Origin: Desulfobacula sp.
GTDB lineage: Bacteria; Desulfobacterota; Desulfobacteria; Desulfobacterales; Desulfobacteraceae
Assembly: GCA_023701135.1 (NCBI GenBank)
Contig: JAMPXP010000008.1
Span: forward strand, 1 to 64,000
Length of the DNA stretch: 64,000 nt
Direction: 5' to 3'
Below are positions 1 through 64,000 of the stretch, piece after piece (positions within the stretch are counted from its first letter, which is position 1; every line of letters begins with the position of its first letter). The notes beneath the pieces were generated by a model. That model did no database searches, was not told the DNA's origin, and worked only from the letters and a program-made list of their open reading frames with translations. Position numbers and translations under genes: made by a program.

Positions 1-102
1 ACTGAACAGGCTCGCATGTCGTACCATAATTTCGGAATTCTCCTTTGTTTTGGGTTCGGTTCTTTGTTTGGTCGCAAAACCATAACCCGGCAGGGAGAAT
101 TC

Positions 103-272
103 CTACAACATTTTTTTATCTAAAATCCGTTTTTGGACAATAGTGATCTGGTTTGTTTTTAAAAGAACTTCGATTTCACCATAGTCAGGCCATCCCTGGT
201 CACAAACTCTTCAATAACGTCCTGAAGTGCTTCAGAGGACAACTGGTCATATGGTATTTTTAATCCTGTCAT
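103..272 (-). pseudogene. YheU/UPF0270-family small protein, disrupted by an apparent 1-bp frameshift
   Basis: Hand translation from ATG at 272: MTGLKIPYDQLSSEALQDVIEEFVTRDG, then the other frame continues DYGEIEVLLKTNQITIVQKRILDKKML*. The two parts join as a YheU-like protein if one base is restored near 188-192. Confidence 0.6.
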
Positions 273-284
273 TTATGAAAATTT

Positions 285-494
285 TCAGTTTTCCAATGTC
301 GATATTTTCTTATCCGCAGGCATTTTTTTGATCCAGTATTCCAATTTATATGCTTCACTGGTGACGCCGCAGTACAGATAATTATCCGAGCATTTTAATA
401 AATAGACGAACCAGGATTTCAATCCTTCTCCTTTGACGGTAATATCGAGTCGATCCTCTCCGGAATATCTGTATCGGGCAGTATAAAATCTCAT
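285..494 (-). pseudogene. Mosaic remnant: DUF488-like N-terminus fused to an internally deleted GIY-YIG (UPF0213-like) protein
   Basis: MRFYTARYRYSGEDRLDITVKG resembles a DUF488 start; WFVYLLKCSDNYLYCGVTS resembles the GIY-YIG N-terminus; SEAYKLEYWIKKMPADKKISTLEN resembles the GIY-YIG C-terminus with the middle missing. Confidence 0.5.
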
Positions 495-730
495 GGTTTC
501 ATTTTTTCAGAAAGGTCAAAAAGATATTCAAGGCCATTCAGTTTGATCTCATAAACAGCCTGCAACATTTCTCCAAGTTTGCCTTCTGGAAAACCTTTTT
601 GTGAAAACCAGACGATGTATGGTTCCGGAAGATCAACCAAACGCAACCCCTTATATTTACCGAATGGCATTCTTTCTGTTGCCAGAGCGATGAATGCTTC
701 TTTATCCGGTTGAATAAATTGGGTCATCAT
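491..730 (-). CDS. DUF3820 family protein
   Basis: 79 aa; motif MPFGKYKGLRLVDLPEPYIVWFSQKGFPEGKLGEML is typical of DUF3820. Confidence 0.75.
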   Translation of the reverse strand: MMTQFIQPDKEAFIALATERMPFGKYKGLRLVDLPEPYIVWFSQKGFPEGKLGEMLQAVYEIKLNGLEYLFDLSEKMKP

Positions 731-747
731 TAATTATGAAGGGGTCT

Positions 748-1659
748 TTATCGACGATTTTTTTTTCTTGATGCTTTTGCCTGTTTTCTCTTGCTCTTCT
801 TTGTTTTCATTTTTTCTTTTTGTGATTTTTTATACTCCGAACCCAGAAATGAAGAATCATAATGATCCTTTTTTTGTTTGTTAAAACATGACCACCAGGA
901 CATGGATTTGTGAAGATCATCTAAACTGTTCCTTAAAAGATCATCTTTCAATGCTTCAAGAGGATTTTCTCTCCTTATTGACAGAGCTTTTTCAAAGTCA
1001 TCATAACCAATTATTGCAGGATCTATTAAGCCATCTTCATAAGCTTTCTTTATGATTTCCAAATTTTCTTCCGGGTAAAGGTCCCATATGACACATGCAA
1101 GAAGTCCCCAAAAATCAGAATTCTCTTTGGCTTCATTTCCGGTAAAAAGGGTGCCGAAAAATTCTACCACTTCTTTTCTGGGGATGTAGTCCTGAACTAC
1201 TGCATAAGCTAAGGCGTGGCATGCTGATACTCTGATATAATCATCCGCATTCTTATTTAAGACCAAGGATTTAATCCTATCTGTTGAACCTCCACAGGTA
1301 TTCAGCAATAAGGTTGGCAGGTCGGATGTGCATATTTCTCCGTATATTTCATGGGGCATCTCACCGGGTAAACTGAAAATATCCACCAACAATTGATGAG
1401 CGCCTGTTTCTTTAAAATGACCAAGAAGCATTGTGGCATAGATGTGATCATACAGTGTCGTGTTTTCAATGTATTGATCAGGATTATTAAACAGGCCTTG
1501 AAGGATTTTTATCAGGTGTGGCGTGATCTCATCCTTTAGTTCTATTGCCGCTTGAACCTGCTTTTTTTTATAAACGCCATCGTAAATCTTAAAGGAATCG
1601 AGTATCTCAAGAATTCTATTTTCAGCGCTACCTTCATTTTCCATTTTATCTGTTTCCAT
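748..1659 (-). CDS. DUF1186 domain-containing protein with basic C-terminal tail
   Basis: 303 aa; LYDHIYATMLLGHFKETGAHQLLVDIFSLP and following segments resemble DUF1186; Lys/Arg-rich C-terminus. Confidence 0.65.
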   Translation of the reverse strand: METDKMENEGSAENRILEILDSFKIYDGVYKKKQVQAAIELKDEITPHLIKILQGLFNNPDQYIENTTLYDHIYATMLLGHFKETGAHQLLVDIFSLPGEMPHEIYGEICTSDLPTLLLNTCGGSTDRIKSLVLNKNADDYIRVSACHALAYAVVQDYIPRKEVVEFFGTLFTGNEAKENSDFWGLLACVIWDLYPEENLEIIKKAYEDGLIDPAIIGYDDFEKALSIRRENPLEALKDDLLRNSLDDLHKSMSWWSCFNKQKKDHYDSSFLGSEYKKSQKEKMKTKKSKRKQAKASRKKNRR

Positions 1660-1699
1660 TAATCTTATCCTTCAATCCATTCGTTATTCCCGGCAAATT

Positions 1700-2824
1700 C
1701 TATTGTCGGTCCAGATCAGACAGAAATGACTTAAATTCAATACCATAGATATACAGCAGCACTATGGCAAGCCCAAAGAGCAGCGGACCATAAAGCAGGC
1801 CCAGGAGACCGAAGCTGTTGATTCCGCCCAGGATGGAGAAAAAAATGAGAAGCGTATTCATTTCCGACGCGTTCTGCATGAAAAGGGGGCGAAGGAAATT
1901 ATCAATCCCGCCTACTATTATAATGCACCAGATCACAAGAAACAGGGAGAGCCAAGGGCTTCCGGAAAGAACGAGATAAACGGCTGCCGGCACCCAGACC
2001 AGGGCGGTTCCCACCATGGGAATCAGGGAGGCAAAGGCCATGACCATACCCCAGAACAAACCGGGGAGCCCGCAGCTATAAAAGGCGATTCCACCTGCAA
2101 GGCCCTGGGCCATGGCCGTGACAAAGGTTCCGAGCAGGGCGGATTTGGCGATTTCTTTAATTTTGAGGATGATCTGCATTTCCTGGGTCCGGCTCATGGG
2201 GACCAGGTGCAGGACCCGGTTCAAAATCCGGCTTTCATCCCGGATCAGAAAGAAAAAGGTGAAAATCATGAGGCAGAATTTTCCGATAAAGGAACCGATG
2301 TTTCCTACCAGTTGTCCTCCCTGGTTTAAAAGCGTTTTTCCCAGTTTGGAGGTGGTGTCCAGCACCAGTTTGTCTATCTTCAGATCTGTGAGGTTCAGAT
2401 CCGGGAAGATTTTCCGGACGTCGGGGAGTTGAGCGTTTACCCAGGCATACAGCTTGACGGTCAGGGGGTGCTCCAGAAGAGCCTTGTATTTTTCATCGGC
2501 TATCCAGTCGTACATGGCATTAAAAGAGGAAACGCCTTGCTGAATTAATGAAAGCATCAGGAACACCAGGGGAATAACGACCACGATGGTGAGTAAAAGG
2601 CAAGAGACAGCGGCTGAGAGGTTTTTCCGGTTGCCCAGAACGGTTTCGATCTGCCGGTGAACCGGGCTTGCCACCGAGGAAAGAATCAAGGCCAGCAGTA
2701 TGGTGTGGATATAGGGCCGGATGATGGAAAAACATCCCAGAAACACGATCCCCATGAGAAAAAAAAGGAAATAATGGGGGTTGGGTTGAAAAAATTTTTT
2801 CCCTTGTTGTTGGTTTTGTGGCAT
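1700..2824 (-). CDS. AI-2E family transporter (PerM/YdiK-like permease)
   Basis: 374 aa, about eight hydrophobic segments; GLPGLFWGMVMAFASLIPMVGTALVWVPAAVYL motif of the family. Confidence 0.85.
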   Translation of the reverse strand: MPQNQQQGKKFFQPNPHYFLFFLMGIVFLGCFSIIRPYIHTILLALILSSVASPVHRQIETVLGNRKNLSAAVSCLLLTIVVVIPLVFLMLSLIQQGVSSFNAMYDWIADEKYKALLEHPLTVKLYAWVNAQLPDVRKIFPDLNLTDLKIDKLVLDTTSKLGKTLLNQGGQLVGNIGSFIGKFCLMIFTFFFLIRDESRILNRVLHLVPMSRTQEMQIILKIKEIAKSALLGTFVTAMAQGLAGGIAFYSCGLPGLFWGMVMAFASLIPMVGTALVWVPAAVYLVLSGSPWLSLFLVIWCIIIVGGIDNFLRPLFMQNASEMNTLLIFFSILGGINSFGLLGLLYGPLLFGLAIVLLYIYGIEFKSFLSDLDRQ

Positions 2825-2843
2825 ATGTCCCCCGTAAAATCCG

Positions 2844-3719
2844 TCAGTTTTTGATCCATTTGTGAAAGATGAGCAGTGTCAGATATGTGGCGCCGCTTAA
2901 GATAATAATGGTAGGCCCGCTGGAAAGACTGAGGGCATAGCTTAACAAGAGTCCGGTGGAGGTAAAAAAAGCGCACAGAAGAATGGAAAAAAGCATCATC
3001 TGCCAGAGCCGTTTTGCATAAAAAGAGGCAATGGCCGAAGGGATGGTCAAAAGGGCGATGACCAGGACGATCCCCACGATTCTGACCAGGAGAACTACGG
3101 TAAGGGAGGTCAGAACCAAAAGCAGGAGATAGAAAAAACTGGTATTGAGCCCCCTCAGGGACATGAATTCGCTGTCAAAGCAGACACTGAAAAACCGGTT
3201 GAAAAAAAGAATACTGAGGCCGAGAACCAGTACATCCAGACAGGCGACAAAAATCAGATCTTTTTTTGAAATCAGGAGGATGTCCCCGAAAAGATAGGAG
3301 GAAAGATTGAAATACCCGGCGGTCCTGTCGATGAAGAGGATACCGGCGGCCATGCCCACAGCCCAGAGGGTTCCGATGATGGTATCTTCCCTTTCTTTGG
3401 CATGGAGGCTGACAAGTCCTATGATAACGGCCGAGATAACGGCTGCAACGGTGGCGCCGAGGATGGGATCAAACCAGGAAAGCCCGACATTGACCTGGAG
3501 AAAAATAGCCAGGCCGATGCCGCCGAAAACAGAATGGGAAATGGCACCGGCCAGGTATCCGATTCTTTTGATGGTGACAAAAGTGCCGATGATGCCAAAG
3601 GAAACGGATGCAAGACCGCCCATGACCAAGGCATATCTTAAAAACAGGTTATCCGGGTCCAGGAGGGCCTGTATGGCTTCAATCATGGCTGTGGCCTTCG
3701 TGGCTGCACCGGTGATCAT
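2844..3719 (-). CDS. Zinc/manganese ABC transporter permease (ZnuB-like)
   Basis: Polytopic; RIGYLAGAISHSVFGGIGLAIFLQ, HAKEREDTIIGTLWAVGMAAGILFI. The start may instead be the internal Met at about 3686, which would reduce the overlap with the ATPase gene. Confidence 0.88.
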   Translation of the reverse strand: MITGAATKATAMIEAIQALLDPDNLFLRYALVMGGLASVSFGIIGTFVTIKRIGYLAGAISHSVFGGIGLAIFLQVNVGLSWFDPILGATVAAVISAVIIGLVSLHAKEREDTIIGTLWAVGMAAGILFIDRTAGYFNLSSYLFGDILLISKKDLIFVACLDVLVLGLSILFFNRFFSVCFDSEFMSLRGLNTSFFYLLLLVLTSLTVVLLVRIVGIVLVIALLTIPSAIASFYAKRLWQMMLFSILLCAFFTSTGLLLSYALSLSSGPTIIILSGATYLTLLIFHKWIKN

Positions 3720-4434
3720 GCCGGACCATTTTCAGATCCCCGTGATAAATATCCTTTATCAACAATCCGTTCATGAGGGTTGTGGGATGAATCACCACTT
3801 TCCGGTTCACGCAGATGACGCTTTTAACATATTTTGAAACAAAACCCAGGTCATGGGAAACCACAAGAATAGTCATTTTTGCGTTCAAGGTCTGAAGAAT
3901 GGAAAAAAGATTGACCTCTGTTTCATGGTCCACATTGGCGGTGGGTTCGTCCAGCAAGAGGATGGCTGGCCGGCTGCAAAGCGCCCGGGCGATGAGAATG
4001 CGCTGTCTCTGACCCCCGGAAAGTTCGTTGAATCCTGTGCCGGCAAAGCCGGTCATTCCGACTTCGTCAATGGCGGCCAAGGCTTCGGACCGGTCTTTTT
4101 TTGCAAACCAGAGGGTTTTTTTGGCCAGTCTTCCCATGAGAACGACATCCATGACCGTGGCCGGGAAATTCATGTCCAGGGGAGCGTATTGGGGCATATA
4201 CCCGATTTTCTGCCGGACCTGTTCGGGTGGTTCCCCAAATATGCGGATCCGTCCCTGATCCGGTTTGAGAAGGCCTAGGATGAGTTTTAAAAGAGTGGTT
4301 TTCCCGCCGCCGTTGGGCCCGACAATGCTGGCAAATTCACCCTTGTGGATGAATAGGGTGACATCCTCCAGAATCTTGTTCTGTTTATAGGCAAATGAAA
4401 CATTTTCCAATATGATATCGTGGTCGGTTTCCAT
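3679..4434 (-). CDS. Zinc/manganese ABC transporter ATP-binding protein (ZnuC-like)
   Basis: Walker A GPNGGGKTT, signature LSGGQRQR, Walker B ILLLDEPTANVD; His-rich C-terminus HDHRCSHEGHSHD. Confidence 0.9.
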   Translation of the reverse strand: METDHDIILENVSFAYKQNKILEDVTLFIHKGEFASIVGPNGGGKTTLLKLILGLLKPDQGRIRIFGEPPEQVRQKIGYMPQYAPLDMNFPATVMDVVLMGRLAKKTLWFAKKDRSEALAAIDEVGMTGFAGTGFNELSGGQRQRILIARALCSRPAILLLDEPTANVDHETEVNLFSILQTLNAKMTILVVSHDLGFVSKYVKSVICVNRKVVIHPTTLMNGLLIKDIYHGDLKMVRHDHRCSHEGHSHD

Positions 4435-4598
4435 AGAGTTTGAATTTTATACCATTGATGCTTGTTTTGGGCAACAATTTTCACCGGGCCGGTCTATTAA
4501 TGCTTGACAGACAAACCCCTACAAGAATAATGTTCCAGGTGATAAAGCGCCTGTGCGGGAAAGACATGCGCATAAAGTCCATACTTTAAGATAAGGCA

Positions 4599-6599
4599 AT
4601 GGATGTGGAAGACAGCAGCAGATACAAAATTCTGACCATTGATGATGAAGCGTATATCCGTCAGAGCATCCGGACCTATCTGGAAGATTGTGAATTTACT
4701 GTTTTTGAAGCGGAAAACGGGAAAAAAGGCATTGAGGTATTTGACCGGGAACATCCGGATCTGGTCCTGCTGGATTTGAGAATGCCGGAGATGGACGGGC
4801 TCCAGGTTCTGGAAGCCTTGCGGGACAAAGCACCGGATATTCCGCTGGTGGTCGCTTCCGGAACAGGAAATATTTCAGCCGTGGTTGAGGCCCTTCATCT
4901 GGGGGCCTGGGATTATATTCTCAAACCCATTGAAGATCTGAACGTTTTATACCATTCCGTGCAAAAATGTTTAAAGGAAAGCCGGCTTAAAAAGGAAAAT
5001 CAGCAGTATCAGGAGCGCCTCGAGGAGCTTGTCATTGAAAGGACAAGGGAGCTCAAGAAGAGCGAAGAGCGATATAAGGCCATTTTTGAATATACCGGCA
5101 CAGCCGCCATTATCATTGAGCCCGACGACAGTATTTCCATGGTCAATTCAAAATTTGCCGAGCTTGCCGGCATGGCCCGCCAGGATATAGTGGACAAGAA
5201 AAAATGGGTTGATTTTGTTTCTCCCGGTGACATCCAGGTCATGCGCAATTATTTTGAAGCACGGGTGAATCTGAAAACGGCTAATTTCGCACCCATGCAG
5301 TATGAAATCAAATTTACCGGCAATAACGGGGAAGAAAAATTTGTCTATGTCAGTCTCGGGGCGATTCCCGGAACCGATAAAGCCGTTGTTTCATTGCTGG
5401 ATGTAACGGAAAAAAAAAAGGCGGAACAACGGTGGCGTAGCCTTGAAAACCAGCTTAAAAAAGCCCAGAAAATGGAAGCCATAGGAACATTGGCCGGTGG
5501 CATTGCCCATGATCTCAACAATATCTTAAGCCCCATTCTTGGTTATGCAGACATGATCATGAGATCCTCTGATCCGTCCACAACCGTATTCCAGCGCAGC
5601 GAAAAAATTCAGAAAGCCGCTTTGAGGGCCGCCGATCTGGTGAGCCAGGTATTGACCTTCAACCGCAGAAATGAAGAAGAAAAGCGCATCGTCCGGATCC
5701 ACCCAGTATTAAAGGAGGTCATTAAACTCCTGAGAGGGTCCATTCCCTCCACCATCACCATTGTGGATAAGATCGATCGCAACTGCAGATCCGTGGAGGC
5801 GGACCCGACCCAGATCCATCAGGTCATCATGAATCTGTGCACCAATGCCTATCACGCCATGGAGGAAAAAGGCGGTATCCTCACCGTGGGTTTGAACGAG
5901 ATCATCCTTTCCCCTTCGGATATTGTGGCCTATGCCAGCCCTGAATGCAGACCGGGAACCTATCTTGCCCTTGAAGTATCGGATACGGGCTGCGGGATGA
6001 CCGAAGATATCATGGAAAGAATGTTCGACCCTTATTTTTCCACCAAGGAAGAAGGAAAGGGGACAGGACTCGGTCTTGCCACGGTGTATGGGATAGTAAA
6101 ATCATGCAAGGGGATTATCCGGGTCAAAAGCAAGGTAAACCAGGGAACCTGCTTTATGGTTCTTCTGCCCGTTGCCGGTGATGAAAATACGGCCGAGAAA
6201 GGGGAAATCCATGGGAAATCTCAGAACGCCGGTTCAGGAGAAAGGATTCTGGTGGTGGATGATGACAAAGATATTGCGCTCATGTGCCAGGAAGGGTTGG
6301 AAACCCTTGGATATCAAGTAACTTCTTTTTTCTCAAGCCTGGAGGCCCTTGATTTTTTCAAAAGGGAGGGGCATTGTATCGATCTTGTCGTTACGGATCA
6401 GACCATGCCGGGAAAAACAGGGTTTGACCTTGCAAAGGAGATATTGTCCATCAGAAAAGATGTCCCCATTATTCTCTGCTCCGGATATGCCGGTGCCGTC
6501 AGCAAGGGAAAGATTGAAGAGGCGGGGATTGACAGTTTTATCATGAAACCGGTTACGGTGGAGGCGCTTTCAAAAAAGATTCAACAACTTTTAAAATAA
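4599..6599 (+). CDS. Hybrid sensor histidine kinase/response regulator (REC-PAS-HisKA-HATPase-REC)
   Basis: N-terminal REC (ILTIDDE, LVLLDLRMPEMDG), PAS, H-box GGIAHDLNNILSPILGY, G-box GKGTGLGLATVYGIV, C-terminal REC (ILVVDDDKD, LVVTDQTMPG). Confidence 0.92.
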   Translation: MDVEDSSRYKILTIDDEAYIRQSIRTYLEDCEFTVFEAENGKKGIEVFDREHPDLVLLDLRMPEMDGLQVLEALRDKAPDIPLVVASGTGNISAVVEALHLGAWDYILKPIEDLNVLYHSVQKCLKESRLKKENQQYQERLEELVIERTRELKKSEERYKAIFEYTGTAAIIIEPDDSISMVNSKFAELAGMARQDIVDKKKWVDFVSPGDIQVMRNYFEARVNLKTANFAPMQYEIKFTGNNGEEKFVYVSLGAIPGTDKAVVSLLDVTEKKKAEQRWRSLENQLKKAQKMEAIGTLAGGIAHDLNNILSPILGYADMIMRSSDPSTTVFQRSEKIQKAALRAADLVSQVLTFNRRNEEEKRIVRIHPVLKEVIKLLRGSIPSTITIVDKIDRNCRSVEADPTQIHQVIMNLCTNAYHAMEEKGGILTVGLNEIILSPSDIVAYASPECRPGTYLALEVSDTGCGMTEDIMERMFDPYFSTKEEGKGTGLGLATVYGIVKSCKGIIRVKSKVNQGTCFMVLLPVAGDENTAEKGEIHGKSQNAGSGERILVVDDDKDIALMCQEGLETLGYQVTSFFSSLEALDFFKREGHCIDLVVTDQTMPGKTGFDLAKEILSIRKDVPIILCSGYAGAVSKGKIEEAGIDSFIMKPVTVEALSKKIQQLLK

Positions 6600-6633
6600 A
6601 TTCAGACAAGGCTTTTTTATAAGGAAGGACAAA

Positions 6634-7014
6634 ATGACGGCTGGACCCAGACATTTTTTAATCCTTGATGATGAAGAAAGCATTCGGCAAAGTATCGCTG
6701 CTTACATGGAAGACGAGGGATATATTGTTTTTCAGGCTACCAGTGGGGAACAGGCCCTTGCCATCATCCGCAGCCATCGGATTGACGAAGCGGTTGTGGA
6801 TATCCGGCTTCCGGGAATGGACGGCAACACCTTCATGATTGAAGCCAGGAAAATTCTGCCGGACATTAAATTTGTGGTCCATACCGGTTCTACAGATTAT
6901 ACGCCGCCCGATGCGGTAAAGGCTCTGGGCATAACCGCCAAAAAGGTCATGATCAAGCCGGCCGGTGATTTGAAGATTTTAAAAAATGCATTAACAGATC
7001 AATATGAAGGATAA
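6634..7014 (+). CDS. Single-domain response regulator (REC)
   Basis: 126 aa; FLILDDEESIRQSI, AVVDIRLPGMDG, conserved K in MIKPAGD. Confidence 0.88.
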   Translation: MTAGPRHFLILDDEESIRQSIAAYMEDEGYIVFQATSGEQALAIIRSHRIDEAVVDIRLPGMDGNTFMIEARKILPDIKFVVHTGSTDYTPPDAVKALGITAKKVMIKPAGDLKILKNALTDQYEG

Positions 7015-7025
7015 GGACATCAGCC

Positions 7026-8255
7026 ATGACAGACCCGTCGGCAAAAAAAATTCTTGTGATTGACGATGAGGAATATATCAGGGACAGTGTCATCGGCTTT
7101 CTTGAGGATTTCGGATTTGAGGTCGTAGATGCGGAAAACGGCAGGATCGGCCTTGAGGTTTTTGATAGCCGGCAACCGGATCTGGTGCTTTGCGATCTTC
7201 GCATGCCGGAGATGGACGGCCTTGAAGTCCTGGCCAGTGTGAGGCGCAGGAATTCAAATATTCCGATTATCATCGTTTCCGGGGCCGGTAATATTGCCGA
7301 TACGGTGGAAGCCTTGAGACTGGGGGCCTGGGATTATATCATCAAACCCATTCAGGATATGAATGTCCTTTACCACGCCGTGAATAAGGCCCTTGAAAGG
7401 GCTGACCTGATCCGGGAAAAATATCGGTATGAGAAGGATTTGGAAACCGTCAACCTTCAATTGCGGATGTCCCTTGAAACCCTTGAGAAAACAAGGGATC
7501 AACTGGTCCAATCGGAAAAAATGGCAGCTCTGGGTGAACTTGTGGCAGGAGTTGCCCATGAAATCAATACGCCGGTGGGAGTGGGAGTCACGGCCGCCTC
7601 ATTTCTGGATGCCAAAACCCATGAGGTTAAAAAGATTTATGAAGCCGGCGAATTAAAAAGAAGCGAGCTGGAGAATTATCTTCAGACCGTTGAAGAGGTC
7701 TCCAATTCCATTCTCATCAATATGGAGAGGGCCGCCGAACTGGTTTCCAGCTTTAAACAGGTGGCTGTGGACCAATCCAGCGAGAACCGGCGGCAATTCA
7801 ATCTCAAGGAATATATCGATGAAATCCTTTTGAGCCTGCGGCCGCGATATAAAAAAACCGAGCATACCATTGAAGTGTCTTGTGAAGCGGATATTGAACT
7901 CTATTCTTTTCCCGGCGCCTTTTCCCAGATCCTCAACAATCTGATCATGAATTCTCTGGTCCACGGATTTCAGCAGATTGAAAAGGGGACCATAACCGTG
8001 AATATTTCCCGGCAGGGGAAAAATATCCTGTTTGTCTATCGGGACAACGGACGGGGAATGGGACCCGAAGAAAGGGAAAAAGTGTTTGACCCCTTCTATA
8101 CCACCATGCGGGGTAAGGGGGGCACCGGGCTGGGCATGTCCATTGTGTTTAACCTTATCACCCAGACCCTCAAAGGCAGCATTGAATGTGAAAGTTCGCC
8201 AGGCAAGGGGGTTGTGTTTACCATGACATTTCCGGAGCATTTGGAAACCATTTGA
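7026..8255 (+). CDS. Hybrid histidine kinase (REC-HisKA-HATPase)
   Basis: REC ILVIDDEEYIRDSV/LVLCDLRMPEMDG; H-box AGVAHEINTPVG; GKGGTGLGMSIVFNLI. Confidence 0.9.
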   Translation: MTDPSAKKILVIDDEEYIRDSVIGFLEDFGFEVVDAENGRIGLEVFDSRQPDLVLCDLRMPEMDGLEVLASVRRRNSNIPIIIVSGAGNIADTVEALRLGAWDYIIKPIQDMNVLYHAVNKALERADLIREKYRYEKDLETVNLQLRMSLETLEKTRDQLVQSEKMAALGELVAGVAHEINTPVGVGVTAASFLDAKTHEVKKIYEAGELKRSELENYLQTVEEVSNSILINMERAAELVSSFKQVAVDQSSENRRQFNLKEYIDEILLSLRPRYKKTEHTIEVSCEADIELYSFPGAFSQILNNLIMNSLVHGFQQIEKGTITVNISRQGKNILFVYRDNGRGMGPEEREKVFDPFYTTMRGKGGTGLGMSIVFNLITQTLKGSIECESSPGKGVVFTMTFPEHLETI

Positions 8256-9280
8256 ACATGCAGATTTTAAACCCATCCCGGTGGTATCTCCATCCTGTTT
8301 TTATTTTTGCCTGTTCCATCTTTGCCCTGGCCGCCGTTCTGGTCATGACGGTGAGCTGGTATATGGAAATCACCCGGGCCCTTGAAGTGGTGATTTTAAA
8401 ATTCAATATTGACCCCACTTCCATCTTTCCTTCAAAAACCGGCATGACCATTTTGATTCTCATTGCTTTGATCGTTGTGGTGCTGGCCGGTATTCTTCTG
8501 GCCTTTATCTATTATCAGAAAACCGTGAACCTTTTCCGGCTTCAGCATAATTTCATCTATAATTTTACCCATGAGCTGAAAACGCCGGTGACCTCTTTGC
8601 GGATTTATCTTGAAACCTTTATCCGCCATCCCCTGGGACCGGATGAAATTAAAAAATACAGTGAAAATATGATCCAGGATGTCAACCGCCTGACTGACAA
8701 TATCAACAGCATTCTGAACCTTGCACGGATTGAAAGTCAGAATTTCGGGTCACAGGTCACAAGGGCCTGCCTGGTGGAATTGGTGGAAAATTTCTGTAGG
8801 AAAAATGCCTCCCTTTTCCGGAATCTTGAGATTAAAATCGACAACCGGTCCGAGGTTCCCCTGGTTTATCCGGTCAACCTGTTCTTGTTTGAAATGCTTC
8901 TTATGAATCTTATTTCCAACGCCGTTAAATACAATGAATCGGAAAAACCGGAACTGACCATCCGCTTCAGGAGTTTTATTCAGAAAATCACCATTGAATT
9001 CATCGACAACGGCATTGGGGTGGATAAAAAAGACCAGAAACAGATTTTTAAGAAATTTTACCAGGCCCAGCAAAAAGATAAAAAAGACGTTTCAGGATCA
9101 GGCCTGGGGCTTTATCTGGTGTCCAGTATCGCCATGATCCATGGATGGAAAACCGCGGTGGCCAGCGAGGGCAAGTCAAAGGGGGCCACGTTTATCATTA
9201 CCATCCCCACCACCGGTATTGCTGATATCAGGGAGAAGCATTTATGGAAGCGGCTCAAAAAAAGCGTATCCTCGTCATAG
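8252..9280 (+). CDS. Membrane sensor histidine kinase
   Basis: Two hydrophobic segments, H-box FIYNFTHELKTPVTSL, NAVKYN, GSGLGLYLV. Start is TTG at 8252 or ATG at 8258. Confidence 0.9.
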   Translation: MNMQILNPSRWYLHPVFIFACSIFALAAVLVMTVSWYMEITRALEVVILKFNIDPTSIFPSKTGMTILILIALIVVVLAGILLAFIYYQKTVNLFRLQHNFIYNFTHELKTPVTSLRIYLETFIRHPLGPDEIKKYSENMIQDVNRLTDNINSILNLARIESQNFGSQVTRACLVELVENFCRKNASLFRNLEIKIDNRSEVPLVYPVNLFLFEMLLMNLISNAVKYNESEKPELTIRFRSFIQKITIEFIDNGIGVDKKDQKQIFKKFYQAQQKDKKDVSGSGLGLYLVSSIAMIHGWKTAVASEGKSKGATFIITIPTTGIADIREKHLWKRLKKSVSSS

Positions 9281-10011
9281 AAGACGAGGTGCATATTGCC
9301 GACGGCATTGGTCTGAACCTGAGTCTTCAGGGGTATGAGGCAAAGATTTCAGCCGACGGGATTGACGGGCTCAGACAGTGGCGGTCCTGGAAGCCGGATC
9401 TGATCATCCTGGATATCATGCTGCCCATGATTGACGGTTTTTCCATTTTGAAAACCATCCGTGAGCAGGATGAAAAAATCCCCATCCTCATCCTTTCGGC
9501 CCGGGGAGATACCAAAGATAAGGTCAAAGGGCTCAGATACGGTGTGGATGACTATTTATCAAAGCCCTTTGACCTGGAAGAATTTCTGTTAAGGGTTGAA
9601 CGTCTCCTGAGGAAAAAAGCCTGGTATGACCCTGAAAAAAAGGAGAAGGAATCAGTGCCCCGGGCTTTTGAAGGGAATCAGTTCTCCTTTGGCGGGAATC
9701 AGATCGATTTTATCACATTCAAGGCCCGGTGCAGGGCAGGGGATATTATCTTGACGGAGCAGGAGATTGTCCTTCTCAAACTTTTTATCGCCAACGCGGG
9801 AAAACCGTTGTCAAGGGAGATGCTGCTCAATTCCGGGTGGGGATATGCAAAGGACACAACCACCAGAACCGTGGATAATTTTATTGTCCGGTTCAGGAAA
9901 TATTTTGAGAAAAATCCAAAAAAGCCTGTCTATTTCATCAGCCGGCGGTCCGTGGGCTATGTGTTTGACCCGGGGCACACGGACCGCCCGGACACAAGGG
10001 AGAGAATATAA
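9244..10011 (+). CDS. OmpR-family response regulator
   Basis: REC (ILVIEDEVHIADGI, LIILDIMLPMIDG) plus winged helix ([49 protein letters not shown]). Confidence 0.92.
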   Translation: MEAAQKKRILVIEDEVHIADGIGLNLSLQGYEAKISADGIDGLRQWRSWKPDLIILDIMLPMIDGFSILKTIREQDEKIPILILSARGDTKDKVKGLRYGVDDYLSKPFDLEEFLLRVERLLRKKAWYDPEKKEKESVPRAFEGNQFSFGGNQIDFITFKARCRAGDIILTEQEIVLLKLFIANAGKPLSREMLLNSGWGYAKDTTTRTVDNFIVRFRKYFEKNPKKPVYFISRRSVGYVFDPGHTDRPDTRERI

Positions 10012-10709
10012 CCTGACGGAAGCGTGTGGGAAAAGATGTCCACCCGGGCTTTAATGTTGTGATGAAAGATTTCATCATGGATGACTTCAACCTTATGAAG
10101 GCTTTCATTAAACCCTTTTTTGATGTATTTAAGATAGGCTTCCTTCATGGTCCAATGTTTAAAAACAGCCGGGGCATTCATTTCAAGGGTTAAAAGCTCT
10201 TTTTGTGTAAAAGCGGTTTTTAAAAAATAAGGGTCAGGCATGGGCGCAATTTTTTCAAGATCCAGGCCGATGGGGAGGGCGCTGTCGAGACAACAGGCGG
10301 CAGCCGTATACTCATGGCTGTGGGACACGGATATGGGGATACGGGGCCGGCAGGAAACAAAGGGAGCGCCTTCATCCAGATAGGAAAGGGTGATCCCGTC
10401 AAGGGGGGTATTCTTTAGAAAAAAGCGGGCTATCATGAGTTTTAAAAGGTACCGGCCGCAGATCCATTCTATCTGTTTTTTCAGCGCCTTAAAGCCATTG
10501 ACGGTCTGAATTTCCGTTTCACTGAGAACGGGTTGAATAAAATCGGTGTTTTGAAATATTTCATTTACCATGGGCCTGAAATTATGGTAGGTAGCTTTAC
10601 GTAAAATTACGTCCAAAATATCCGGTATCCGGGAATACCAGATGACGATTCCCGGTTTTGGAGACAGGGTGTTGATGCAGGGCTCGTTTTGGATCTGCAA
10701 TGGTCTCAT
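9957..10709 (-). CDS. 4'-phosphopantetheinyl transferase superfamily protein
   Basis: [38 protein letters not shown] motifs. Confidence 0.88.
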
Positions 10710-10762
10710 GTCCGGATTTATACAACAGATGCCTTGGTTTTACAATCTTTTGGGGGGAGTAT

Positions 10763-12562
10763 ATGGGCCTATCCGGTTATTTTAAAAAGCACCGATGGAT
10801 TCAGTCGGCTGCCATGATTTCAATGGTCGTACTGTTTATTCTTGTGGCGGTTATCCTGATCGAATATTCCTATCAGAAAAAGATGAATGAAAAAAACATG
10901 GAAAACCGCTGCAACGAAATATCCGCATCCATTGTCGGGGGCATGACCAATGCGCTTTCCACTGGAGATAATGATATTGTCAGGGACCAGTTTAAAAAGC
11001 TCCACGAAATCCTGCCGGAAATTGATGTCTTTGTCTATGATTTTGAGGCAAAGATCAGTTTTTCAACTGTTCCCGAATCCATCGGGACCTCTTTCCATGA
11101 TTTTCTGGGGGATCCGGCCCATATCCGGCAAAATGAGACCATGTTGAAAACAGGGGACAGCGGCAGCCTCATCAAGAAGACGGTCAGTGATAAAATATAC
11201 TATGGCGCCCTCATGCCGAGCCGGAATGAAAAATCCTGCCACCATTGCCATGGCGGTTCAAGGCCCATTATCGGCGGGATTGCGGTTCTGGTGGACAGTT
11301 CGGACAGCTTGAAATCCATGGGAAAGGCAAGGAATATCAGTATTCTGGTAGGCGTTCTGGGCGTCATCACCGTGGTTTTTCTCATCTGGATCATTTTTTC
11401 CAGGATGGCTTCAAAACTGAACCTGACCATGGACAAGATCAGACACACCAGCGATTCAGTGGCCGGTTTTTCCCAGGAGGTCCGGGAAATTTCAAACCGG
11501 ATTGATATCAGTGCCGGTCAGGGAAACAAAATGGCCGTTGAGGCATCCAGCGCTGCGGCGGAAATTTCAGATCATATCACCAGTATTGCATCTGCGGCGG
11601 AAGAAGTGAGTTTTCAGATCAATGACGTCAATAAAAATTCAGACACGGTATTGGCAGAGATTAAATCCTCAAATCATAATCTTTTGGAAGCCTCCGCCAA
11701 TATCGGGTCAGTGGCTGCTGCCGCAGAGCAGATGTCCTTTTCCGTCAATACCGTGGCAACGGCCATGGAGCAGATGTATGCCAGCCAGAGCGAGATTACC
11801 AAAAGCTCTGCCCGGTGTGCCGCCATTACCAGCAGTGCTTCAAAAGAAGCCATTCGTACCTTTGATGTGGTGAAAAAACTGGGTGAGGCGGCCGCTCAGA
11901 TCGGCGATATTATTGATCTGATTACGGGAATCGCCGGAAAAACCAATCTTCTGGCCCTGAATGCAGCCATTGAAGCGGCCGGCGCAGGGGAAGCAGGAAA
12001 AGGATTTGCCGTGGTGGCCAATGAAGTCAAAGAACTTGCAAAACAGACTGCCGCAGCGACTCAGGATATCCAAAAAAAGGTCCAGGGCATGCAGAATCAT
12101 ACGGAAGAGGCCATAGGGGCGATTCAAGCCATTACAAAGGTTATCACCGAGGTGGATACGATCATGGGCGCCATTGCCTCCTCGGTTGAAGAACAGACCG
12201 CTACCACCAATGAGGTGACAAGAAATATCGCGGAATCGGCGGACTCAGCCGATTCCGTTGCAAAAAATATCAACCTTGCGGCAGATAAGACCGAAGAAGT
12301 GGCCGAAAGTATGAAACAGGTCACGAGTCTTGAGCAGTCTGTTTCTGAAAATCTTTTGCAGACTGTGACGGCCGTCGGGGAGATTGCAAAGGATGTGACC
12401 CTTTCTTCCCAAAGGGCCAGGATGGTTTCAGAACATTCAGAGCGGCTTTCACAGATGGTGAACGAAATCCTGGAAAGCTCCATGTTGCAGAAGGGACAGA
12501 CGGACCAGCTCGCACAGGTTGCCGTGGAACTCAAACAACTGACGACAACCTTTAGAATATAA
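10763..12562 (+). CDS. Methyl-accepting chemotaxis protein with periplasmic CXXCH motif
   Basis: Start at 10763 (MGLSGYFKK) preceded by a G-rich SD-like ggggggag; N-terminal TM, periplasmic domain with SCHHCHGG, second TM, signalling hairpin [32 protein letters not shown]. The listed ORF extends to 10700. Confidence 0.9.
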
Positions 12563-12587
12563 TGAACGGAGTTAGACCGGAACCAGG

Positions 12588-13046
12588 ATGAAACCAAATC
12601 AAAATTTCCAGTATATCAGCTTCAAGCTGGCCCATACCCTGATGGGGATAGACATCCTGGATATCCGGGAAATCGTTCCCAGCAGCAGGATTACCAGGGT
12701 TCAGCTTGCCCCCTGGTATGTGTTGGGGCTCTTGAATCTCCGGGGCCAGATTCTGACCATCCTGGATATCCGTGTTCTTCTGGGGCTTGAATCCCCGCAC
12801 CAGGTTTCCGGCGGCCATGTGATTGTGTTTAAATATGCCAATGTCGGATTTGCCGTCGATGGGATCGGGGATGTGTCCAGTATTGACAGGGAAAAAATCG
12901 AACCCGTTCCGGCCAATGCCACCCCCGGGGTCCAAACCTATGCGGATGCCGTCATCAACCTTCACGAGGGCGTCATGGTCATATTAAACGCGCACAAAAT
13001 CCTATCCTGCGCCCGGACGGAGTCCGGCCTTCAGAGGAGCCTATGA
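12588..13046 (+). CDS. cheW: Chemotaxis protein CheW
   Basis: LMGIDILDIREIVPSSRITRVQLAPWYVLGLLNLRGQILTILDIR. Confidence 0.9.
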   Translation: MKPNQNFQYISFKLAHTLMGIDILDIREIVPSSRITRVQLAPWYVLGLLNLRGQILTILDIRVLLGLESPHQVSGGHVIVFKYANVGFAVDGIGDVSSIDREKIEPVPANATPGVQTYADAVINLHEGVMVILNAHKILSCARTESGLQRSL

Positions 13047-15838
13047 CTAGCGAGGAGCTTGATTCCTTGGATGCCATGGCGTTGGAATTTATCGCCGAGA
13101 TAAAGGATGATCTCGCAGGGCTTGAGCCCTCACTCCTGGCCATGGAAAAAAAGGGCGAGTACACGGAGGATGACCTTATCAACCATGCCTTTAGGACAAT
13201 TCACAGTATAAAAGGCGGGGCAGGATTTATCAATTTTAAAGAACTTGCTGGACTGGGCCATGACATGGAAAATGTCTTGATGCGGCTCAGGGAGAAAACC
13301 CTTACCATTACCCCGGATGTGGTGGATGCCCTTCTCATCGGATTCGACAAAATGAAGCTCATGGTGGAGCAGATAGGCAAAGAGGGAGCCTGGGATTATG
13401 AAAAAGAAAAGGCAGCCCTTCAGAGCATCTTGAAAACCGATCAAAAAAATTTAGAATCCCTTGTTGCTGTAAATCAGATGCCTTCCCGGCAGGAGGATGC
13501 CGAAAATATTCCTCTCGAGGCATATCAGGTTCTAAAACCATTGGGCACCAGTCCTGTTTTTAAGGGACAGGAATTTTTGGTGGATAAGAAAAGGCTTGAC
13601 CATGCCCTTGCGGCCCAGAAATTCATTTATGCCGTTTATGTGCGGTTCGGGGCCGATCTTGAAGCCAAAAGCAAAGATGAAGGCGCCATCGTCGATGACA
13701 TGAAAAGCATTGGGGATATCTTATTCTCAGACCTTAACCAAAGCCTGGGCAAACAGGAAAGGGACGGTTTTTTTTGTGTGATTTCAACCATCCTAGATCT
13801 GCCGCTCCTGTCCCAGGTTCTGGAGATCGGCAAAACCCAGATGACCCTTGTAGACCGGCAGTTTGCCGACTATGAAACGCTGATGAAGGGGGTCTCGTCA
13901 CGGGCGGTCAAGGATAAACCCGCGTTAAAGGCTCCGGATACCATGAATCTCACCCCTTCCCTTGCCGAAGAGCCTTCTGCCCACGGACCGGTGGAGAGTC
14001 TTTTATCTTCAGCTACAACCGGCCAGAGCCTGAGGATTAATGTGGATCTTATTTCCAGATTGATGAACCGGGCCGGCGAACTCGTCCTGGCCAGAAATCA
14101 ACTGAGGCCTTTTCTGATGTCCCATGCAAAGGAAGACAACCTTGCAACGGGTATCCTGCAGAATCTTGATATGGTGACCGCCGATATACAGGAAGCCGTC
14201 ATGCAGATGAGAATGCAGCCTGTCATTGATCTCATGGGCAAATACAAGCGGGTGGTGCGGGATATGGCCCGGAGAATTTCCAAAAAAGTGGAATTCATCC
14301 TTGAAGGGGCGGATGTGGAAGTGGACCGGACGGTTCTTGAAAAACTGGCCAACCCGGTCACCCATCTCATTCGCAACTGCATTGACCATGGCATAGAATT
14401 TCCGGACGAACGGCTCAAAAAATCCAAGCCTGAAACCGGAACCATTCGGATTAAAGCCTTTCATCAGGGAGGGCAGGTTCATATCCGTGTTTCCGATGAC
14501 GGGGCAGGGATAGATCCCCAGCTTATTCTGTCAAAAGCCTTTGAAAAAGGCCTTGTCCCCGAGGATCAACTGGATAAAATGACGGACAAAGAAAAGATCG
14601 ATCTCATCTTTCTTCCGGGATTCACCACTTCTGAAGAGATTACGGATATCTCGGGCCGCGGTGTCGGCATGGATGTGGTCAGAACCAATATGGAAACGCT
14701 GAGGGGCCGTATCGAGATCGACACGGTGAAAGGGGAAGGAACCCAGGTCCATCTCATCATCCCCTTGACACTGGCCATTGTTCCTTCACTGATTGTCGGC
14801 ACCGGTCAATCCAGATTCGCCATTCCCCAGGGCAATATCAAGGAAATTCTGTATCTTGAGAAGGGAACCGTACAGAGCCGGGTGGAAAATCTGGCCGGCT
14901 CAGAAGTTTTGAGACTGAGGGGACGCATTTTCCCCATCATCCGGTTGCGCACGCTTCTAGGAATCACCACCTATATTGAAGAGCCAATAACCGGTAAAAA
15001 AGCAGAAGAAAAAAGAAAGGCCATTGCAGACCGGAGGCAAAAAGACAAGGCTGACAGGGATTCAAAAACGAGAACCCGGGAAAAAGACCGCCGGACGCAT
15101 CCCTGGGATTCCACCTATGTCATTGTCCTGAAACTGGGGGGAAACCTTTTCGGTCTTTGCGTGGATGCGTTTTACGATATAGAGGAAGTCCTTGTCGAGC
15201 CCTTGCCCGAGTATATCAGCCATCTGAAATGCTTTGCCGGAACCACCCTGCTGGGAAACGGGGATGTGATTATGGTTCTGGATGTTCAGGGCATTGCCGC
15301 TCTCTCCTCCCTGAAATTTGATTCCATTCAAACCGAGGAGGCCCGCCGGAATGAGGCAAGGGAGGACCAGGCCAAAGGGGAAAAGCGGAATCTTATCGTT
15401 TTCACCAGTGGTAAAAATGAATATTTTGCCCTGGAGCTGAAACGGGTTTCCAGGCTTGAGCCTCTGAACCCCGGGGATATCCATTATACCGGCTATTTGA
15501 AACATATAGAACATAAGGGGCATGCGGTCCTGCTGTTTTCAATGGATGAATTTCTGCCGGCCAATGAATGTGATCTCACGGCCGGAGAAATTTTTATCGT
15601 TTTTCCAAAGCAGATATCCTCAAGGGTGGGGATTATAACCTCGGGCATCATTGATACCCTTGAGACGGATAAACCTATAGAAAAGGATGATACCTGCCCC
15701 GGACCGGTCCTGGGAAAACTGTTTGTCGACGGGATGATGGTTCAGGTGCTGGACCCGGATCACTTTTCAAACCTGATTGAGCAAAAACTGATGAAGACAA
15801 AAGGAGCCGGCGTCTCCCGTGAAAATACTGATCGTTGA
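13043..15838 (+). CDS. cheA: Chemotaxis histidine kinase CheA with extended C-terminus
   Basis: HPt motif RTIHSIKGGAGF; MRMQPVIDLMGKYKRVVRDMARR; LIRNCIDHGIEFPDER; DISGRGVGMDVVRTN; ATGA overlap with cheW. Confidence 0.93.
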   Translation: MTSEELDSLDAMALEFIAEIKDDLAGLEPSLLAMEKKGEYTEDDLINHAFRTIHSIKGGAGFINFKELAGLGHDMENVLMRLREKTLTITPDVVDALLIGFDKMKLMVEQIGKEGAWDYEKEKAALQSILKTDQKNLESLVAVNQMPSRQEDAENIPLEAYQVLKPLGTSPVFKGQEFLVDKKRLDHALAAQKFIYAVYVRFGADLEAKSKDEGAIVDDMKSIGDILFSDLNQSLGKQERDGFFCVISTILDLPLLSQVLEIGKTQMTLVDRQFADYETLMKGVSSRAVKDKPALKAPDTMNLTPSLAEEPSAHGPVESLLSSATTGQSLRINVDLISRLMNRAGELVLARNQLRPFLMSHAKEDNLATGILQNLDMVTADIQEAVMQMRMQPVIDLMGKYKRVVRDMARRISKKVEFILEGADVEVDRTVLEKLANPVTHLIRNCIDHGIEFPDERLKKSKPETGTIRIKAFHQGGQVHIRVSDDGAGIDPQLILSKAFEKGLVPEDQLDKMTDKEKIDLIFLPGFTTSEEITDISGRGVGMDVVRTNMETLRGRIEIDTVKGEGTQVHLIIPLTLAIVPSLIVGTGQSRFAIPQGNIKEILYLEKGTVQSRVENLAGSEVLRLRGRIFPIIRLRTLLGITTYIEEPITGKKAEEKRKAIADRRQKDKADRDSKTRTREKDRRTHPWDSTYVIVLKLGGNLFGLCVDAFYDIEEVLVEPLPEYISHLKCFAGTTLLGNGDVIMVLDVQGIAALSSLKFDSIQTEEARRNEAREDQAKGEKRNLIVFTSGKNEYFALELKRVSRLEPLNPGDIHYTGYLKHIEHKGHAVLLFSMDEFLPANECDLTAGEIFIVFPKQISSRVGIITSGIIDTLETDKPIEKDDTCPGPVLGKLFVDGMMVQVLDPDHFSNLIEQKLMKTKGAGVSRENTDR

Positions 15839-16205
15839 CGACAAGGCTTCCATAAGGTCTGCAATGAAGACCATATTGGTCCGGTTAGGGTTTTCGGATA
15901 TCACCGAAGCGGTGGATGGGGAAGATGCCTGGCACAGGATCAATGAAGCTGTAAAAAAAGGGAGGAGCCATGTTTTTGACCTGATTGTGTCGGATATGGA
16001 AATGCCCGGCATGACGGGGCTTGAACTGTTGAGAGCTGTCCGGACCAGCCCTGACGTCCGAAAGACGTCTTTTATCATGGCCACAACCGTTACCGCCCGG
16101 CAGATTATTCTGGAAACCATGCGGCTCGGCATCCAGGCCTATATTATCAAACCCTTTGATGCAGACATGGTTGAACTTAAATTAAAACAGGCAGGGATTC
16201 TATAG
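15819..16205 (+). CDS. cheY: Chemotaxis response regulator CheY
   Basis: ILIVDDKASIRSAMKTIL, LIVSDMEMPGMTG, YIIKPF; GTG start overlapping the cheA end. Confidence 0.88.
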   Translation: MKILIVDDKASIRSAMKTILVRLGFSDITEAVDGEDAWHRINEAVKKGRSHVFDLIVSDMEMPGMTGLELLRAVRTSPDVRKTSFIMATTVTARQIILETMRLGIQAYIIKPFDADMVELKLKQAGIL

Positions 16206-16212
16206 AAAGCGG

Positions 16213-17292
16213 ATGGCTGACAGGCTGAATATCCTCATAGCGGATGAAGATCCGGGGTCGGTAAGCCTTTTAAAGGAGATGTGCGCCGTTGTCGACGGCC
16301 TTCAAATCCTTGGGGTTGCCCGGTCCCGGGATATGCTGATGGCCAAAATCAATACAACGGTTCCGGATCTTATCCTTCTGGACCCGTCCCCGGGTCTGGG
16401 GGGAATCGAAACCGTCGCAGCCTTGAAAAAGACGGATCCCGATTTGAATATCATCATCACCTATCATCCGGATAACCCGGATTCGGACAGCCTGATCAAT
16501 GCCCTTGAAATGGGCGTTTATGAATGTCTTGAAAAGCCTCTGGATGTCAAGTCCCGGCAATATAATGAATTCCGGCTTCATATGCTGACCGTCACAGGGC
16601 TTCTACGGAGCCGCAAACGGTTTACGCATAAACCCCTGGCCCGTGAATACCATAGCCGGTTTTTCATGCCCAAAAGAAATCCCGATCCCCCGAAAAAAAT
16701 CGTGTCTTCTTTTGAAAAAGCAGAGGTCGTCGTCATGGCCTCTTCAACGGGCGGCCCTGAAATCCTGAGCCGGATTTTTTCCATCCTGCCCGGCACTCTC
16801 AAGGCCCCCATCCTTTTGGTCCAGCATATTCCGGCGACCATGACCGGATATTTTGCCAAAAGCCTGAACCAAAAATCGGAACTGGATATTCTTGAGGCTG
16901 CCCATGGGGATGAAATTCTTCCGGGAAAGGTGTATATTGCCCCGGGTGGACAGCATATGACCGTATCAAAACGGGATGATCAAGGGAGGAGAACCATTCT
17001 TCTCAACAGCCGGCCCCTTGTGAACAGCGTCAGGCCTTCAGCCGATGTGCTGTTTGAATCGGTTGCCGAGTCATACAGCGGCCGGATCCTTGCCGTGGTC
17101 CTGACCGGCATGGGCGAGGACGGTAAAAAAGGCGTGGCTGACCTCAAGGCCCGTAACTGCTTCTGTATTACCCAGACTTCGGAAACCTGTGTCGTGTACG
17201 GGATGCCCAGGGCCGTGGATGAGGCGGGCCTGTCCGACGAGAGCCTCGATCCCCTGGACATTACCCAGAAAATCGTCCTGATGGCGCAATAG
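16213..17292 (+). CDS. cheB: Chemotaxis protein-glutamate methylesterase CheB
   Basis: REC-like N-terminus; catalytic ASSTGGPEIL, LLVQHIPATMTGYFAKSLN, VVLTGMGEDGKKGV. Confidence 0.92.
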   Translation: MADRLNILIADEDPGSVSLLKEMCAVVDGLQILGVARSRDMLMAKINTTVPDLILLDPSPGLGGIETVAALKKTDPDLNIIITYHPDNPDSDSLINALEMGVYECLEKPLDVKSRQYNEFRLHMLTVTGLLRSRKRFTHKPLAREYHSRFFMPKRNPDPPKKIVSSFEKAEVVVMASSTGGPEILSRIFSILPGTLKAPILLVQHIPATMTGYFAKSLNQKSELDILEAAHGDEILPGKVYIAPGGQHMTVSKRDDQGRRTILLNSRPLVNSVRPSADVLFESVAESYSGRILAVVLTGMGEDGKKGVADLKARNCFCITQTSETCVVYGMPRAVDEAGLSDESLDPLDITQKIVLMAQ

Positions 17293-17310
17293 ACCCGAAT
17301 CCTTACCCGT

Positions 17311-19071
17311 TCATTTTTTCTTCTTTTTCAAGAGAAAATGGGGAATGAACCTAGGATCAATGGTTTCGGGATCAACTCCACTGTACTCGGCTTCAAGCTC
17401 CTTGATCAGATCACTTAAAATGTCATGGAATTCTTTTCCCATATCTGCCTCATCCATTCCCGTGGCCTCGGCCATCCAGATGAGAAGGTCGTTCAATTGA
17501 ATCCGGCCGGGTTTTTCCGGGTCAAGATTTGAGAAAAGGGCTGCAAAGAATTTTTTAAAGGACCGGGTGTCTATGGGTCTCAAGTCCGGTGAAAGTTTCA
17601 GGCGATTTTTGGCCCAGAGGGTCAGGATCAGGGTCTTATAGGTCAGGATGCCTTCTTTAAAGGAAGACACATCCACGGATAATTTTCCCAGAACCCTGTC
17701 CAGAGCCATGATCTGGTCCAGGAGGCGTCCGGTCCGGGTGATATCCGGGATGGATTTGAAATTCCTGTACAAGGCGCCCGAGGCATAATTGTCAAAATAC
17801 AGGGGCCGGTCCAGGAAGAGGCCGCCCACGACCCCGAGATAGGTCTCTCCCAGAAAACTCAGGGGAAGGTTTTTTTCTTTGAGAAAACTTTGTTTAAACC
17901 AGTTGATGGCCTTGGTTTTCAGGACGATGCCGGCCCTGGAGCCGGTCCTGAAGATATCTTCGAGAAAATATTCTTGGATGGCGTCCCTGGCCGGTTCCGG
18001 ATTTAATTTCCCCTTGAGGATCACCTCAAGTCCGAGGTTGAGGTAATCACGGGCTTTTAATACCGCTTTTTCAAGATCCTCTTTTTCCCGGAGCCTGATC
18101 CGGTCGGCGGAAATGATCTTATTGATGAGGGCCGCCAATTCGGATTCCAGTTCCAGGGCAAAATCCGTTCCCATGAGTTTTAAGGCAGATACCAGCAGGT
18201 CATCTCCTTCAATAAAGGCGGTGAAATACTGGGGGGGAAAAGGGATGTCCGCATCAAAGGGGGTCTGTTTAAAAGAGGGCCTTTCCGGCCGCTTCCGAAG
18301 GGCGGATAATTTTGCGGGCTGATAAATGCCGATGGCTTCATGGGGAGGCAGAAACCCCTTTTCAGCAAGTCTCAGATTTTTAAGGCGATACTGTTCTTCT
18401 TCCGCCTCAGCCGTCAACAGGGCGCTGGTTTCCAGCAAAAGCCCGTGGAATACGGACAAATCCATTTCCGCCAGCTTTCTCAGCATGTTTTCGATGAGTT
18501 CTTTGGCTTCTTCGTCGGTTTCAGGAAAAAGGTTTTCAGCGCCGGGGGTTTCATCCTCGCCAAAAATTGCCGCTCTTTCCGGGAACCTGAAATAGAATTT
18601 GTCATCCAGGGTAATATAATCATCAAAGTCTTCCGGCGGCACTTCATCATGCTCCCGGATGAAAATGTCCATGTATTTGAACAGATAAAATTCGAAAAGA
18701 TCCGGTTTTTCCGTGATGATCCAGCGCAGGAGCCTTTCCGGGGCAGCCTGGAACAGGACATCAAAGGTCTTGGTCATGATCCCGGTATTGAGCCGGTCAT
18801 TGTCCCAGACTTCCACATCCAGGATATATTCCCACTGGTCCGACCGGGCCATGGACAGAACCGGGATAAAATCATAGGGTCCAATCTTGTGCATGAGATA
18901 ATAGAGATCCTGGTCCGGGAAGGACTGGATCAGGGTGGCGGGAGAGGGGGCTTCCAGGATCATGTCCAGGGCTTTTTCAGGGGGGCTGGTAAGGATCTCG
19001 CGGCGCCGGGCCCGAAGTTTTAATTCTCTGTTCTGAAGGTTGGCCAGTTGGTAATCCGTGTTTTTGTCCAT
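17311..19071 (-). CDS. DUF6178-like uncharacterised protein
   Basis: 586 aa acidic protein without recognisable catalytic motif; resembles Desulfobacterota DUF6178 proteins (family name from memory). Confidence 0.55.
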   Translation of the reverse strand: MDKNTDYQLANLQNRELKLRARRREILTSPPEKALDMILEAPSPATLIQSFPDQDLYYLMHKIGPYDFIPVLSMARSDQWEYILDVEVWDNDRLNTGIMTKTFDVLFQAAPERLLRWIITEKPDLFEFYLFKYMDIFIREHDEVPPEDFDDYITLDDKFYFRFPERAAIFGEDETPGAENLFPETDEEAKELIENMLRKLAEMDLSVFHGLLLETSALLTAEAEEEQYRLKNLRLAEKGFLPPHEAIGIYQPAKLSALRKRPERPSFKQTPFDADIPFPPQYFTAFIEGDDLLVSALKLMGTDFALELESELAALINKIISADRIRLREKEDLEKAVLKARDYLNLGLEVILKGKLNPEPARDAIQEYFLEDIFRTGSRAGIVLKTKAINWFKQSFLKEKNLPLSFLGETYLGVVGGLFLDRPLYFDNYASGALYRNFKSIPDITRTGRLLDQIMALDRVLGKLSVDVSSFKEGILTYKTLILTLWAKNRLKLSPDLRPIDTRSFKKFFAALFSNLDPEKPGRIQLNDLLIWMAEATGMDEADMGKEFHDILSDLIKELEAEYSGVDPETIDPRFIPHFLLKKKKK

Positions 19072-19080
19072 ATGGTGTCC

Positions 19081-20772
19081 TTAGTTGTTTTTTTGGCAGA
19101 TGGCGATATAATGCCGGGTTTCCGGAAATGCCTGAAAGGGTTTGAAAAATTCAAGGGCGGCCTTGAACCAGCCCTGATTCATCAGGCAGATCCCCATGCA
19201 CAGGTTCAGGTCCTTATGCGTCGGGAAATGAGCCATCCCCTGTTCGAGGACGGCCATGGCCCCGTCAAAATCCCTGGTTTTCTGCTTTTGCATGGCAAGT
19301 CCCAGAAAGGCCCTGGCGTCCGGGGCAAGGGAAAGGGCCCGTTCAAAAATGAGGCTCGCAGTTTTTTCCTGGTTTTTTACCCGCAGGTCGGCCGCATATT
19401 CACCATGGGAAAAGGTCATGGCCAGCCGGGACAGAAAATCCGCATGAAAGGGGTAAAATTCTTTTTTGTCCACCAAATCCAGGTTCTGCGCAAATTGGTC
19501 CAGGTGATTGTAAAATGCGGCTCTCAGGCTGTCCCCAAAGGCTTTGACGGTTTTAAAATCAAGATTTTTATCGATTTCAAACCAGGGCAGATCTTCCACC
19601 CTCTGATGCCAGAAATCATCGGAAACCAGTCCTTTTTGTTTTGCAGACCGGTAAAGAAAGGTTCCGGGAAAGATGACCAGCATATAGAAAACAGCGCCCA
19701 GGGGCTGGATGGTATGGATCAGGTCCATGCTTTCCCGGATGGTGTCCCGGGTTTCCCCCGGGGAGCCGTAGATGAAATAGGCCCGGGGAAGAATGCCGTA
19801 TGATTTGGTCAGGGCAAAGGCGGAAATGATTTTTTCCCGGTCAATGGGTTTGCCAAGGGTTTTTCTGATTTTTTCAGATCCGGACTCAACCCCGTAGCTG
19901 ATCTGGATGCAGCCGGCCTTCCGCATGGCCCCAAGGATGTCCTCATCCACACAGTCCGCCCGGGATATGGCATTCCAGGTAACGGAAAGGTTTTTTTGGA
20001 TGATCAGGCGGCAGAATTCCACGACCCTGGGTTTGTCCATGGTAAAGGTGTCATCGGAAATATAAAAATGGGTGACGCCTTTTTTGGCCAAGGCTTCCAT
20101 TTCAAGGGCAAACCATTCAGGGGAATGGGCTCTGACCTGCCGGTTTCCCCAGAATTCCGGAGACCCGCAAAAGGTGCAGGCCCCGGGGCAGCCCCGGCTC
20201 ATGGCCAGGTGCTGGAAGGTAAAATAGGCTGAAGGGTGGGCCAGGGCGTCCAGGTCTTCCAGGGGCGGCCTCGGCGGCGTCTCGATGATCCGTCCGTCCC
20301 TTTTCATCACCAGGCCCTGGATTTCTTCAACCGGCGCTCCTTCCTCAAGCGCAGTCAGGAGTTCCGGAAAGGTGATTTCGCCCTCCCCTTTGACGATATA
20401 ATCGATTTCAGGGCAGACCGAAAAGAGGTGGTCAAACAGAAAGGTGGGGGCAGGCCCGCCAAATACAAGGACGGTTTCGGGATGGATCTTTCTGACGGCC
20501 CTGGCACAGTCAACGGCATTCCAGCGGTTGGGATTCATCACGGAGAAACCGATGACATCGGGCTTCCGGGTTTCCAAGGTCTTTTTGAAAACGCCCACCG
20601 GGTCCTCCCCTGCGTCGGCAAGGTTGAGGATCTCCGTGTCAAACTCTTTCTCCATGAGCTGGGCCCCGATATAGAAAAGGCCTATGGGTACGATGCGGGC
20701 GTCTTCCCCGGATATCCGCGGATCAAGGCAGGAGGGATTGACCAGGAGTATGGTGTACCGCTTCTTTGCCAT
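19081..20772 (-). CDS. B12-binding-domain radical SAM protein with C-terminal TPR-like region
   Basis: B12-binding-like N-terminus (TILLVNPSCLDPR, DVIGFSVMN), radical SAM CPGACTFCGSP, C-terminal TPR-like repeats. Confidence 0.88.
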   Translation of the reverse strand: MAKKRYTILLVNPSCLDPRISGEDARIVPIGLFYIGAQLMEKEFDTEILNLADAGEDPVGVFKKTLETRKPDVIGFSVMNPNRWNAVDCARAVRKIHPETVLVFGGPAPTFLFDHLFSVCPEIDYIVKGEGEITFPELLTALEEGAPVEEIQGLVMKRDGRIIETPPRPPLEDLDALAHPSAYFTFQHLAMSRGCPGACTFCGSPEFWGNRQVRAHSPEWFALEMEALAKKGVTHFYISDDTFTMDKPRVVEFCRLIIQKNLSVTWNAISRADCVDEDILGAMRKAGCIQISYGVESGSEKIRKTLGKPIDREKIISAFALTKSYGILPRAYFIYGSPGETRDTIRESMDLIHTIQPLGAVFYMLVIFPGTFLYRSAKQKGLVSDDFWHQRVEDLPWFEIDKNLDFKTVKAFGDSLRAAFYNHLDQFAQNLDLVDKKEFYPFHADFLSRLAMTFSHGEYAADLRVKNQEKTASLIFERALSLAPDARAFLGLAMQKQKTRDFDGAMAVLEQGMAHFPTHKDLNLCMGICLMNQGWFKAALEFFKPFQAFPETRHYIAICQKNN

Positions 20773-20783
20773 AGGCTGCCGGA

Positions 20784-21371
20784 TTAAAAAGAGCCCGTGA
20801 TCAGGTCGGAAAGTTTTCGCTTCGGCACATGGTGGACCCTGTTTTCATCCCGCCAGTAGCGGATATCCCCGTCCCTGCCCACCTCATCAATTTGGATGTC
20901 TTCCACCGGCTTTCCCAGGGCCACCACGAGTTTGACCTCCAGGGTGTCCGGGATATTCAGATAATCTTTGAGTTTTTTGATATTGATGGCTCCGAACATG
21001 CATCCGCCAAGGCCCAGGGCCCTGGCCCCCAGGAGGATGGTCTGGGCCGCAATGCCGTGGTCGCACCAGAAATTATCGGAAATGGTATGATCGCCCATGA
21101 TGACGATATAGGCCGAGGGCCGTTCCGGCTTTTCCGGGCCGGGCCAGTCCGTGAGATAGGCGGCCCAGCCCAGGCAGGAAAAAATCTCTTCGTTTTTTGC
21201 CTCATCCCGGCAGAGGATGAATTTCAAGGGCTGTTTATTGGCGGCCGAGGCGCAGTTCCGGGCCAGGTTCACAAGGCTTTCCAATGTCTTGGTATCTATT
21301 TTATGGGCATGGTCAAACCGCCGGCAGGACCGGTTATTCACAACAAGCCCGTTGAATGTTTCAAAATTCAT
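20784..21371 (-). CDS. Nitroreductase family protein
   Basis: NNRSCRRFDHAHKIDTKTLESLVNLARNCASAANKQPLKFILC; GAINIKKLKDYLNIPDTLEVKLVVALGKP. Likely start MNFETF at 21371 gives an ATGA overlap with rdgB. Confidence 0.88.
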   Translation of the reverse strand: MNFETFNGLVVNNRSCRRFDHAHKIDTKTLESLVNLARNCASAANKQPLKFILCRDEAKNEEIFSCLGWAAYLTDWPGPEKPERPSAYIVIMGDHTISDNFWCDHGIAAQTILLGARALGLGGCMFGAINIKKLKDYLNIPDTLEVKLVVALGKPVEDIQIDEVGRDGDIRYWRDENRVHHVPKRKLSDLITGSF

Positions 21372-22042
21372 GATGGTTTCCCCTGGCATCCCGCCCGTTC
21401 AAGGCCCGGTGTATTGAATTGGATCCATTTGATGATCTTGTCCATTTCCCTTGCCACTTCCTGGAGGGCCTTTCCCCGGTGGCTGACCCGGCCTTTTTCT
21501 TCGATGCTCAACTGGGCAAAGGTCTTATTGAGGGTCGGGAAGAAAAACACAGGATCATATCCAAACCCGTTATTCCCGGCCGGCTCGTCAATGATAACGC
21601 CGCTGCATTCCCCTTCATAGGTCAGGGCGGCCCCGGTGGGCACGGCAATGGAAATCACGCATTTAAAGGCGGCATTCCGGTTTTCCTTGTCCTTGACCGC
21701 AGCCAGCATCTTTTTGACGTTTTCCGCATCCGTGGCGTTTTCACCGGCATACCGGGCGGAAAACACCCCCGGCGCTCCGTCCAGAGCCTCCACACACAGT
21801 CCGGAATCATCTGCCAGGGCCGGGTATCCCAGGATTCGGGCCGTAAAGGAGGCTTTTTTATAGGCATTGTCGTCAAAGGTGGCGCCGTCCTCAATCACCT
21901 CAGGAATGGGGCCGAAATCATCCAGGTTCCGGATCTCAACGGAGGGGTGGTTTAATAATTCCTTAAATTCCCTTGTTTTTCCCTTGTTCCGGGTCGCAAG
22001 CACAATGATCTGTTTCAATGGGGGTCTCCTCAGGTCGTTCAT
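21368..22042 (-). CDS. rdgB: XTP/dITP diphosphatase (RdgB/HAM1 family)
   Basis: VLATRNKGKTREFKELL, ALADDSGLCVEALDGAPGVFSARYAGE, GFGYDPVFFFP, ISHRGKAL-like SHRGKALQ. Confidence 0.93.
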   Translation of the reverse strand: MNDLRRPPLKQIIVLATRNKGKTREFKELLNHPSVEIRNLDDFGPIPEVIEDGATFDDNAYKKASFTARILGYPALADDSGLCVEALDGAPGVFSARYAGENATDAENVKKMLAAVKDKENRNAAFKCVISIAVPTGAALTYEGECSGVIIDEPAGNNGFGYDPVFFFPTLNKTFAQLSIEEKGRVSHRGKALQEVAREMDKIIKWIQFNTPGLERAGCQGKPS

Positions 22043-22211
22043 GTTGATTTTTGCCTTGTTAGTATAAGACCCTGTCCCTGGTTTGTAAACCCCGGAACAG
22101 GCGGAATCTTTCCCCCTTAACCTGAACAGTCCCAGATACCTGCTTTACAACGCACAAAAGAACACTATAGTTTGGATATACATCTCTTACCATAGAGATA
22201 AAGGAGGTCCT

Positions 22212-22457
22212 ATGTACCAGAAAGATCAAATATGCGATAAAATACGATCCGTTTATCCGGATGTGGGCCAATGCGGCATTGATATCCGGGTGGATTTTGA
22301 TAAAAAAAACAAGGCCTGGGCCGTCCTGTTAAAAAAGGACAACCGGGAATTAAAAACATATTTAGAGCCTGAGGATGCTGACGCCTGTATGGAAAACCGT
22401 CAATGTATCGGGCTGGGATGGCAGATATACCAATTGAGAGACAATATCGCGGGTTAA
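22212..22457 (+). CDS. Conserved-looking small hypothetical protein
   Basis: 81 aa ORF with strong SD aaaggaggtcct immediately upstream. Confidence 0.6.
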   Translation: MYQKDQICDKIRSVYPDVGQCGIDIRVDFDKKNKAWAVLLKKDNRELKTYLEPEDADACMENRQCIGLGWQIYQLRDNIAG

Positions 22458-22584
22458 ATTTTTGAAATCAAAGACATATTAGCCTTGACTAACAAATTTG
22501 AAGCATTAGTCTATATGGCATACCGAAAACCTGTGCAATATACCGGTTTTCTTTTAGAAATACAAAAAAAGAGAGGATTCTCAA

Positions 22585-22773
22585 ATGAAAAATATACCAT
22601 CAAGAGATATTACAGGAATCTGTAAAGGGGAATGCAGAAATTTGGTCAGAGAGGGAGAAGAAAAACGCCAGAAGGAAATCAATGCCCATAGTTACAGCGG
22701 CGGATCTTCCCCAAGGGTTCCCTGGGCAAGCGCCAGGTCCGAACAACCGGGTGTCTATGGAGGCCATGTCTGA
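22585..22773 (+). CDS. Small hypothetical ORF (62 aa) preceding a hairpin terminator
   Basis: ATG after agaggattctca; followed by an intrinsic terminator at about 22820-22850. Confidence 0.4.
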   Translation: MKNIPSRDITGICKGECRNLVREGEEKRQKEINAHSYSGGSSPRVPWASARSEQPGVYGGHV

Positions 22774-22818
22774 TCCTAAGAAAGCAGTAACATAATAAAC
22801 CCGTTCCGATAAAAACTC

Positions 22819-22850
22819 AAAAGGCGCTCTGAATTTCAGAGCGCCTTTTT
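22819..22850 (+). terminator. Rho-independent terminator, possibly bidirectional
   Basis: AAAAGGCGCTCTGAATTTCAGAGCGCCTTTTT: stem GGCGCTCTGAA/TTCAGAGCGCC followed by a T-run, with an A-run on the other side; sits between convergent genes. Confidence 0.85.
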
Positions 22851-22867
22851 GCGTCTGGCCAACAGGA

Positions 22868-23761
22868 TTAGATGATTTCACTTTGCGTGGCCAGCACCGC
22901 GGCCTGGGTCCTGTCGTTTACCCCTAATTTATTAAAAATATGGATCATATGGCTCTTAACGGTATGGGGGCTGATAAATAACATACCGGATATTTCATTA
23001 TTGGTATATCCTTGTGCGATCAGCTTAAGCACTTCCATCTCCCTGTTTGTCAGACCAAAATCAGTGTTTTTTGATGGGCGGGGAGAATCCATGGTCTTTT
23101 CATTCTGCTGATCCGTCCTGAGGGCTGCTTCCAATTTGAGGATTTGTTCATGTTGCTTCTGGATTTGATTTTTCAGCTTTGATGTATTGATCTGTAAAGA
23201 AACCGAATTCACAAGGTTGCCGGTGTCGTCAAAAACAGGATAGACGGCATTCTCACTGATAGGCAAAGCCAGACCGGGGCATTTGTCCGCTGCCGCCTTC
23301 CCTTTCATGATGGCGGCGGCAAATGCCATGCAGGTTAGATACCCGCATTTCCGGCAATTTGTTTTTGGCAGGATTTTCAATATATCGATGATGGGTATGG
23401 GTTTGATCTGATCATAATTCGGCTTGATATTCTTCTTTTGATCCTCCACGCCATTCAGAAAATCGATAAAACCGGCAATAAAATCCTTGGCCGCCGCTTT
23501 GCTCTCAAAAAAATGCACAGCAGCCGAATCAGGATATAAAAAGCAGCGATACCCATTCAATAAAAACCTTACATGGGCCGGTTTTTCATAATATAAAGCC
23601 TCATCCAAGGTTGCATTGATATAAGGGAAGAGATGGCTCACATCCTGATCCAGCCTGAATGATGCCGACCAGATTTTTGACCTGGGATTTTCTACATCCG
23701 GTAACGGGTTCATGAACTGGGGAAGAATACAGACAAATTCAGAATAGTTTTTTATAAACAT
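22868..23761 (-). CDS. LuxR-type HTH regulator with a PF04060-like 4Fe-4S domain
   Basis: CRKCGYLTCMAFAAAIMKGKAAADKCP (CX2CX4CX16C); C-terminal LTNREMEVLKLIAQGYTNNEISGMLFISPHTVKSHMIHIFNKLGVNDRTQA. Confidence 0.88.
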   Translation of the reverse strand: MFIKNYSEFVCILPQFMNPLPDVENPRSKIWSASFRLDQDVSHLFPYINATLDEALYYEKPAHVRFLLNGYRCFLYPDSAAVHFFESKAAAKDFIAGFIDFLNGVEDQKKNIKPNYDQIKPIPIIDILKILPKTNCRKCGYLTCMAFAAAIMKGKAAADKCPGLALPISENAVYPVFDDTGNLVNSVSLQINTSKLKNQIQKQHEQILKLEAALRTDQQNEKTMDSPRPSKNTDFGLTNREMEVLKLIAQGYTNNEISGMLFISPHTVKSHMIHIFNKLGVNDRTQAAVLATQSEII

Positions 23762-23945
23762 CGGACGCCTTCATATTTTCATCATGAGAGTTTCATTATT
23801 CATTGGAGGAAAAAATACAAGAAAAATTATTAAAACCCCCCGGATGGGGGATGGAAAATAATCTATCAATTGATAAAAGATTTCCATGAAGCATGATTAA
23901 ATAAAAAAGACAAAGAACAAAGACAAAAAAAGGAAGGTTAAAAAG

Positions 23946-24560
23946 ATGGAAGCCACTATTTTTGAAACCCATTATAAAGAGTATTGCCGTCAAATTGCCG
24001 AACTTGATTTTTCATCCATAAAAGACACGCTTGGGATAGAATTAAGGGGCCGGGATGCCGTTATTTCCTTTTTCGGGGAGGACTATATCGTTTCCGATAA
24101 AGGGATTGCAGATGAGTCCGGTAACCGTCCCAATTACATGGTTTGCGTGATACTCTCCAAATACCTGCTGCTATGTCCCGGTGCTCCCGTTGTGAACAAG
24201 GAGTGGTCAGCACTCAAGGATTTTCATAAAATGTCTCAATTTACAAACCTTAATTTTTTTACCAGTGATACGGAAGGACCCATTGTTAAAAGATTTTCAG
24301 GCCGGGTCGGCGAATTATCGGATGCATCCCGAAAATTAGGCGGCAAGCCCTGCGAATTGGGCGTATCCCATGATTTTGCCATGGAGTTCAGGGTGCTGCC
24401 GAAAATAGAGATACTGCTGATTTTTAATGACCGAGATGATGAATTTCCAGCTACATGCTCCGTGTTGTTTCAAAAACAGGCCGAGGACTATCTTGATCCT
24501 GAATCGCTTATTATGGTCGGTACGGCCTTTAGACAACGATTGCAAAAACTGTCCGTTTGA
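23946..24560 (+). CDS. DUF3786 domain-containing protein
   Basis: KLGGKPCELGVSHDFAMEFRVLPKIEILLIFNDRDDEFPATCSVLFQKQAEDYLDPESLIMVG pattern typical of DUF3786. Confidence 0.75.
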   Translation: MEATIFETHYKEYCRQIAELDFSSIKDTLGIELRGRDAVISFFGEDYIVSDKGIADESGNRPNYMVCVILSKYLLLCPGAPVVNKEWSALKDFHKMSQFTNLNFFTSDTEGPIVKRFSGRVGELSDASRKLGGKPCELGVSHDFAMEFRVLPKIEILLIFNDRDDEFPATCSVLFQKQAEDYLDPESLIMVGTAFRQRLQKLSV

Positions 24561-24593
24561 AAGAAAACGCTTGAGATCACAAAGGAGGACAAC

Positions 24594-25649
24594 ATGACGG
24601 ATGTATATGAAAGACTGGCAAAACACCTTGACAACCTTCCGGCGAGCTTTCCGGCCACGGATTCAGGGGTTGAAATCAGGATATTGAAGCAGTTGTTTAC
24701 ACCGGAAGAAGCGGAAGCCGCAACAGCCCTTGCCCTGTTTCCCGAACCTGCAGACATTATTGCGAAAAAGCTCGACAAAAATGAATCCGATACTGAAAGG
24801 CTTTTGTATGGTATGTCAAGAAAAGGACTCATCGGCCGTTCCGGCAAAGAGCAGCATAAATATATGGCCGCCAATTTTATCATGGGGATATGGGAATATC
24901 ATGTCAATTCGCTTGATGAGAGGCTCATCCTTGATGTGATTGAATATATTCCTCAGATCTGGGAAAAGAGCTGGGCAAAACAAAAAACCCAGCAAAAGAG
25001 GGTCATCCCCATATCAAAAAGCATTCCCGCTGAAATGAACATCATGCCCTATGAACAGGCGGAAACGATTATAAAAAAACAGTCCAAAATTGTGGTTGTG
25101 CCGTGTATCTGTAGAAAAGAGCATGCCATGGCCGGGCATGGCTGTGGCAAACCCCTGGAAGTATGCCTGATGCTGGGGGCAAATGCAGTTTTTTATGAAG
25201 AAAACAATATCGGACGATCCGTCACCCAAGAAGAGGCCCTGGAGATTTTGAACAAAGCCAATGAGGCCGGTCTTGTGCTTCAGCCGTCAAATTCTCAAAA
25301 ACCCTTTGTTATCTGTATGTGCTGCGGATGCTGCTGCTTTGTACTGAAAAACCTCAACAAAATGGATGAGCCTGCCAAAATTGCATGCACTAATCATTAT
25401 ATTACTGTCAACAAAGATGACTGCACCGGCTGCGGCAATTGTGAAGACATCTGCCAGATGGGCGCCATAACCGTGGGAGACGGATCAGCAGGCGTTAATT
25501 TGGCAAGATGTATCGGATGCGGTCTCTGCGTCACAAGGTGTGAATTTCATGCAATAAGGCTTGTTGAAAAAGAAGAATCCAAAAAATATCCCATTCCTGC
25601 CAATACGGTTGAACAATATATGAAGATAGCCGGGGAAAGGGGTTTGTAA
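24594..25649 (+). CDS. 4Fe-4S ferredoxin-domain protein with additional Cys-rich motifs
   Basis: CTGCGNCEDICQMGAI and CIGCGLCVTRCEFHAI; upstream VPCICRKE...CGKPLEVCL and ICMCCGCCCF. Confidence 0.85.
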   Translation: MTDVYERLAKHLDNLPASFPATDSGVEIRILKQLFTPEEAEAATALALFPEPADIIAKKLDKNESDTERLLYGMSRKGLIGRSGKEQHKYMAANFIMGIWEYHVNSLDERLILDVIEYIPQIWEKSWAKQKTQQKRVIPISKSIPAEMNIMPYEQAETIIKKQSKIVVVPCICRKEHAMAGHGCGKPLEVCLMLGANAVFYEENNIGRSVTQEEALEILNKANEAGLVLQPSNSQKPFVICMCCGCCCFVLKNLNKMDEPAKIACTNHYITVNKDDCTGCGNCEDICQMGAITVGDGSAGVNLARCIGCGLCVTRCEFHAIRLVEKEESKKYPIPANTVEQYMKIAGERGL

Positions 25650-25834
25650 ATCCCGGAGCACGCTCTTGAGCCTTTGCCGGTTATCAAAAATGAAAATTCT
25701 ATCCATATGTCTTGATGATTATCCATTGCCGGTTTTGTGAATTGCATATAGAGTTTGTCAGGCAAAAACCAAAGGGATCGGAGAGCCTTGTCCCGGTTTT
25801 TCGATTCGATAAACGGATGGTGAATTTGGCGGTT

Positions 25835-27172
25835 ATGGAAAAAACAAAGACCATGGATTTTGAAATCAAAAGATGGTCCATCTTTTTGATCCTGATGCTG
25901 ACCTATATCCTGGTGTATTTTCATCGCATGGCGCCAGGCGTCGTGTCCAAATTTTTAATGGCGGATTTTAATATCTCAGGGGCCGGTCTGGGCGCCCTGG
26001 CTGCGATTTATTTTTTTGTCTATGCCCTCATGCAGATTCCCTCGGGAGTTATGGCCGATATATTAGGGACCCGGACCGCCATTGTCGCGGGCAATATTAC
26101 CGCAGGCCTGGGGTCCATCCTGTTCGCCATGGCCGTTGATTTTGAAATGGCCTGTGTCGGGCGGTTCTTTGTCGGGCTGGGTGTTTCCGTGGTGTTTGTA
26201 AGCATCATGAAAAACAATTCAGTCTGGTTCAGTGAGCGGGTTTTCGGGATCATGAGCGGTCTCACGCTCCTGGTGGGCAATCTGGGGTCCATCTTTGCGG
26301 CAGGACCACTCTCCGCAGTCCTGGATATGTTCCACTGGCGTCTGGTGTTCGGCGGCATCGGGGGCCTGTCTCTGGCGCTGGCAATTGCCGGATTTTTAAT
26401 GGTCCGGAACCGGCCGGAAGATGCCGGTTTCCCAGGCCTCATCAGGGTCGCCGGCCCTGTTTCCCAAACGCAAAGCCCTCCCTGGCTGAAAAGCTTGGCC
26501 AATGTGATCCGGGCCAGACGCGTCTGGCCCGGCTTTTTTGTGCAGTTCGGCATGGTGGGCGGACTCTATGCCCTCATGGGACTCTGGGGTGTTCCCTATT
26601 TAAGGGATGTGTTCGGCATATCCAGGGCCTTTGCCGCACACCACATCACCGTCATGCTGGTCTCTTTTGCCGGAGGGTCCTTTTTCTTTGGCTGGGCTTC
26701 GGACCGGATCGGAAAAAGAAAACCGGTGATGCTGACCGCAGCGGTTATGTATGCAGGCTCATGGCTTATCCTGATATTTCTGCCCTGGTCTCCGGGGATA
26801 TCCGGCCTGGCGCTCTTCGGCCTCATGGGTTTTGCCGGGTCCGGTTTTGTGCTGACCTTCGCCTGTGCCAAAGAAGTGATCCATCCTGAGTTTTCCGGCA
26901 TGGCCGTGAGCGTGGTCAATACCGGTTGTTTTGCCGGCACGGCATTGATGCAGCCCCTATTCGGCAGAATCATGGACCTGACCTGGTCCGGCGCCCTGGA
27001 CGGCAGCGCCCGCATCTATTCCGCCGGGGATTACCGGAACGGTTTTTTTGTCATGCTTGCCTTTGCAACGGTCGGGGTTGCGGGGGCGCTGAACATCCAT
27101 GAAACCCATTGTAAAAATATTTCCAGGGCCCAGGAGGCACATCCGGCAGAACCGAATCCATCGTCCGCCTAG
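25835..27172 (+). CDS. MFS transporter
   Basis: About 12 hydrophobic segments; QIPSGVMADILGTRTAIVAGN and FFFGWASDRIGKRKPVML. The listed ORF starts at 25712; MEKTKTMDFEIKRW at 25835 is a likelier start. Confidence 0.88.
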   Translation: MEKTKTMDFEIKRWSIFLILMLTYILVYFHRMAPGVVSKFLMADFNISGAGLGALAAIYFFVYALMQIPSGVMADILGTRTAIVAGNITAGLGSILFAMAVDFEMACVGRFFVGLGVSVVFVSIMKNNSVWFSERVFGIMSGLTLLVGNLGSIFAAGPLSAVLDMFHWRLVFGGIGGLSLALAIAGFLMVRNRPEDAGFPGLIRVAGPVSQTQSPPWLKSLANVIRARRVWPGFFVQFGMVGGLYALMGLWGVPYLRDVFGISRAFAAHHITVMLVSFAGGSFFFGWASDRIGKRKPVMLTAAVMYAGSWLILIFLPWSPGISGLALFGLMGFAGSGFVLTFACAKEVIHPEFSGMAVSVVNTGCFAGTALMQPLFGRIMDLTWSGALDGSARIYSAGDYRNGFFVMLAFATVGVAGALNIHETHCKNISRAQEAHPAEPNPSSA

Positions 27173-27357
27173 GCCGAGTTCATTTCCTGTTTAAGCATCT
27201 GGGCCCTTTGCGCTGCCGATTCCCGGACATTTTCATCCGCGTCTTTTACCGCCATTTGTTCCAGCAGGCCAATGTCTTTTGATTTTAAAACGAATTTGAG
27301 ACGAACATTCGGGTCTGAATGCACATATTTTGGGACAAAAAAATCTGAAAACTTCAT
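27169..27357 (-). CDS. Small HEAT-like hypothetical protein
   Basis: 62 aa; VRLKFVLKSKDIGLLEQMAVKDADENVRESAAQRA resembles a helical HEAT-type repeat; SD-like aaggagga upstream on the minus strand. Confidence 0.5.
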   Translation of the reverse strand: MKFSDFFVPKYVHSDPNVRLKFVLKSKDIGLLEQMAVKDADENVRESAAQRAQMLKQEMNSA

Positions 27358-27651
27358 ACCATCCTCCTTATATATTATTGTGTAACCATCATGGGGATTG
27401 GATTTTTATGGTCTCAGGAGGATCTGGGTCAGTGTGAGCAGCGTTTCATAGCCGTGTCTTGGGTAAAGAACTCATGTCATTCACAGGGCTAACCGTATCT
27501 TGGACGGGGAAATGGACGAATCCAATCGCCCGATATAAACCTATTTTAGAAATATAAAGTTTAGACTTTAGTGTCAAGGCAAAAATCGATTTTTTTGCCT
27601 GAACGGATTTTAGTTAAAAAAATAGCATCAAAGCAAGGCCCAGGTTTTTTT

Positions 27652-28779
27652 TTATGACAGGGTCTTGCTGAACTTTACCCAGGCGATGCTGATAAAAGCC
27701 ACGGCCAGCGTGGCCTGGGCCGCCACGGCAGGCCAGAGAACCGCCATACCCACATCCTTCATGACAATGCCGCGCAGGATCTCCAGATACCAGCGCATGG
27801 GGTTGAGCCAGGTGGCGTACTGGACAATTTCCGGCATGTTTTTGATGGGAAACATGAACCCGGACAACATGACGCAGGGCATGAGGAACAAAAAACTGGT
27901 CAGCATGGCCTGCTGCTGCGTGGAGGCGCTGGCGCTGATGATGAGGGCGACGCCCATGTTTCCGAAGAGATACAGGCCGGACAAGAGATAAAATAAAAAG
28001 ATATTTCCCTTGACCACGATGTCGAACATGAAAAACGCCACAATGAGCATGAGGGTCATGGAGATATATCCGGTGATCATATAGGGAATGGTTTTCCCCA
28101 GGATGAATTCGATTTTCCGGATGGGGGTGACCATGACCTGTTCAATGGTGCCGATCTCTTTTTCTTTGACAATGGCGATACTGGTCAGAATCAGGCTGAA
28201 AATAAAGAGCATGACGGCAATGAGGGAGGGCACAAAATAAAACCGGCTTTCCTGGTTTTCATTGAAAAAAGCACGTTCCACGGTTTCCACCGGTGGTTTC
28301 ATGGCGGACATGCCGCTTTGCTGAATCCGGTTCATGAGTTTCCGGTTGGAATAGTCCTGGACGATGCGGCCGGCATAGCCCTGGGCAATGGCCGTGGAAT
28401 TGCTGTCCGTACCATCTGTGAGGACTTGCACCGAAGCCGTGGAACCCCCTTTCAGATCGCTTTCAAACCCGGCGGGAATATGGATGACGGCCCTGACTTC
28501 GGCCCGGTCCAGGAGGCCTTTGATGTCTGCCTGGGATGGGACAATGGTTATGATTTCAAAATAGCCCCCGCCTGTAAAATCGTCAATGAGTTCCCTGGAA
28601 GACGGGGTTTTGTCCATGTCCAGGACTCCTGTCCGGATATTCATGACATCGGTGGTGAGGGCAAAGGACATAATAACGAGCTGGATCACGGGCATTCCGA
28701 AAATGACGGCCCGCATTCTTTTGTCCCTCAGCATCTGTAGGAATTCTTTGATGAGCATCTGCCGGATTCGTTGGATCAT
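27652..28779 (-). CDS. ybhR: ABC-2 type transporter permease (YbhR-like)
   Basis: N-terminal RQMLIKEFLQMLRDKRMRAVIFGMPVIQLVI, large periplasmic region, C-terminal TM cluster; position in a ybhGFSR-like operon. Confidence 0.82.
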   Translation of the reverse strand: MIQRIRQMLIKEFLQMLRDKRMRAVIFGMPVIQLVIMSFALTTDVMNIRTGVLDMDKTPSSRELIDDFTGGGYFEIITIVPSQADIKGLLDRAEVRAVIHIPAGFESDLKGGSTASVQVLTDGTDSNSTAIAQGYAGRIVQDYSNRKLMNRIQQSGMSAMKPPVETVERAFFNENQESRFYFVPSLIAVMLFIFSLILTSIAIVKEKEIGTIEQVMVTPIRKIEFILGKTIPYMITGYISMTLMLIVAFFMFDIVVKGNIFLFYLLSGLYLFGNMGVALIISASASTQQQAMLTSFLFLMPCVMLSGFMFPIKNMPEIVQYATWLNPMRWYLEILRGIVMKDVGMAVLWPAVAAQATLAVAFISIAWVKFSKTLS

Positions 28780-28781
28780 GG

Positions 28782-29915
28782 TTATTCCAGTTTGAATTTT
28801 AATTTTTTATTGGCAATGAGGATCATGATCCCGGCATAAAGGGTCAGGAGCAGGGCATCCACAAAGAGGATTTCAAGCCCGATGCCTTTCATATAGATGC
28901 CCCTCAGGATGGCGATGAAATACCGGGCCGGCACAATATAGGTGATGATCTGGATGGGCAGGGGCATGTTTTCAATGGCAAAGACAAAGCCGCTCAGGAT
29001 CAGGGTGGGCAGATAGCCGGACACAATGGCGATCTGGTTGGCCAGGACCTGGGATTTTAACACAATGCTCAGGGTCATGCCCCAGAAAAGGGCGCCGCTC
29101 AAAAAAATGGCGGCCATGGCAAACAAAAGGCCTGCATTTCCCACGATGGGCACACGAAACAGCCATTTGCCCAGGGTGACGGCAATGGCCACATCGGTCA
29201 TGCCGATGAGAAAATAGGGGATGACCTTGCCGAAGACAAGTTCAGGTCCTTTCAGCGGGGTGCTGATCAACTGCTCCATGGTGCCGGTTTCCCATTCCCG
29301 GGCAACGGTGACGCTGGTCAGCATGGCGGCGATGACCACCATGACAATGGCGATGATGCCCGGGATGATGACATTCTGGCTTCTTAAATCCGGGTTGTAC
29401 CAGGACCGGGACACCATTTCCACGGGCTGGGCCATGGGGTCTTTGCCCAGGGCCTGCATGCGTTGGACCGTCACCTGGGAAGAATAGATCATGCCGATGG
29501 TGGAGGCATAGCCCATGGCCAGGCGGGAGGTATTGGCATCGCTGCCGTCGGCCAGGATCTGGATCCGGGTGCTTTTACCGGCGGCAATTTTGTCTGCAAA
29601 GTCCGAAGGCACCACCAGGGCGATCATGGCGGTCCCCCGGTCCAGGGCCAGTTGCAGCTCCGGGTAGGTATCCGGATACCCCACCATGGAAAAATAGGGG
29701 GACCCTGCGAAAAGTTCTATCAATTCCCGGCTTCTGGCGGTCCTGGACTGGTCCAGGACCACGGTGGGCACCTTTCTTAAATCCAGGGTCAGGGCATAGC
29801 CAAAGAGCATGATGAGGATGACGGGGATGGCAAGGGAAAGATAAAGGCTGCGCCAGTCCCGGAGCACATGGAGGAATTCTTTTTTCACAATGGCCAGAAG
29901 GCGCTGAAATCTCAT
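28782..29915 (-). CDS. ybhS: ABC-2 type transporter permease (YbhS-like)
   Basis: KKEFLHVLRDWRSLYLSLAIPVILIMLFGYALTLDL; EWETGTMEQLISTPLKGPELVFGKVIPYF. Confidence 0.84.
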   Translation of the reverse strand: MRFQRLLAIVKKEFLHVLRDWRSLYLSLAIPVILIMLFGYALTLDLRKVPTVVLDQSRTARSRELIELFAGSPYFSMVGYPDTYPELQLALDRGTAMIALVVPSDFADKIAAGKSTRIQILADGSDANTSRLAMGYASTIGMIYSSQVTVQRMQALGKDPMAQPVEMVSRSWYNPDLRSQNVIIPGIIAIVMVVIAAMLTSVTVAREWETGTMEQLISTPLKGPELVFGKVIPYFLIGMTDVAIAVTLGKWLFRVPIVGNAGLLFAMAAIFLSGALFWGMTLSIVLKSQVLANQIAIVSGYLPTLILSGFVFAIENMPLPIQIITYIVPARYFIAILRGIYMKGIGLEILFVDALLLTLYAGIMILIANKKLKFKLE

Positions 29916-31927
29916 CCCATATCCTTTCCATTGAACTCGGCATTGTTTTGATCATCCTGCTCGATGAGGGAGATAAACACATCTTCCATGCCGGGCAGGA
30001 TTTTTTCAACGGTATAGCCTGCCAAGCCCATATCTTTGAATTTCTGCCGGATGGTTCGTTCAGCAGCCCCTGCATCAAAGGTGACCACGTGGAGCCCGGC
30101 TCCGAAAAGAGATACATCCCGTATTCCCGGCAGGCCCCTGAGTTCCTGGGAAATGGTCTGGGGCCGGTCGCACCGGATGTCCAGGATATCCTCCTGCATA
30201 TGCCGGGTTTTCAATTCCATGGGGGTTCCCATGGCAATCATCCGGCCTTTATAGATCAGGGCGATGCGGTCGCAGTATTCGGCCTCTTCCATATAATGGG
30301 TGGTCACAAATACGGTGATGCCCCGGTCGGCCATGCCGTAGATCATATCCCAGAACCGGCGGCGGCTTAAGGGGTCCACCCCGCTGGTGGGCTCGTCCAG
30401 GAAAATGATGGGCGGTTCATGAAGGATGGCGCAGGCAAGGGCCAGACGCTGCTTCCATCCCGTGCTGAGTATCCGGGTCAAAGATTTTCCATGGTCCAGA
30501 AGTCCTGCCGTTTCCATGGCCCAGGCCTTTCTTTTTTTCATGGCCGGGCCTTTTAATCCGTAGATGCCGCCGTAGAACTGAATGTTTTCCTCAACGGTGA
30601 GATCCTCATACAGGGAAAATTTCTGGCTCATATACCCGATATGCTGTTTGATCTGTTCAGGCCCGGTAAAAATATCAAAGCCCGCCACCCGTCCTTTGCC
30701 GGAACTGGGGGTCAAAAGCCCGCAGAGCATGCGGATGGTCGTGCTTTTTCCGGCGCCGTTGGGCCCCAGGAATCCGAAGATTTCGCCCTGCGGCACCTCA
30801 AAGCTCAGTTTGTTGACCGCTATAAAGTTGCCAAAGACTCGGGAGATATTTTCCACGCTGACGGCCGGTTCCGGTGTTTCAGATCCGGACAGGGCCTTAT
30901 CCCCGGCCAGGATGCCCTTGGAATCCCCGGAAGAATCGGCCACGGGGTCCGGCTGCGGTTCTTTTCCCATCATGCTGATAATGACATCTTCCAGACCGGG
31001 CTGGGCCTCCCGGATTTCCTTGACCTGGAAACCGGTGTTTCGGATCAGGTCAAGGGCCATGGCCCTTGTTTTTTCAACCTTCTCGCAGACAATGTGCACG
31101 GTATCTCCGAATACATTGACCTCGGCGCCGGTCATCCCCTGTTGGAGCAGCCGGTTGATTTTTCTGGCATCGGGGCTCTGCAGGGTCAGGACCTTTTTTT
31201 GCATCCATTGCCGGATCTCATGGGGAGTGCCGATGGCCATGAGTTTTCCCTTGTCCAGAAGCCCGATGCGGTCACAACGTTCCGCCTCGTCCAGATAGGC
31301 CGTGGTCACCAGGATGGACACGCCTTCCCGGACAATTTTATAGAGAATCCGCCAGAAATCCCGCCGGCTCACCGGGTCCACCCCATTGGTGGGTTCGTCC
31401 AGAAGTAGGACGGCCGGGGTATGGACCAGGGCGCAGATGAGCTGGAGTTTCTGCTTCATGCCGCCGGACAGGTCCCCGGCCTTCCGCTTTTTGAACGGCG
31501 CCATGTGGCTGAATCCGTATAGTTCGGCGAATCGCTCTTCCCGGCCTTTGCGCGGCACCCCGTAAAGGTCGGCATAAAAGGAAACATTTTCAGCCACGGT
31601 CAGATCCGGGTAAAGGCCGAATCGCTGGCTCATATAGGCCATATGGTCCTTGGCCGCGGAAGTTGCGGTCCGGGTATCAAAGCCGGCAATGGCGGCCCTG
31701 CCTTCGCTGGGGTCCATGATCCCGGTCAGCATGCGCAGGGTCGTGGTTTTCCCGGCCCCGTCGGGTCCGACAATACCGAAGATTTCCCCCTTGGCCACCT
31801 CAAACCCGATATGGTCCACAGCCGTGAGATCCCCGAATTGTTTGGTCAGGCCCTGGGCCTCAATGGCAGGCCCGTCATTTTTCTCCAGGGGCGTCATCTT
31901 ATTTCCCAGGGATCGAAATGACCGCAT
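29912..31927 (-). CDS. ybhF: ABC transporter with two fused ATPase domains (YbhF-like)
   Basis: Two Walker A motifs (GPDGAGKTT, GPNGAGKST), two Walker B (LLLDEPTNGVDP, IFLDEPTSGVDP), and one LSGGMKQK signature (the second is degenerate, LSTGWKQR). Confidence 0.9.
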   Translation of the reverse strand: MRSFRSLGNKMTPLEKNDGPAIEAQGLTKQFGDLTAVDHIGFEVAKGEIFGIVGPDGAGKTTTLRMLTGIMDPSEGRAAIAGFDTRTATSAAKDHMAYMSQRFGLYPDLTVAENVSFYADLYGVPRKGREERFAELYGFSHMAPFKKRKAGDLSGGMKQKLQLICALVHTPAVLLLDEPTNGVDPVSRRDFWRILYKIVREGVSILVTTAYLDEAERCDRIGLLDKGKLMAIGTPHEIRQWMQKKVLTLQSPDARKINRLLQQGMTGAEVNVFGDTVHIVCEKVEKTRAMALDLIRNTGFQVKEIREAQPGLEDVIISMMGKEPQPDPVADSSGDSKGILAGDKALSGSETPEPAVSVENISRVFGNFIAVNKLSFEVPQGEIFGFLGPNGAGKSTTIRMLCGLLTPSSGKGRVAGFDIFTGPEQIKQHIGYMSQKFSLYEDLTVEENIQFYGGIYGLKGPAMKKRKAWAMETAGLLDHGKSLTRILSTGWKQRLALACAILHEPPIIFLDEPTSGVDPLSRRRFWDMIYGMADRGITVFVTTHYMEEAEYCDRIALIYKGRMIAMGTPMELKTRHMQEDILDIRCDRPQTISQELRGLPGIRDVSLFGAGLHVVTFDAGAAERTIRQKFKDMGLAGYTVEKILPGMEDVFISLIEQDDQNNAEFNGKDMG

Positions 31928-33089
31928 CCGCAGGCATACCGGGTTTCAGTTCATGGTCCGGGTTGGCCAGCTCGATCTTGATTCTGAACATGAGTTTGAC
32001 CCGTTCTTCAAAGGTCTGGACGGATTTGGGCGTGAATTCGGCCTGGCTGCTGATAAAGGAAAGGGTGCCCTCATAGGGCTTGCCTGGAAAGGAATCGGTG
32101 AAGACCTTGACCTTGTCCTTTAATTTGATCCTGCCCAGATCGGTTTCATTGACATAGGCCCGGAGCCAGGGATGGGCCAGGTCTCCCAGGATGAGCACCG
32201 GGGTGGATGGGTTTAAGAACTCTCCCGGTTCGGCGGAGCGGCTCAGGATCACCCCGTCCATGGGGGCGAAGAGCTCGGCATAGGAAAGCTGCTGCTTTGC
32301 CTGGTTCAGTTTTTCCTCGGCTTCATCCACCATGGCTTTGGCCTGGTCGATTTTTTCCTGCCGGGGGCCTGCTTTGGTCAGGGCATATTCCGCCTCGGCC
32401 TGGGCAAGGGCGGCCTTAGCCTTTTCGATCTGCTCGATTCTGGGGCCTTCTTTTCTCAGGGACAGGGCCTGGCGGGCGGCATTAACCCTAGCCCCGGCTT
32501 CTTCAGCCTTGTTTTGGGCCACCTCGTATTGGGTCCGGTAAAGGTCAAAATCCCTCTGGCTCACGGTCTGTTGTTTCAGAAGGCTGCTGAACCGGTCAAC
32601 ATCCTCTTTGGCCTGGGTCAATTGGGCCATGGCGGATTTTTCAGATGCCAGGGCTGTGTTCAGATCCGACACGGCAGTTTCAATCTCCTGGGCCCGGCTC
32701 CCCCGGGTCAGTTCCAGGAGGGCCTGGCGGGCCTGGAGGACCCTGGCCGCTGAAAGGTCAATCTCCTGGGGGCGGCTTCCGGCCATAAGTTCCGCCAGTA
32801 CAGAGGCTGCCCGGTCCAGGTTGGATTCTGCCAGGGCCATGGCGATTTTCTGGTCCCGGTTTTCCAGGCGGGCCAGGACTGTCCCTTTGGATACGGTATC
32901 CCCCTCATCCACCAGGCATTCTTCCAGCCGCCCGGCAATCTTGAATCCCAGTTCCGCATCAGTGGCCTCAATATTTCCAGAAACCCGGAGGGTTCCCGGG
33001 TCTGTTTTCCCCTTGAAGGCAATAAAAAAGGTGAGGGTTCCTGCAAGGATCAACAGGAGCAGGATGATAAGAATTTGCTTTTTTTTCAT
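31899..33089 (-). CDS. ybhG: HlyD-family periplasmic adaptor (YbhG-like)
   Basis: Single N-terminal TM, long coiled-coil region, AELFAPMDGVILSRSAEPGEFLNPSTPVLIL. Confidence 0.88.
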   Translation of the reverse strand: MKKKQILIILLLLILAGTLTFFIAFKGKTDPGTLRVSGNIEATDAELGFKIAGRLEECLVDEGDTVSKGTVLARLENRDQKIAMALAESNLDRAASVLAELMAGSRPQEIDLSAARVLQARQALLELTRGSRAQEIETAVSDLNTALASEKSAMAQLTQAKEDVDRFSSLLKQQTVSQRDFDLYRTQYEVAQNKAEEAGARVNAARQALSLRKEGPRIEQIEKAKAALAQAEAEYALTKAGPRQEKIDQAKAMVDEAEEKLNQAKQQLSYAELFAPMDGVILSRSAEPGEFLNPSTPVLILGDLAHPWLRAYVNETDLGRIKLKDKVKVFTDSFPGKPYEGTLSFISSQAEFTPKSVQTFEERVKLMFRIKIELANPDHELKPGMPADAVISIPGK

Positions 33090-33763
33090 GGCTGAGCCTC
33101 CTGACGGGCAAATCCGTTGTTCTCATGAAGGGTGTTGACAATGCGTTGAATACCGCCCAGGGAGAACCGAAAAACATGGTCCGAAAGAAAATCAAGATTT
33201 TCCTCAACGGGGGCCAGGTTTTCCGCAATTTTTTCGATGATGGGGGCGGCAAAGGTGTAATAGATACACTGGCCGATGATGCTGACGGCGCAGGAAATGA
33301 TCCGGTCCGGGTCCAGTTTTCCGCCGGACACGTCCGAGACAATGGCGCTCAGAATATTTTTCTGGGGTCGGATATAGGTTTCCACAATGTTGTCAAAGGC
33401 CGGGGTGGGGTTGAGAAATTCCCTGGCAATGAGCTTTCCCTGGCCCGACAGGCCTCCCCATCCCTCCCGGCTTAAAAACCGGTAAAACATGGCCCGGATG
33501 AAGAAATGAAGTCTTTTTTCCGGATCAGCCGCCGCTTCCGGAGGGGGAACCGAGGGAAATCTTTGGAAGGCTTTGGAAAAAATGTCTTCCAGTACGGCCC
33601 GGTAAAGGCCTTCCTTGTCCCGGAAATGGTAGTTAACGGCGGCAATATTGGCGTTGGCCTCTTCTGCGATCTTCCGGACGGTGGCGGCCTTGAACCCTTC
33701 CCTGCCGAAGATGTCCCCGGCAATATCAATGAGTCTTTCCCGTGTGGGCAATGGTTTTATCAT
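33086..33763 (-). CDS. cecR: TetR-family regulator (CecR-like)
   Basis: HTH RERLIDIAGDIFGREGFKAATVRKIAEEANANIAAVNYHFRDKEGLYRAVLEDIF; first gene of a ybhGFSR-like operon. Confidence 0.82.
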   Translation of the reverse strand: MIKPLPTRERLIDIAGDIFGREGFKAATVRKIAEEANANIAAVNYHFRDKEGLYRAVLEDIFSKAFQRFPSVPPPEAAADPEKRLHFFIRAMFYRFLSREGWGGLSGQGKLIAREFLNPTPAFDNIVETYIRPQKNILSAIVSDVSGGKLDPDRIISCAVSIIGQCIYYTFAAPIIEKIAENLAPVEENLDFLSDHVFRFSLGGIQRIVNTLHENNGFARQEAQP

Positions 33764-33784
33764 AGATTCCCGTTTGCAATGTTA

Positions 33785-33819
33785 GTTTCAAACATATGAA
33801 TAAAACATTTGTTTGAAAC
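33785..33819. promoter_or_regulatory. Predicted TetR-family operator (perfect 10-bp inverted repeat)
   Basis: GTTTCAAACA (33785-33794) - 15 bp - TGTTTGAAAC (33810-33819), overlapping the predicted promoter. Confidence 0.6.
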
Positions 33820-33825
33820 AGTCAA
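33797..33825 (-). promoter_or_regulatory. Predicted sigma-70-type promoter of the cecR-ybhGFSR-like operon
   Basis: Minus strand: TTGACT - 17 bp - TATTCA. Confidence 0.55.
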
Positions 33826-35043
33826 TTAAATTTTTACGGGTTTGACGGGTTTTAACAAAAACAGGAGCAGAAGTCCCAAAGCGCTGACACTCAGGATCAG
33901 CCGGAAGGGCAGGGTATAACTTCCGCTGATGTCAAAGAGATGACCGGTCAGGATGGGTCCCAGGGCGCCGCCGGCCGTGCCGAAAAAGACCACCAGGCCG
34001 AAAAGGGCGCCATGGGAGGCGGTTCCGAACAGCTCGGCCACGATGGGGGAGATCACGGTGAAAAACCCGCCGTGGGCCAGCCCGTAAATACAGGCAAAGA
34101 CATAGAGCTTCCAGAGACTGTCTGCGGTTTGAAGCCAGAACAGTCCCGTCAAAAGGAGTAAAAGAGAGAGGATCATGGAGCGCTTGCCCCCGATGCGGTC
34201 AATGACCATGCCGGTGATGAAGCGGCCGGCCATGCTGACCCCGCCGATGGCGGACAGAACGCCCGCAGCCTTATGGGGAGAAATGCCGATGTCCCGGCCA
34301 TGGGGAACGATATGCACCAGGATGCTCATGAGGCAGGAGACGATGGTCAGGTTAATGATACAGAGCAGCCATAGGGGAAAGGTCCGGCGAGCCTCGGAAA
34401 AGGAAAGGTTTCCGTCGGGCCGGAGGGCCGCCCTGCCGGCAGGATTCTGAAATCCGGGTTTGTCCGGTTCCTTTTTCAGGAACTGCGCAATGACCAAAAG
34501 GGAGAGAAGGGCCAGGATGCCGAGGCCGGCGCCTGCATTGCGCCATCCGAAACCGGATATCAAAAAACTGGCCAGGAGGGGAAAAATCAATTGCCCGGCG
34601 CCGGTACCCACTTTGGTGATGCCGGTCATGAACCCCCTTTTTTCCGGGAACCACCGGGCAATGGTGGTTAGGGCAATGACATCAATGGAGCTGAGGCCGA
34701 TGCCGAATATCAGGCCGAAATACAGGTAGAGTTCCCAGATGGTGTCCATTCCCGACATCAGCATGCACCCGATTCCCAGGAAAAGGGCCGACACCGACAT
34801 GATGATCCTGGGTCCGATCCTGTCGTTCAGGCGGCCGATATAAACGGCAACCAGCCCGGAAACGAAAAAGGCCACGGCGGATGATCCGGAGATGGCGGCT
34901 CTGGGCCATCCGAATTCGGCCATGAGGGGATTGAAAAAGACGCCGTAGGAAATATATACCCCGACTCCGATGGCCTGGACGCTGAAACAGGCGGCGACGA
35001 TGACGCTTGAAATGCTGAGAGCCTTATTTCTAAGTGGATTCAT
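33826..35043 (-). CDS. MFS transporter (oxalate/formate antiporter-like)
   Basis: MNPLRNKALSISSVIVAACFSVQAIGVGVYISYGVFFNPLMAEFGWPRAAISGS; about 12 TM. The ORF track extends to 35664 but the N-terminal extension is not MFS-like. Confidence 0.86.
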   Translation of the reverse strand: MNPLRNKALSISSVIVAACFSVQAIGVGVYISYGVFFNPLMAEFGWPRAAISGSSAVAFFVSGLVAVYIGRLNDRIGPRIIMSVSALFLGIGCMLMSGMDTIWELYLYFGLIFGIGLSSIDVIALTTIARWFPEKRGFMTGITKVGTGAGQLIFPLLASFLISGFGWRNAGAGLGILALLSLLVIAQFLKKEPDKPGFQNPAGRAALRPDGNLSFSEARRTFPLWLLCIINLTIVSCLMSILVHIVPHGRDIGISPHKAAGVLSAIGGVSMAGRFITGMVIDRIGGKRSMILSLLLLLTGLFWLQTADSLWKLYVFACIYGLAHGGFFTVISPIVAELFGTASHGALFGLVVFFGTAGGALGPILTGHLFDISGSYTLPFRLILSVSALGLLLLFLLKPVKPVKI

Positions 35044-35200
35044 GGTGTATGCCTTTTTCCGGTAATCGCCTGATCTCCCAAAAACAATGGGTGATGGTAT
35101 CCTAGGCCGGACCGGTTCGTCAACGGGTAGATTTTTTTTAAAATTATGATTATAGTCTTCCATGAAGAAATGACGGATATGAAGAAAAACAGGAGTCCAT

Positions 35201-36001
35201 ATGACCGAATTTGCCAATGCCATGGAAGTGTTCAAGCTGCTCGATAAATCCAATTGCAGAAAATGTAATGAACAGACCTGTCTTGCCTTTGCATCCCGGG
35301 TATTTCTGGGGGAAAGATCCCTGAACGAATGCCCGGCCCTATCCCTGGAGATCCTGGAACAATACCGGGGCAGGCAAAAGAAAAAACAAAGCAGCCAGGA
35401 ATACCGGGAAAGCTTTCTGGCTGAAGAAAAGGAAAAGATAAAGGCCATTGACCTGGAAGAGGCTGCAAAACGATCCGGCGGCGTTTTTTCCGGCGGCCGC
35501 CTGACCTTGAGGATTTTCGGCAAACCCTTTTCCCTTGACCGGAATGGGGATATGTATGCCGATATCCATATCAACCCATGGATCGCTGCCCCGGTCCTGG
35601 GATATGTGCTGCGCTGCCAGGGCGTGCCCCTGACGGGCCAATGGGTCCCCATGCGGGAACTCAAGGGCGGCCGGGAGAAAAACGCCCTGTTTGTCCAGCG
35701 TTCGGAAAAATCCCTGAAAAAAATAGCCGATACCTATACCGGCCTGTTTGAAGATCTCATTGTCCTGTTTAACGGGAAGGAAGTGGAAAACCACTATGAA
35801 TCCGATATTTCCCTGGTGCTGTATCCCCTGCCCAGGCTGCCCTTGCTGATCTGCTACTGGAAGGCCGACGAAGCCATGGAATCGGACCTGCATTTGTTTT
35901 TCGATTCATCGGCGGATCTGAATGCGGATATTGATATTGTTTACGGAATAGCCGCGGGCATCATCGTCATGTTTGAAAAAATAGCCTTGAAGCACGGCTG
36001 A
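35201..36001 (+). CDS. Fe-S (PF04060-like) domain fused to DUF3786
   Basis: N-terminal [27 protein letters not shown] (CX2CX4CX16C); C-terminal [45 protein letters not shown]. Confidence 0.78.
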
Positions 36002-36003
36002 GA

Positions 36004-38196
36004 TCAGGGCTTTTCCAATTCGGCTTTGACGGCCAGTCCTATTTTTTCAATGGTATAGGGTTTTTTAAGATATTGGCCGGCCCCCAGTTCCAGGGTCTGT
36101 TTGACCTGGAGGGTTCTGGAAAACCCGCTGGCAATGACGGCTTTCTGGCCGGGCCGGAAGGACAGGATCTGTTTATAGGTTTCATAGCCGTCCATGCCCG
36201 GTTCCATGATCATATCCAGAAGCAGGAGATCTGCCTTGTGTTCCTTAAGCCATGCCACAGCTTCTTCACCGCTTGCCGCGCAGGCGGTCTCATAACCGAG
36301 CCTCTGGAGCAGAATTTCTGCGATCTGCCGTTGCTCCCGGACATCATCAATAATGAGAATGGTTTGCCCTTTGCCCCGGATGCTCTCCAGGGAAAAGGCT
36401 TCCGGTTCAGGCAGGGGGAGGTCCCGGGTGGCGGGGAAATACAGGTCGAACCGGGTGCCTTTGCCCGGGGTGGAGTCAATATCGATATATCCCCCGTGGT
36501 CCTGGACCGTTCCCCAGACAACGGCCATGCCAAGGCCTGTGCCGCTTCTTCCCATGACCTTCTTGGTGAAAAAGGGCTCAAAGATCCGTTTCAGGTCTTC
36601 GGGTTCGATGCCGGAACCCTCGTCTTCCACGCTCAGAACCAGATAGTCTCCTTTTTCCACCTCGTCATAGCCTTTCAAGGAGCTGTCCAGGTGCTGGTTC
36701 GAGGTGGAGATCCGGATGGTCCCGCCTCCGAGCTGAGCCTCGGCGGCATTGGAAACGAGATTCATCACGGTTTTCTGGAGGTGAATAAAGGAGCCCTTGA
36801 CAAAGGGCACAGAAGCGTTGATATGGTTTTCAACCGTGACATTGGGATGAAAGGAAAGGATTTTGTGGTATTCCGGGCTCTGGAGAAAATTGGACACCAG
36901 CTCGTTGAAATCGATGATATCCTTGGTGATCACTCCTCTTCTGGAAAGGGTTAACAGATCCTGGACAATACCGGCAGCCTTGAGCCCTGAAGATTGGATG
37001 ATCTCCAGGGATTTTCTCAAGGGGTCGTCCGGGTCGAGATCCATGGCCAGAAGTTCCGGATAGGTGACGATCCCGGACAGGATATTGTTCAGGTCATGGG
37101 CCACCCCTCCGGCCAGTAGCCCAAGGGCTTCCATTTTTTGAGACCGGCCCAAGCGCTCTTCCAGTTCTTTTTTCTCTTTTTCCAGGGCCTTTTGTTCGGA
37201 AATATCCCTCAGGATGCCAACCACTCTTTCGGGTTCTCCCGTTTTGTTTCTGATGAGTTCGGCATTGATGGAACAGCAGGAAATCCTCCCGTCTTTGTCG
37301 ATAAAATGGATCTCATGATTTTTGACGGCTCTGTTTGCGATCAAAAGGGTAATGGCTTCTTCCCTTTGTTTTAAGTCTTTGTAAATTTTAAACAGGGATT
37401 TCCCTTTGATTTCGTCCCGGGTGTAGAGGGATATTTTTTCCAGGGAGGGGCTGACCTCCAGTACCTTGGCCTCCATATCGGTTTCAAAATAAACATCCGG
37501 GATATTCTCAAATATCCGGCGGTATTTGGTTTCAGATTCGGCAACGGCCTGAATGGATTTTTGAAGTCCGCTGAACAGGGTGGTCAGGGATAGAGTGGAC
37601 ACCACATTTAAGAGCATGAAATTCAGGCAGATGATCACCCATTTTTCAACCGGGTTTTCCAGGGCCAGGAACCAGGGTTTGAAATTAAGGGGCAAAAGAA
37701 AATCGGTCTGGCGGGAATGAATCAGGATGCCGATCCCGATGAGGGTTAAGAGGTTGAGGAAAATGGCCTGGAAGGCCTGCCTCTGACCCATGAGGACCCC
37801 GGTAATGATGGGGAAAAAAAAGAGCCAGACCGGTCCTGCGCCAAAAGGCCCCAGGGTGGTCAACAGAACCATGCCCAGGATATAACTGATCAGGGGAATC
37901 CCGACCGCCCTGAATTTAAAGGGAAGGTCCTTTCTGAAAAACAGGAAGAGGACAAATATATACATGAGGGTATCCACAACCGCGATGACCCAGAGCTTTT
38001 CTCTAAGGGAAAGAATGAAACTCGGGATATAGGTGAAAAACCCGAGGATGACGGTCACCAGAAGAAGGTTCAACAGGACCTTTTCCTGCCAGAAGGCGAG
38101 CCCGTCTTTCAGGGTGAGATGCAAAGGTATCGTCAGTTGTTTCAATACGTCGGATAATTTTTTCATGTCGTGCGCTGTGCCGGGTTGATGGAGCAA
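36004..38196 (-). CDS. Membrane hybrid sensor kinase (TM region-PAS-HisKA-HATPase-REC)
   Basis: N-terminal multi-TM segment, PAS, GGVAHDLNNILSGIV, GRSGTGLGMAVVWGTV, C-terminal REC ILIIDDVREQ/LLLLDMIMEPGMDG. Confidence 0.92.
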   Translation of the reverse strand: MLHQPGTAHDMKKLSDVLKQLTIPLHLTLKDGLAFWQEKVLLNLLLVTVILGFFTYIPSFILSLREKLWVIAVVDTLMYIFVLFLFFRKDLPFKFRAVGIPLISYILGMVLLTTLGPFGAGPVWLFFFPIITGVLMGQRQAFQAIFLNLLTLIGIGILIHSRQTDFLLPLNFKPWFLALENPVEKWVIICLNFMLLNVVSTLSLTTLFSGLQKSIQAVAESETKYRRIFENIPDVYFETDMEAKVLEVSPSLEKISLYTRDEIKGKSLFKIYKDLKQREEAITLLIANRAVKNHEIHFIDKDGRISCCSINAELIRNKTGEPERVVGILRDISEQKALEKEKKELEERLGRSQKMEALGLLAGGVAHDLNNILSGIVTYPELLAMDLDPDDPLRKSLEIIQSSGLKAAGIVQDLLTLSRRGVITKDIIDFNELVSNFLQSPEYHKILSFHPNVTVENHINASVPFVKGSFIHLQKTVMNLVSNAAEAQLGGGTIRISTSNQHLDSSLKGYDEVEKGDYLVLSVEDEGSGIEPEDLKRIFEPFFTKKVMGRSGTGLGMAVVWGTVQDHGGYIDIDSTPGKGTRFDLYFPATRDLPLPEPEAFSLESIRGKGQTILIIDDVREQRQIAEILLQRLGYETACAASGEEAVAWLKEHKADLLLLDMIMEPGMDGYETYKQILSFRPGQKAVIASGFSRTLQVKQTLELGAGQYLKKPYTIEKIGLAVKAELEKP

Positions 38197-38345
38197 AATG
38201 ATCGAACAGGCTGCATTTTTGCCTTATACCATGGGCAAATCCGGATTGCCAAGGATTTATGCGGGAAAACTTGACTTTTTTACCTTAACTGATATGAGTT
38301 TTTACACGGAAGGACGTTTACAACAGGAGCCGGAGCGGAAACAAA

Positions 38346-39911
38346 ATGTTATTTTCAGATATCCAGGGGGAATACGATATGGTGGTGGCCGGCGGCGGGA
38401 TTACCGGCGCCGGGGTCTTTCACGGGGCCGTCAAAAGGGGATTCAAGGTGCTTCTGGCCGAGGCCCGGGATTTTGCCTGGGGCACCTCCAGCCGGTCGTC
38501 CAAGATGGTCCACGGCGGCCTCCGGTATCTGAAACAGGGACGGCTCCTCCTTACCCGGGCTGCAGTGCAGGAACGGGAATTTCTTCTGAGACAATACCCC
38601 GGCCTTGTTACCCCCATGGGCTTCATCATGCCCCTGTTTCGCCATTACGGTCCCTCCCGGGCGGCTATGGCGGCCGGGTTGTCCATTTACAGCCTTCTGG
38701 CCGGGGAAAGGCAGCACCGGTATTTTACCCAAAAGGAGGCCCTGGACATGATCCCCGGTCTCAGGAAGGAAAACCTGCTGTCTGCCGTGGGATTCAAGGA
38801 TGCCCAGGTGGACGATGCAAGGCTGGTGTTAAGGCTCATCTATGATGCCTGCCAAAATGGGGGAGACGCCGTTAATTATGCCCGGGTGACCGGGGTGGAA
38901 AGGGATGCAAGGGGCCGGGTGGCCGCGGTTCTGATCCGGGATGAGGACAGCGGGGCAGCGCTTGAAATCAAAACCCCGGTCCTGATCAATGCCGGCGGCG
39001 CCCTGGCGGAAACCCTGCACCCGTCGCCCATGAAGGGATTCCATATCCGGCCCTTGCGGGGCAGCCATCTTTTTTTCCCTTCGAACCCTCTTTCCCTGGA
39101 CCGGGTCATCAGCTTTATGCATCCCCAAGACCAGCGGCCGGTTTTTCTCTTTCCCTGGGAAGGGGTGCTGGTCCTGGGCACCACCGATGTGGACCATGGT
39201 GGGGATGTGAATGCGGAACCCCGGATATCCAAGGAGGAGGCCCATTACCTCATGGAAGGCATGAATCATGTCCTGCCGGGGCTGAATCTCAACCTCTCCC
39301 ACTGCATTTCCTCCATGGCCGGGATCAGGCCCGTATTGAGCCGGGGAAAGAGCCTGGCCGCGTCCAAGGAATCCAGGGAACATGTGGTCTGGCAGGATAA
39401 AGGGCTGGTCACGGTCACCGGCGGCAAGCTGACCACCTTCCGGCTCCTGGCCCATGATGCCCTGAAGGCGGCAAAACCCTTTCTGCCCGTGAGAACGCCC
39501 GGCTCGGCCATCCCTGAAGATCGTCCTCCCCTGAACCGGATTTCTTCCCTCAAGGTTCCGGGCAGGACCGTGGAGAGAATCCTGGGCCGCTACGGCCCCA
39601 AGGCCGGTTCCATGATCCTGGATCAGGAGGAAAGCCTTTTGGCGCCTGTGGAAAACACACCGGACATCTGGGCTGAAATCCGCCATGCCGCCCAACACGA
39701 AGACATCCATCACCTGCCGGATCTCATGCTCCGCCGGGTCAGGATCGGCCTTCTGCTGCCGAACGGCGGGGTTGCCCTCCTGGACCGGGTTGAAAGCCTT
39801 TGCAGTCCCTTTCTGTCCTGGGACAAGGCCCGGTGGGAAAAAGAAAAAAAAGACTATGCCAATCTCTGGCAGGCCTGCTATTCTCCGCCTGAACCCCTTA
39901 AGGAGCCCTGA
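38346..39911 (+). CDS. FAD-dependent glycerol-3-phosphate dehydrogenase family protein (GlpD-like)
   Basis: MVVAGGGITGAGVFHGAVKRGFKVLLAEARDFAWGTSSRSSKMVHGGLRYL; VLGTTDVDHGGD; VTGGKLTTFRLLA. Confidence 0.9.
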   Translation: MLFSDIQGEYDMVVAGGGITGAGVFHGAVKRGFKVLLAEARDFAWGTSSRSSKMVHGGLRYLKQGRLLLTRAAVQEREFLLRQYPGLVTPMGFIMPLFRHYGPSRAAMAAGLSIYSLLAGERQHRYFTQKEALDMIPGLRKENLLSAVGFKDAQVDDARLVLRLIYDACQNGGDAVNYARVTGVERDARGRVAAVLIRDEDSGAALEIKTPVLINAGGALAETLHPSPMKGFHIRPLRGSHLFFPSNPLSLDRVISFMHPQDQRPVFLFPWEGVLVLGTTDVDHGGDVNAEPRISKEEAHYLMEGMNHVLPGLNLNLSHCISSMAGIRPVLSRGKSLAASKESREHVVWQDKGLVTVTGGKLTTFRLLAHDALKAAKPFLPVRTPGSAIPEDRPPLNRISSLKVPGRTVERILGRYGPKAGSMILDQEESLLAPVENTPDIWAEIRHAAQHEDIHHLPDLMLRRVRIGLLLPNGGVALLDRVESLCSPFLSWDKARWEKEKKDYANLWQACYSPPEPLKEP

Positions 39912-39913
39912 AT

Positions 39914-41464
39914 GTGAAAGACGACACCCTGCTGGCCATTGACTGCGGCACCCAGAGCCTGAGAGGCATCCTGTTTTCACGGGCCGGGGACATGATTGCC
40001 TGCGCCAAAAAGGAATATGAGCCCTATGTGTCCTCCCTTCCCGGCCGGGCCGAGCAGGACCCGGAACTCTATTGGAACAGCCTTATTGCCGCCTGTAAAA
40101 CCCTTGAAGCAGAAGCGCCCCAGGCCTTTGCCGCCGTGGCCGGGGTGGGGGTGACCACCCAGCGGGCCAGCATGATCAATGTGGATGAAGCGGGAATGCC
40201 GCTGCGGCCCTGCCTCCTGTGGCTGGACCAGAGGCGGGCCAAACCCTTCTGGGGCCAGGGATTCCCCCTGGGAATGGCCTTGAAGCTATCGGGCCTGAAA
40301 GCCAAGATCGACGATATCCAGACCCAGGGCAAATGCAATTGGATTATGCAGAACCAGCCCGAGATCTGGAAAAAAACCCATAAATACCTCCAGGTGTCCG
40401 GATTTTTAAACCATCGGCTCACCGGCGAATTCAAGGATTCCACGGCCTCCCAGATCGGCCATATCCCGTTCCATTATAAAAACCAGGAATGGGCCTCTCC
40501 GTGGCATTTATCGCGAATGCTCTTTCCCGTTGAACGGGATAAGCTGCCATTCCTCATCAAACCGGGGGAGATCCTGGGCCGGGTGACGGAAAAGGCTTTC
40601 CGGCGCTGTGGTATCAGAGCGGGAACGCCGGTGGTGGCCTGCGGGTCCGACAAGGGATGCGAAACCCTGGGGGCCGGGGTGGTATCCCCGAAAACCGCCA
40701 GCCTGAGTTTCGGCACCACGGCCACGGTCCAGACCGTGTGCAGCACTTACCTGGAAGTCATTCCCTATATGCCGCCATACCCTTCGCCCGTGCCCGGATT
40801 TTACAACCCCGAGGTCGAGATTTTCCGGGGCTTCTGGATGATCTCCTGGTTTAAAAAGGAATTTGCCCAGAAAGAAGTGGAAGAGGCCCAAAAAATCGGT
40901 ATTCCGGCCGAGGAAGTCCTGAACCGCTGTCTTGAAAGGACATCACCGGGGGCCATGGGCCTTGTGGTGCAACCCTATTGGGGGGCGGGGCTGGGTCTGC
41001 CCCATGCCAAGGGCGCCATGATCGGGTTCGGCGACATCCACACCAAGGACCATATCTACCGGGCCGTGATTGAGGGGCTGGGCTTTGGCCTCTATGAAGG
41101 CCTTGAAAAAATAGAGAAAAAAACACGGGTTAAGATTGAAAAGGCCGCCGTATCCGGGGGTGCTTCCCAGAGCGATGAAATCTGCCGCATCATGGCCGAC
41201 ATCATCAACCTTCCCATGGTCAAGGGCCAAACCCATGAAACCTCGGGTCTGGGGGCCGCCATCCTTACAGCCAAGGGCCTGGGCTGGTACCAGAGCCTTG
41301 AAGAGGCCGTGGGCTGTATGGTCCATGTGGGAAAAATCTTTGAGCCGGACCCGGCCGCCGCCGAAATCTACAGAGCCCTTTATTCAAGGGTCTATTCAAA
41401 ACTCTACAAGGCCCTGAAACCCTTGTATTCAGAAATCAGGAATATTACAGGATACCCGGAATGA
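39914..41464 (+). CDS. FGGY-family carbohydrate kinase (glycerol/xylulose-kinase-like)
   Basis: LLAIDCGTQSLRGILF; GVTTQRASMINVDEAGMPLRPCLLWLDQRR; ACGSDKGCETLGAGVVSPKTASLSFGTTATVQ; GGASQSDEICRIMADIINLPM. GTG start. Confidence 0.88.
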   Translation: MKDDTLLAIDCGTQSLRGILFSRAGDMIACAKKEYEPYVSSLPGRAEQDPELYWNSLIAACKTLEAEAPQAFAAVAGVGVTTQRASMINVDEAGMPLRPCLLWLDQRRAKPFWGQGFPLGMALKLSGLKAKIDDIQTQGKCNWIMQNQPEIWKKTHKYLQVSGFLNHRLTGEFKDSTASQIGHIPFHYKNQEWASPWHLSRMLFPVERDKLPFLIKPGEILGRVTEKAFRRCGIRAGTPVVACGSDKGCETLGAGVVSPKTASLSFGTTATVQTVCSTYLEVIPYMPPYPSPVPGFYNPEVEIFRGFWMISWFKKEFAQKEVEEAQKIGIPAEEVLNRCLERTSPGAMGLVVQPYWGAGLGLPHAKGAMIGFGDIHTKDHIYRAVIEGLGFGLYEGLEKIEKKTRVKIEKAAVSGGASQSDEICRIMADIINLPMVKGQTHETSGLGAAILTAKGLGWYQSLEEAVGCMVHVGKIFEPDPAAAEIYRALYSRVYSKLYKALKPLYSEIRNITGYPE

Positions 41465-43152
41465 CGACACACGACAAAGATCCATGGTCCCCCCCCTGGG
41501 TGGAAAAAGCACCTGAACCCGGAACCTTCAGGTCCATCTTCAAATGGGGGGCAAAGGACCGGTTCAAACATCCTAACCCCGGCTTTTTAAGGGTTATCGC
41601 CCATGAACTGGGGCTTTTGGAAAAGGATTTCAAAGCTCCTGCCCGCCTGGGCGACCACATCATTGAAAACCGGGCTGACTTCCGCCTTTCATCTGAAGAT
41701 GCGGCGGCCTTTTCCTCCATTGTGGGGCCGGACAACTGTTTTTCCGATACCTATGCAAGGCTGGCTGCGGCCACGGGCAAATCCATGGAAGACATCCTGA
41801 ACCTGAGGGCCGGGCGAATCGAAAACATCCCGGATCTGGTCCTTCACCCGAGAAACCGGGGCGAGATTGAAGCCATTTTCCGGCTCTGCCATGATAAGCG
41901 GATCCCCCTTCATGTGACGGGTGGGGGCAGCTCCGTCACCCAGGGTCTTGCCTGCCCCAGGGGCGGGGTCAGCCTGGTTATGACCACCCATATGAACCGG
42001 GTTCTTGAATTCAATGAAACCAACCAGACCATTACCGTGGAACCGGGGCTCATGGGCCCGGCCTACGAGGACCTGCTGAACCGGGCCCCGGAGGTTTTCA
42101 GGGCAGAGCGGCGCTACACCGGGGGCCATTTTCCCCAGAGCTTTGAATTTTCCTCCGTGGGCGGCTGGGTGGTCACCCTGGGCTCGGGCCAGGCCTCTTC
42201 CCATTACGGGGACGCCGGGGACCTGGTCCAGGCCCAGGATTATGTCACCCCCACGGGTTCCTTTAAAACCCTGGATTTTCCCGCCACGGCCACGGGCCCC
42301 AAGGTCAACGATATCATGAAGGGATCCGAAGGCTGTTTCGGCGTTCTCACGGCCCTGACCCTGAAGATATTCCCCTATTTCCCCGAAGCGGTGAGGCCCT
42401 TTGCCTTCATGTTCCGGAACTTTGCGGAGGCGGTCACGGCGGCCCGACGGATCAGCCAGGCCGGGTCCGGCCTGCCCGCCGTCCTCAGGATCTCGGATCC
42501 CGAGGAAACCGATATTGCCATGAAAATGTACGGCCTGGAAGGGACCCTGCCGGACCGGTTCATGCGGTTAAGGGGTCTCGAGCCCGGTTCCCGGTGTATT
42601 GTCATGGGCCGGACCGAAGGCGAGCCCTCGTTTTCAAAAAACCTGTTCAGGCGGGTCAAAAAGATCGGGAAAGAAAACAAGGGCCTTTATCTCACCGGAT
42701 ATCCCATGAAAAAATGGCAGGCGGGCCGGTTTTCAGATCCCTATATGCGGGATGCCCTGAATGATTTCGGAGTCCTCATCGACACCCTGGAAGCCGGCGT
42801 GACCTGGGACCATGTGGAAGAGCTGTACCAGGGCGTCAGAGCCCATGTCAAGCAGACCCCCGGCGTCATCCTCATGAGCCACGCCTCCCATTTTTACCCC
42901 CAGGGTACCAACCTCTATTTTATTTTCATCACCAAAATGATGGGCCTTGACCAATTCAAGGCCTTCCAGACCGGGGTCATCCAAAAGATCATGGAACACC
43001 ACGGCTCCCTCAGCCACCACCACGGCGTGGGCCGGATGCTGGCCCCCTTCATGGAAGCCCACCTCGGCAAAAAACAGATGGATGTGCTCCGGGCCCTGAA
43101 AAAAGAATTCGACCCCCACGGCATCATGAATCCGGGTGCCCTGGGGCTTTAA
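41461..43152 (+). CDS. FAD-linked oxidase, alkyldihydroxyacetonephosphate synthase (AGPS)-like
   Basis: YTGGHFPQSFEFSSVGGWVVTLGSGQASSHYGDAGDLV; GPKVNDIMKGSEGCFGVLTALTLKIF; GSLSHHHGVGRM. All match AGPS hallmarks. Confidence 0.8.
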   Translation: MTTHDKDPWSPPWVEKAPEPGTFRSIFKWGAKDRFKHPNPGFLRVIAHELGLLEKDFKAPARLGDHIIENRADFRLSSEDAAAFSSIVGPDNCFSDTYARLAAATGKSMEDILNLRAGRIENIPDLVLHPRNRGEIEAIFRLCHDKRIPLHVTGGGSSVTQGLACPRGGVSLVMTTHMNRVLEFNETNQTITVEPGLMGPAYEDLLNRAPEVFRAERRYTGGHFPQSFEFSSVGGWVVTLGSGQASSHYGDAGDLVQAQDYVTPTGSFKTLDFPATATGPKVNDIMKGSEGCFGVLTALTLKIFPYFPEAVRPFAFMFRNFAEAVTAARRISQAGSGLPAVLRISDPEETDIAMKMYGLEGTLPDRFMRLRGLEPGSRCIVMGRTEGEPSFSKNLFRRVKKIGKENKGLYLTGYPMKKWQAGRFSDPYMRDALNDFGVLIDTLEAGVTWDHVEELYQGVRAHVKQTPGVILMSHASHFYPQGTNLYFIFITKMMGLDQFKAFQTGVIQKIMEHHGSLSHHHGVGRMLAPFMEAHLGKKQMDVLRALKKEFDPHGIMNPGALGL

Positions 43153-43169
43153 ACAGTTTTTTTTTACGA

Positions 43170-44300
43170 CTAAGCTATCCGGTTTACTATTGGGGACGGC
43201 GGAATTGATGCTGGGGAATCATTTTCTAGGATGTTTTTCCTGTTTTTTTTCTCAATGCAATCATCTTCAGAGGGAAATAGGCTCGGTTGAAAAATATACT
43301 GGCGCCTTTGTTTGGTTGCCTTGGCTGGCTCAAGAGTGCAGTAGATTTTTTCAAGTTGATAATTCGACTGATTGCTTTTAAGTTTGCAAAGGATCTCTCT
43401 TATTTCTTCGACACTATACCCGTCGAGAAACCTTATGATGGACGCAGAAAGATATTCTCGATCAAGTTCGAATGTTAACCATTTTCTATTCAAGGCTTCA
43501 GCAGTGAATCCAGTAGTATTTGAACCTCCAAATATATCCAAAATGATATCTTTTTCATCGGTCAACATTTTTATAAAGAATGCTGGAAGTTCTGTTGGAA
43601 ACCGAGCCGGGTGGCGTTGAAGCCCTAATTCTTTACATAACCTTAAGTAACTTGAATTGCTGTCTGTGTTTGGAATAGTTAAAAGGTTGGCCGGAATTGC
43701 TCCCCCGTTATTTTTTCCAAATCCTGCACTTATGTCATGGCCTGACGGGCGTTTTTTGGGTTTGTAGAAACTATCGGGATCTTCAATCAGCTTTTTCATT
43801 CTATCCGAATAGGGTACCAATACTTTACGAACGTCAGCTTTAGGAAATGCGGTTTTGCTAAACCACCATACGGTATTTACTGAGTCCTTTGCCCTTATTT
43901 TTCTTTTGTTTACCCATTCAATGGGTGATGGCAATTTTGCCGGGTTAAACCAATAAAAATCCTCGGAAAGATGAAATCCTATTTCATCGCAGAACATCAG
44001 CAGAACTCTAAAGTTATACAAAGACCGGGATGGTATGCCGGACTTGTATGCGCCCCCCAAATCGAGAACGAGACTCCCGGTTTCCTTTAAGACTCTGAAA
44101 ACCGCTTTTCCAAAAGGCTTTATCCATTCAACATATTCGGTCTCCACTACATTGCCATAAGTTTTTTGTCTGCGAAGGGCAAACGGCGGGGAAGTCATTA
44201 CAAGATCTACGCTATTGTCAGGCAATTCAGATAGAAGTTCTAACGAATCACCACAATAGGCCTTACCTTTTTTAGTGTAATACAGGGGCTCACTTCTCAT
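43170..44300 (-). CDS. DNA methyltransferase, M.PvuII-like (predicted N4-cytosine)
   Basis: LVMTSPPFALRRQKTYGNV, YWFNPAKLPSPIEWVNKRKIRAKDSVNTVWWFSKTAFPKADVRKVLVPYSDRMKKLIEDPDSFYKPKKRPSGHDI, DIFGGSNTTGFTAE; close to M.PvuII as I recall it. MRSEPLYY start at 44300. Confidence 0.88.
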   Translation of the reverse strand: MRSEPLYYTKKGKAYCGDSLELLSELPDNSVDLVMTSPPFALRRQKTYGNVVETEYVEWIKPFGKAVFRVLKETGSLVLDLGGAYKSGIPSRSLYNFRVLLMFCDEIGFHLSEDFYWFNPAKLPSPIEWVNKRKIRAKDSVNTVWWFSKTAFPKADVRKVLVPYSDRMKKLIEDPDSFYKPKKRPSGHDISAGFGKNNGGAIPANLLTIPNTDSNSSYLRLCKELGLQRHPARFPTELPAFFIKMLTDEKDIILDIFGGSNTTGFTAEALNRKWLTFELDREYLSASIIRFLDGYSVEEIREILCKLKSNQSNYQLEKIYCTLEPAKATKQRRQYIFQPSLFPSEDDCIEKKNRKNILENDSPASIPPSPIVNRIA

Positions 44301-44302
44301 AA

Positions 44303-45778
44303 TTAGTATTCCTTTAGGTCGTGGACCCAACTGTCAACAATCTGCCATAGGACACTTGCTGCGAAATAAACTTCTGGATCTGTTTTACATATTACTTCGA
44401 TGTCGGCTTGGTTGATATTATCTTTTCCATATCCGACAATATAGCTTATCCACCTTCGTAAGTTGTCATCGGCTCCGGAAATTATATCCGACGGATCGAA
44501 TTCAGCAGATCGGGCAAGAGCCCATGATATTCCATCTCGTTTGGCCGGCTCGGAATTCTTCAATAGTTTAACCAAGTGGTGAACCTGAGGATCAGCAATT
44601 CGTAGGAGTGCTCTTGCTGCTTCTACCTTGATTTCCAGGGTGCTTAAATTGAAGGTATTAACAAGAGCGGTTGCTGAATTGGTTGAAACAAACTGCCCTA
44701 ACGCCCAAGCTGCCCCAGCCCGAAGTTCATCATCACGATGGCTGTCCTTTAATACCTCAATCAGTAAATTTTCGCTGCGCTTCTTGGGTATTTCAGACAC
44801 CACAATAACAGTTTCAAGTTGTGTTTCAAGAGGAACGGCCATGATCGGGCTACGGAGTTTGTTCTCGATAAACACCCAGCCGTAAGGATCATCATATGCG
44901 GCAAGTGCCGCCGCTGCTTCGAGCTGCACATATATATCTTCATCATTATCGTTCATCCTGGATTCGAGAACAGATTTAGCCTTGGTGTACCCACGATAAC
45001 GCAAAGCTTTTGCAGCCGCATATCTTTCACTCAGATTGACACTTGTAAGTTTGTCAATAAAATAATCTTCATCAACAGATGGGGGGCATTTAAGAATTGT
45101 TTTGACAGGGACAACAGATGCTACAATTTGATTCATCTCGATGATATTGCCTATGGTAATCTGCGGCAATAAGTTTATTTCCCCTTTTTTTCGAATCAAT
45201 TGGATCGTCTGGTTTCGTGCCTTCGGGATAGGGATAAGGCTAATCTTTTTGGGTTCAACAGAAAGGACCTCTGATCGCTGTTTGGCTGCTGCAGTTGTCC
45301 ATATTACTCTTATTTCGGAACCTTCTTCGGCTCCTTTCGGCTTAGTTATAGAAACCTGCTGATTACCAAAGGCAGTACGCATATCATTGACTTTGGTGAA
45401 ATGGACAGGGGACGTTTGTTCTAAATCTATGGGAGAATCATTTTTTTGTTCGAATACAACGATTGAAACAAAATCATCATCCTTCATGCCTGCATCCCAG
45501 GCTCGTTTGGGGTCATTTAGTGAATGTGACATTGAGATCTCAGGCTTGGTTTTGCCACGTGACTCAAAGCGCAGACCAGTGTTCAAACATAGAATATCTG
45601 GAACCCGGACTCGCTTGATTTTTATTTTTTTCCAAATTTTAAATCCAGTTGAGCCGCGCTCAAGCTCAATGGGGTTAAAACCCATTTCTCTAAGGCGTTT
45701 CATGGTGGCATTCGTTCCTGCTGCACCAACAGCGAGTTTTTTAAGAAAACTGTCATCACTCTTGAAATTATTTGCCAC
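44303..45778 (-). CDS. HEAT-repeat protein with possible nuclease-like N-terminal domain (candidate restriction component)
   Basis: C-terminal HEAT-like helical repeats (SERYAAAKALRYRG, ELRAGAAWALGQF, IKVEAARALLRIAD); N-terminal RVPDILCLNTGLRFESRGKTKPEISMSHS; 2 bp upstream of the methyltransferase start. Confidence 0.6.
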   Translation of the reverse strand: MANNFKSDDSFLKKLAVGAAGTNATMKRLREMGFNPIELERGSTGFKIWKKIKIKRVRVPDILCLNTGLRFESRGKTKPEISMSHSLNDPKRAWDAGMKDDDFVSIVVFEQKNDSPIDLEQTSPVHFTKVNDMRTAFGNQQVSITKPKGAEEGSEIRVIWTTAAAKQRSEVLSVEPKKISLIPIPKARNQTIQLIRKKGEINLLPQITIGNIIEMNQIVASVVPVKTILKCPPSVDEDYFIDKLTSVNLSERYAAAKALRYRGYTKAKSVLESRMNDNDEDIYVQLEAAAALAAYDDPYGWVFIENKLRSPIMAVPLETQLETVIVVSEIPKKRSENLLIEVLKDSHRDDELRAGAAWALGQFVSTNSATALVNTFNLSTLEIKVEAARALLRIADPQVHHLVKLLKNSEPAKRDGISWALARSAEFDPSDIISGADDNLRRWISYIVGYGKDNINQADIEVICKTDPEVYFAASVLWQIVDSWVHDLKEY

Positions 45779-45902
45779 CTTGTTACTCCCTTTCCCTTAT
45801 AAAACTATTTGAAGCATTGTTTCTTTTATTACCCTGTATTGGATTCAGCGACCATCGGAAACTAAGAGAGGAACTATGGGGTCGCCTCATGAAAGCTGTA
45901 TT

Positions 45903-46136
45903 TCATTTTGAAAATTTTTTCTTAATTTTTTCAAAAACTTCTTCACCCGGAATGAGTTTTGCGTTTCCGTTATAGACGTCTTGACATCGGCGTTCGGCTT
46001 CCTGCACCCATGCCTGATCGATATCATTTTGAGCCGGCAGGTTTGTGCTGATGAGCAGCTTGTCTATTAGAATCAAACGGTCATTTATCGGGAGATTAAG
46101 GGCTTGTTCATATATTTTTTCAGCAGATTCCATCAT
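45903..46136 (-). CDS. Addiction-module antitoxin component, no adjacent toxin seen
   Basis: AEKIYEQALNLPINDRLILIDKLL...IDQAWVQEAERRCQDVYNGNAKLIPGEEVFEKIKKKF matches the putative addiction-module component family. Confidence 0.75.
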   Translation of the reverse strand: MMESAEKIYEQALNLPINDRLILIDKLLISTNLPAQNDIDQAWVQEAERRCQDVYNGNAKLIPGEEVFEKIKKKFSK

Positions 46137-46181
46137 AATTTTACCTCTTACTGTTAACTATATGGATTGATTAATTTTAAA

Positions 46182-46289
46182 TCAATATGGTTGTATTTTC
46201 GCCAAAAATTGTAATCGGCTGATGCCCGTGGGTTTAAGAAATTCTTCCAGGAGGATTTCGCCCGGGGTTATGGGTTTGAGTCTGTTCAT
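46182..46289 (-). pseudogene. Truncated HigA-type antitoxin remnant
   Basis: Hand translation from ATG at 46289: MNRLKPITPGEILLEEFLKPTGISRLQFLAKIQPY*, which matches the HigA N-terminus (xxPIxPGEILxEEFLxPxGIS) and then stops. Confidence 0.6.
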
Positions 46290-46349
46290 ATTCTTTTAAT
46301 ACCGCAGGGCGTGATGAAGGTCAATCCTGATTTCGGTTGCAATGAAATA

Positions 46350-46378
46350 TTGACAAGGCTGAAATTCCTGAACATAAT
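46350..46378 (+). promoter_or_regulatory. Predicted sigma-70-type promoter for the RND efflux operon
   Basis: TTGACA (46350-46355) - 17 bp - CATAAT (46373-46378), 76 bp before the ATG at 46455. Confidence 0.6.
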
Positions 46379-46454
46379 ACCCTTGTTTTATTCTTCACAG
46401 GTCAGACTTCTGTAAATTACGACCGGTCACGGTTGGATACCATAAGGGGGTGCA

Positions 46455-47627
46455 ATGGCTAACTATCGGCGTCGAAATTTGGGGATATTCCTGGGGCTTG
46501 CTTTATTGTTTTGGGGCTGCGGCGATAAGATCGAGCCCGGCACCACCGGGCCGGGTCCGGCAGCTTCCGTAAAGGCGGGGACGGCCGTGGCTGAAATCAG
46601 CAGCCAGCCCTTTGTCTATGAAGCCGTGGGAACCATCACGGCCCAGGCCGTCAGCACCCTGTCCGGCAAGATCATGGGGACTGTCCGGGCCGTGAATGTC
46701 CGGGAGGGGGACCGCGTCAAACAGGGCGATGTCCTGGTGGTTCTGGACAAACGCCAGGTGGAAGCCGGGCTTCGCCAGAGCGAGGCCGGTCTGTCCGAGG
46801 CGGCCAAGGCGGTCAGTGCGGCTGCCTCGGCCCGGAATGCGGCCGAAGCCGGGGCGAAACTGGCCGAGGCCACCTACAAGCGCTATCAGAAACTCTTAAA
46901 GGAAGAATCCGCCACCCAGCAGGAATTTGAGGAGGTGGAGGCCCGGCACCGCCAGGCCCAGGCTGCCCTGGCCCAGGCCGAGGCCATGCTGTCGGCGGCA
47001 AGATCGCGGGTTCAGCAGGCCGAGGCAGGCGTTTCTTCGGCCGGTATTTCCGAAAAGGACGCCACGATCCTGGCCCCCTATGACGGCATCGTCACTGCCA
47101 AAATGATCAATGCAGGCGACCTGGCCTCGCCTGGAACGCCCTTGCTGACCCTGGAGAAAACCGGGGGCTTCCAGGCGGAACTGGTCATCCCGGAACACCA
47201 TATAGAAGCCGTGCGGACCGGTCAGACCATGGAGATCCGCATCCCGGCCCAGACCGGGTCTTCTCCCATCATGGGAACGGTGGAAACCATTTCGCCCATG
47301 GCCGACTCCCGGAGCCGGTCCTTTACGGTCAAGGTCATTCTCCCGGAAACCCCGCTGCTCCGTTCGGGCATGTTTGCCAGGGTCAATATCCCCGTGGGCG
47401 AGGGCGGTATGCTCCTGATCCCGGAATCGGCCGTGGTGGCCCAGGGCCAGCTCACGGGGTTTTTTCTGGTGGATGAAGGGGCCGTGGCCCGGTTCAGGCT
47501 GGTGCGGACCGGACGGACCTTCGGGGATAAGATTGAAATCATTTCCGGCATGAAACCCGGCGCCCGGTATGTGGTATCTCCCCCGGCCGGGTTAAAGAAC
47601 GGCTCCAAGGTCGAGGATGCATCATGA
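46455..47627 (+). CDS. RND efflux periplasmic adaptor (putative lipoprotein)
   Basis: Lipobox-like LLFWGC; coiled-coil hairpin; [31 protein letters not shown]. Confidence 0.9.
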
Positions 47628-50600
47628 GCGCCCATTCAGGACCGGCCGGGAAAATTGCCCGTTTTTTCATCGATTCCAAGCTGACACCCCTCATCATCAT
47701 CGCCTCCATCCTGCTGGGCATGGCCGCCGTCATTGCCCTGCCCAGAGAGGAAGAGCCCCAGATCATTGTTCCCATGATTGATGTCTTTGTCCAGATGCCC
47801 GGAGCCTCGGCCAAGGAAGTGGAGCAGCGGGTGACCAAACCCATGGAAAAACTGCTCTGGGAGATCCCCGGGGTCGAATATATCTATTCCACTTCCATGC
47901 CGGGCATGTCCATGGCCGTGGTCCGGTTCCTGGTGGGCCAGGATGAAGAAGCCTCCATTGTCAAGCTTCAATCCAAGCTGACCTCCAATTACGACCGGAT
48001 TCCCTCGGGTGTGAGCCCGCCTCTCATCCGTCCCCGGTATATCGACGATGTCCCCATCCTGGCCCTGACCTTCTGGAGCGAAGAGGTGGACCACTACCTG
48101 CTCCGGCGGCTGGTGGCGGAAGTGGAGGACAGCGTCAAACAGGAGCCCAATGTGTCCATCACCACCCTCATCGGCGGTGAACAGCGGCAGGTGAACGTGC
48201 GTCTGGACCCTTCCCGCCTGGCGGCCTACGGCCTGGACATGGAGCAGGTGGCAGGCCAGGTGGCCGCCGCCAACCATGCTTCGGACTCGGGCGGGTTTCC
48301 GTCTGCCAAGGGTCAGGTGGTGGTTCACACGGGCGGCTTTTTAAAGGACGCCGAAGATGTGGGCCGGGTGGTCATCCATGTGTACCAGGGCCGCCCCGTG
48401 TATCTGAGGGATGTGGCCGCCATTGACGACGGGCCTTCAGACCCCGGCCAGTATGTGTTTTTCGGAACCGGTCCGGCGGCGGCTGAAAAAGAAATCCCCC
48501 GGGTGGAAGCGTCCAAGGGCGTGTTCCCGGCGGTGACCCTCACCGTGGCCAAGCGCAAGGGCACCAATGCCATTTCTGTGGCTGAAAAGGTCCTGGAACG
48601 GGTGGAGGACGCCAGGGGCCGGATCATCCCGGACAATGTCCACATGACAGTCACCCGCCATTACGGGGAAACCTCCAAGGAAAAATCCGACGAACTTCTG
48701 CTCCACATGCTCATCGCCGTGGTGTCCGTGACCATCCTCATCTGGTTCACCTTGGGCCACCGGGAATCCGGGGTGGTGGCCTTTGCCATCCCCGTCACCC
48801 TGGCACTGACCCTGACCACATTTTACCTCTACGGTTACACCCTGAACCGCATCACCCTCTTTGCCCTTATTTTTTCCATCGGTATCCTGGTGGACGACGC
48901 CATTGTGGTGGTGGAAAACATCGTCCGCCATTACCGGCTGCCGGAAAACCAGGACCGTTCCAAATTCGACGTGGCCATCGAGGCTGTGGATGAAGTGGGC
49001 AATCCAACCATCCTCGCCACCTTTACCGTCATTGCCGCCATCCTGCCCATGGCCTTTGTGGGCGGGCTCATGGGACCCTATATGCGGCCCATCCCGGTGG
49101 GGGCTTCGGCGGCCATGTTCTTTTCCCTGCTGGTGGCCTTTATCGTGACGCCCTGGGCCTCGGTCCGGATGATCAAGGCTGAAGGTCAGGCCGGTTCCCA
49201 TGACCATACCGATGACTGGTCCACCCGGCTCTACCGCAGGGTCATGGACAAGCTCCTGCACCAACCCTTCTGGCAGCGGGGCTTTCTTTTCGGCGTGGCC
49301 GGGCTCTTGATCCTGGCCTGCGCCATGGTGGGATTCGGCCTGGTCCGGGTCAAAATGCTGCCCTTTGACAACAAGAGCGAATTCCAGGTCATCCTGGATA
49401 TGCCGGAAACCGCCACCCTGGAGGACACGTCCGCCGTGGCCCTGGAAATGGGGGAATACCTCAAAACCGTCAACGAGGTGGTGGATTACCAGATCCATAC
49501 CGGCACGGCCGGGCCCTTTAATTTCAACGGCCTGGTCCGGCATTATGATTTGAGAAACCAGCCCCACATGGCCGATATCCAGGTCAATCTGGCCGGCAAG
49601 GGCCAGCGGAAACACCAGAGCCACGATATTGCCAAACGGGTGAGGGACCCTTTGAAGGCCATTGCCGACCGCCATGGGGCGCGGGTGAAAATTGCCGAGG
49701 TTCCGCCCGGACCACCGGTATTGTCCACCCTGGTGGCCGAAGTCTACGGCCCGGATTATGAGCGGCAGAAAGAGCTGGCCCTCAAGATCCGGGATATTTT
49801 CGAAGGCACCGAAGGCGTGGTGGACGTGGACTGGTATATGGAAGAAGACCAGGTCCGGTTCCAACTGGATATTGACCAGGAAAAGGCGGCCCTCCACGGC
49901 ATCAGCACGGGCAGGATCGCCCGGACCCTGAAAACCGTCCTGGAAGGCGCGACGCCCGGACTTCTGCACCAGCCCCTGGAAAAAGAGGACCTTCCCATTG
50001 TCCTCCGGCCGGCCCTGGCCGACCGGGCCGGGGTGGACCGGCTGGGGGCCGTGCAATTGCCCGGCGCCGACGGGAGTCTTGTGGCCCTGTCCTCCCTGCT
50101 CCATATCCAGGAGACGGAACCCGACCGGAGCATTTATCATAAAAATCTCATGCCCGTGATCTATGTCACGGCCGATATGGCCGGGGACAATGAAAGCCCG
50201 GTCTATGCCATTCTGGAGATGAGAAAGAAAATCGACGGGATCAAAACCCCGGAAGGGTATCGCATAGTCCAGCACACGGCGGCCCTGCCCGGCTCGGACC
50301 GTCAGTTGTCCATGAAATGGGACGGGGAATGGCATATCACCTATGAGGTCTTCCGGGATCTGGGCTTTGCCTTCGGCGTGGTCCTGGTCCTGATCTTCGT
50401 CCTGGTGGTGGGCTGGTTCCAGTCCTTTTCCACCCCCTTTGTCATCATGGTGGCCATCCCCTTTTCCCTCATCGGCATTCTTCCGGCTCACTGGGCCATG
50501 AACGCCTTTTTCACGGCCACCTCCATGATCGGCTTCATTGCCGGGGCCGGGATTGTGGTGCGAAATTCCATCATCCTGGTGGATTTCATTGAGCTGAGAC

Positions 50601-50851
50601 TCGGTCAGGGCATGCCCCTGGACCAGGCCGTTATCGATGCCGGGGCCGTCCGGTTCCGGCCCATGATGCTGACGGCCGCCGCCGTGGTGGTGGGCGCTTC
50701 CGTCATCCTGTTTGACCCGATTTTCCAGGGCCTTGCCATCTCCCTCATGGCCGGGGAAGTGGCTTCCCTGCTCTTTTCCCGCATGGCGGTGCCGGTTCTG
50801 TATTTTATGGACAAACGCTGGGAATCCGTTCATATCAAAGTCAAGGAGTAA
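47624..50851 (+). CDS. RND efflux transporter permease
   Basis: 1075 aa; [54 protein letters not shown]; multiple TM. Confidence 0.93.
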
Positions 50852-50854
50852 CCC

Positions 50855-52201
50855 ATGAAACCCGTTAATGCATTGACCCATATCGCGCTTGCTCTTTCTG
50901 TCCTGGCCTGCCTGTTCCTCATCCCGGCTCAAAGCCCGGCGGCGGACCTCACCCTTTCTGAAGCCGTTGAAAAGGCCCTTGCCAACAACCCCATGCTCCA
51001 GGCCGCCGGGTTCCGGGTGGCCTCGGCAGAAGAAAAAACCACCCAGGCCGGGTCCGGTTCCCTGCCCCAGGTCCATCTCAACGGCGGGTACAGCCGGACC
51101 ACCAATCCCATGTGGGCCTTCGGCACCAAACTGAACCAGGAAGCCATCACCCAGCCGGATTTTGACCCGGCTCGGCTCAACCACCCGGACGATATCGGAA
51201 ATTATCATTCTTCCCTGTCCGTGGTCTGGCCCGTATATGACCAGGGCCGGACCTGGTACGGCCTCCAGCAGGCCCGCCTGAACCGGGATGCGGCCGGGCT
51301 CTATGCAGAGCGGGCCCGGCAGGAGGTCATTAACGGAACCATCAGCGCCTATATCGGGGCTGTGCTGGCCAGGGAAAATGAGATTGTCATCCGCCAGGTC
51401 ACGGACACGGCCCGGTCCCATTTAAACCTCATCCAATCCCGGTATGACGGCGGCTTTGTGGCCAAAAGCGATCTTCTCCGGGCCCAGGTCCATATCGCCG
51501 ACCTGGAACAGCAACTGGCCGAAGCCAAAAGCGGGGCTGATATCGCCAGATGCCGCCTCGCCGTTGCCATGGGCGTCGAAGAAAATCTCACCCTGACCCT
51601 GACCTCGCCCCTGGAACAGGGAGAACCCATCCAGGGCGATCTGGATGCCTGGATCAACAGGGCCCTGGCTGACCGCCCGGATCTGAAATCCCTTTCGCTT
51701 CAAAAGGATATGGCCAAAAAAGAAGTGGATAAAGCCAAGGCGGCCCGTCTGCCTTCCGTCAACCTGACGGGCAATTATGAAATCAATTCCGAAGAACTGG
51801 ACGACCACGGCAACAGCTATACCGTCGGAGCCGCCCTTTCCCTCCCCCTCTATACGGGCGGCCGGGTGTCCGCCGCCATCCGGGAAGCCGAGAGCAATCT
51901 GAAACAGGCCGATGCCATGCTGAGAAGCCTGAACCAGCAGATCTGCGGCGAAACCCGCCAGGCCTTTTTCAATGCCCAGAGCGCCTGGGAACGGATACCG
52001 GTTTCAAAGGCTGCCGTGGGTCAGGCCGAGGAATCCCTGCGCATCGTCAAAAACCGGTATGACAGCGGCCTCTTCACCATTACCGACCTCCTGGACGCAG
52101 AAGCCGCGGTCCAGCAGAGCCGAATGAACCATTTAAAATCCCTGCACGATTACCAGGCCGCCGCCGCAAGGCTTGTCCTGGCGGCAGGGAGTATGGATTG
52201 A
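50855..52201 (+). CDS. TolC-family outer membrane protein
   Basis: Signal peptide; LTLSEAVEKALANNPMLQAAGFRVASAEEKTTQAGSGSLPQVHLNGGYSRT; NRYDSGLFTITDLLDAEAAVQQSRMN. Confidence 0.9.
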   Translation: MKPVNALTHIALALSVLACLFLIPAQSPAADLTLSEAVEKALANNPMLQAAGFRVASAEEKTTQAGSGSLPQVHLNGGYSRTTNPMWAFGTKLNQEAITQPDFDPARLNHPDDIGNYHSSLSVVWPVYDQGRTWYGLQQARLNRDAAGLYAERARQEVINGTISAYIGAVLARENEIVIRQVTDTARSHLNLIQSRYDGGFVAKSDLLRAQVHIADLEQQLAEAKSGADIARCRLAVAMGVEENLTLTLTSPLEQGEPIQGDLDAWINRALADRPDLKSLSLQKDMAKKEVDKAKAARLPSVNLTGNYEINSEELDDHGNSYTVGAALSLPLYTGGRVSAAIREAESNLKQADAMLRSLNQQICGETRQAFFNAQSAWERIPVSKAAVGQAEESLRIVKNRYDSGLFTITDLLDAEAAVQQSRMNHLKSLHDYQAAAARLVLAAGSMD

Positions 52202-52216
52202 GATGTGAAAGTAAAT

Positions 52217-52685
52217 TTATCCCTCTATAATGACTACAACAAGCTGCCTTGGGTCATGGGCGACATGGACCATGAAAAGTTCTATATCGGCTGTCTTGCT
52301 GGGGCCTGAAATAAAGGTCATGCAATTGCTCAGGCCCGTTCATCTGGTCTTCTGTCCTGGGGCCTCATTTAAACCGATTTCCTCGATCACCATGGATTTG
52401 CCCTTGACCACCATGTTGATCCGGTTCTCTTTGGCCGCCTTAAGGCAATAGACCACGGCTTTCGTGGCATCCGTGGCAAAAAAGACCTGGCCTCCCCGGT
52501 CCTGGATTTTTTTTGGCAAGGGTTTCCAGGAGAAAATCCAGGTGGTTGATGGCGAATTCCCTTATTTCATGGTCTTTTTGCCTTAATCCGGGACCTTCTG
52601 GCAGATCCTGGTAGGTTTTTGCCGTGGCCGGGCCCAGCCGGGTTTGAAAATTCAAGAGCGCATGCTGCAGCCTCTTGTCGCCGAT
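52217..52685 (-). pseudogene. Remnant fusing the N-terminus of a LutB-like protein to the C-terminus of a LutC-like protein
   Basis: IGDKRLQHALLNFQTRLGPATAKTYQDLPEGPGLRQKDHEIREFAINHLDFLLETLAKK, frame change at an 8-A run, IQDRGGQVFFATDATKAVVYCLKAAKENRINMVVKGKSMVIEEIGLNEA, then TFISGPSKTADIELFMVHVAHDPRQLVVVIIEG*. Confidence 0.65.
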
Positions 52686-52700
52686 TGGCGTTGCAGCGGT

Positions 52701-52911
52701 CTATTTATAAAATTCCGTCTGAAGTTTCATATGCTCCTTTGCCGGCCTAAAAGCTCGGCAATGTGCATAGTTTTGACGGCAGCATTTTTCCAATGCCTTC
52801 ATTTCCAAAAATTTAAGGCCTTTGACATGGGCCATCAGATGCCTTGACTGGCGGGCAACGCCCCAGGTGTCTTAACAGATGGCAGGAATGATGGTAGGTG
52901 ACGCATCCGTT
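52701..52911 (-). pseudogene. LutA-like (CCG domain) C-terminal remnant, frameshifted
   Basis: VTYHHSCHLLRHLG, frame change, ARQSRHLMAHVKGLKFLEMKALEKCCRQNYAH..., stop at 52701; directly upstream of the LutB remnant on the same strand. Confidence 0.55.
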
Positions 52912-53149
52912 ACCTTCAGAACATCCACAAGGCACTGGATGAACAGGGTTACACGGGTCAATGTCTTTCCTCTTTATTTTTTCCGGCATTCGGTTTTTCT
53001 GAACACCAGGTTCAAAAGCCCTTTCCTTGGTTTTAAAATATTGATACTGAATCCTGCTGCCGGAATTTTAGTGGATCTGGACCCCATATCAGTGGATCAT
53101 TAGCATGATACCGGGAAATTTTCATTAACATTTACTTACAAAACAGGAT

Positions 53150-53353
53150 TTGTTGATTGTGAAAGCATGTGATGTCATCGACTTGATCGGGAATACGCCA
53201 TTAATAAGGCTTAAGAACGAAAATATTATTGCCAAGGCTGAATTTCTCAATCCCGGCGGCAGCATCAAGGACCGGATCACCCTTGCCATGATCGAAGCGG
53301 CGGAACGGGGCAGAGAGGCAATCATCCGGAAGATGGCCTGGAACCGGATTTAA
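53150..53353 (+). pseudogene. Truncated cysteine synthase/PLP-dependent beta-synthase N-terminal stub
   Basis: [46 protein letters not shown], then an unrelated short tail and stop. Confidence 0.65.
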
Positions 53354-53640
53354 ACCTGTTTTTTGACAGCACTGCCGATAAAAATCTGCCCATATTTATA
53401 CCCTGTCCACCGGCCTTGCCCAGATGTTCAAAAAACTGGCCAAAGCCCTTAGATAAGTCTGTTAAAAAAGGAAAACTGCCCGCTCAAGCAATGTGCTTTT
53501 GAAATTCAGAGGGGATATGATAAGTTCATGGATTTTTTATCTGGCATAAAAACAGGGAATAAGGTAGCATGAAATTATCGAATCTAAAAAATATGATATA
53601 TTTAATACCCTCTTTCAATCGGGGAGAATGAAGCGAAACA

Positions 53641-54375
53641 ATGAAAAAAATCCTCCTGGGATTGATTTTGTTCCTTTGTTTGTTCTTTGCTTCCGGTTCA
53701 GCCGGCCAGACCCTACTCACATTTACAACAGGAGATGATCAGCGCCTTGGCCGGGCAAAAGCAATGAATACCGTGCTGACGGAATGTTTCAAACGGATGG
53801 GAATAAAACTTGAAATTACGCCAATGCCTTCGGAACGGTCATTGATAAATGCCGACAACGGCATAGAAGATGGTAATTTTTTACGAACGGACAAACTTTC
53901 CTATGCGTTTCCAAACCTGCTCATAGTACCCGAAAGGATCGCCGTAAACCGTGTTGTCGCATTTTCAAAAAATGAAAACATTAAGATTAACGGTTGGAAG
54001 AGCCTTTTAAAATACCATGTGGCCTATGTGAATGGATGGAAAAATTGCGAACGCGAGATCGGAGACCATAAAGCCAAAACCGTTGTCAAAAATGAAGATC
54101 TGTTGTTCACCCTTCTTGAGAATAATCGTGCAGATGTCGGCATTTTTGAATTTGATACGGGCAAGGATTTGTTGAACAAATTGGGTTATACCAGCATTAA
54201 AGCCATTGAACCGCCTATTGTGACCAACGATTTATTCTTGTATGTTCATAAAAAACACGCGGGATTGATCCCTGAGATCGTAAAAACACTCCAATCAATG
54301 AAGCAGGACGGAACCTATCAGAATATCGTCAATCAATATCACCCTGGAAATTCTAAAAGCTGGGAAATAAAATAA
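53641..54375 (+). CDS. Periplasmic substrate-binding protein (SBP_bac_3-like)
   Basis: Signal peptide; LTFTTGDDQRLGRAKAMNTVLTECFKRMGIKLEITPMPSERSLINADNGIEDG. Confidence 0.82.
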   Translation: MKKILLGLILFLCLFFASGSAGQTLLTFTTGDDQRLGRAKAMNTVLTECFKRMGIKLEITPMPSERSLINADNGIEDGNFLRTDKLSYAFPNLLIVPERIAVNRVVAFSKNENIKINGWKSLLKYHVAYVNGWKNCEREIGDHKAKTVVKNEDLLFTLLENNRADVGIFEFDTGKDLLNKLGYTSIKAIEPPIVTNDLFLYVHKKHAGLIPEIVKTLQSMKQDGTYQNIVNQYHPGNSKSWEIK

Positions 54376-56654
54376 TGCATACAGGAGAGTTAAAAAAGAA
54401 AGGCATTTTCCAATGGGGAATTGCACAGAAATTCATACTATGGCTTTGCTTATTCAGCTCACTGCTCGCAATTATGATAACGGCCGTGCAATTGTATATC
54501 AGCTATAAAAGCGGGTTGGATTCAATTGTGAAAAGTATCCGCCAGGTTGAAAGAACTTACCTTGACGGCATTATAAAAAGCCTATGGATATCAGATACGG
54601 AACTTTTACAGACACAGATCGACGGAATGATGAAATTGCCTGATATGCAGTATGTCGGTGTGGTGCAGGACAAAAAGAGCATTGCAGAAGCAGGGATTAT
54701 TAAAGACAAAAATGTCATCACTGAAGAATTCTCGTTACCCTATACCTATCAGGATAAAACCATTTCACTGGGAACGCTTCGGGTCGTTTACACACTGGAA
54801 AATATATACAGCCGCATGATCACAGATGCTTTTGTATTAATTCTTTCCCAAAGTATTGCCATATTGCTTATCTCATGTTTTATCTTTTTCATCTTTTACC
54901 GGTTGGTGGCCCGGCATCTTTATGAACTGGTGAACTATGCCAGATCCTTAAGTGTCGATACGCTGGAAACCCCTTTTACGCTGAAACGGGATCAAACCCG
55001 ATGGGGGGAGGATGAGTTTGACGAGTTAACAAAATCCATCAACCTCATGCGGAGCAATCTCAAAGACTCTTATTCCCGCCTGGAGGGAGAAGTCCTTGAA
55101 CGAAAACAGGCACAAAAAGCACTCCAGGAAAGCGAAACCCATCTGCGGACATTGATCAATGCCCTGCCTGACCTTGTCTGGCTGAAAGATTCCGACGGGG
55201 TTTACCTGTCCTGCAATGCCAAATTTGAACGTTTGTTTGGCGCCGGGGAAGCTCAGATCAAGGGCAAAACAGACTATGATTTCCTGGACAGATCACTGGC
55301 CGATTTTTTCAGGGAAAAGGACAGGCTTGCCATAGAAATAGGTGAGCCGAGCATGAACGAAGAAGAAATCACCTATGCCGATGACGGCCATACAGAGATT
55401 TTGGAAACCATCAAGAACCCGATGTATGACGAAAAAGGAAACCTCATCGGCGTATTGGGGGTCGGCCGGGATATCACCGCAAGAAAAAAGGCGGAAAAAG
55501 AAAAAATCAGACTCAAAACAGAACTGCAGCAGGCTCAGAAGATGGAGGCCGTTGGAAGGCTTGCAGGCGGTGTTGCCCATGATTTCAACAATATGCTGAG
55601 CATTATACTGGGGAATACCGATATTATTCTTGAAGATTTAAATGCGTCAGATCCGGTTATTAATAATTTGCGTGAAATTCATAAGGCCGCAGAACGATCG
55701 GCAGATCTGACCCGGCAGTTGCTGGCCTTTGCCAGAAAGCAGACCATCGCACCAAAGGTTCTAAATTTGAATACAGCGATTGAAGACATGGTCAAAATGC
55801 TTAAACGGCTTATTGGTGAGGATATCGACCTGATATGGAAACCATCGGACGCGTTATGGAAAATCAAAATAGACCCCTCACAGATTGATCAGGTGCTGGT
55901 CAATTTCTGTGTTAACTCCAGAGATGCGATTAAAAGTGTCGGCAAAGTCACCATTGAGACTGAAAATGTCAGTTTTGACATGGCTTACTGTCTTGAACAC
56001 GATGGGTTCAAACCCGGTGATTATGTGATGATGGCGTTTAGTGATGACGGCGCCGGTATGGACAGGGATACCCTGGCAAACATTTTTGAACCTTTTTTTA
56101 CGACAAAGGAAATGGGTCAGGGGACAGGCCTGGGTCTTGCCACTATTTATGGTATTGTCAAACAGAACAATGGATTTATAAATGTCTACAGTGAACCCGG
56201 CCAGGGGACAACATTTAAGGTTTATTTCCCCAGGCATGAGGCATCCTGTATGGAAACAAAGGCGGTTGAACCTGAGATCAAAAAAGGCAATGCGAAAATT
56301 CTGCTGGTGGAAGACGAAATCTCCATCCTGAAGACGACAGCAACGATGCTGGAACGATTGGGTTATAAAGTTTTATCAGCATCCACGCCCGGAGAGGCTA
56401 TTCAAATGGCAGGCGATTTAGGCCCTGATGATCTTCATCTGCTGATAACCGATGTTGTCATGCCTGAGATGAACGGCAGGGACTTGGTCGAAAAGATATG
56501 CCGCTTGCACCCGGACATTAAATGTCTTTTCATGTCCGGGTATACGGCAAATGTGATTGCCCACCATGGTATATTGGATGAAGGGATTGAATTTATAAAC
56601 AAGCCCTTTTCCAGGCAAGAGCTGGCTTCAAAAATATGGGAAGCGCTGCATTGA
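54375..56654 (+). CDS. Membrane hybrid sensor kinase (sensor-HAMP/PAS-HisKA-HATPase-REC)
   Basis: Two TM flanking a periplasmic domain; PAS; GGVAHDFNNMLSIILGNTDIIL; GQGTGLGLATIYGIV; C-terminal REC ILLVEDEISIL. Start overlaps the upstream stop (TAATG). Confidence 0.92.
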   Translation: MHTGELKKKGIFQWGIAQKFILWLCLFSSLLAIMITAVQLYISYKSGLDSIVKSIRQVERTYLDGIIKSLWISDTELLQTQIDGMMKLPDMQYVGVVQDKKSIAEAGIIKDKNVITEEFSLPYTYQDKTISLGTLRVVYTLENIYSRMITDAFVLILSQSIAILLISCFIFFIFYRLVARHLYELVNYARSLSVDTLETPFTLKRDQTRWGEDEFDELTKSINLMRSNLKDSYSRLEGEVLERKQAQKALQESETHLRTLINALPDLVWLKDSDGVYLSCNAKFERLFGAGEAQIKGKTDYDFLDRSLADFFREKDRLAIEIGEPSMNEEEITYADDGHTEILETIKNPMYDEKGNLIGVLGVGRDITARKKAEKEKIRLKTELQQAQKMEAVGRLAGGVAHDFNNMLSIILGNTDIILEDLNASDPVINNLREIHKAAERSADLTRQLLAFARKQTIAPKVLNLNTAIEDMVKMLKRLIGEDIDLIWKPSDALWKIKIDPSQIDQVLVNFCVNSRDAIKSVGKVTIETENVSFDMAYCLEHDGFKPGDYVMMAFSDDGAGMDRDTLANIFEPFFTTKEMGQGTGLGLATIYGIVKQNNGFINVYSEPGQGTTFKVYFPRHEASCMETKAVEPEIKKGNAKILLVEDEISILKTTATMLERLGYKVLSASTPGEAIQMAGDLGPDDLHLLITDVVMPEMNGRDLVEKICRLHPDIKCLFMSGYTANVIAHHGILDEGIEFINKPFSRQELASKIWEALH

Positions 56655-56717
56655 TTATTCTCCACGGCAACCAGGGGGATGATGATTGGGCAGCCTGATA
56701 CATGGAACCGCAGCAAG

Positions 56718-56933
56718 TCACTTATAATCTTTAATAATTTTCAAAACCAGCAATATCAGGGGAAAAAGGTGAAAGAACAGGTCAAAGATATCCATTGGCC
56801 TGTGCAGGGTCCCGTTTTTCAGCATCAGGATTTTTTCCACCACATGGGGCATGGGTTTTGCCGGTGCCAACAGCATCATAACCGTGAATATGATCAACAC
56901 GGTGTATGGAATTTTATCAAGAAAATTTAACAT
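56718..56933 (-). CDS. Small integral membrane protein
   Basis: 71 aa; two hydrophobic segments around MPHVVEKILMLKNGTLHRPMDIFDLFFHLFPLILLVLK; plausible conserved small protein. Confidence 0.6.
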   Translation of the reverse strand: MLNFLDKIPYTVLIIFTVMMLLAPAKPMPHVVEKILMLKNGTLHRPMDIFDLFFHLFPLILLVLKIIKDYK

Positions 56934-57164
56934 GGGCTGACTTTATCATGGGGCGGATTAATTTTAAAGCAGTTATTGCGAGCCGGCCATGAATATCTCC
57001 TGGCATTTTCCTGCAAACACCGGCAATGGGTTTTCAGTCCAAGGCAAGGGCATATTATAAATGTGCTGGGAATCCCCAGGAAAAATATGGTAGGCTGTTT
57101 CAATTTTGCAGCCACCCGGCAGTGATGGCTGCCGGACGGTCAACCGGTACAACAGGAGCAAAAG

Positions 57165-57908
57165 ATGAACCCAATATCCGATGGAATAAGGATACTTGAA
57201 GGATCCGCCGATGTCCTTGTGGTGGCCCCCCACAGCCCGATTATTAACGGCGCCCATGAAAACGATATCCGGACCGGGCTCATTGCAGAGCAGATCCATC
57301 AGCAGCTTGGCTGCACCGCCATTATCAACCATAGATTCTTTAAGCCCAAGGGCGAGATCAAAAAAAATGCCGGACACTATTTCCTTGATCTTTACCGGGT
57401 CGACCATGCCCGTGAAGTCCCCGGGTATATCGAGGCCATCCGGGATGTTGTCACCCGGGATAAAAAGACATTTGTGTTCTGGATCCACGGTATCTTCACC
57501 CATTTTGCCCTGGCCAGGGCAAAAGAACATATGGATCTGAATTTGTTTGACGGGCCGCCGGAAGCCCTCCATGCATTGATCGCCTTTGGCCAGGGCGGGG
57601 ATCCCAAAACCGGGGATGACAAGGACAGCTTTACTGCAAGAAAACAGACGGCCAAAACCTTTCAAACTCGTCTGACCCGCCAGGGGATGACCACCCTCAT
57701 CACCCATCCGGCCTGCAACAATTACCGGGGACGTGACGCCAAACGGTTCAACCAGTGGTTTCTCCTTCAGGGGTTTGGCTTTGACCGGGTGGAATCCATC
57801 CAAATGGAAATAAAAGAGGCCGGTTTCAGGGATTCGCGGCAGAACGCCATGAAGACGGCGGCCATCATCGCCCGGGCCATCAAAAACCTGACCCTTGAAT
57901 TTTTGTAA
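57165..57908 (+). CDS. Hypothetical protein, possibly N-formylglutamate amidohydrolase-like
   Basis: 247 aa; VLVVAPHSPIINGAHENDIRTGLIAEQIHQQLGC; HGIF motif. Fold guess only. Confidence 0.5.
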   Translation: MNPISDGIRILEGSADVLVVAPHSPIINGAHENDIRTGLIAEQIHQQLGCTAIINHRFFKPKGEIKKNAGHYFLDLYRVDHAREVPGYIEAIRDVVTRDKKTFVFWIHGIFTHFALARAKEHMDLNLFDGPPEALHALIAFGQGGDPKTGDDKDSFTARKQTAKTFQTRLTRQGMTTLITHPACNNYRGRDAKRFNQWFLLQGFGFDRVESIQMEIKEAGFRDSRQNAMKTAAIIARAIKNLTLEFL

Positions 57909-58124
57909 ATGGTTTGCCGTGTCAAGCATAAAAATCTGATCCCGGAGCAGGTCTGGCACGGTCCGGCCCATTGGCGGGCCATGCTCGTTTATGCCGATCA
58001 GATCATATTGGATTATGCCAAAGATAATTTTAAAGAAAGGGATCTTTTTTTGCTCCTGGCCGGGATCAGTCTCCACGATATGGGCGTTCACTGCCTTTTA
58101 TTGCCCAGAGCCTTGAAGCCCTGA
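57909..58124 (+). pseudogene. Truncated HD-domain-like protein
   Basis: WHGPAHWRAMLVYADQIILDYAKDNFKERDLFLLLAGISLHDMG, ending abruptly just after the HD pair. Confidence 0.45.
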
Positions 58125-58183
58125 CCGTTTATGATGACGGCATCACCATCTTATAGAGCGGAGTCCACCGTGGTTCTGGAGGT

Positions 58184-58615
58184 CTATTTTGGGCCTGGCG
58201 CCGGAAAGATTTCCCGGGGCGCCTTGAATTTGGATTCAAGTTTTTTGAAAAACACCTCCGGATTGCAGTCCGGGCTGTCATCCTCATCCCCTGTGCATTC
58301 TCCGGGGGCAAAATCCACGATCTGCCATTCCCCTTTTTCAAGACGAACCAATACCCCCAGGGGTTCGTAGAAATTCTTTCCATCCGGGGAGCGCGGGCTG
58401 ACCTGAAGCCAGGCCCATTCGTTCCTGATTTTGAAATGCTCCACAAAAAAGACGGCATCAATGTCGAATTCTTTTTTCAGGTGGCGGCGGAGGGTGTCGA
58501 GGATTTCCTTTCGTTCCGGGCTGCTCTTGGCCGGGGTATAGGCCCCGGAACCGTTTGCAGGCAGAGGCGTCAAAGTAAAGACAAAGAGCAGTATGGCGAA
58601 TGACAAAAGCTTCAT
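58184..58615 (-). CDS. Secreted hypothetical protein
   Basis: N-terminal signal peptide MKLLSFAILLFVFTLTPLPANG; 143 aa. Confidence 0.55.
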   Translation of the reverse strand: MKLLSFAILLFVFTLTPLPANGSGAYTPAKSSPERKEILDTLRRHLKKEFDIDAVFFVEHFKIRNEWAWLQVSPRSPDGKNFYEPLGVLVRLEKGEWQIVDFAPGECTGDEDDSPDCNPEVFFKKLESKFKAPREIFPAPGPK

Positions 58616-58647
58616 TATCAGACCCTTACTCCTTTTTTAAGCGTGCT

Positions 58648-58908
58648 TCAAGCCGCCGCCGCAAGGCTTGCCTTGGTAACATCCCATTCATCCCTCATTC
58701 CATTTATTGAAATAACGGGATCTGAAGTATCATGAAGCCGGTCCAATGCAATCTGCAAATCTGCCTGCTCTCCGAGATATATTTCCAATGCTTTCCGGAT
58801 ATGGAATGATCTTGATCGTTCAGTTGTTTTTGCGAATGAATCAAGCTTACGTACAAGCTCGTCCGGCATTCTTATAGAAATAGTGGCACTCATTTTTTCC
58901 TCCAACAA
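58648..58908 (-). CDS. Ribbon-helix-helix (CopG-type) antitoxin-like protein
   Basis: MSATISIRMPDELVRKLDSFAKTTERSRSFHIRKALEIYL. Start probably at MSATIS. Confidence 0.75.
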   Translation of the reverse strand: MLEEKMSATISIRMPDELVRKLDSFAKTTERSRSFHIRKALEIYLGEQADLQIALDRLHDTSDPVISINGMRDEWDVTKASLAAAA

Positions 58909-59033
58909 CTATGTGTTTGGATGTAATCCATTGAAACGATAGTATGCAAACGAGTCAAGGCTGTTTTTGGAAATAACATGTGGGTCATAGGGAAGAGAAG
59001 CGCCTTTTGTCACCAATCCGGCGCACCTTGTCG

Positions 59034-59900
59034 TTAAGAGACTTCGCTTTCTGACGCGATCCCGCGACGGGTTTTCATTATTTCGATAAAAAGCTCTATG
59101 TTGTTGGATACAATCATTTTGTCCAAATAGACAACGAAGTCACTGTACTTGTTGTAGTCATAGGGAATATTGGCCTGATCAAATCGCCCTTTGATCATCT
59201 CTACGGTAGACACATCTTTTTCGTTGAAAATCATGAGCGATCTTGGGTTGCTTCTTTTGTGAAGCCCGAATAGATTCCGTTTTCCGTCCCAGATAGCCAC
59301 ATAGCTCTTCACACAGTTCAACTCCAAGTTCGGAAAGGCTATCTGGAGCTTCTCAAGGAAGTACCGGGCGAGATCCAGCGTCCAAAAGGAATGCTTTACC
59401 CAGTAGCTTTCATCAACTTCATCCACAGTTTCTTGTTCATCCGGTTCTTCGTAAGAGTCAAGTACCTTCACGAAATTAAGGGCCAATTGGTTTCCGATCT
59501 TTAGCAGTTCGACTTGCAAAGCTTTAAGCGGGATGCTCAGACTCAGGAGTTGAACCACATTGAAGAACCGTCTGGAAATGGATTCAGCAACCAAGACTGC
59601 ATAGTGCTGCCTTGAGGGCCACCTCCGTCTCTCTATGTCCCAATACTCAATAGTCCTTATGATGTGGGAAGGATCGGTTTCACCCAGCATGACCTCAACT
59701 TCGTACATCGAATTGTCGCGAGGATCTTTCAAAAGAATGTCGAGTTTACCGCCACTCGACTGTTTCTTCTCTTTGTTTATGGGCTGTAAATCTCCTAACG
59801 TGAGAATGGAAGGATTCTCCCAAATCTGGTCCTGAAGCCAATACTCATCTTTTTGCGCTGCTCTAAATCCTATCTTTTCTGGAAAGATGATGTCGTTCAT
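59034..59900 (-). CDS. Hypothetical protein with possible PD-(D/E)XK-like fold
   Basis: GGKLDILLKDPRDNSMYEVEVMLGETDPSHIIRTIEYWDIERRRWPSRQHYAVLVAESISRRFFNVVQLLS. Confidence 0.5.
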   Translation of the reverse strand: MNDIIFPEKIGFRAAQKDEYWLQDQIWENPSILTLGDLQPINKEKKQSSGGKLDILLKDPRDNSMYEVEVMLGETDPSHIIRTIEYWDIERRRWPSRQHYAVLVAESISRRFFNVVQLLSLSIPLKALQVELLKIGNQLALNFVKVLDSYEEPDEQETVDEVDESYWVKHSFWTLDLARYFLEKLQIAFPNLELNCVKSYVAIWDGKRNLFGLHKRSNPRSLMIFNEKDVSTVEMIKGRFDQANIPYDYNKYSDFVVYLDKMIVSNNIELFIEIMKTRRGIASESEVS

Positions 59901-60205
59901 GGTTCCCCCATCCGTTTGGAAACAAGTAGTTGACCTGATCCGTATATATCTGCACTTTGAATGCTATCCAACCCTTAGTCGAAAAGTCTTTTCAGAGGTT
60001 TCGTATCAATAAATACAGGGCCTGTAAAGAAATTTTATCGGGGTTGTGTTCATCGGGCCTGTTTTGGAAAGAATGATAGGGAGCCATTGCCACAGCACGC
60101 AGGCTGAGGAAGACCGCTTCGGCGATCCGGGCACAGGGCAGGTTTCGATCCGCTGTATGTCTTGATAGCGGATGGCGGCTTTCAAATGTTTGGTTCAATT
60201 TGTGA

Positions 60206-60382
60206 TCAGGCAACATTCTTTTCTGATTTCGGTTTACGGGCAGGGAATGTAATCCGTTTCCGTTGAGAAGCCTCTTGGCGTTTGAGAATGTCTTCAAAGA
60301 TCTCATCGGCATCATTATTGAACCGGGATGCATATTGTTTTCTTAACTCTCTGGTTTCTTTTACGACAGGGTCTTGCCACAT
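60206..60382 (-). CDS. Putative antitoxin of PIN-domain TA module (58 aa, below the ORF-track cutoff)
   Basis: Hand translation: MWQDPVVKETRELRKQYASRFNNDADEIFEDILKRQEASQRKRITFPARKPKSEKNVA*; lies 4 bp downstream of the PIN gene. Confidence 0.6.
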   Translation of the reverse strand: MWQDPVVKETRELRKQYASRFNNDADEIFEDILKRQEASQRKRITFPARKPKSEKNVA

Positions 60383-60386
60383 AATA

Positions 60387-60860
60387 TTAACCCTCCATCA
60401 ATTCTTGAGGCGTACATATGGTTGGTGGTTCAAAGCCATGTTTACGGCAAACCTCTTCCACCTTGGGGCGCATTGTCGCATTGGCAATGTGTGTACAGTT
60501 CCAGGTAAGAAGATAATCCATCCCATTCACTGCTGCAACAGCAATGTGGTATGCATCGATTTCCGAGCCTTTTGGGACGGGTCCTTCTACAACCAATGCC
60601 TTTCCTAATTTTCGGACATCTTCTGTGATTTTCAATTCCGGGATATCCGCGATGGCAGCCAACCGGCGAGCTACTGCTTCAGAATCCCCTTGGGATGATT
60701 CAGCCACAACAAATTCAGGGATATAAATATCAAATTTCGGCCTGCGGCTTTCCCACCACTCGATGGTTGTGCTTTGATTGGCCATGGACCGTAGATCATT
60801 GCTGGGCCTCGCCGCCAGATACCTTGGGATGGAAGTTTCAATATACACTTTTTGCTTCAT
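60387..60860 (-). CDS. PIN-domain toxin (VapC-like)
   Basis: VYIETSIPRYLAARPSNDL, VVAESSQGD, GSEIDAYHIAVAAVNGMDYLLTWNCTHIANA. Confidence 0.8.
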   Translation of the reverse strand: MKQKVYIETSIPRYLAARPSNDLRSMANQSTTIEWWESRRPKFDIYIPEFVVAESSQGDSEAVARRLAAIADIPELKITEDVRKLGKALVVEGPVPKGSEIDAYHIAVAAVNGMDYLLTWNCTHIANATMRPKVEEVCRKHGFEPPTICTPQELMEG

Positions 60861-61141
60861 ATCATTGTTCTCATGGTTTGATTTTGATGCTTAACGAGCA
60901 ATGATAATGTACCGCATATTTTTACAGCACGTGTGATATCCAGCTATGGAATCAAAATCCTGCATTGGAAATTTAATACCAAGAATTGCAAAACCTGTAA
61001 AGAAATTTCCTTTTTTCCGGACGTAATGAAGTTCCTGTCTTCTGTTGCCTTTTTTTTCATCCGCCGCATATAATAAGCAAAATTGGAGGGCTGTTTCGGC
61101 TCTCCTTGCTGATAAACAATATGAGATTCTGAAAGAGGACC

Positions 61142-62551
61142 ATGAAAAAGAAACCTGTTGCCATAAAACTGGACGATATCGGCCATATTCTTGTTGGCCA
61201 TTTCAAACACAGGGAGAACATCAACTGCTATATCGGCTCCAATGCCGCAACCCCGACGGCAAGCATCGAAGCCCTGACGGAGGCCATCAAGGAGGAAAGC
61301 GCTAAACTGCCGTTCATGAAAATGTTTCATCTCCTGTTGCACGGCAATATCCCCTATCTTGAAGAAGGGCTTCAGGACAGGGTCAAAGCCTATTCCATCT
61401 TTTCCGGAGAAGCGGTCCGCAAAGCCGCCAACGAAGGGCGGGCCTATTATCTTCCCTGTACTCTCGGCACCATGGACCGTCTCATCGGAAAAGGCTGCGC
61501 CTATGAAATAGACGTGGTCATCATGAAGGTCCGGCAAAACGAGGTCACCGGGGAATACAGCCTGGGCCTTTCCGTGGATGCCATCCACTGCGCCCTTGAG
61601 ACGGCGAGCGTGGTCATTGCCGAGATAGATCCCACCATGCCTTTTACCCAGGGGCAGAGTGTCATTGCCGGGGAGGACATTGACTATATCATTGAAACCG
61701 GTGTTCAACCGGTTTACATCTTTGATTCCCCGGATTTTGAAAATCTTTCTCCTGAAGAAAAGCGGATCGGCGAACTGATTGCCGGGCATTTCCTGGCGGA
61801 CGGCATGACCCTGCAGGTGGGCATCGGCAAGATTCCCGATGCCGTTGTCGGCGTTATCGGTTCTGCCGGGTTCAAAGATCTGGGGGTTCAGACCGAATTG
61901 TACAGCGACGGCTTCATGTTTCTCCAGGAAAAGGGAATCATCACCAATAAGATGAAGAAAATCAATGCGGGGTACAGCACCACCAGCCTCATCATGGGTT
62001 CGAAAAAGCTTTATGACTATGTCCACATGCGGTCTCAGGTCCAGATGAGGCCCTGCATGTATACCAATTCAGCGGAAAAAGTAAGGGATTGCGCACCCTT
62101 TCTATCCGTTAACACCGCCATCGGCGTGGACTTGGCCGGCAATGTCTGGGCGGATTTTGTCAATCCCACCACCTATTACAGCGGGGTGGGCGGCCAGCCG
62201 GATTTTGTGAGGGCCTTGAGCCATAAAAAATACGGCACGCCCATCATTGCCATGAAAAGCCTTGCAAGAAACGGAAAATCAAAAATCGTCCCGGCCCATC
62301 CGCCCGGCATTACCCTGACGGCTTCCGCCTATGACGGGGTGGTCATTGTCACTGAATACGGGATTGCGGATTTAAGGGATCTGCCCATGGGATTCAAGGA
62401 GCTTGCCCTGGCGAGCATTTCCCATCCAAAATACAGGGAGACGCTGATGAGAACGGTTTACGACAATCCCATGATGACAAAACCCAAGGGGTTTTCGCTG
62501 GATAAAATACCGCCCGGGGTTATTCTTTACAATGGGAAGACAACAGTATAA
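61142..62551 (+). CDS. Acetyl-CoA hydrolase/transferase family protein (4-hydroxybutyrate CoA-transferase-like)
   Basis: LQVGIGKIPDAVV, GVQTELYSDGFMFLQEKGIITN, SGVGGQPDFVRAL, VTEYGIADLRDLPMGFKELALASISHPKYRE. Confidence 0.87.
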   Translation: MKKKPVAIKLDDIGHILVGHFKHRENINCYIGSNAATPTASIEALTEAIKEESAKLPFMKMFHLLLHGNIPYLEEGLQDRVKAYSIFSGEAVRKAANEGRAYYLPCTLGTMDRLIGKGCAYEIDVVIMKVRQNEVTGEYSLGLSVDAIHCALETASVVIAEIDPTMPFTQGQSVIAGEDIDYIIETGVQPVYIFDSPDFENLSPEEKRIGELIAGHFLADGMTLQVGIGKIPDAVVGVIGSAGFKDLGVQTELYSDGFMFLQEKGIITNKMKKINAGYSTTSLIMGSKKLYDYVHMRSQVQMRPCMYTNSAEKVRDCAPFLSVNTAIGVDLAGNVWADFVNPTTYYSGVGGQPDFVRALSHKKYGTPIIAMKSLARNGKSKIVPAHPPGITLTASAYDGVVIVTEYGIADLRDLPMGFKELALASISHPKYRETLMRTVYDNPMMTKPKGFSLDKIPPGVILYNGKTTV

Positions 62552-62640
62552 ATATAAACTTCAAAGGGCATGGCTTGAAAAGCCGGGTCTTAATGTGTGA
62601 ACGCGGCTGAAGGGATTTCAGAAAATATTTCAGGAGGAAA

Positions 62641-63477
62641 ATGATGAACAAGGTATGGATCTTTTTGGTATTCGGACTGGTTCTCTTTTTATCAACAGAT
62701 GTTTTTGCCCAGGCGGATGCGGCCAACTGTAAGGATCACTCGCTTTTTCCATCCCGTATGCCGGATTACCGGATAGAAGCATGCAAAGTCGAGGATTTCG
62801 GCCGGTATGAGTTTTATACCGTGAAAGGTCCCAAAACCCCTGCCGAAGGCCGGTTCACCTTTATCACCTATGCCTATACCGGCGCCAAGGGAGCCGAACC
62901 CAGCGGACTGGCGGTTGTCCGGAACTATGAAAATGCAATTACATCTGTGGGCGGTGAGGTTCTTCAGAGTGATCCGAACCGGTGGATCAACGGGAAGATC
63001 ACAAAGGACGGCCTGGAAGTCTGGGCCCAGGTAGAGAAAGGCAATGGCAAAATCTGGTTGCGGATCATTGAGAAAAAAGCCATGGAACAGCACATTACGG
63101 CCGATGCAGCCGCCCTGGGAAATGATATCCGGTCCACAGGCCATGTGGCGGTTTACGGCATCAATTTTGACACTGCCAAATCCACCATCAAACCCGAATC
63201 CGCCCAGGCCATTGCAGAGATCGGAAAGCTTCTGAAGGCTGATTCCGGCCTTAAGGTATTTGTGGTGGGCCATACCGATAATGTCGGGAGTGTGGACAGC
63301 AATATGAGACTCTCACAGGAAAGGGCCGAAGCCGTTCTCCAGTCCCTGGTGAAAGATCACGGGATTGCCGCCGACAGGCTGAGGGCTGCCGGATGCGGCA
63401 CGTTCGCACCGGTTGCCACCAATGATACCGAAGAGGGCCGGGCCAAGAACCGGCGGGTGGAGCTGGTCAAACAGTAA
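62641..63477 (+). CDS. OmpA-family outer membrane protein
   Basis: Signal peptide; C-terminal GINFDTAKSTIKPESAQAIAEIGKLL...VVGHTDNVGSVDSNMRLSQERAEAV...GAAPVATN-type and NRRVELVKQ. Confidence 0.9.
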   Translation: MMNKVWIFLVFGLVLFLSTDVFAQADAANCKDHSLFPSRMPDYRIEACKVEDFGRYEFYTVKGPKTPAEGRFTFITYAYTGAKGAEPSGLAVVRNYENAITSVGGEVLQSDPNRWINGKITKDGLEVWAQVEKGNGKIWLRIIEKKAMEQHITADAAALGNDIRSTGHVAVYGINFDTAKSTIKPESAQAIAEIGKLLKADSGLKVFVVGHTDNVGSVDSNMRLSQERAEAVLQSLVKDHGIAADRLRAAGCGTFAPVATNDTEEGRAKNRRVELVKQ

Positions 63478-63541
63478 CAGTGCCCGGGATGTCCAGCCCT
63501 GAACCATTTACGGGTGCTATACCGGGAGATTTCAGATAAAT

Positions 63542-64000
63542 ATGAAACGCCTGGCATATCTCTTATTCATTATTTTTTCGGCATGGGCCGTATCCTTCGG
63601 TGGTGGAAAACCGCCCCTGTCCCCACCCGTTGCCCATAGGGGCGTCATGGACCTGATGGGCTGGGATTTTTCCACGGCCGGGCCGGTGGAGCTGGGGGGT
63701 CCATGGGAATTCTACCGGGAGCGGTTTCTTGTTTTTGATGATTTTAAAACCCGTCCGGAACCGGAGCCGGTCTATGTCCAATCCGGCAAGGTATGGAATC
63801 ATACCGTCATCGACGGCAGGAAAATGCCGGGGACAGGGTATGCCACCTACCGGCTCAAGGTCATGACCGCAGGAGAGCTGACCCGGATGGGGCTCAGAAG
63901 CCCTGACGCCTCATCGGCCTGCCGGGTCTATATCAATGATACCTTGATTTATGGGGCCGGCGTGCCCGGGGAATCCGAAGAAAAGACGACGGCCTTCTAT
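63542..64000 (+). CDS. 7TMR-DISMED-type extracellular sensor protein, truncated by window end
   Basis: Signal peptide MKRLAYLLFIIFSAWAVSFGG; LGGPWEFYRERFL, GTGYATYRLKV, CRVYINDTLIYGAGVPG. Confidence 0.6.
   Translation, partial: MKRLAYLLFIIFSAWAVSFGGGKPPLSPPVAHRGVMDLMGWDFSTAGPVELGGPWEFYRERFLVFDDFKTRPEPEPVYVQSGKVWNHTVIDGRKMPGTGYATYRLKVMTAGELTRMGLRSPDASSACRVYINDTLIYGAGVPGESEEKTTAFY

Follow-up and report, generated by a model that had tools for sequence, protein, structure and literature searches.

What does a methyltransferase of the PvuII type do beside a protein built of HEAT repeats, at a locus where a PvuII-type endonuclease might be sought? The question is raised by two adjacent genes in the window, by which is meant the whole 64,000-nucleotide stretch of DNA analyzed here. 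The answer proposed, with a probability of about 0.86, is that the two genes together make up a Type II restriction-modification system, complete and spread by horizontal transfer, with the specificity of PvuII (CAGCTG), and that the 491-amino acid partner of the methyltransferase is its endonuclease. The features of the locus are these:

43170..44300, minus strand: gene for a 376-aa M.PvuII-like cytosine-N4 DNA methyltransferase, ATG start
44301..44302, minus strand: junction of 2 bp from the nuclease stop to the methyltransferase start (TAA-TT-ATG)
44303..45778, minus strand: gene for the predicted restriction endonuclease, 491 aa, GTG start; its pairing with the methyltransferase is conserved
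45344..45778, minus strand: predicted nuclease domain, residues 1-145, placed by alignment, AlphaFold2 and Foldseek (E38, E40, P60-D61, E72, R74, which is K in locus L036, and K76)
45116..45316, minus strand: barrel domain resembling RNA polymerase beta, residues 155-221, placed by sequence-level hits and Foldseek
44321..45070, minus strand: HEAT-repeat solenoid, residues 237-486, placed by profile and structure matches
43160..46450, no strand: low-GC insert that holds the cassette (GC 0.38-0.46, against 0.53-0.66 in the flanks)

The methyltransferase and its setting

The preliminary description had called the methyltransferase M.PvuII-like, and the comparison bears this out. Residues 4-311 match M.PvuII (PDB 1boo) with an E value of 3e-134 and nearly without gaps, the enzyme is 61.9% identical over 310 amino acids to the product of the pPvu1 gene, and a TSPPF motif lies at residues 36-40. 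Its ATG start is kept in 20 of 20 copies checked, which rules out a TTG-started version of 386 amino acids as a mechanical open reading frame. A search of the window's genome for a second full-length M.PvuII-like gene found none.

The partner gene lies immediately upstream on the same strand, with the coordinates and the 2-bp gap confirmed. The insert that holds both genes sits downstream of a glpK-FAD oxidase gene pair. Relatives of the same genus also have this pair; those that do were searched for the HEAT partner, and none was found. As for an empty insertion site, the right-hand neighbor was not seen beside the left-hand one in these relatives. The low GC of the insert is an indication of horizontal acquisition.

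The description had also held that neither a PvuII-like endonuclease nor a C protein is present, and this stands. A search for PF09225 (R.PvuII) gave no hit in the window's genome or in five other carriers, while pPvu1, the positive control, was found. Within the cassette, no gene of the C-protein or HTH kind was seen. The nearest small gene (45903-46136, minus strand), directly upstream of the cassette and in the same low-GC insert, encodes a 77-aa protein of the Unstab_antitox family (PF09720), and no toxin partner is visible beside it. A short open reading frame at 46182-46289 (minus strand) resembles, by eye, the start of a HigA-type antitoxin; it has no Pfam match.

A predicted nuclease domain in the partner

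If the partner is an endonuclease, a catalytic domain should be found in it. The search for one meets an obstacle in the repeats. HEAT_2 (PF13646) covers the C-terminal half of the protein (E 1.6e-13), just as had been claimed from the sequence, and Foldseek with a full-length model lists only repeat (HEAT/armadillo) proteins. The N-terminal region was therefore modeled alone. Its sequence matches no profile in Pfam, NCBIfam, PADLOC or PHROGs. Among catalogued PADLOC defense families, the partner as a whole has nothing beyond one weak, repeat-level match (HEAT-ARM_XIII, E 8e-6).

The AlphaFold2 model of residues 1-235 (pLDDT 85.6) has a helix at 9-31 and strands at 36-38, 62-64, 70-76, 81-86 and 103-111. 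With this model, Foldseek pairs the nuclease domain with Hjc (2wcw; probability 0.95, TM to target 0.48) and with SfiI (2ezv; probability 0.66), the matches being modest (E 0.013-0.05, TM below 0.5); VRR-NUC proteins stand lower down in the viral list. At this modest level of match, residues 1-145 are predicted to have a fold of the PD-(D/E)XK type and are grouped with Hjc and SfiI. A loop rich in lysine and arginine (residues 42-57) is poorly predicted in the model. Hjc has a flexible DNA-binding loop, probably at the corresponding place.

An alignment of 21 homologs shows what has been conserved. The invariant residues include E38, L39, E40, R41, K47-I48-W49, R56, R58, P60-D61, E72, K76, M83-S84-H85, R92 and W94-D95. 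This gives an E-PD-E-x-R/K-x-K layout in which PD-x10-E-x-[R/K]-x-K is compatible with PD-(D/E)XK. In most members, the position usually held by the catalytic lysine, two after E72, is an arginine (R74). The homolog at locus L036 reads PD-x10-E-A-K, which is the canonical ExK. Residues 59-86 had been described as suggestive of, but not canonical for, such a nuclease. The predicted fold upholds the first part of this judgment; the second holds only in part, given the ExK of L036.

The gene is under purifying selection, with dN/dS of 0.05-0.20 in close pairs (0.10 for the window's copy against that of locus L008), and its start codon is GTG in 18 of the 20 HEAT-A copies.

The barrel follows the nuclease domain and precedes the HEAT repeats. 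Here, about 65 residues match the RNA polymerase beta subunit by Foldseek (probability 1.00, rmsd 2.1-3.3), and sequence-level hits place the domain at about 155-221. In genome scans, the profile also retrieves open frames resembling rpoB, about 1360-1415 aa in length. RpoB-like matches of this kind in three genomes (G550, G677 and G723) share the barrel domain only, are not whole-protein homologs, and were dropped. Matches at five loci (L003-L007) that involve only the HEAT repeats were dropped as generic.

A pair that travels together

Two adjacent genes may, of course, be neighbors by chance. A scan of genome contigs for relatives of the HEAT protein gave 28 loci, mostly 65-82% identical, in Pseudomonadota, Chlorobiota, Planctomycetota, Cyanobacteriota, Verrucomicrobiota, Armatimonadota, Actinomycetota, Thermodesulfobacteriota and others (about ten phyla). 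An M.PvuII-like gene lies immediately downstream in all 26 loci where the contig reaches that far, and also directly downstream in L041, L074 and L075. The gap between the two genes is 1-2 bp at each of the 16 homologous loci measured. Linkage across phyla excludes chance neighbors. The remaining neighbors vary from locus to locus, and the cassette is a mobile two-gene unit. The family is rare and patchy in the sampled genomes. No HEAT homolog was found among annotated plasmids and phages; IMG/VR holds one (L041).

More distant relatives fall into two subfamilies. In subfamily C (L030, L031, L074 and L075), the HEAT protein is about 40% identical and its partners are again M.PvuII-like. In subfamily B it is about 30% identical, and its partner is an unrelated methyltransferase of 584-591 aa with a TDPPF motif:

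L036 6291-9870, strand not given: subfamily-B nuclease beside the TDPPF methyltransferase
L042 6539-10107, strand not given: subfamily-B nuclease beside the TDPPF methyltransferase

At L036, an HTH gene of the C-protein kind stands beside the nuclease, on a 45-kb contig with a relaxase. Thus, a survey of neighborhoods finds an essentially complete co-occurrence with methyltransferases, two unrelated types included. One type of nuclease paired with two unrelated methyltransferases fits an endonuclease, and not a methyltransferase subunit.

The two genes also decay differently. At seven loci (L020, L023, L026, L028, L029, L032 and L034), the HEAT gene is interrupted and the methyltransferase is intact; the reverse, a broken methyltransferase beside an intact HEAT gene, was never seen in the loci compared. 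A hand calculation that lets lesions fall in proportion to the length of the two genes (491 and about 349 aa) puts the probability that all seven lie in the HEAT gene at about 0.02; some of the interrupted copies, being from metagenome assemblies, may reflect assembly error, and L029 is closely related to L032. Cells tolerate losing the endonuclease but not the methyltransferase.

Avoidance of CAGCTG

The methyltransferase predicts, in advance, the site at which the system should act, and genomes can be asked whether they avoid it. In 459 kb of sampled stretches from the window's genome, CAGCTG is observed 3 times against 70.1 expected (maximal-order Markov), the lowest z-score among 2067 6-mers. 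The window itself has none, with 10.4 expected. Two genomes of the same genus that lack the cassette have 33 (44.2 expected) and 55 (60.4 expected). Among other carriers, the counts observed and expected are 8/49.3 in Accumulibacter, 5/94.8 in Chlorobaculum and 59/103.0 in Tepidicella. Over the pooled 26 HEAT-A carrier loci, CAGCTG stands at 9/102.2 by a second-order Markov model, and no palindrome scored comes lower. The specificity of the cassette is very probably for CAGCTG.

Such avoidance is reported to be caused only by Type II systems in which endonuclease and methyltransferase are independent; it increases with the time of residence, and it can be the trace of systems since lost (PMC4687349). 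A recent gain would fit those carriers in which avoidance is weak or lacking. No avoidance is seen in Thermosulfurimonas, a carrier of the more distant subfamily C (18 observed, 18.8 expected), or in two genomes of subfamily B (53/61.1 and 51/58.9), and the avoided words compared in the subfamily-B genomes give no clear shared target. Genomes that have carried the cassette for long have mostly purged CAGCTG. The site is avoided at intact HEAT-A loci (6/75.6) and at broken ones (3/26.7) alike, as expected if the breakage is recent.

The Chlorobaculum genome (G775, L132-L141) also strongly avoids CCCGGG (0/44.7) and GTCGAC (2/118.8), which suggests further long-resident Type II systems there.

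Other ways to read the pair

Linked but separate genes, a nuclease domain predicted from the partner's model, and avoidance of the recognition site are features of an orthodox Type II system. Against the proposal stand the modest Foldseek matches, the arginine that most members have for the catalytic lysine, the poorly predicted loop 42-57 and the Thermosulfurimonas count. Might the methyltransferase nevertheless be a solitary, epigenetic enzyme, with the HEAT protein a non-nuclease accessory or regulator? The avoidance would then have been left by a lost PvuII-type system, as its capacity to outlast systems allows, and the arginine in place of the motif lysine in most members would speak for it. 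This is nonetheless unlikely. Avoidance tracks the cassette across several phyla and is not strong in the two same-genus genomes that lack it. Further, the catalytic-type residues of the HEAT protein are invariant, the protein also occurs with an unrelated methyltransferase, and it is the HEAT gene that decays while the methyltransferase stays.

A second possibility accepts that the HEAT protein is a nuclease, while giving it another target (modified or damaged DNA, or junctions such as those that Hjc cuts) and making the methyltransferase a self mark or sensor. Hjc, the best fold match of the nuclease domain, is of course a junction resolvase, and a HEAT solenoid could perhaps sense structure over sequence, by analogy with HEAT-like DNA glycosylases. 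It would be surprising, however, if such a nuclease left strong avoidance of exactly the site that the methyltransferase predicts, and M.PvuII-type methyltransferases otherwise partner ordinary endonucleases. We regard this reading as very improbable.

Least credible is the idea that a different, unrecognized enzyme for the same site purged CAGCTG here while the cassette lay inactive: the genome search did cover known families only, but it found no PF09225 and just one full-length M.PvuII-like gene, both cassette genes are intact, and the avoidance recurs in unrelated carriers.

Comparison with known systems

The closest known system is that of PvuII itself (pPvu1, Proteus vulgaris). The methyltransferases are alike, and the site is very probably the same. 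The endonuclease of the cassette, however, is three times larger than R.PvuII and has no sequence similarity to it (BLASTP E 0.72; hhalign probability 0.2%). Together with the difference in size, these values exclude, as far as sequence can tell, an R.PvuII that has diverged beyond sight. Further, the PvuII genes are divergent, whereas those of the cassette form one operon with the nuclease first and without a C protein.

The M.PvuII family has evidently combined with other nucleases. In a survey of annotated plasmids and viral contigs that hold an M.PvuII-family enzyme, a PvuII-type endonuclease stands beside it at L043-L047, L051, L052, L063-L065, L069 and L070, an HNH/MTaX1 protein is the partner in L048 and L049, and elsewhere the HEAT nuclease takes that place; a few of the viral contigs carry neither a PvuII-type nor a HEAT nuclease. 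A PvuII-type endonuclease (PF09225) and a HEAT nuclease were never found together at one M.PvuII-family locus. In the methyltransferase tree, one clade (100/99) gathers the HEAT-A partners and a second (95/78) those of HEAT-C; the partners of PvuII endonucleases lie between and around the two.

The MTaX1-HNH pairs, on Thiothrix and Roseivivax plasmids (L048 755-2672; L049 1117-4603, the latter also with an Mrr_cat protein upstream), resemble the cassette in joining an M.PvuII-type methyltransferase to an adjacent endonuclease that is not of the PvuII type. They differ in having an HNH catalytic domain, a nuclease downstream of the methyltransferase, and no HEAT repeats. On two Acinetobacter plasmids (L044 1486-2268; L045 1487-2269, minus strand), the PvuII-type endonuclease is annotated as an HTH protein only. 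The L044 enzyme is a fusion with an HTH domain, which puts the C and R functions in one chain.

With Hjc, VRR-NUC-like proteins and SfiI, the cassette nuclease shares the order helix, beta, E, loop, PD, beta, E-x-K/R, and its predicted fold resembles theirs at the modest scores given above. It differs from them in lacking detectable sequence similarity, in its mostly arginine occupant of the usual lysine position, and in its fusion to an RNA-polymerase-like barrel and HEAT repeats. Repeat proteins of the HEAT/alphaRep and CpcE/F types have a solenoid like that of its C-terminus; these serve as scaffolds for binding or as lyases, and have neither a nuclease domain nor a linked methyltransferase.

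How the system might work

The M.PvuII-like enzyme would methylate the inner cytosine of CAGCTG (m4C), and the Hjc-like PD-(D/E)XK domain at the N-terminus of the partner would cleave CAGCTG that is unmethylated. The candidate catalytic residues are D61, E72 and R74 or K76, with E38/E40. The barrel and the solenoid probably bind or clamp the DNA, and may set specificity or mediate dimerization. Lacking a C protein, the cassette may hold its nuclease level down through the conserved GTG start, a possible built-in dosage control, and the 1-2 bp junction may couple synthesis of the methyltransferase to that of the nuclease.

A broader proposal is more tentative, and we give it somewhat less than an even chance. 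It holds that these proteins make up a family of restriction endonucleases that is new and modular: the head is of the PD-(D/E)XK type, an RNA-polymerase-like barrel comes next, and the HEAT solenoid itself reads or clamps DNA. The family would have been paired with two or more unrelated methyltransferases, and so would act at different sites.

What the cassette implies

Type II restriction-modification at the PvuII site is known; the architecture of this endonuclease is matched in no profile library used. A literature search, with most subscription papers and REBASE outside its reach, returned no paper on a Type II restriction enzyme combined with HEAT repeats, and REBASE may already list members of the family as putative enzymes. 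The preliminary guess of an undescribed restriction-modification system is supported by the predicted nuclease fold, the co-occurrence with methyltransferases and the genome-scale avoidance of CAGCTG.

Here, then, is a predicted endonuclease family, on a mobile cassette in about ten phyla, that Pfam, NCBIfam, PADLOC and PHROGs recognize through its HEAT repeats only. An orphan M.PvuII methyltransferase is all that might be recorded for its carriers, so that their restriction capacity may be under-counted. Both the methyltransferase and the avoidance seen across genomes predict its target, CAGCTG, beforehand. If the proposal is confirmed, a Type II enzyme can be built on a scaffold of solenoid repeats, and one family of methyltransferases will have combined with three unrelated nucleases (PvuII-type, HNH/MTaX1 and HEAT). 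On the broader and more tentative proposal, HEAT repeats would offer a scaffold not used before for the sequence-specific cleavage of DNA.
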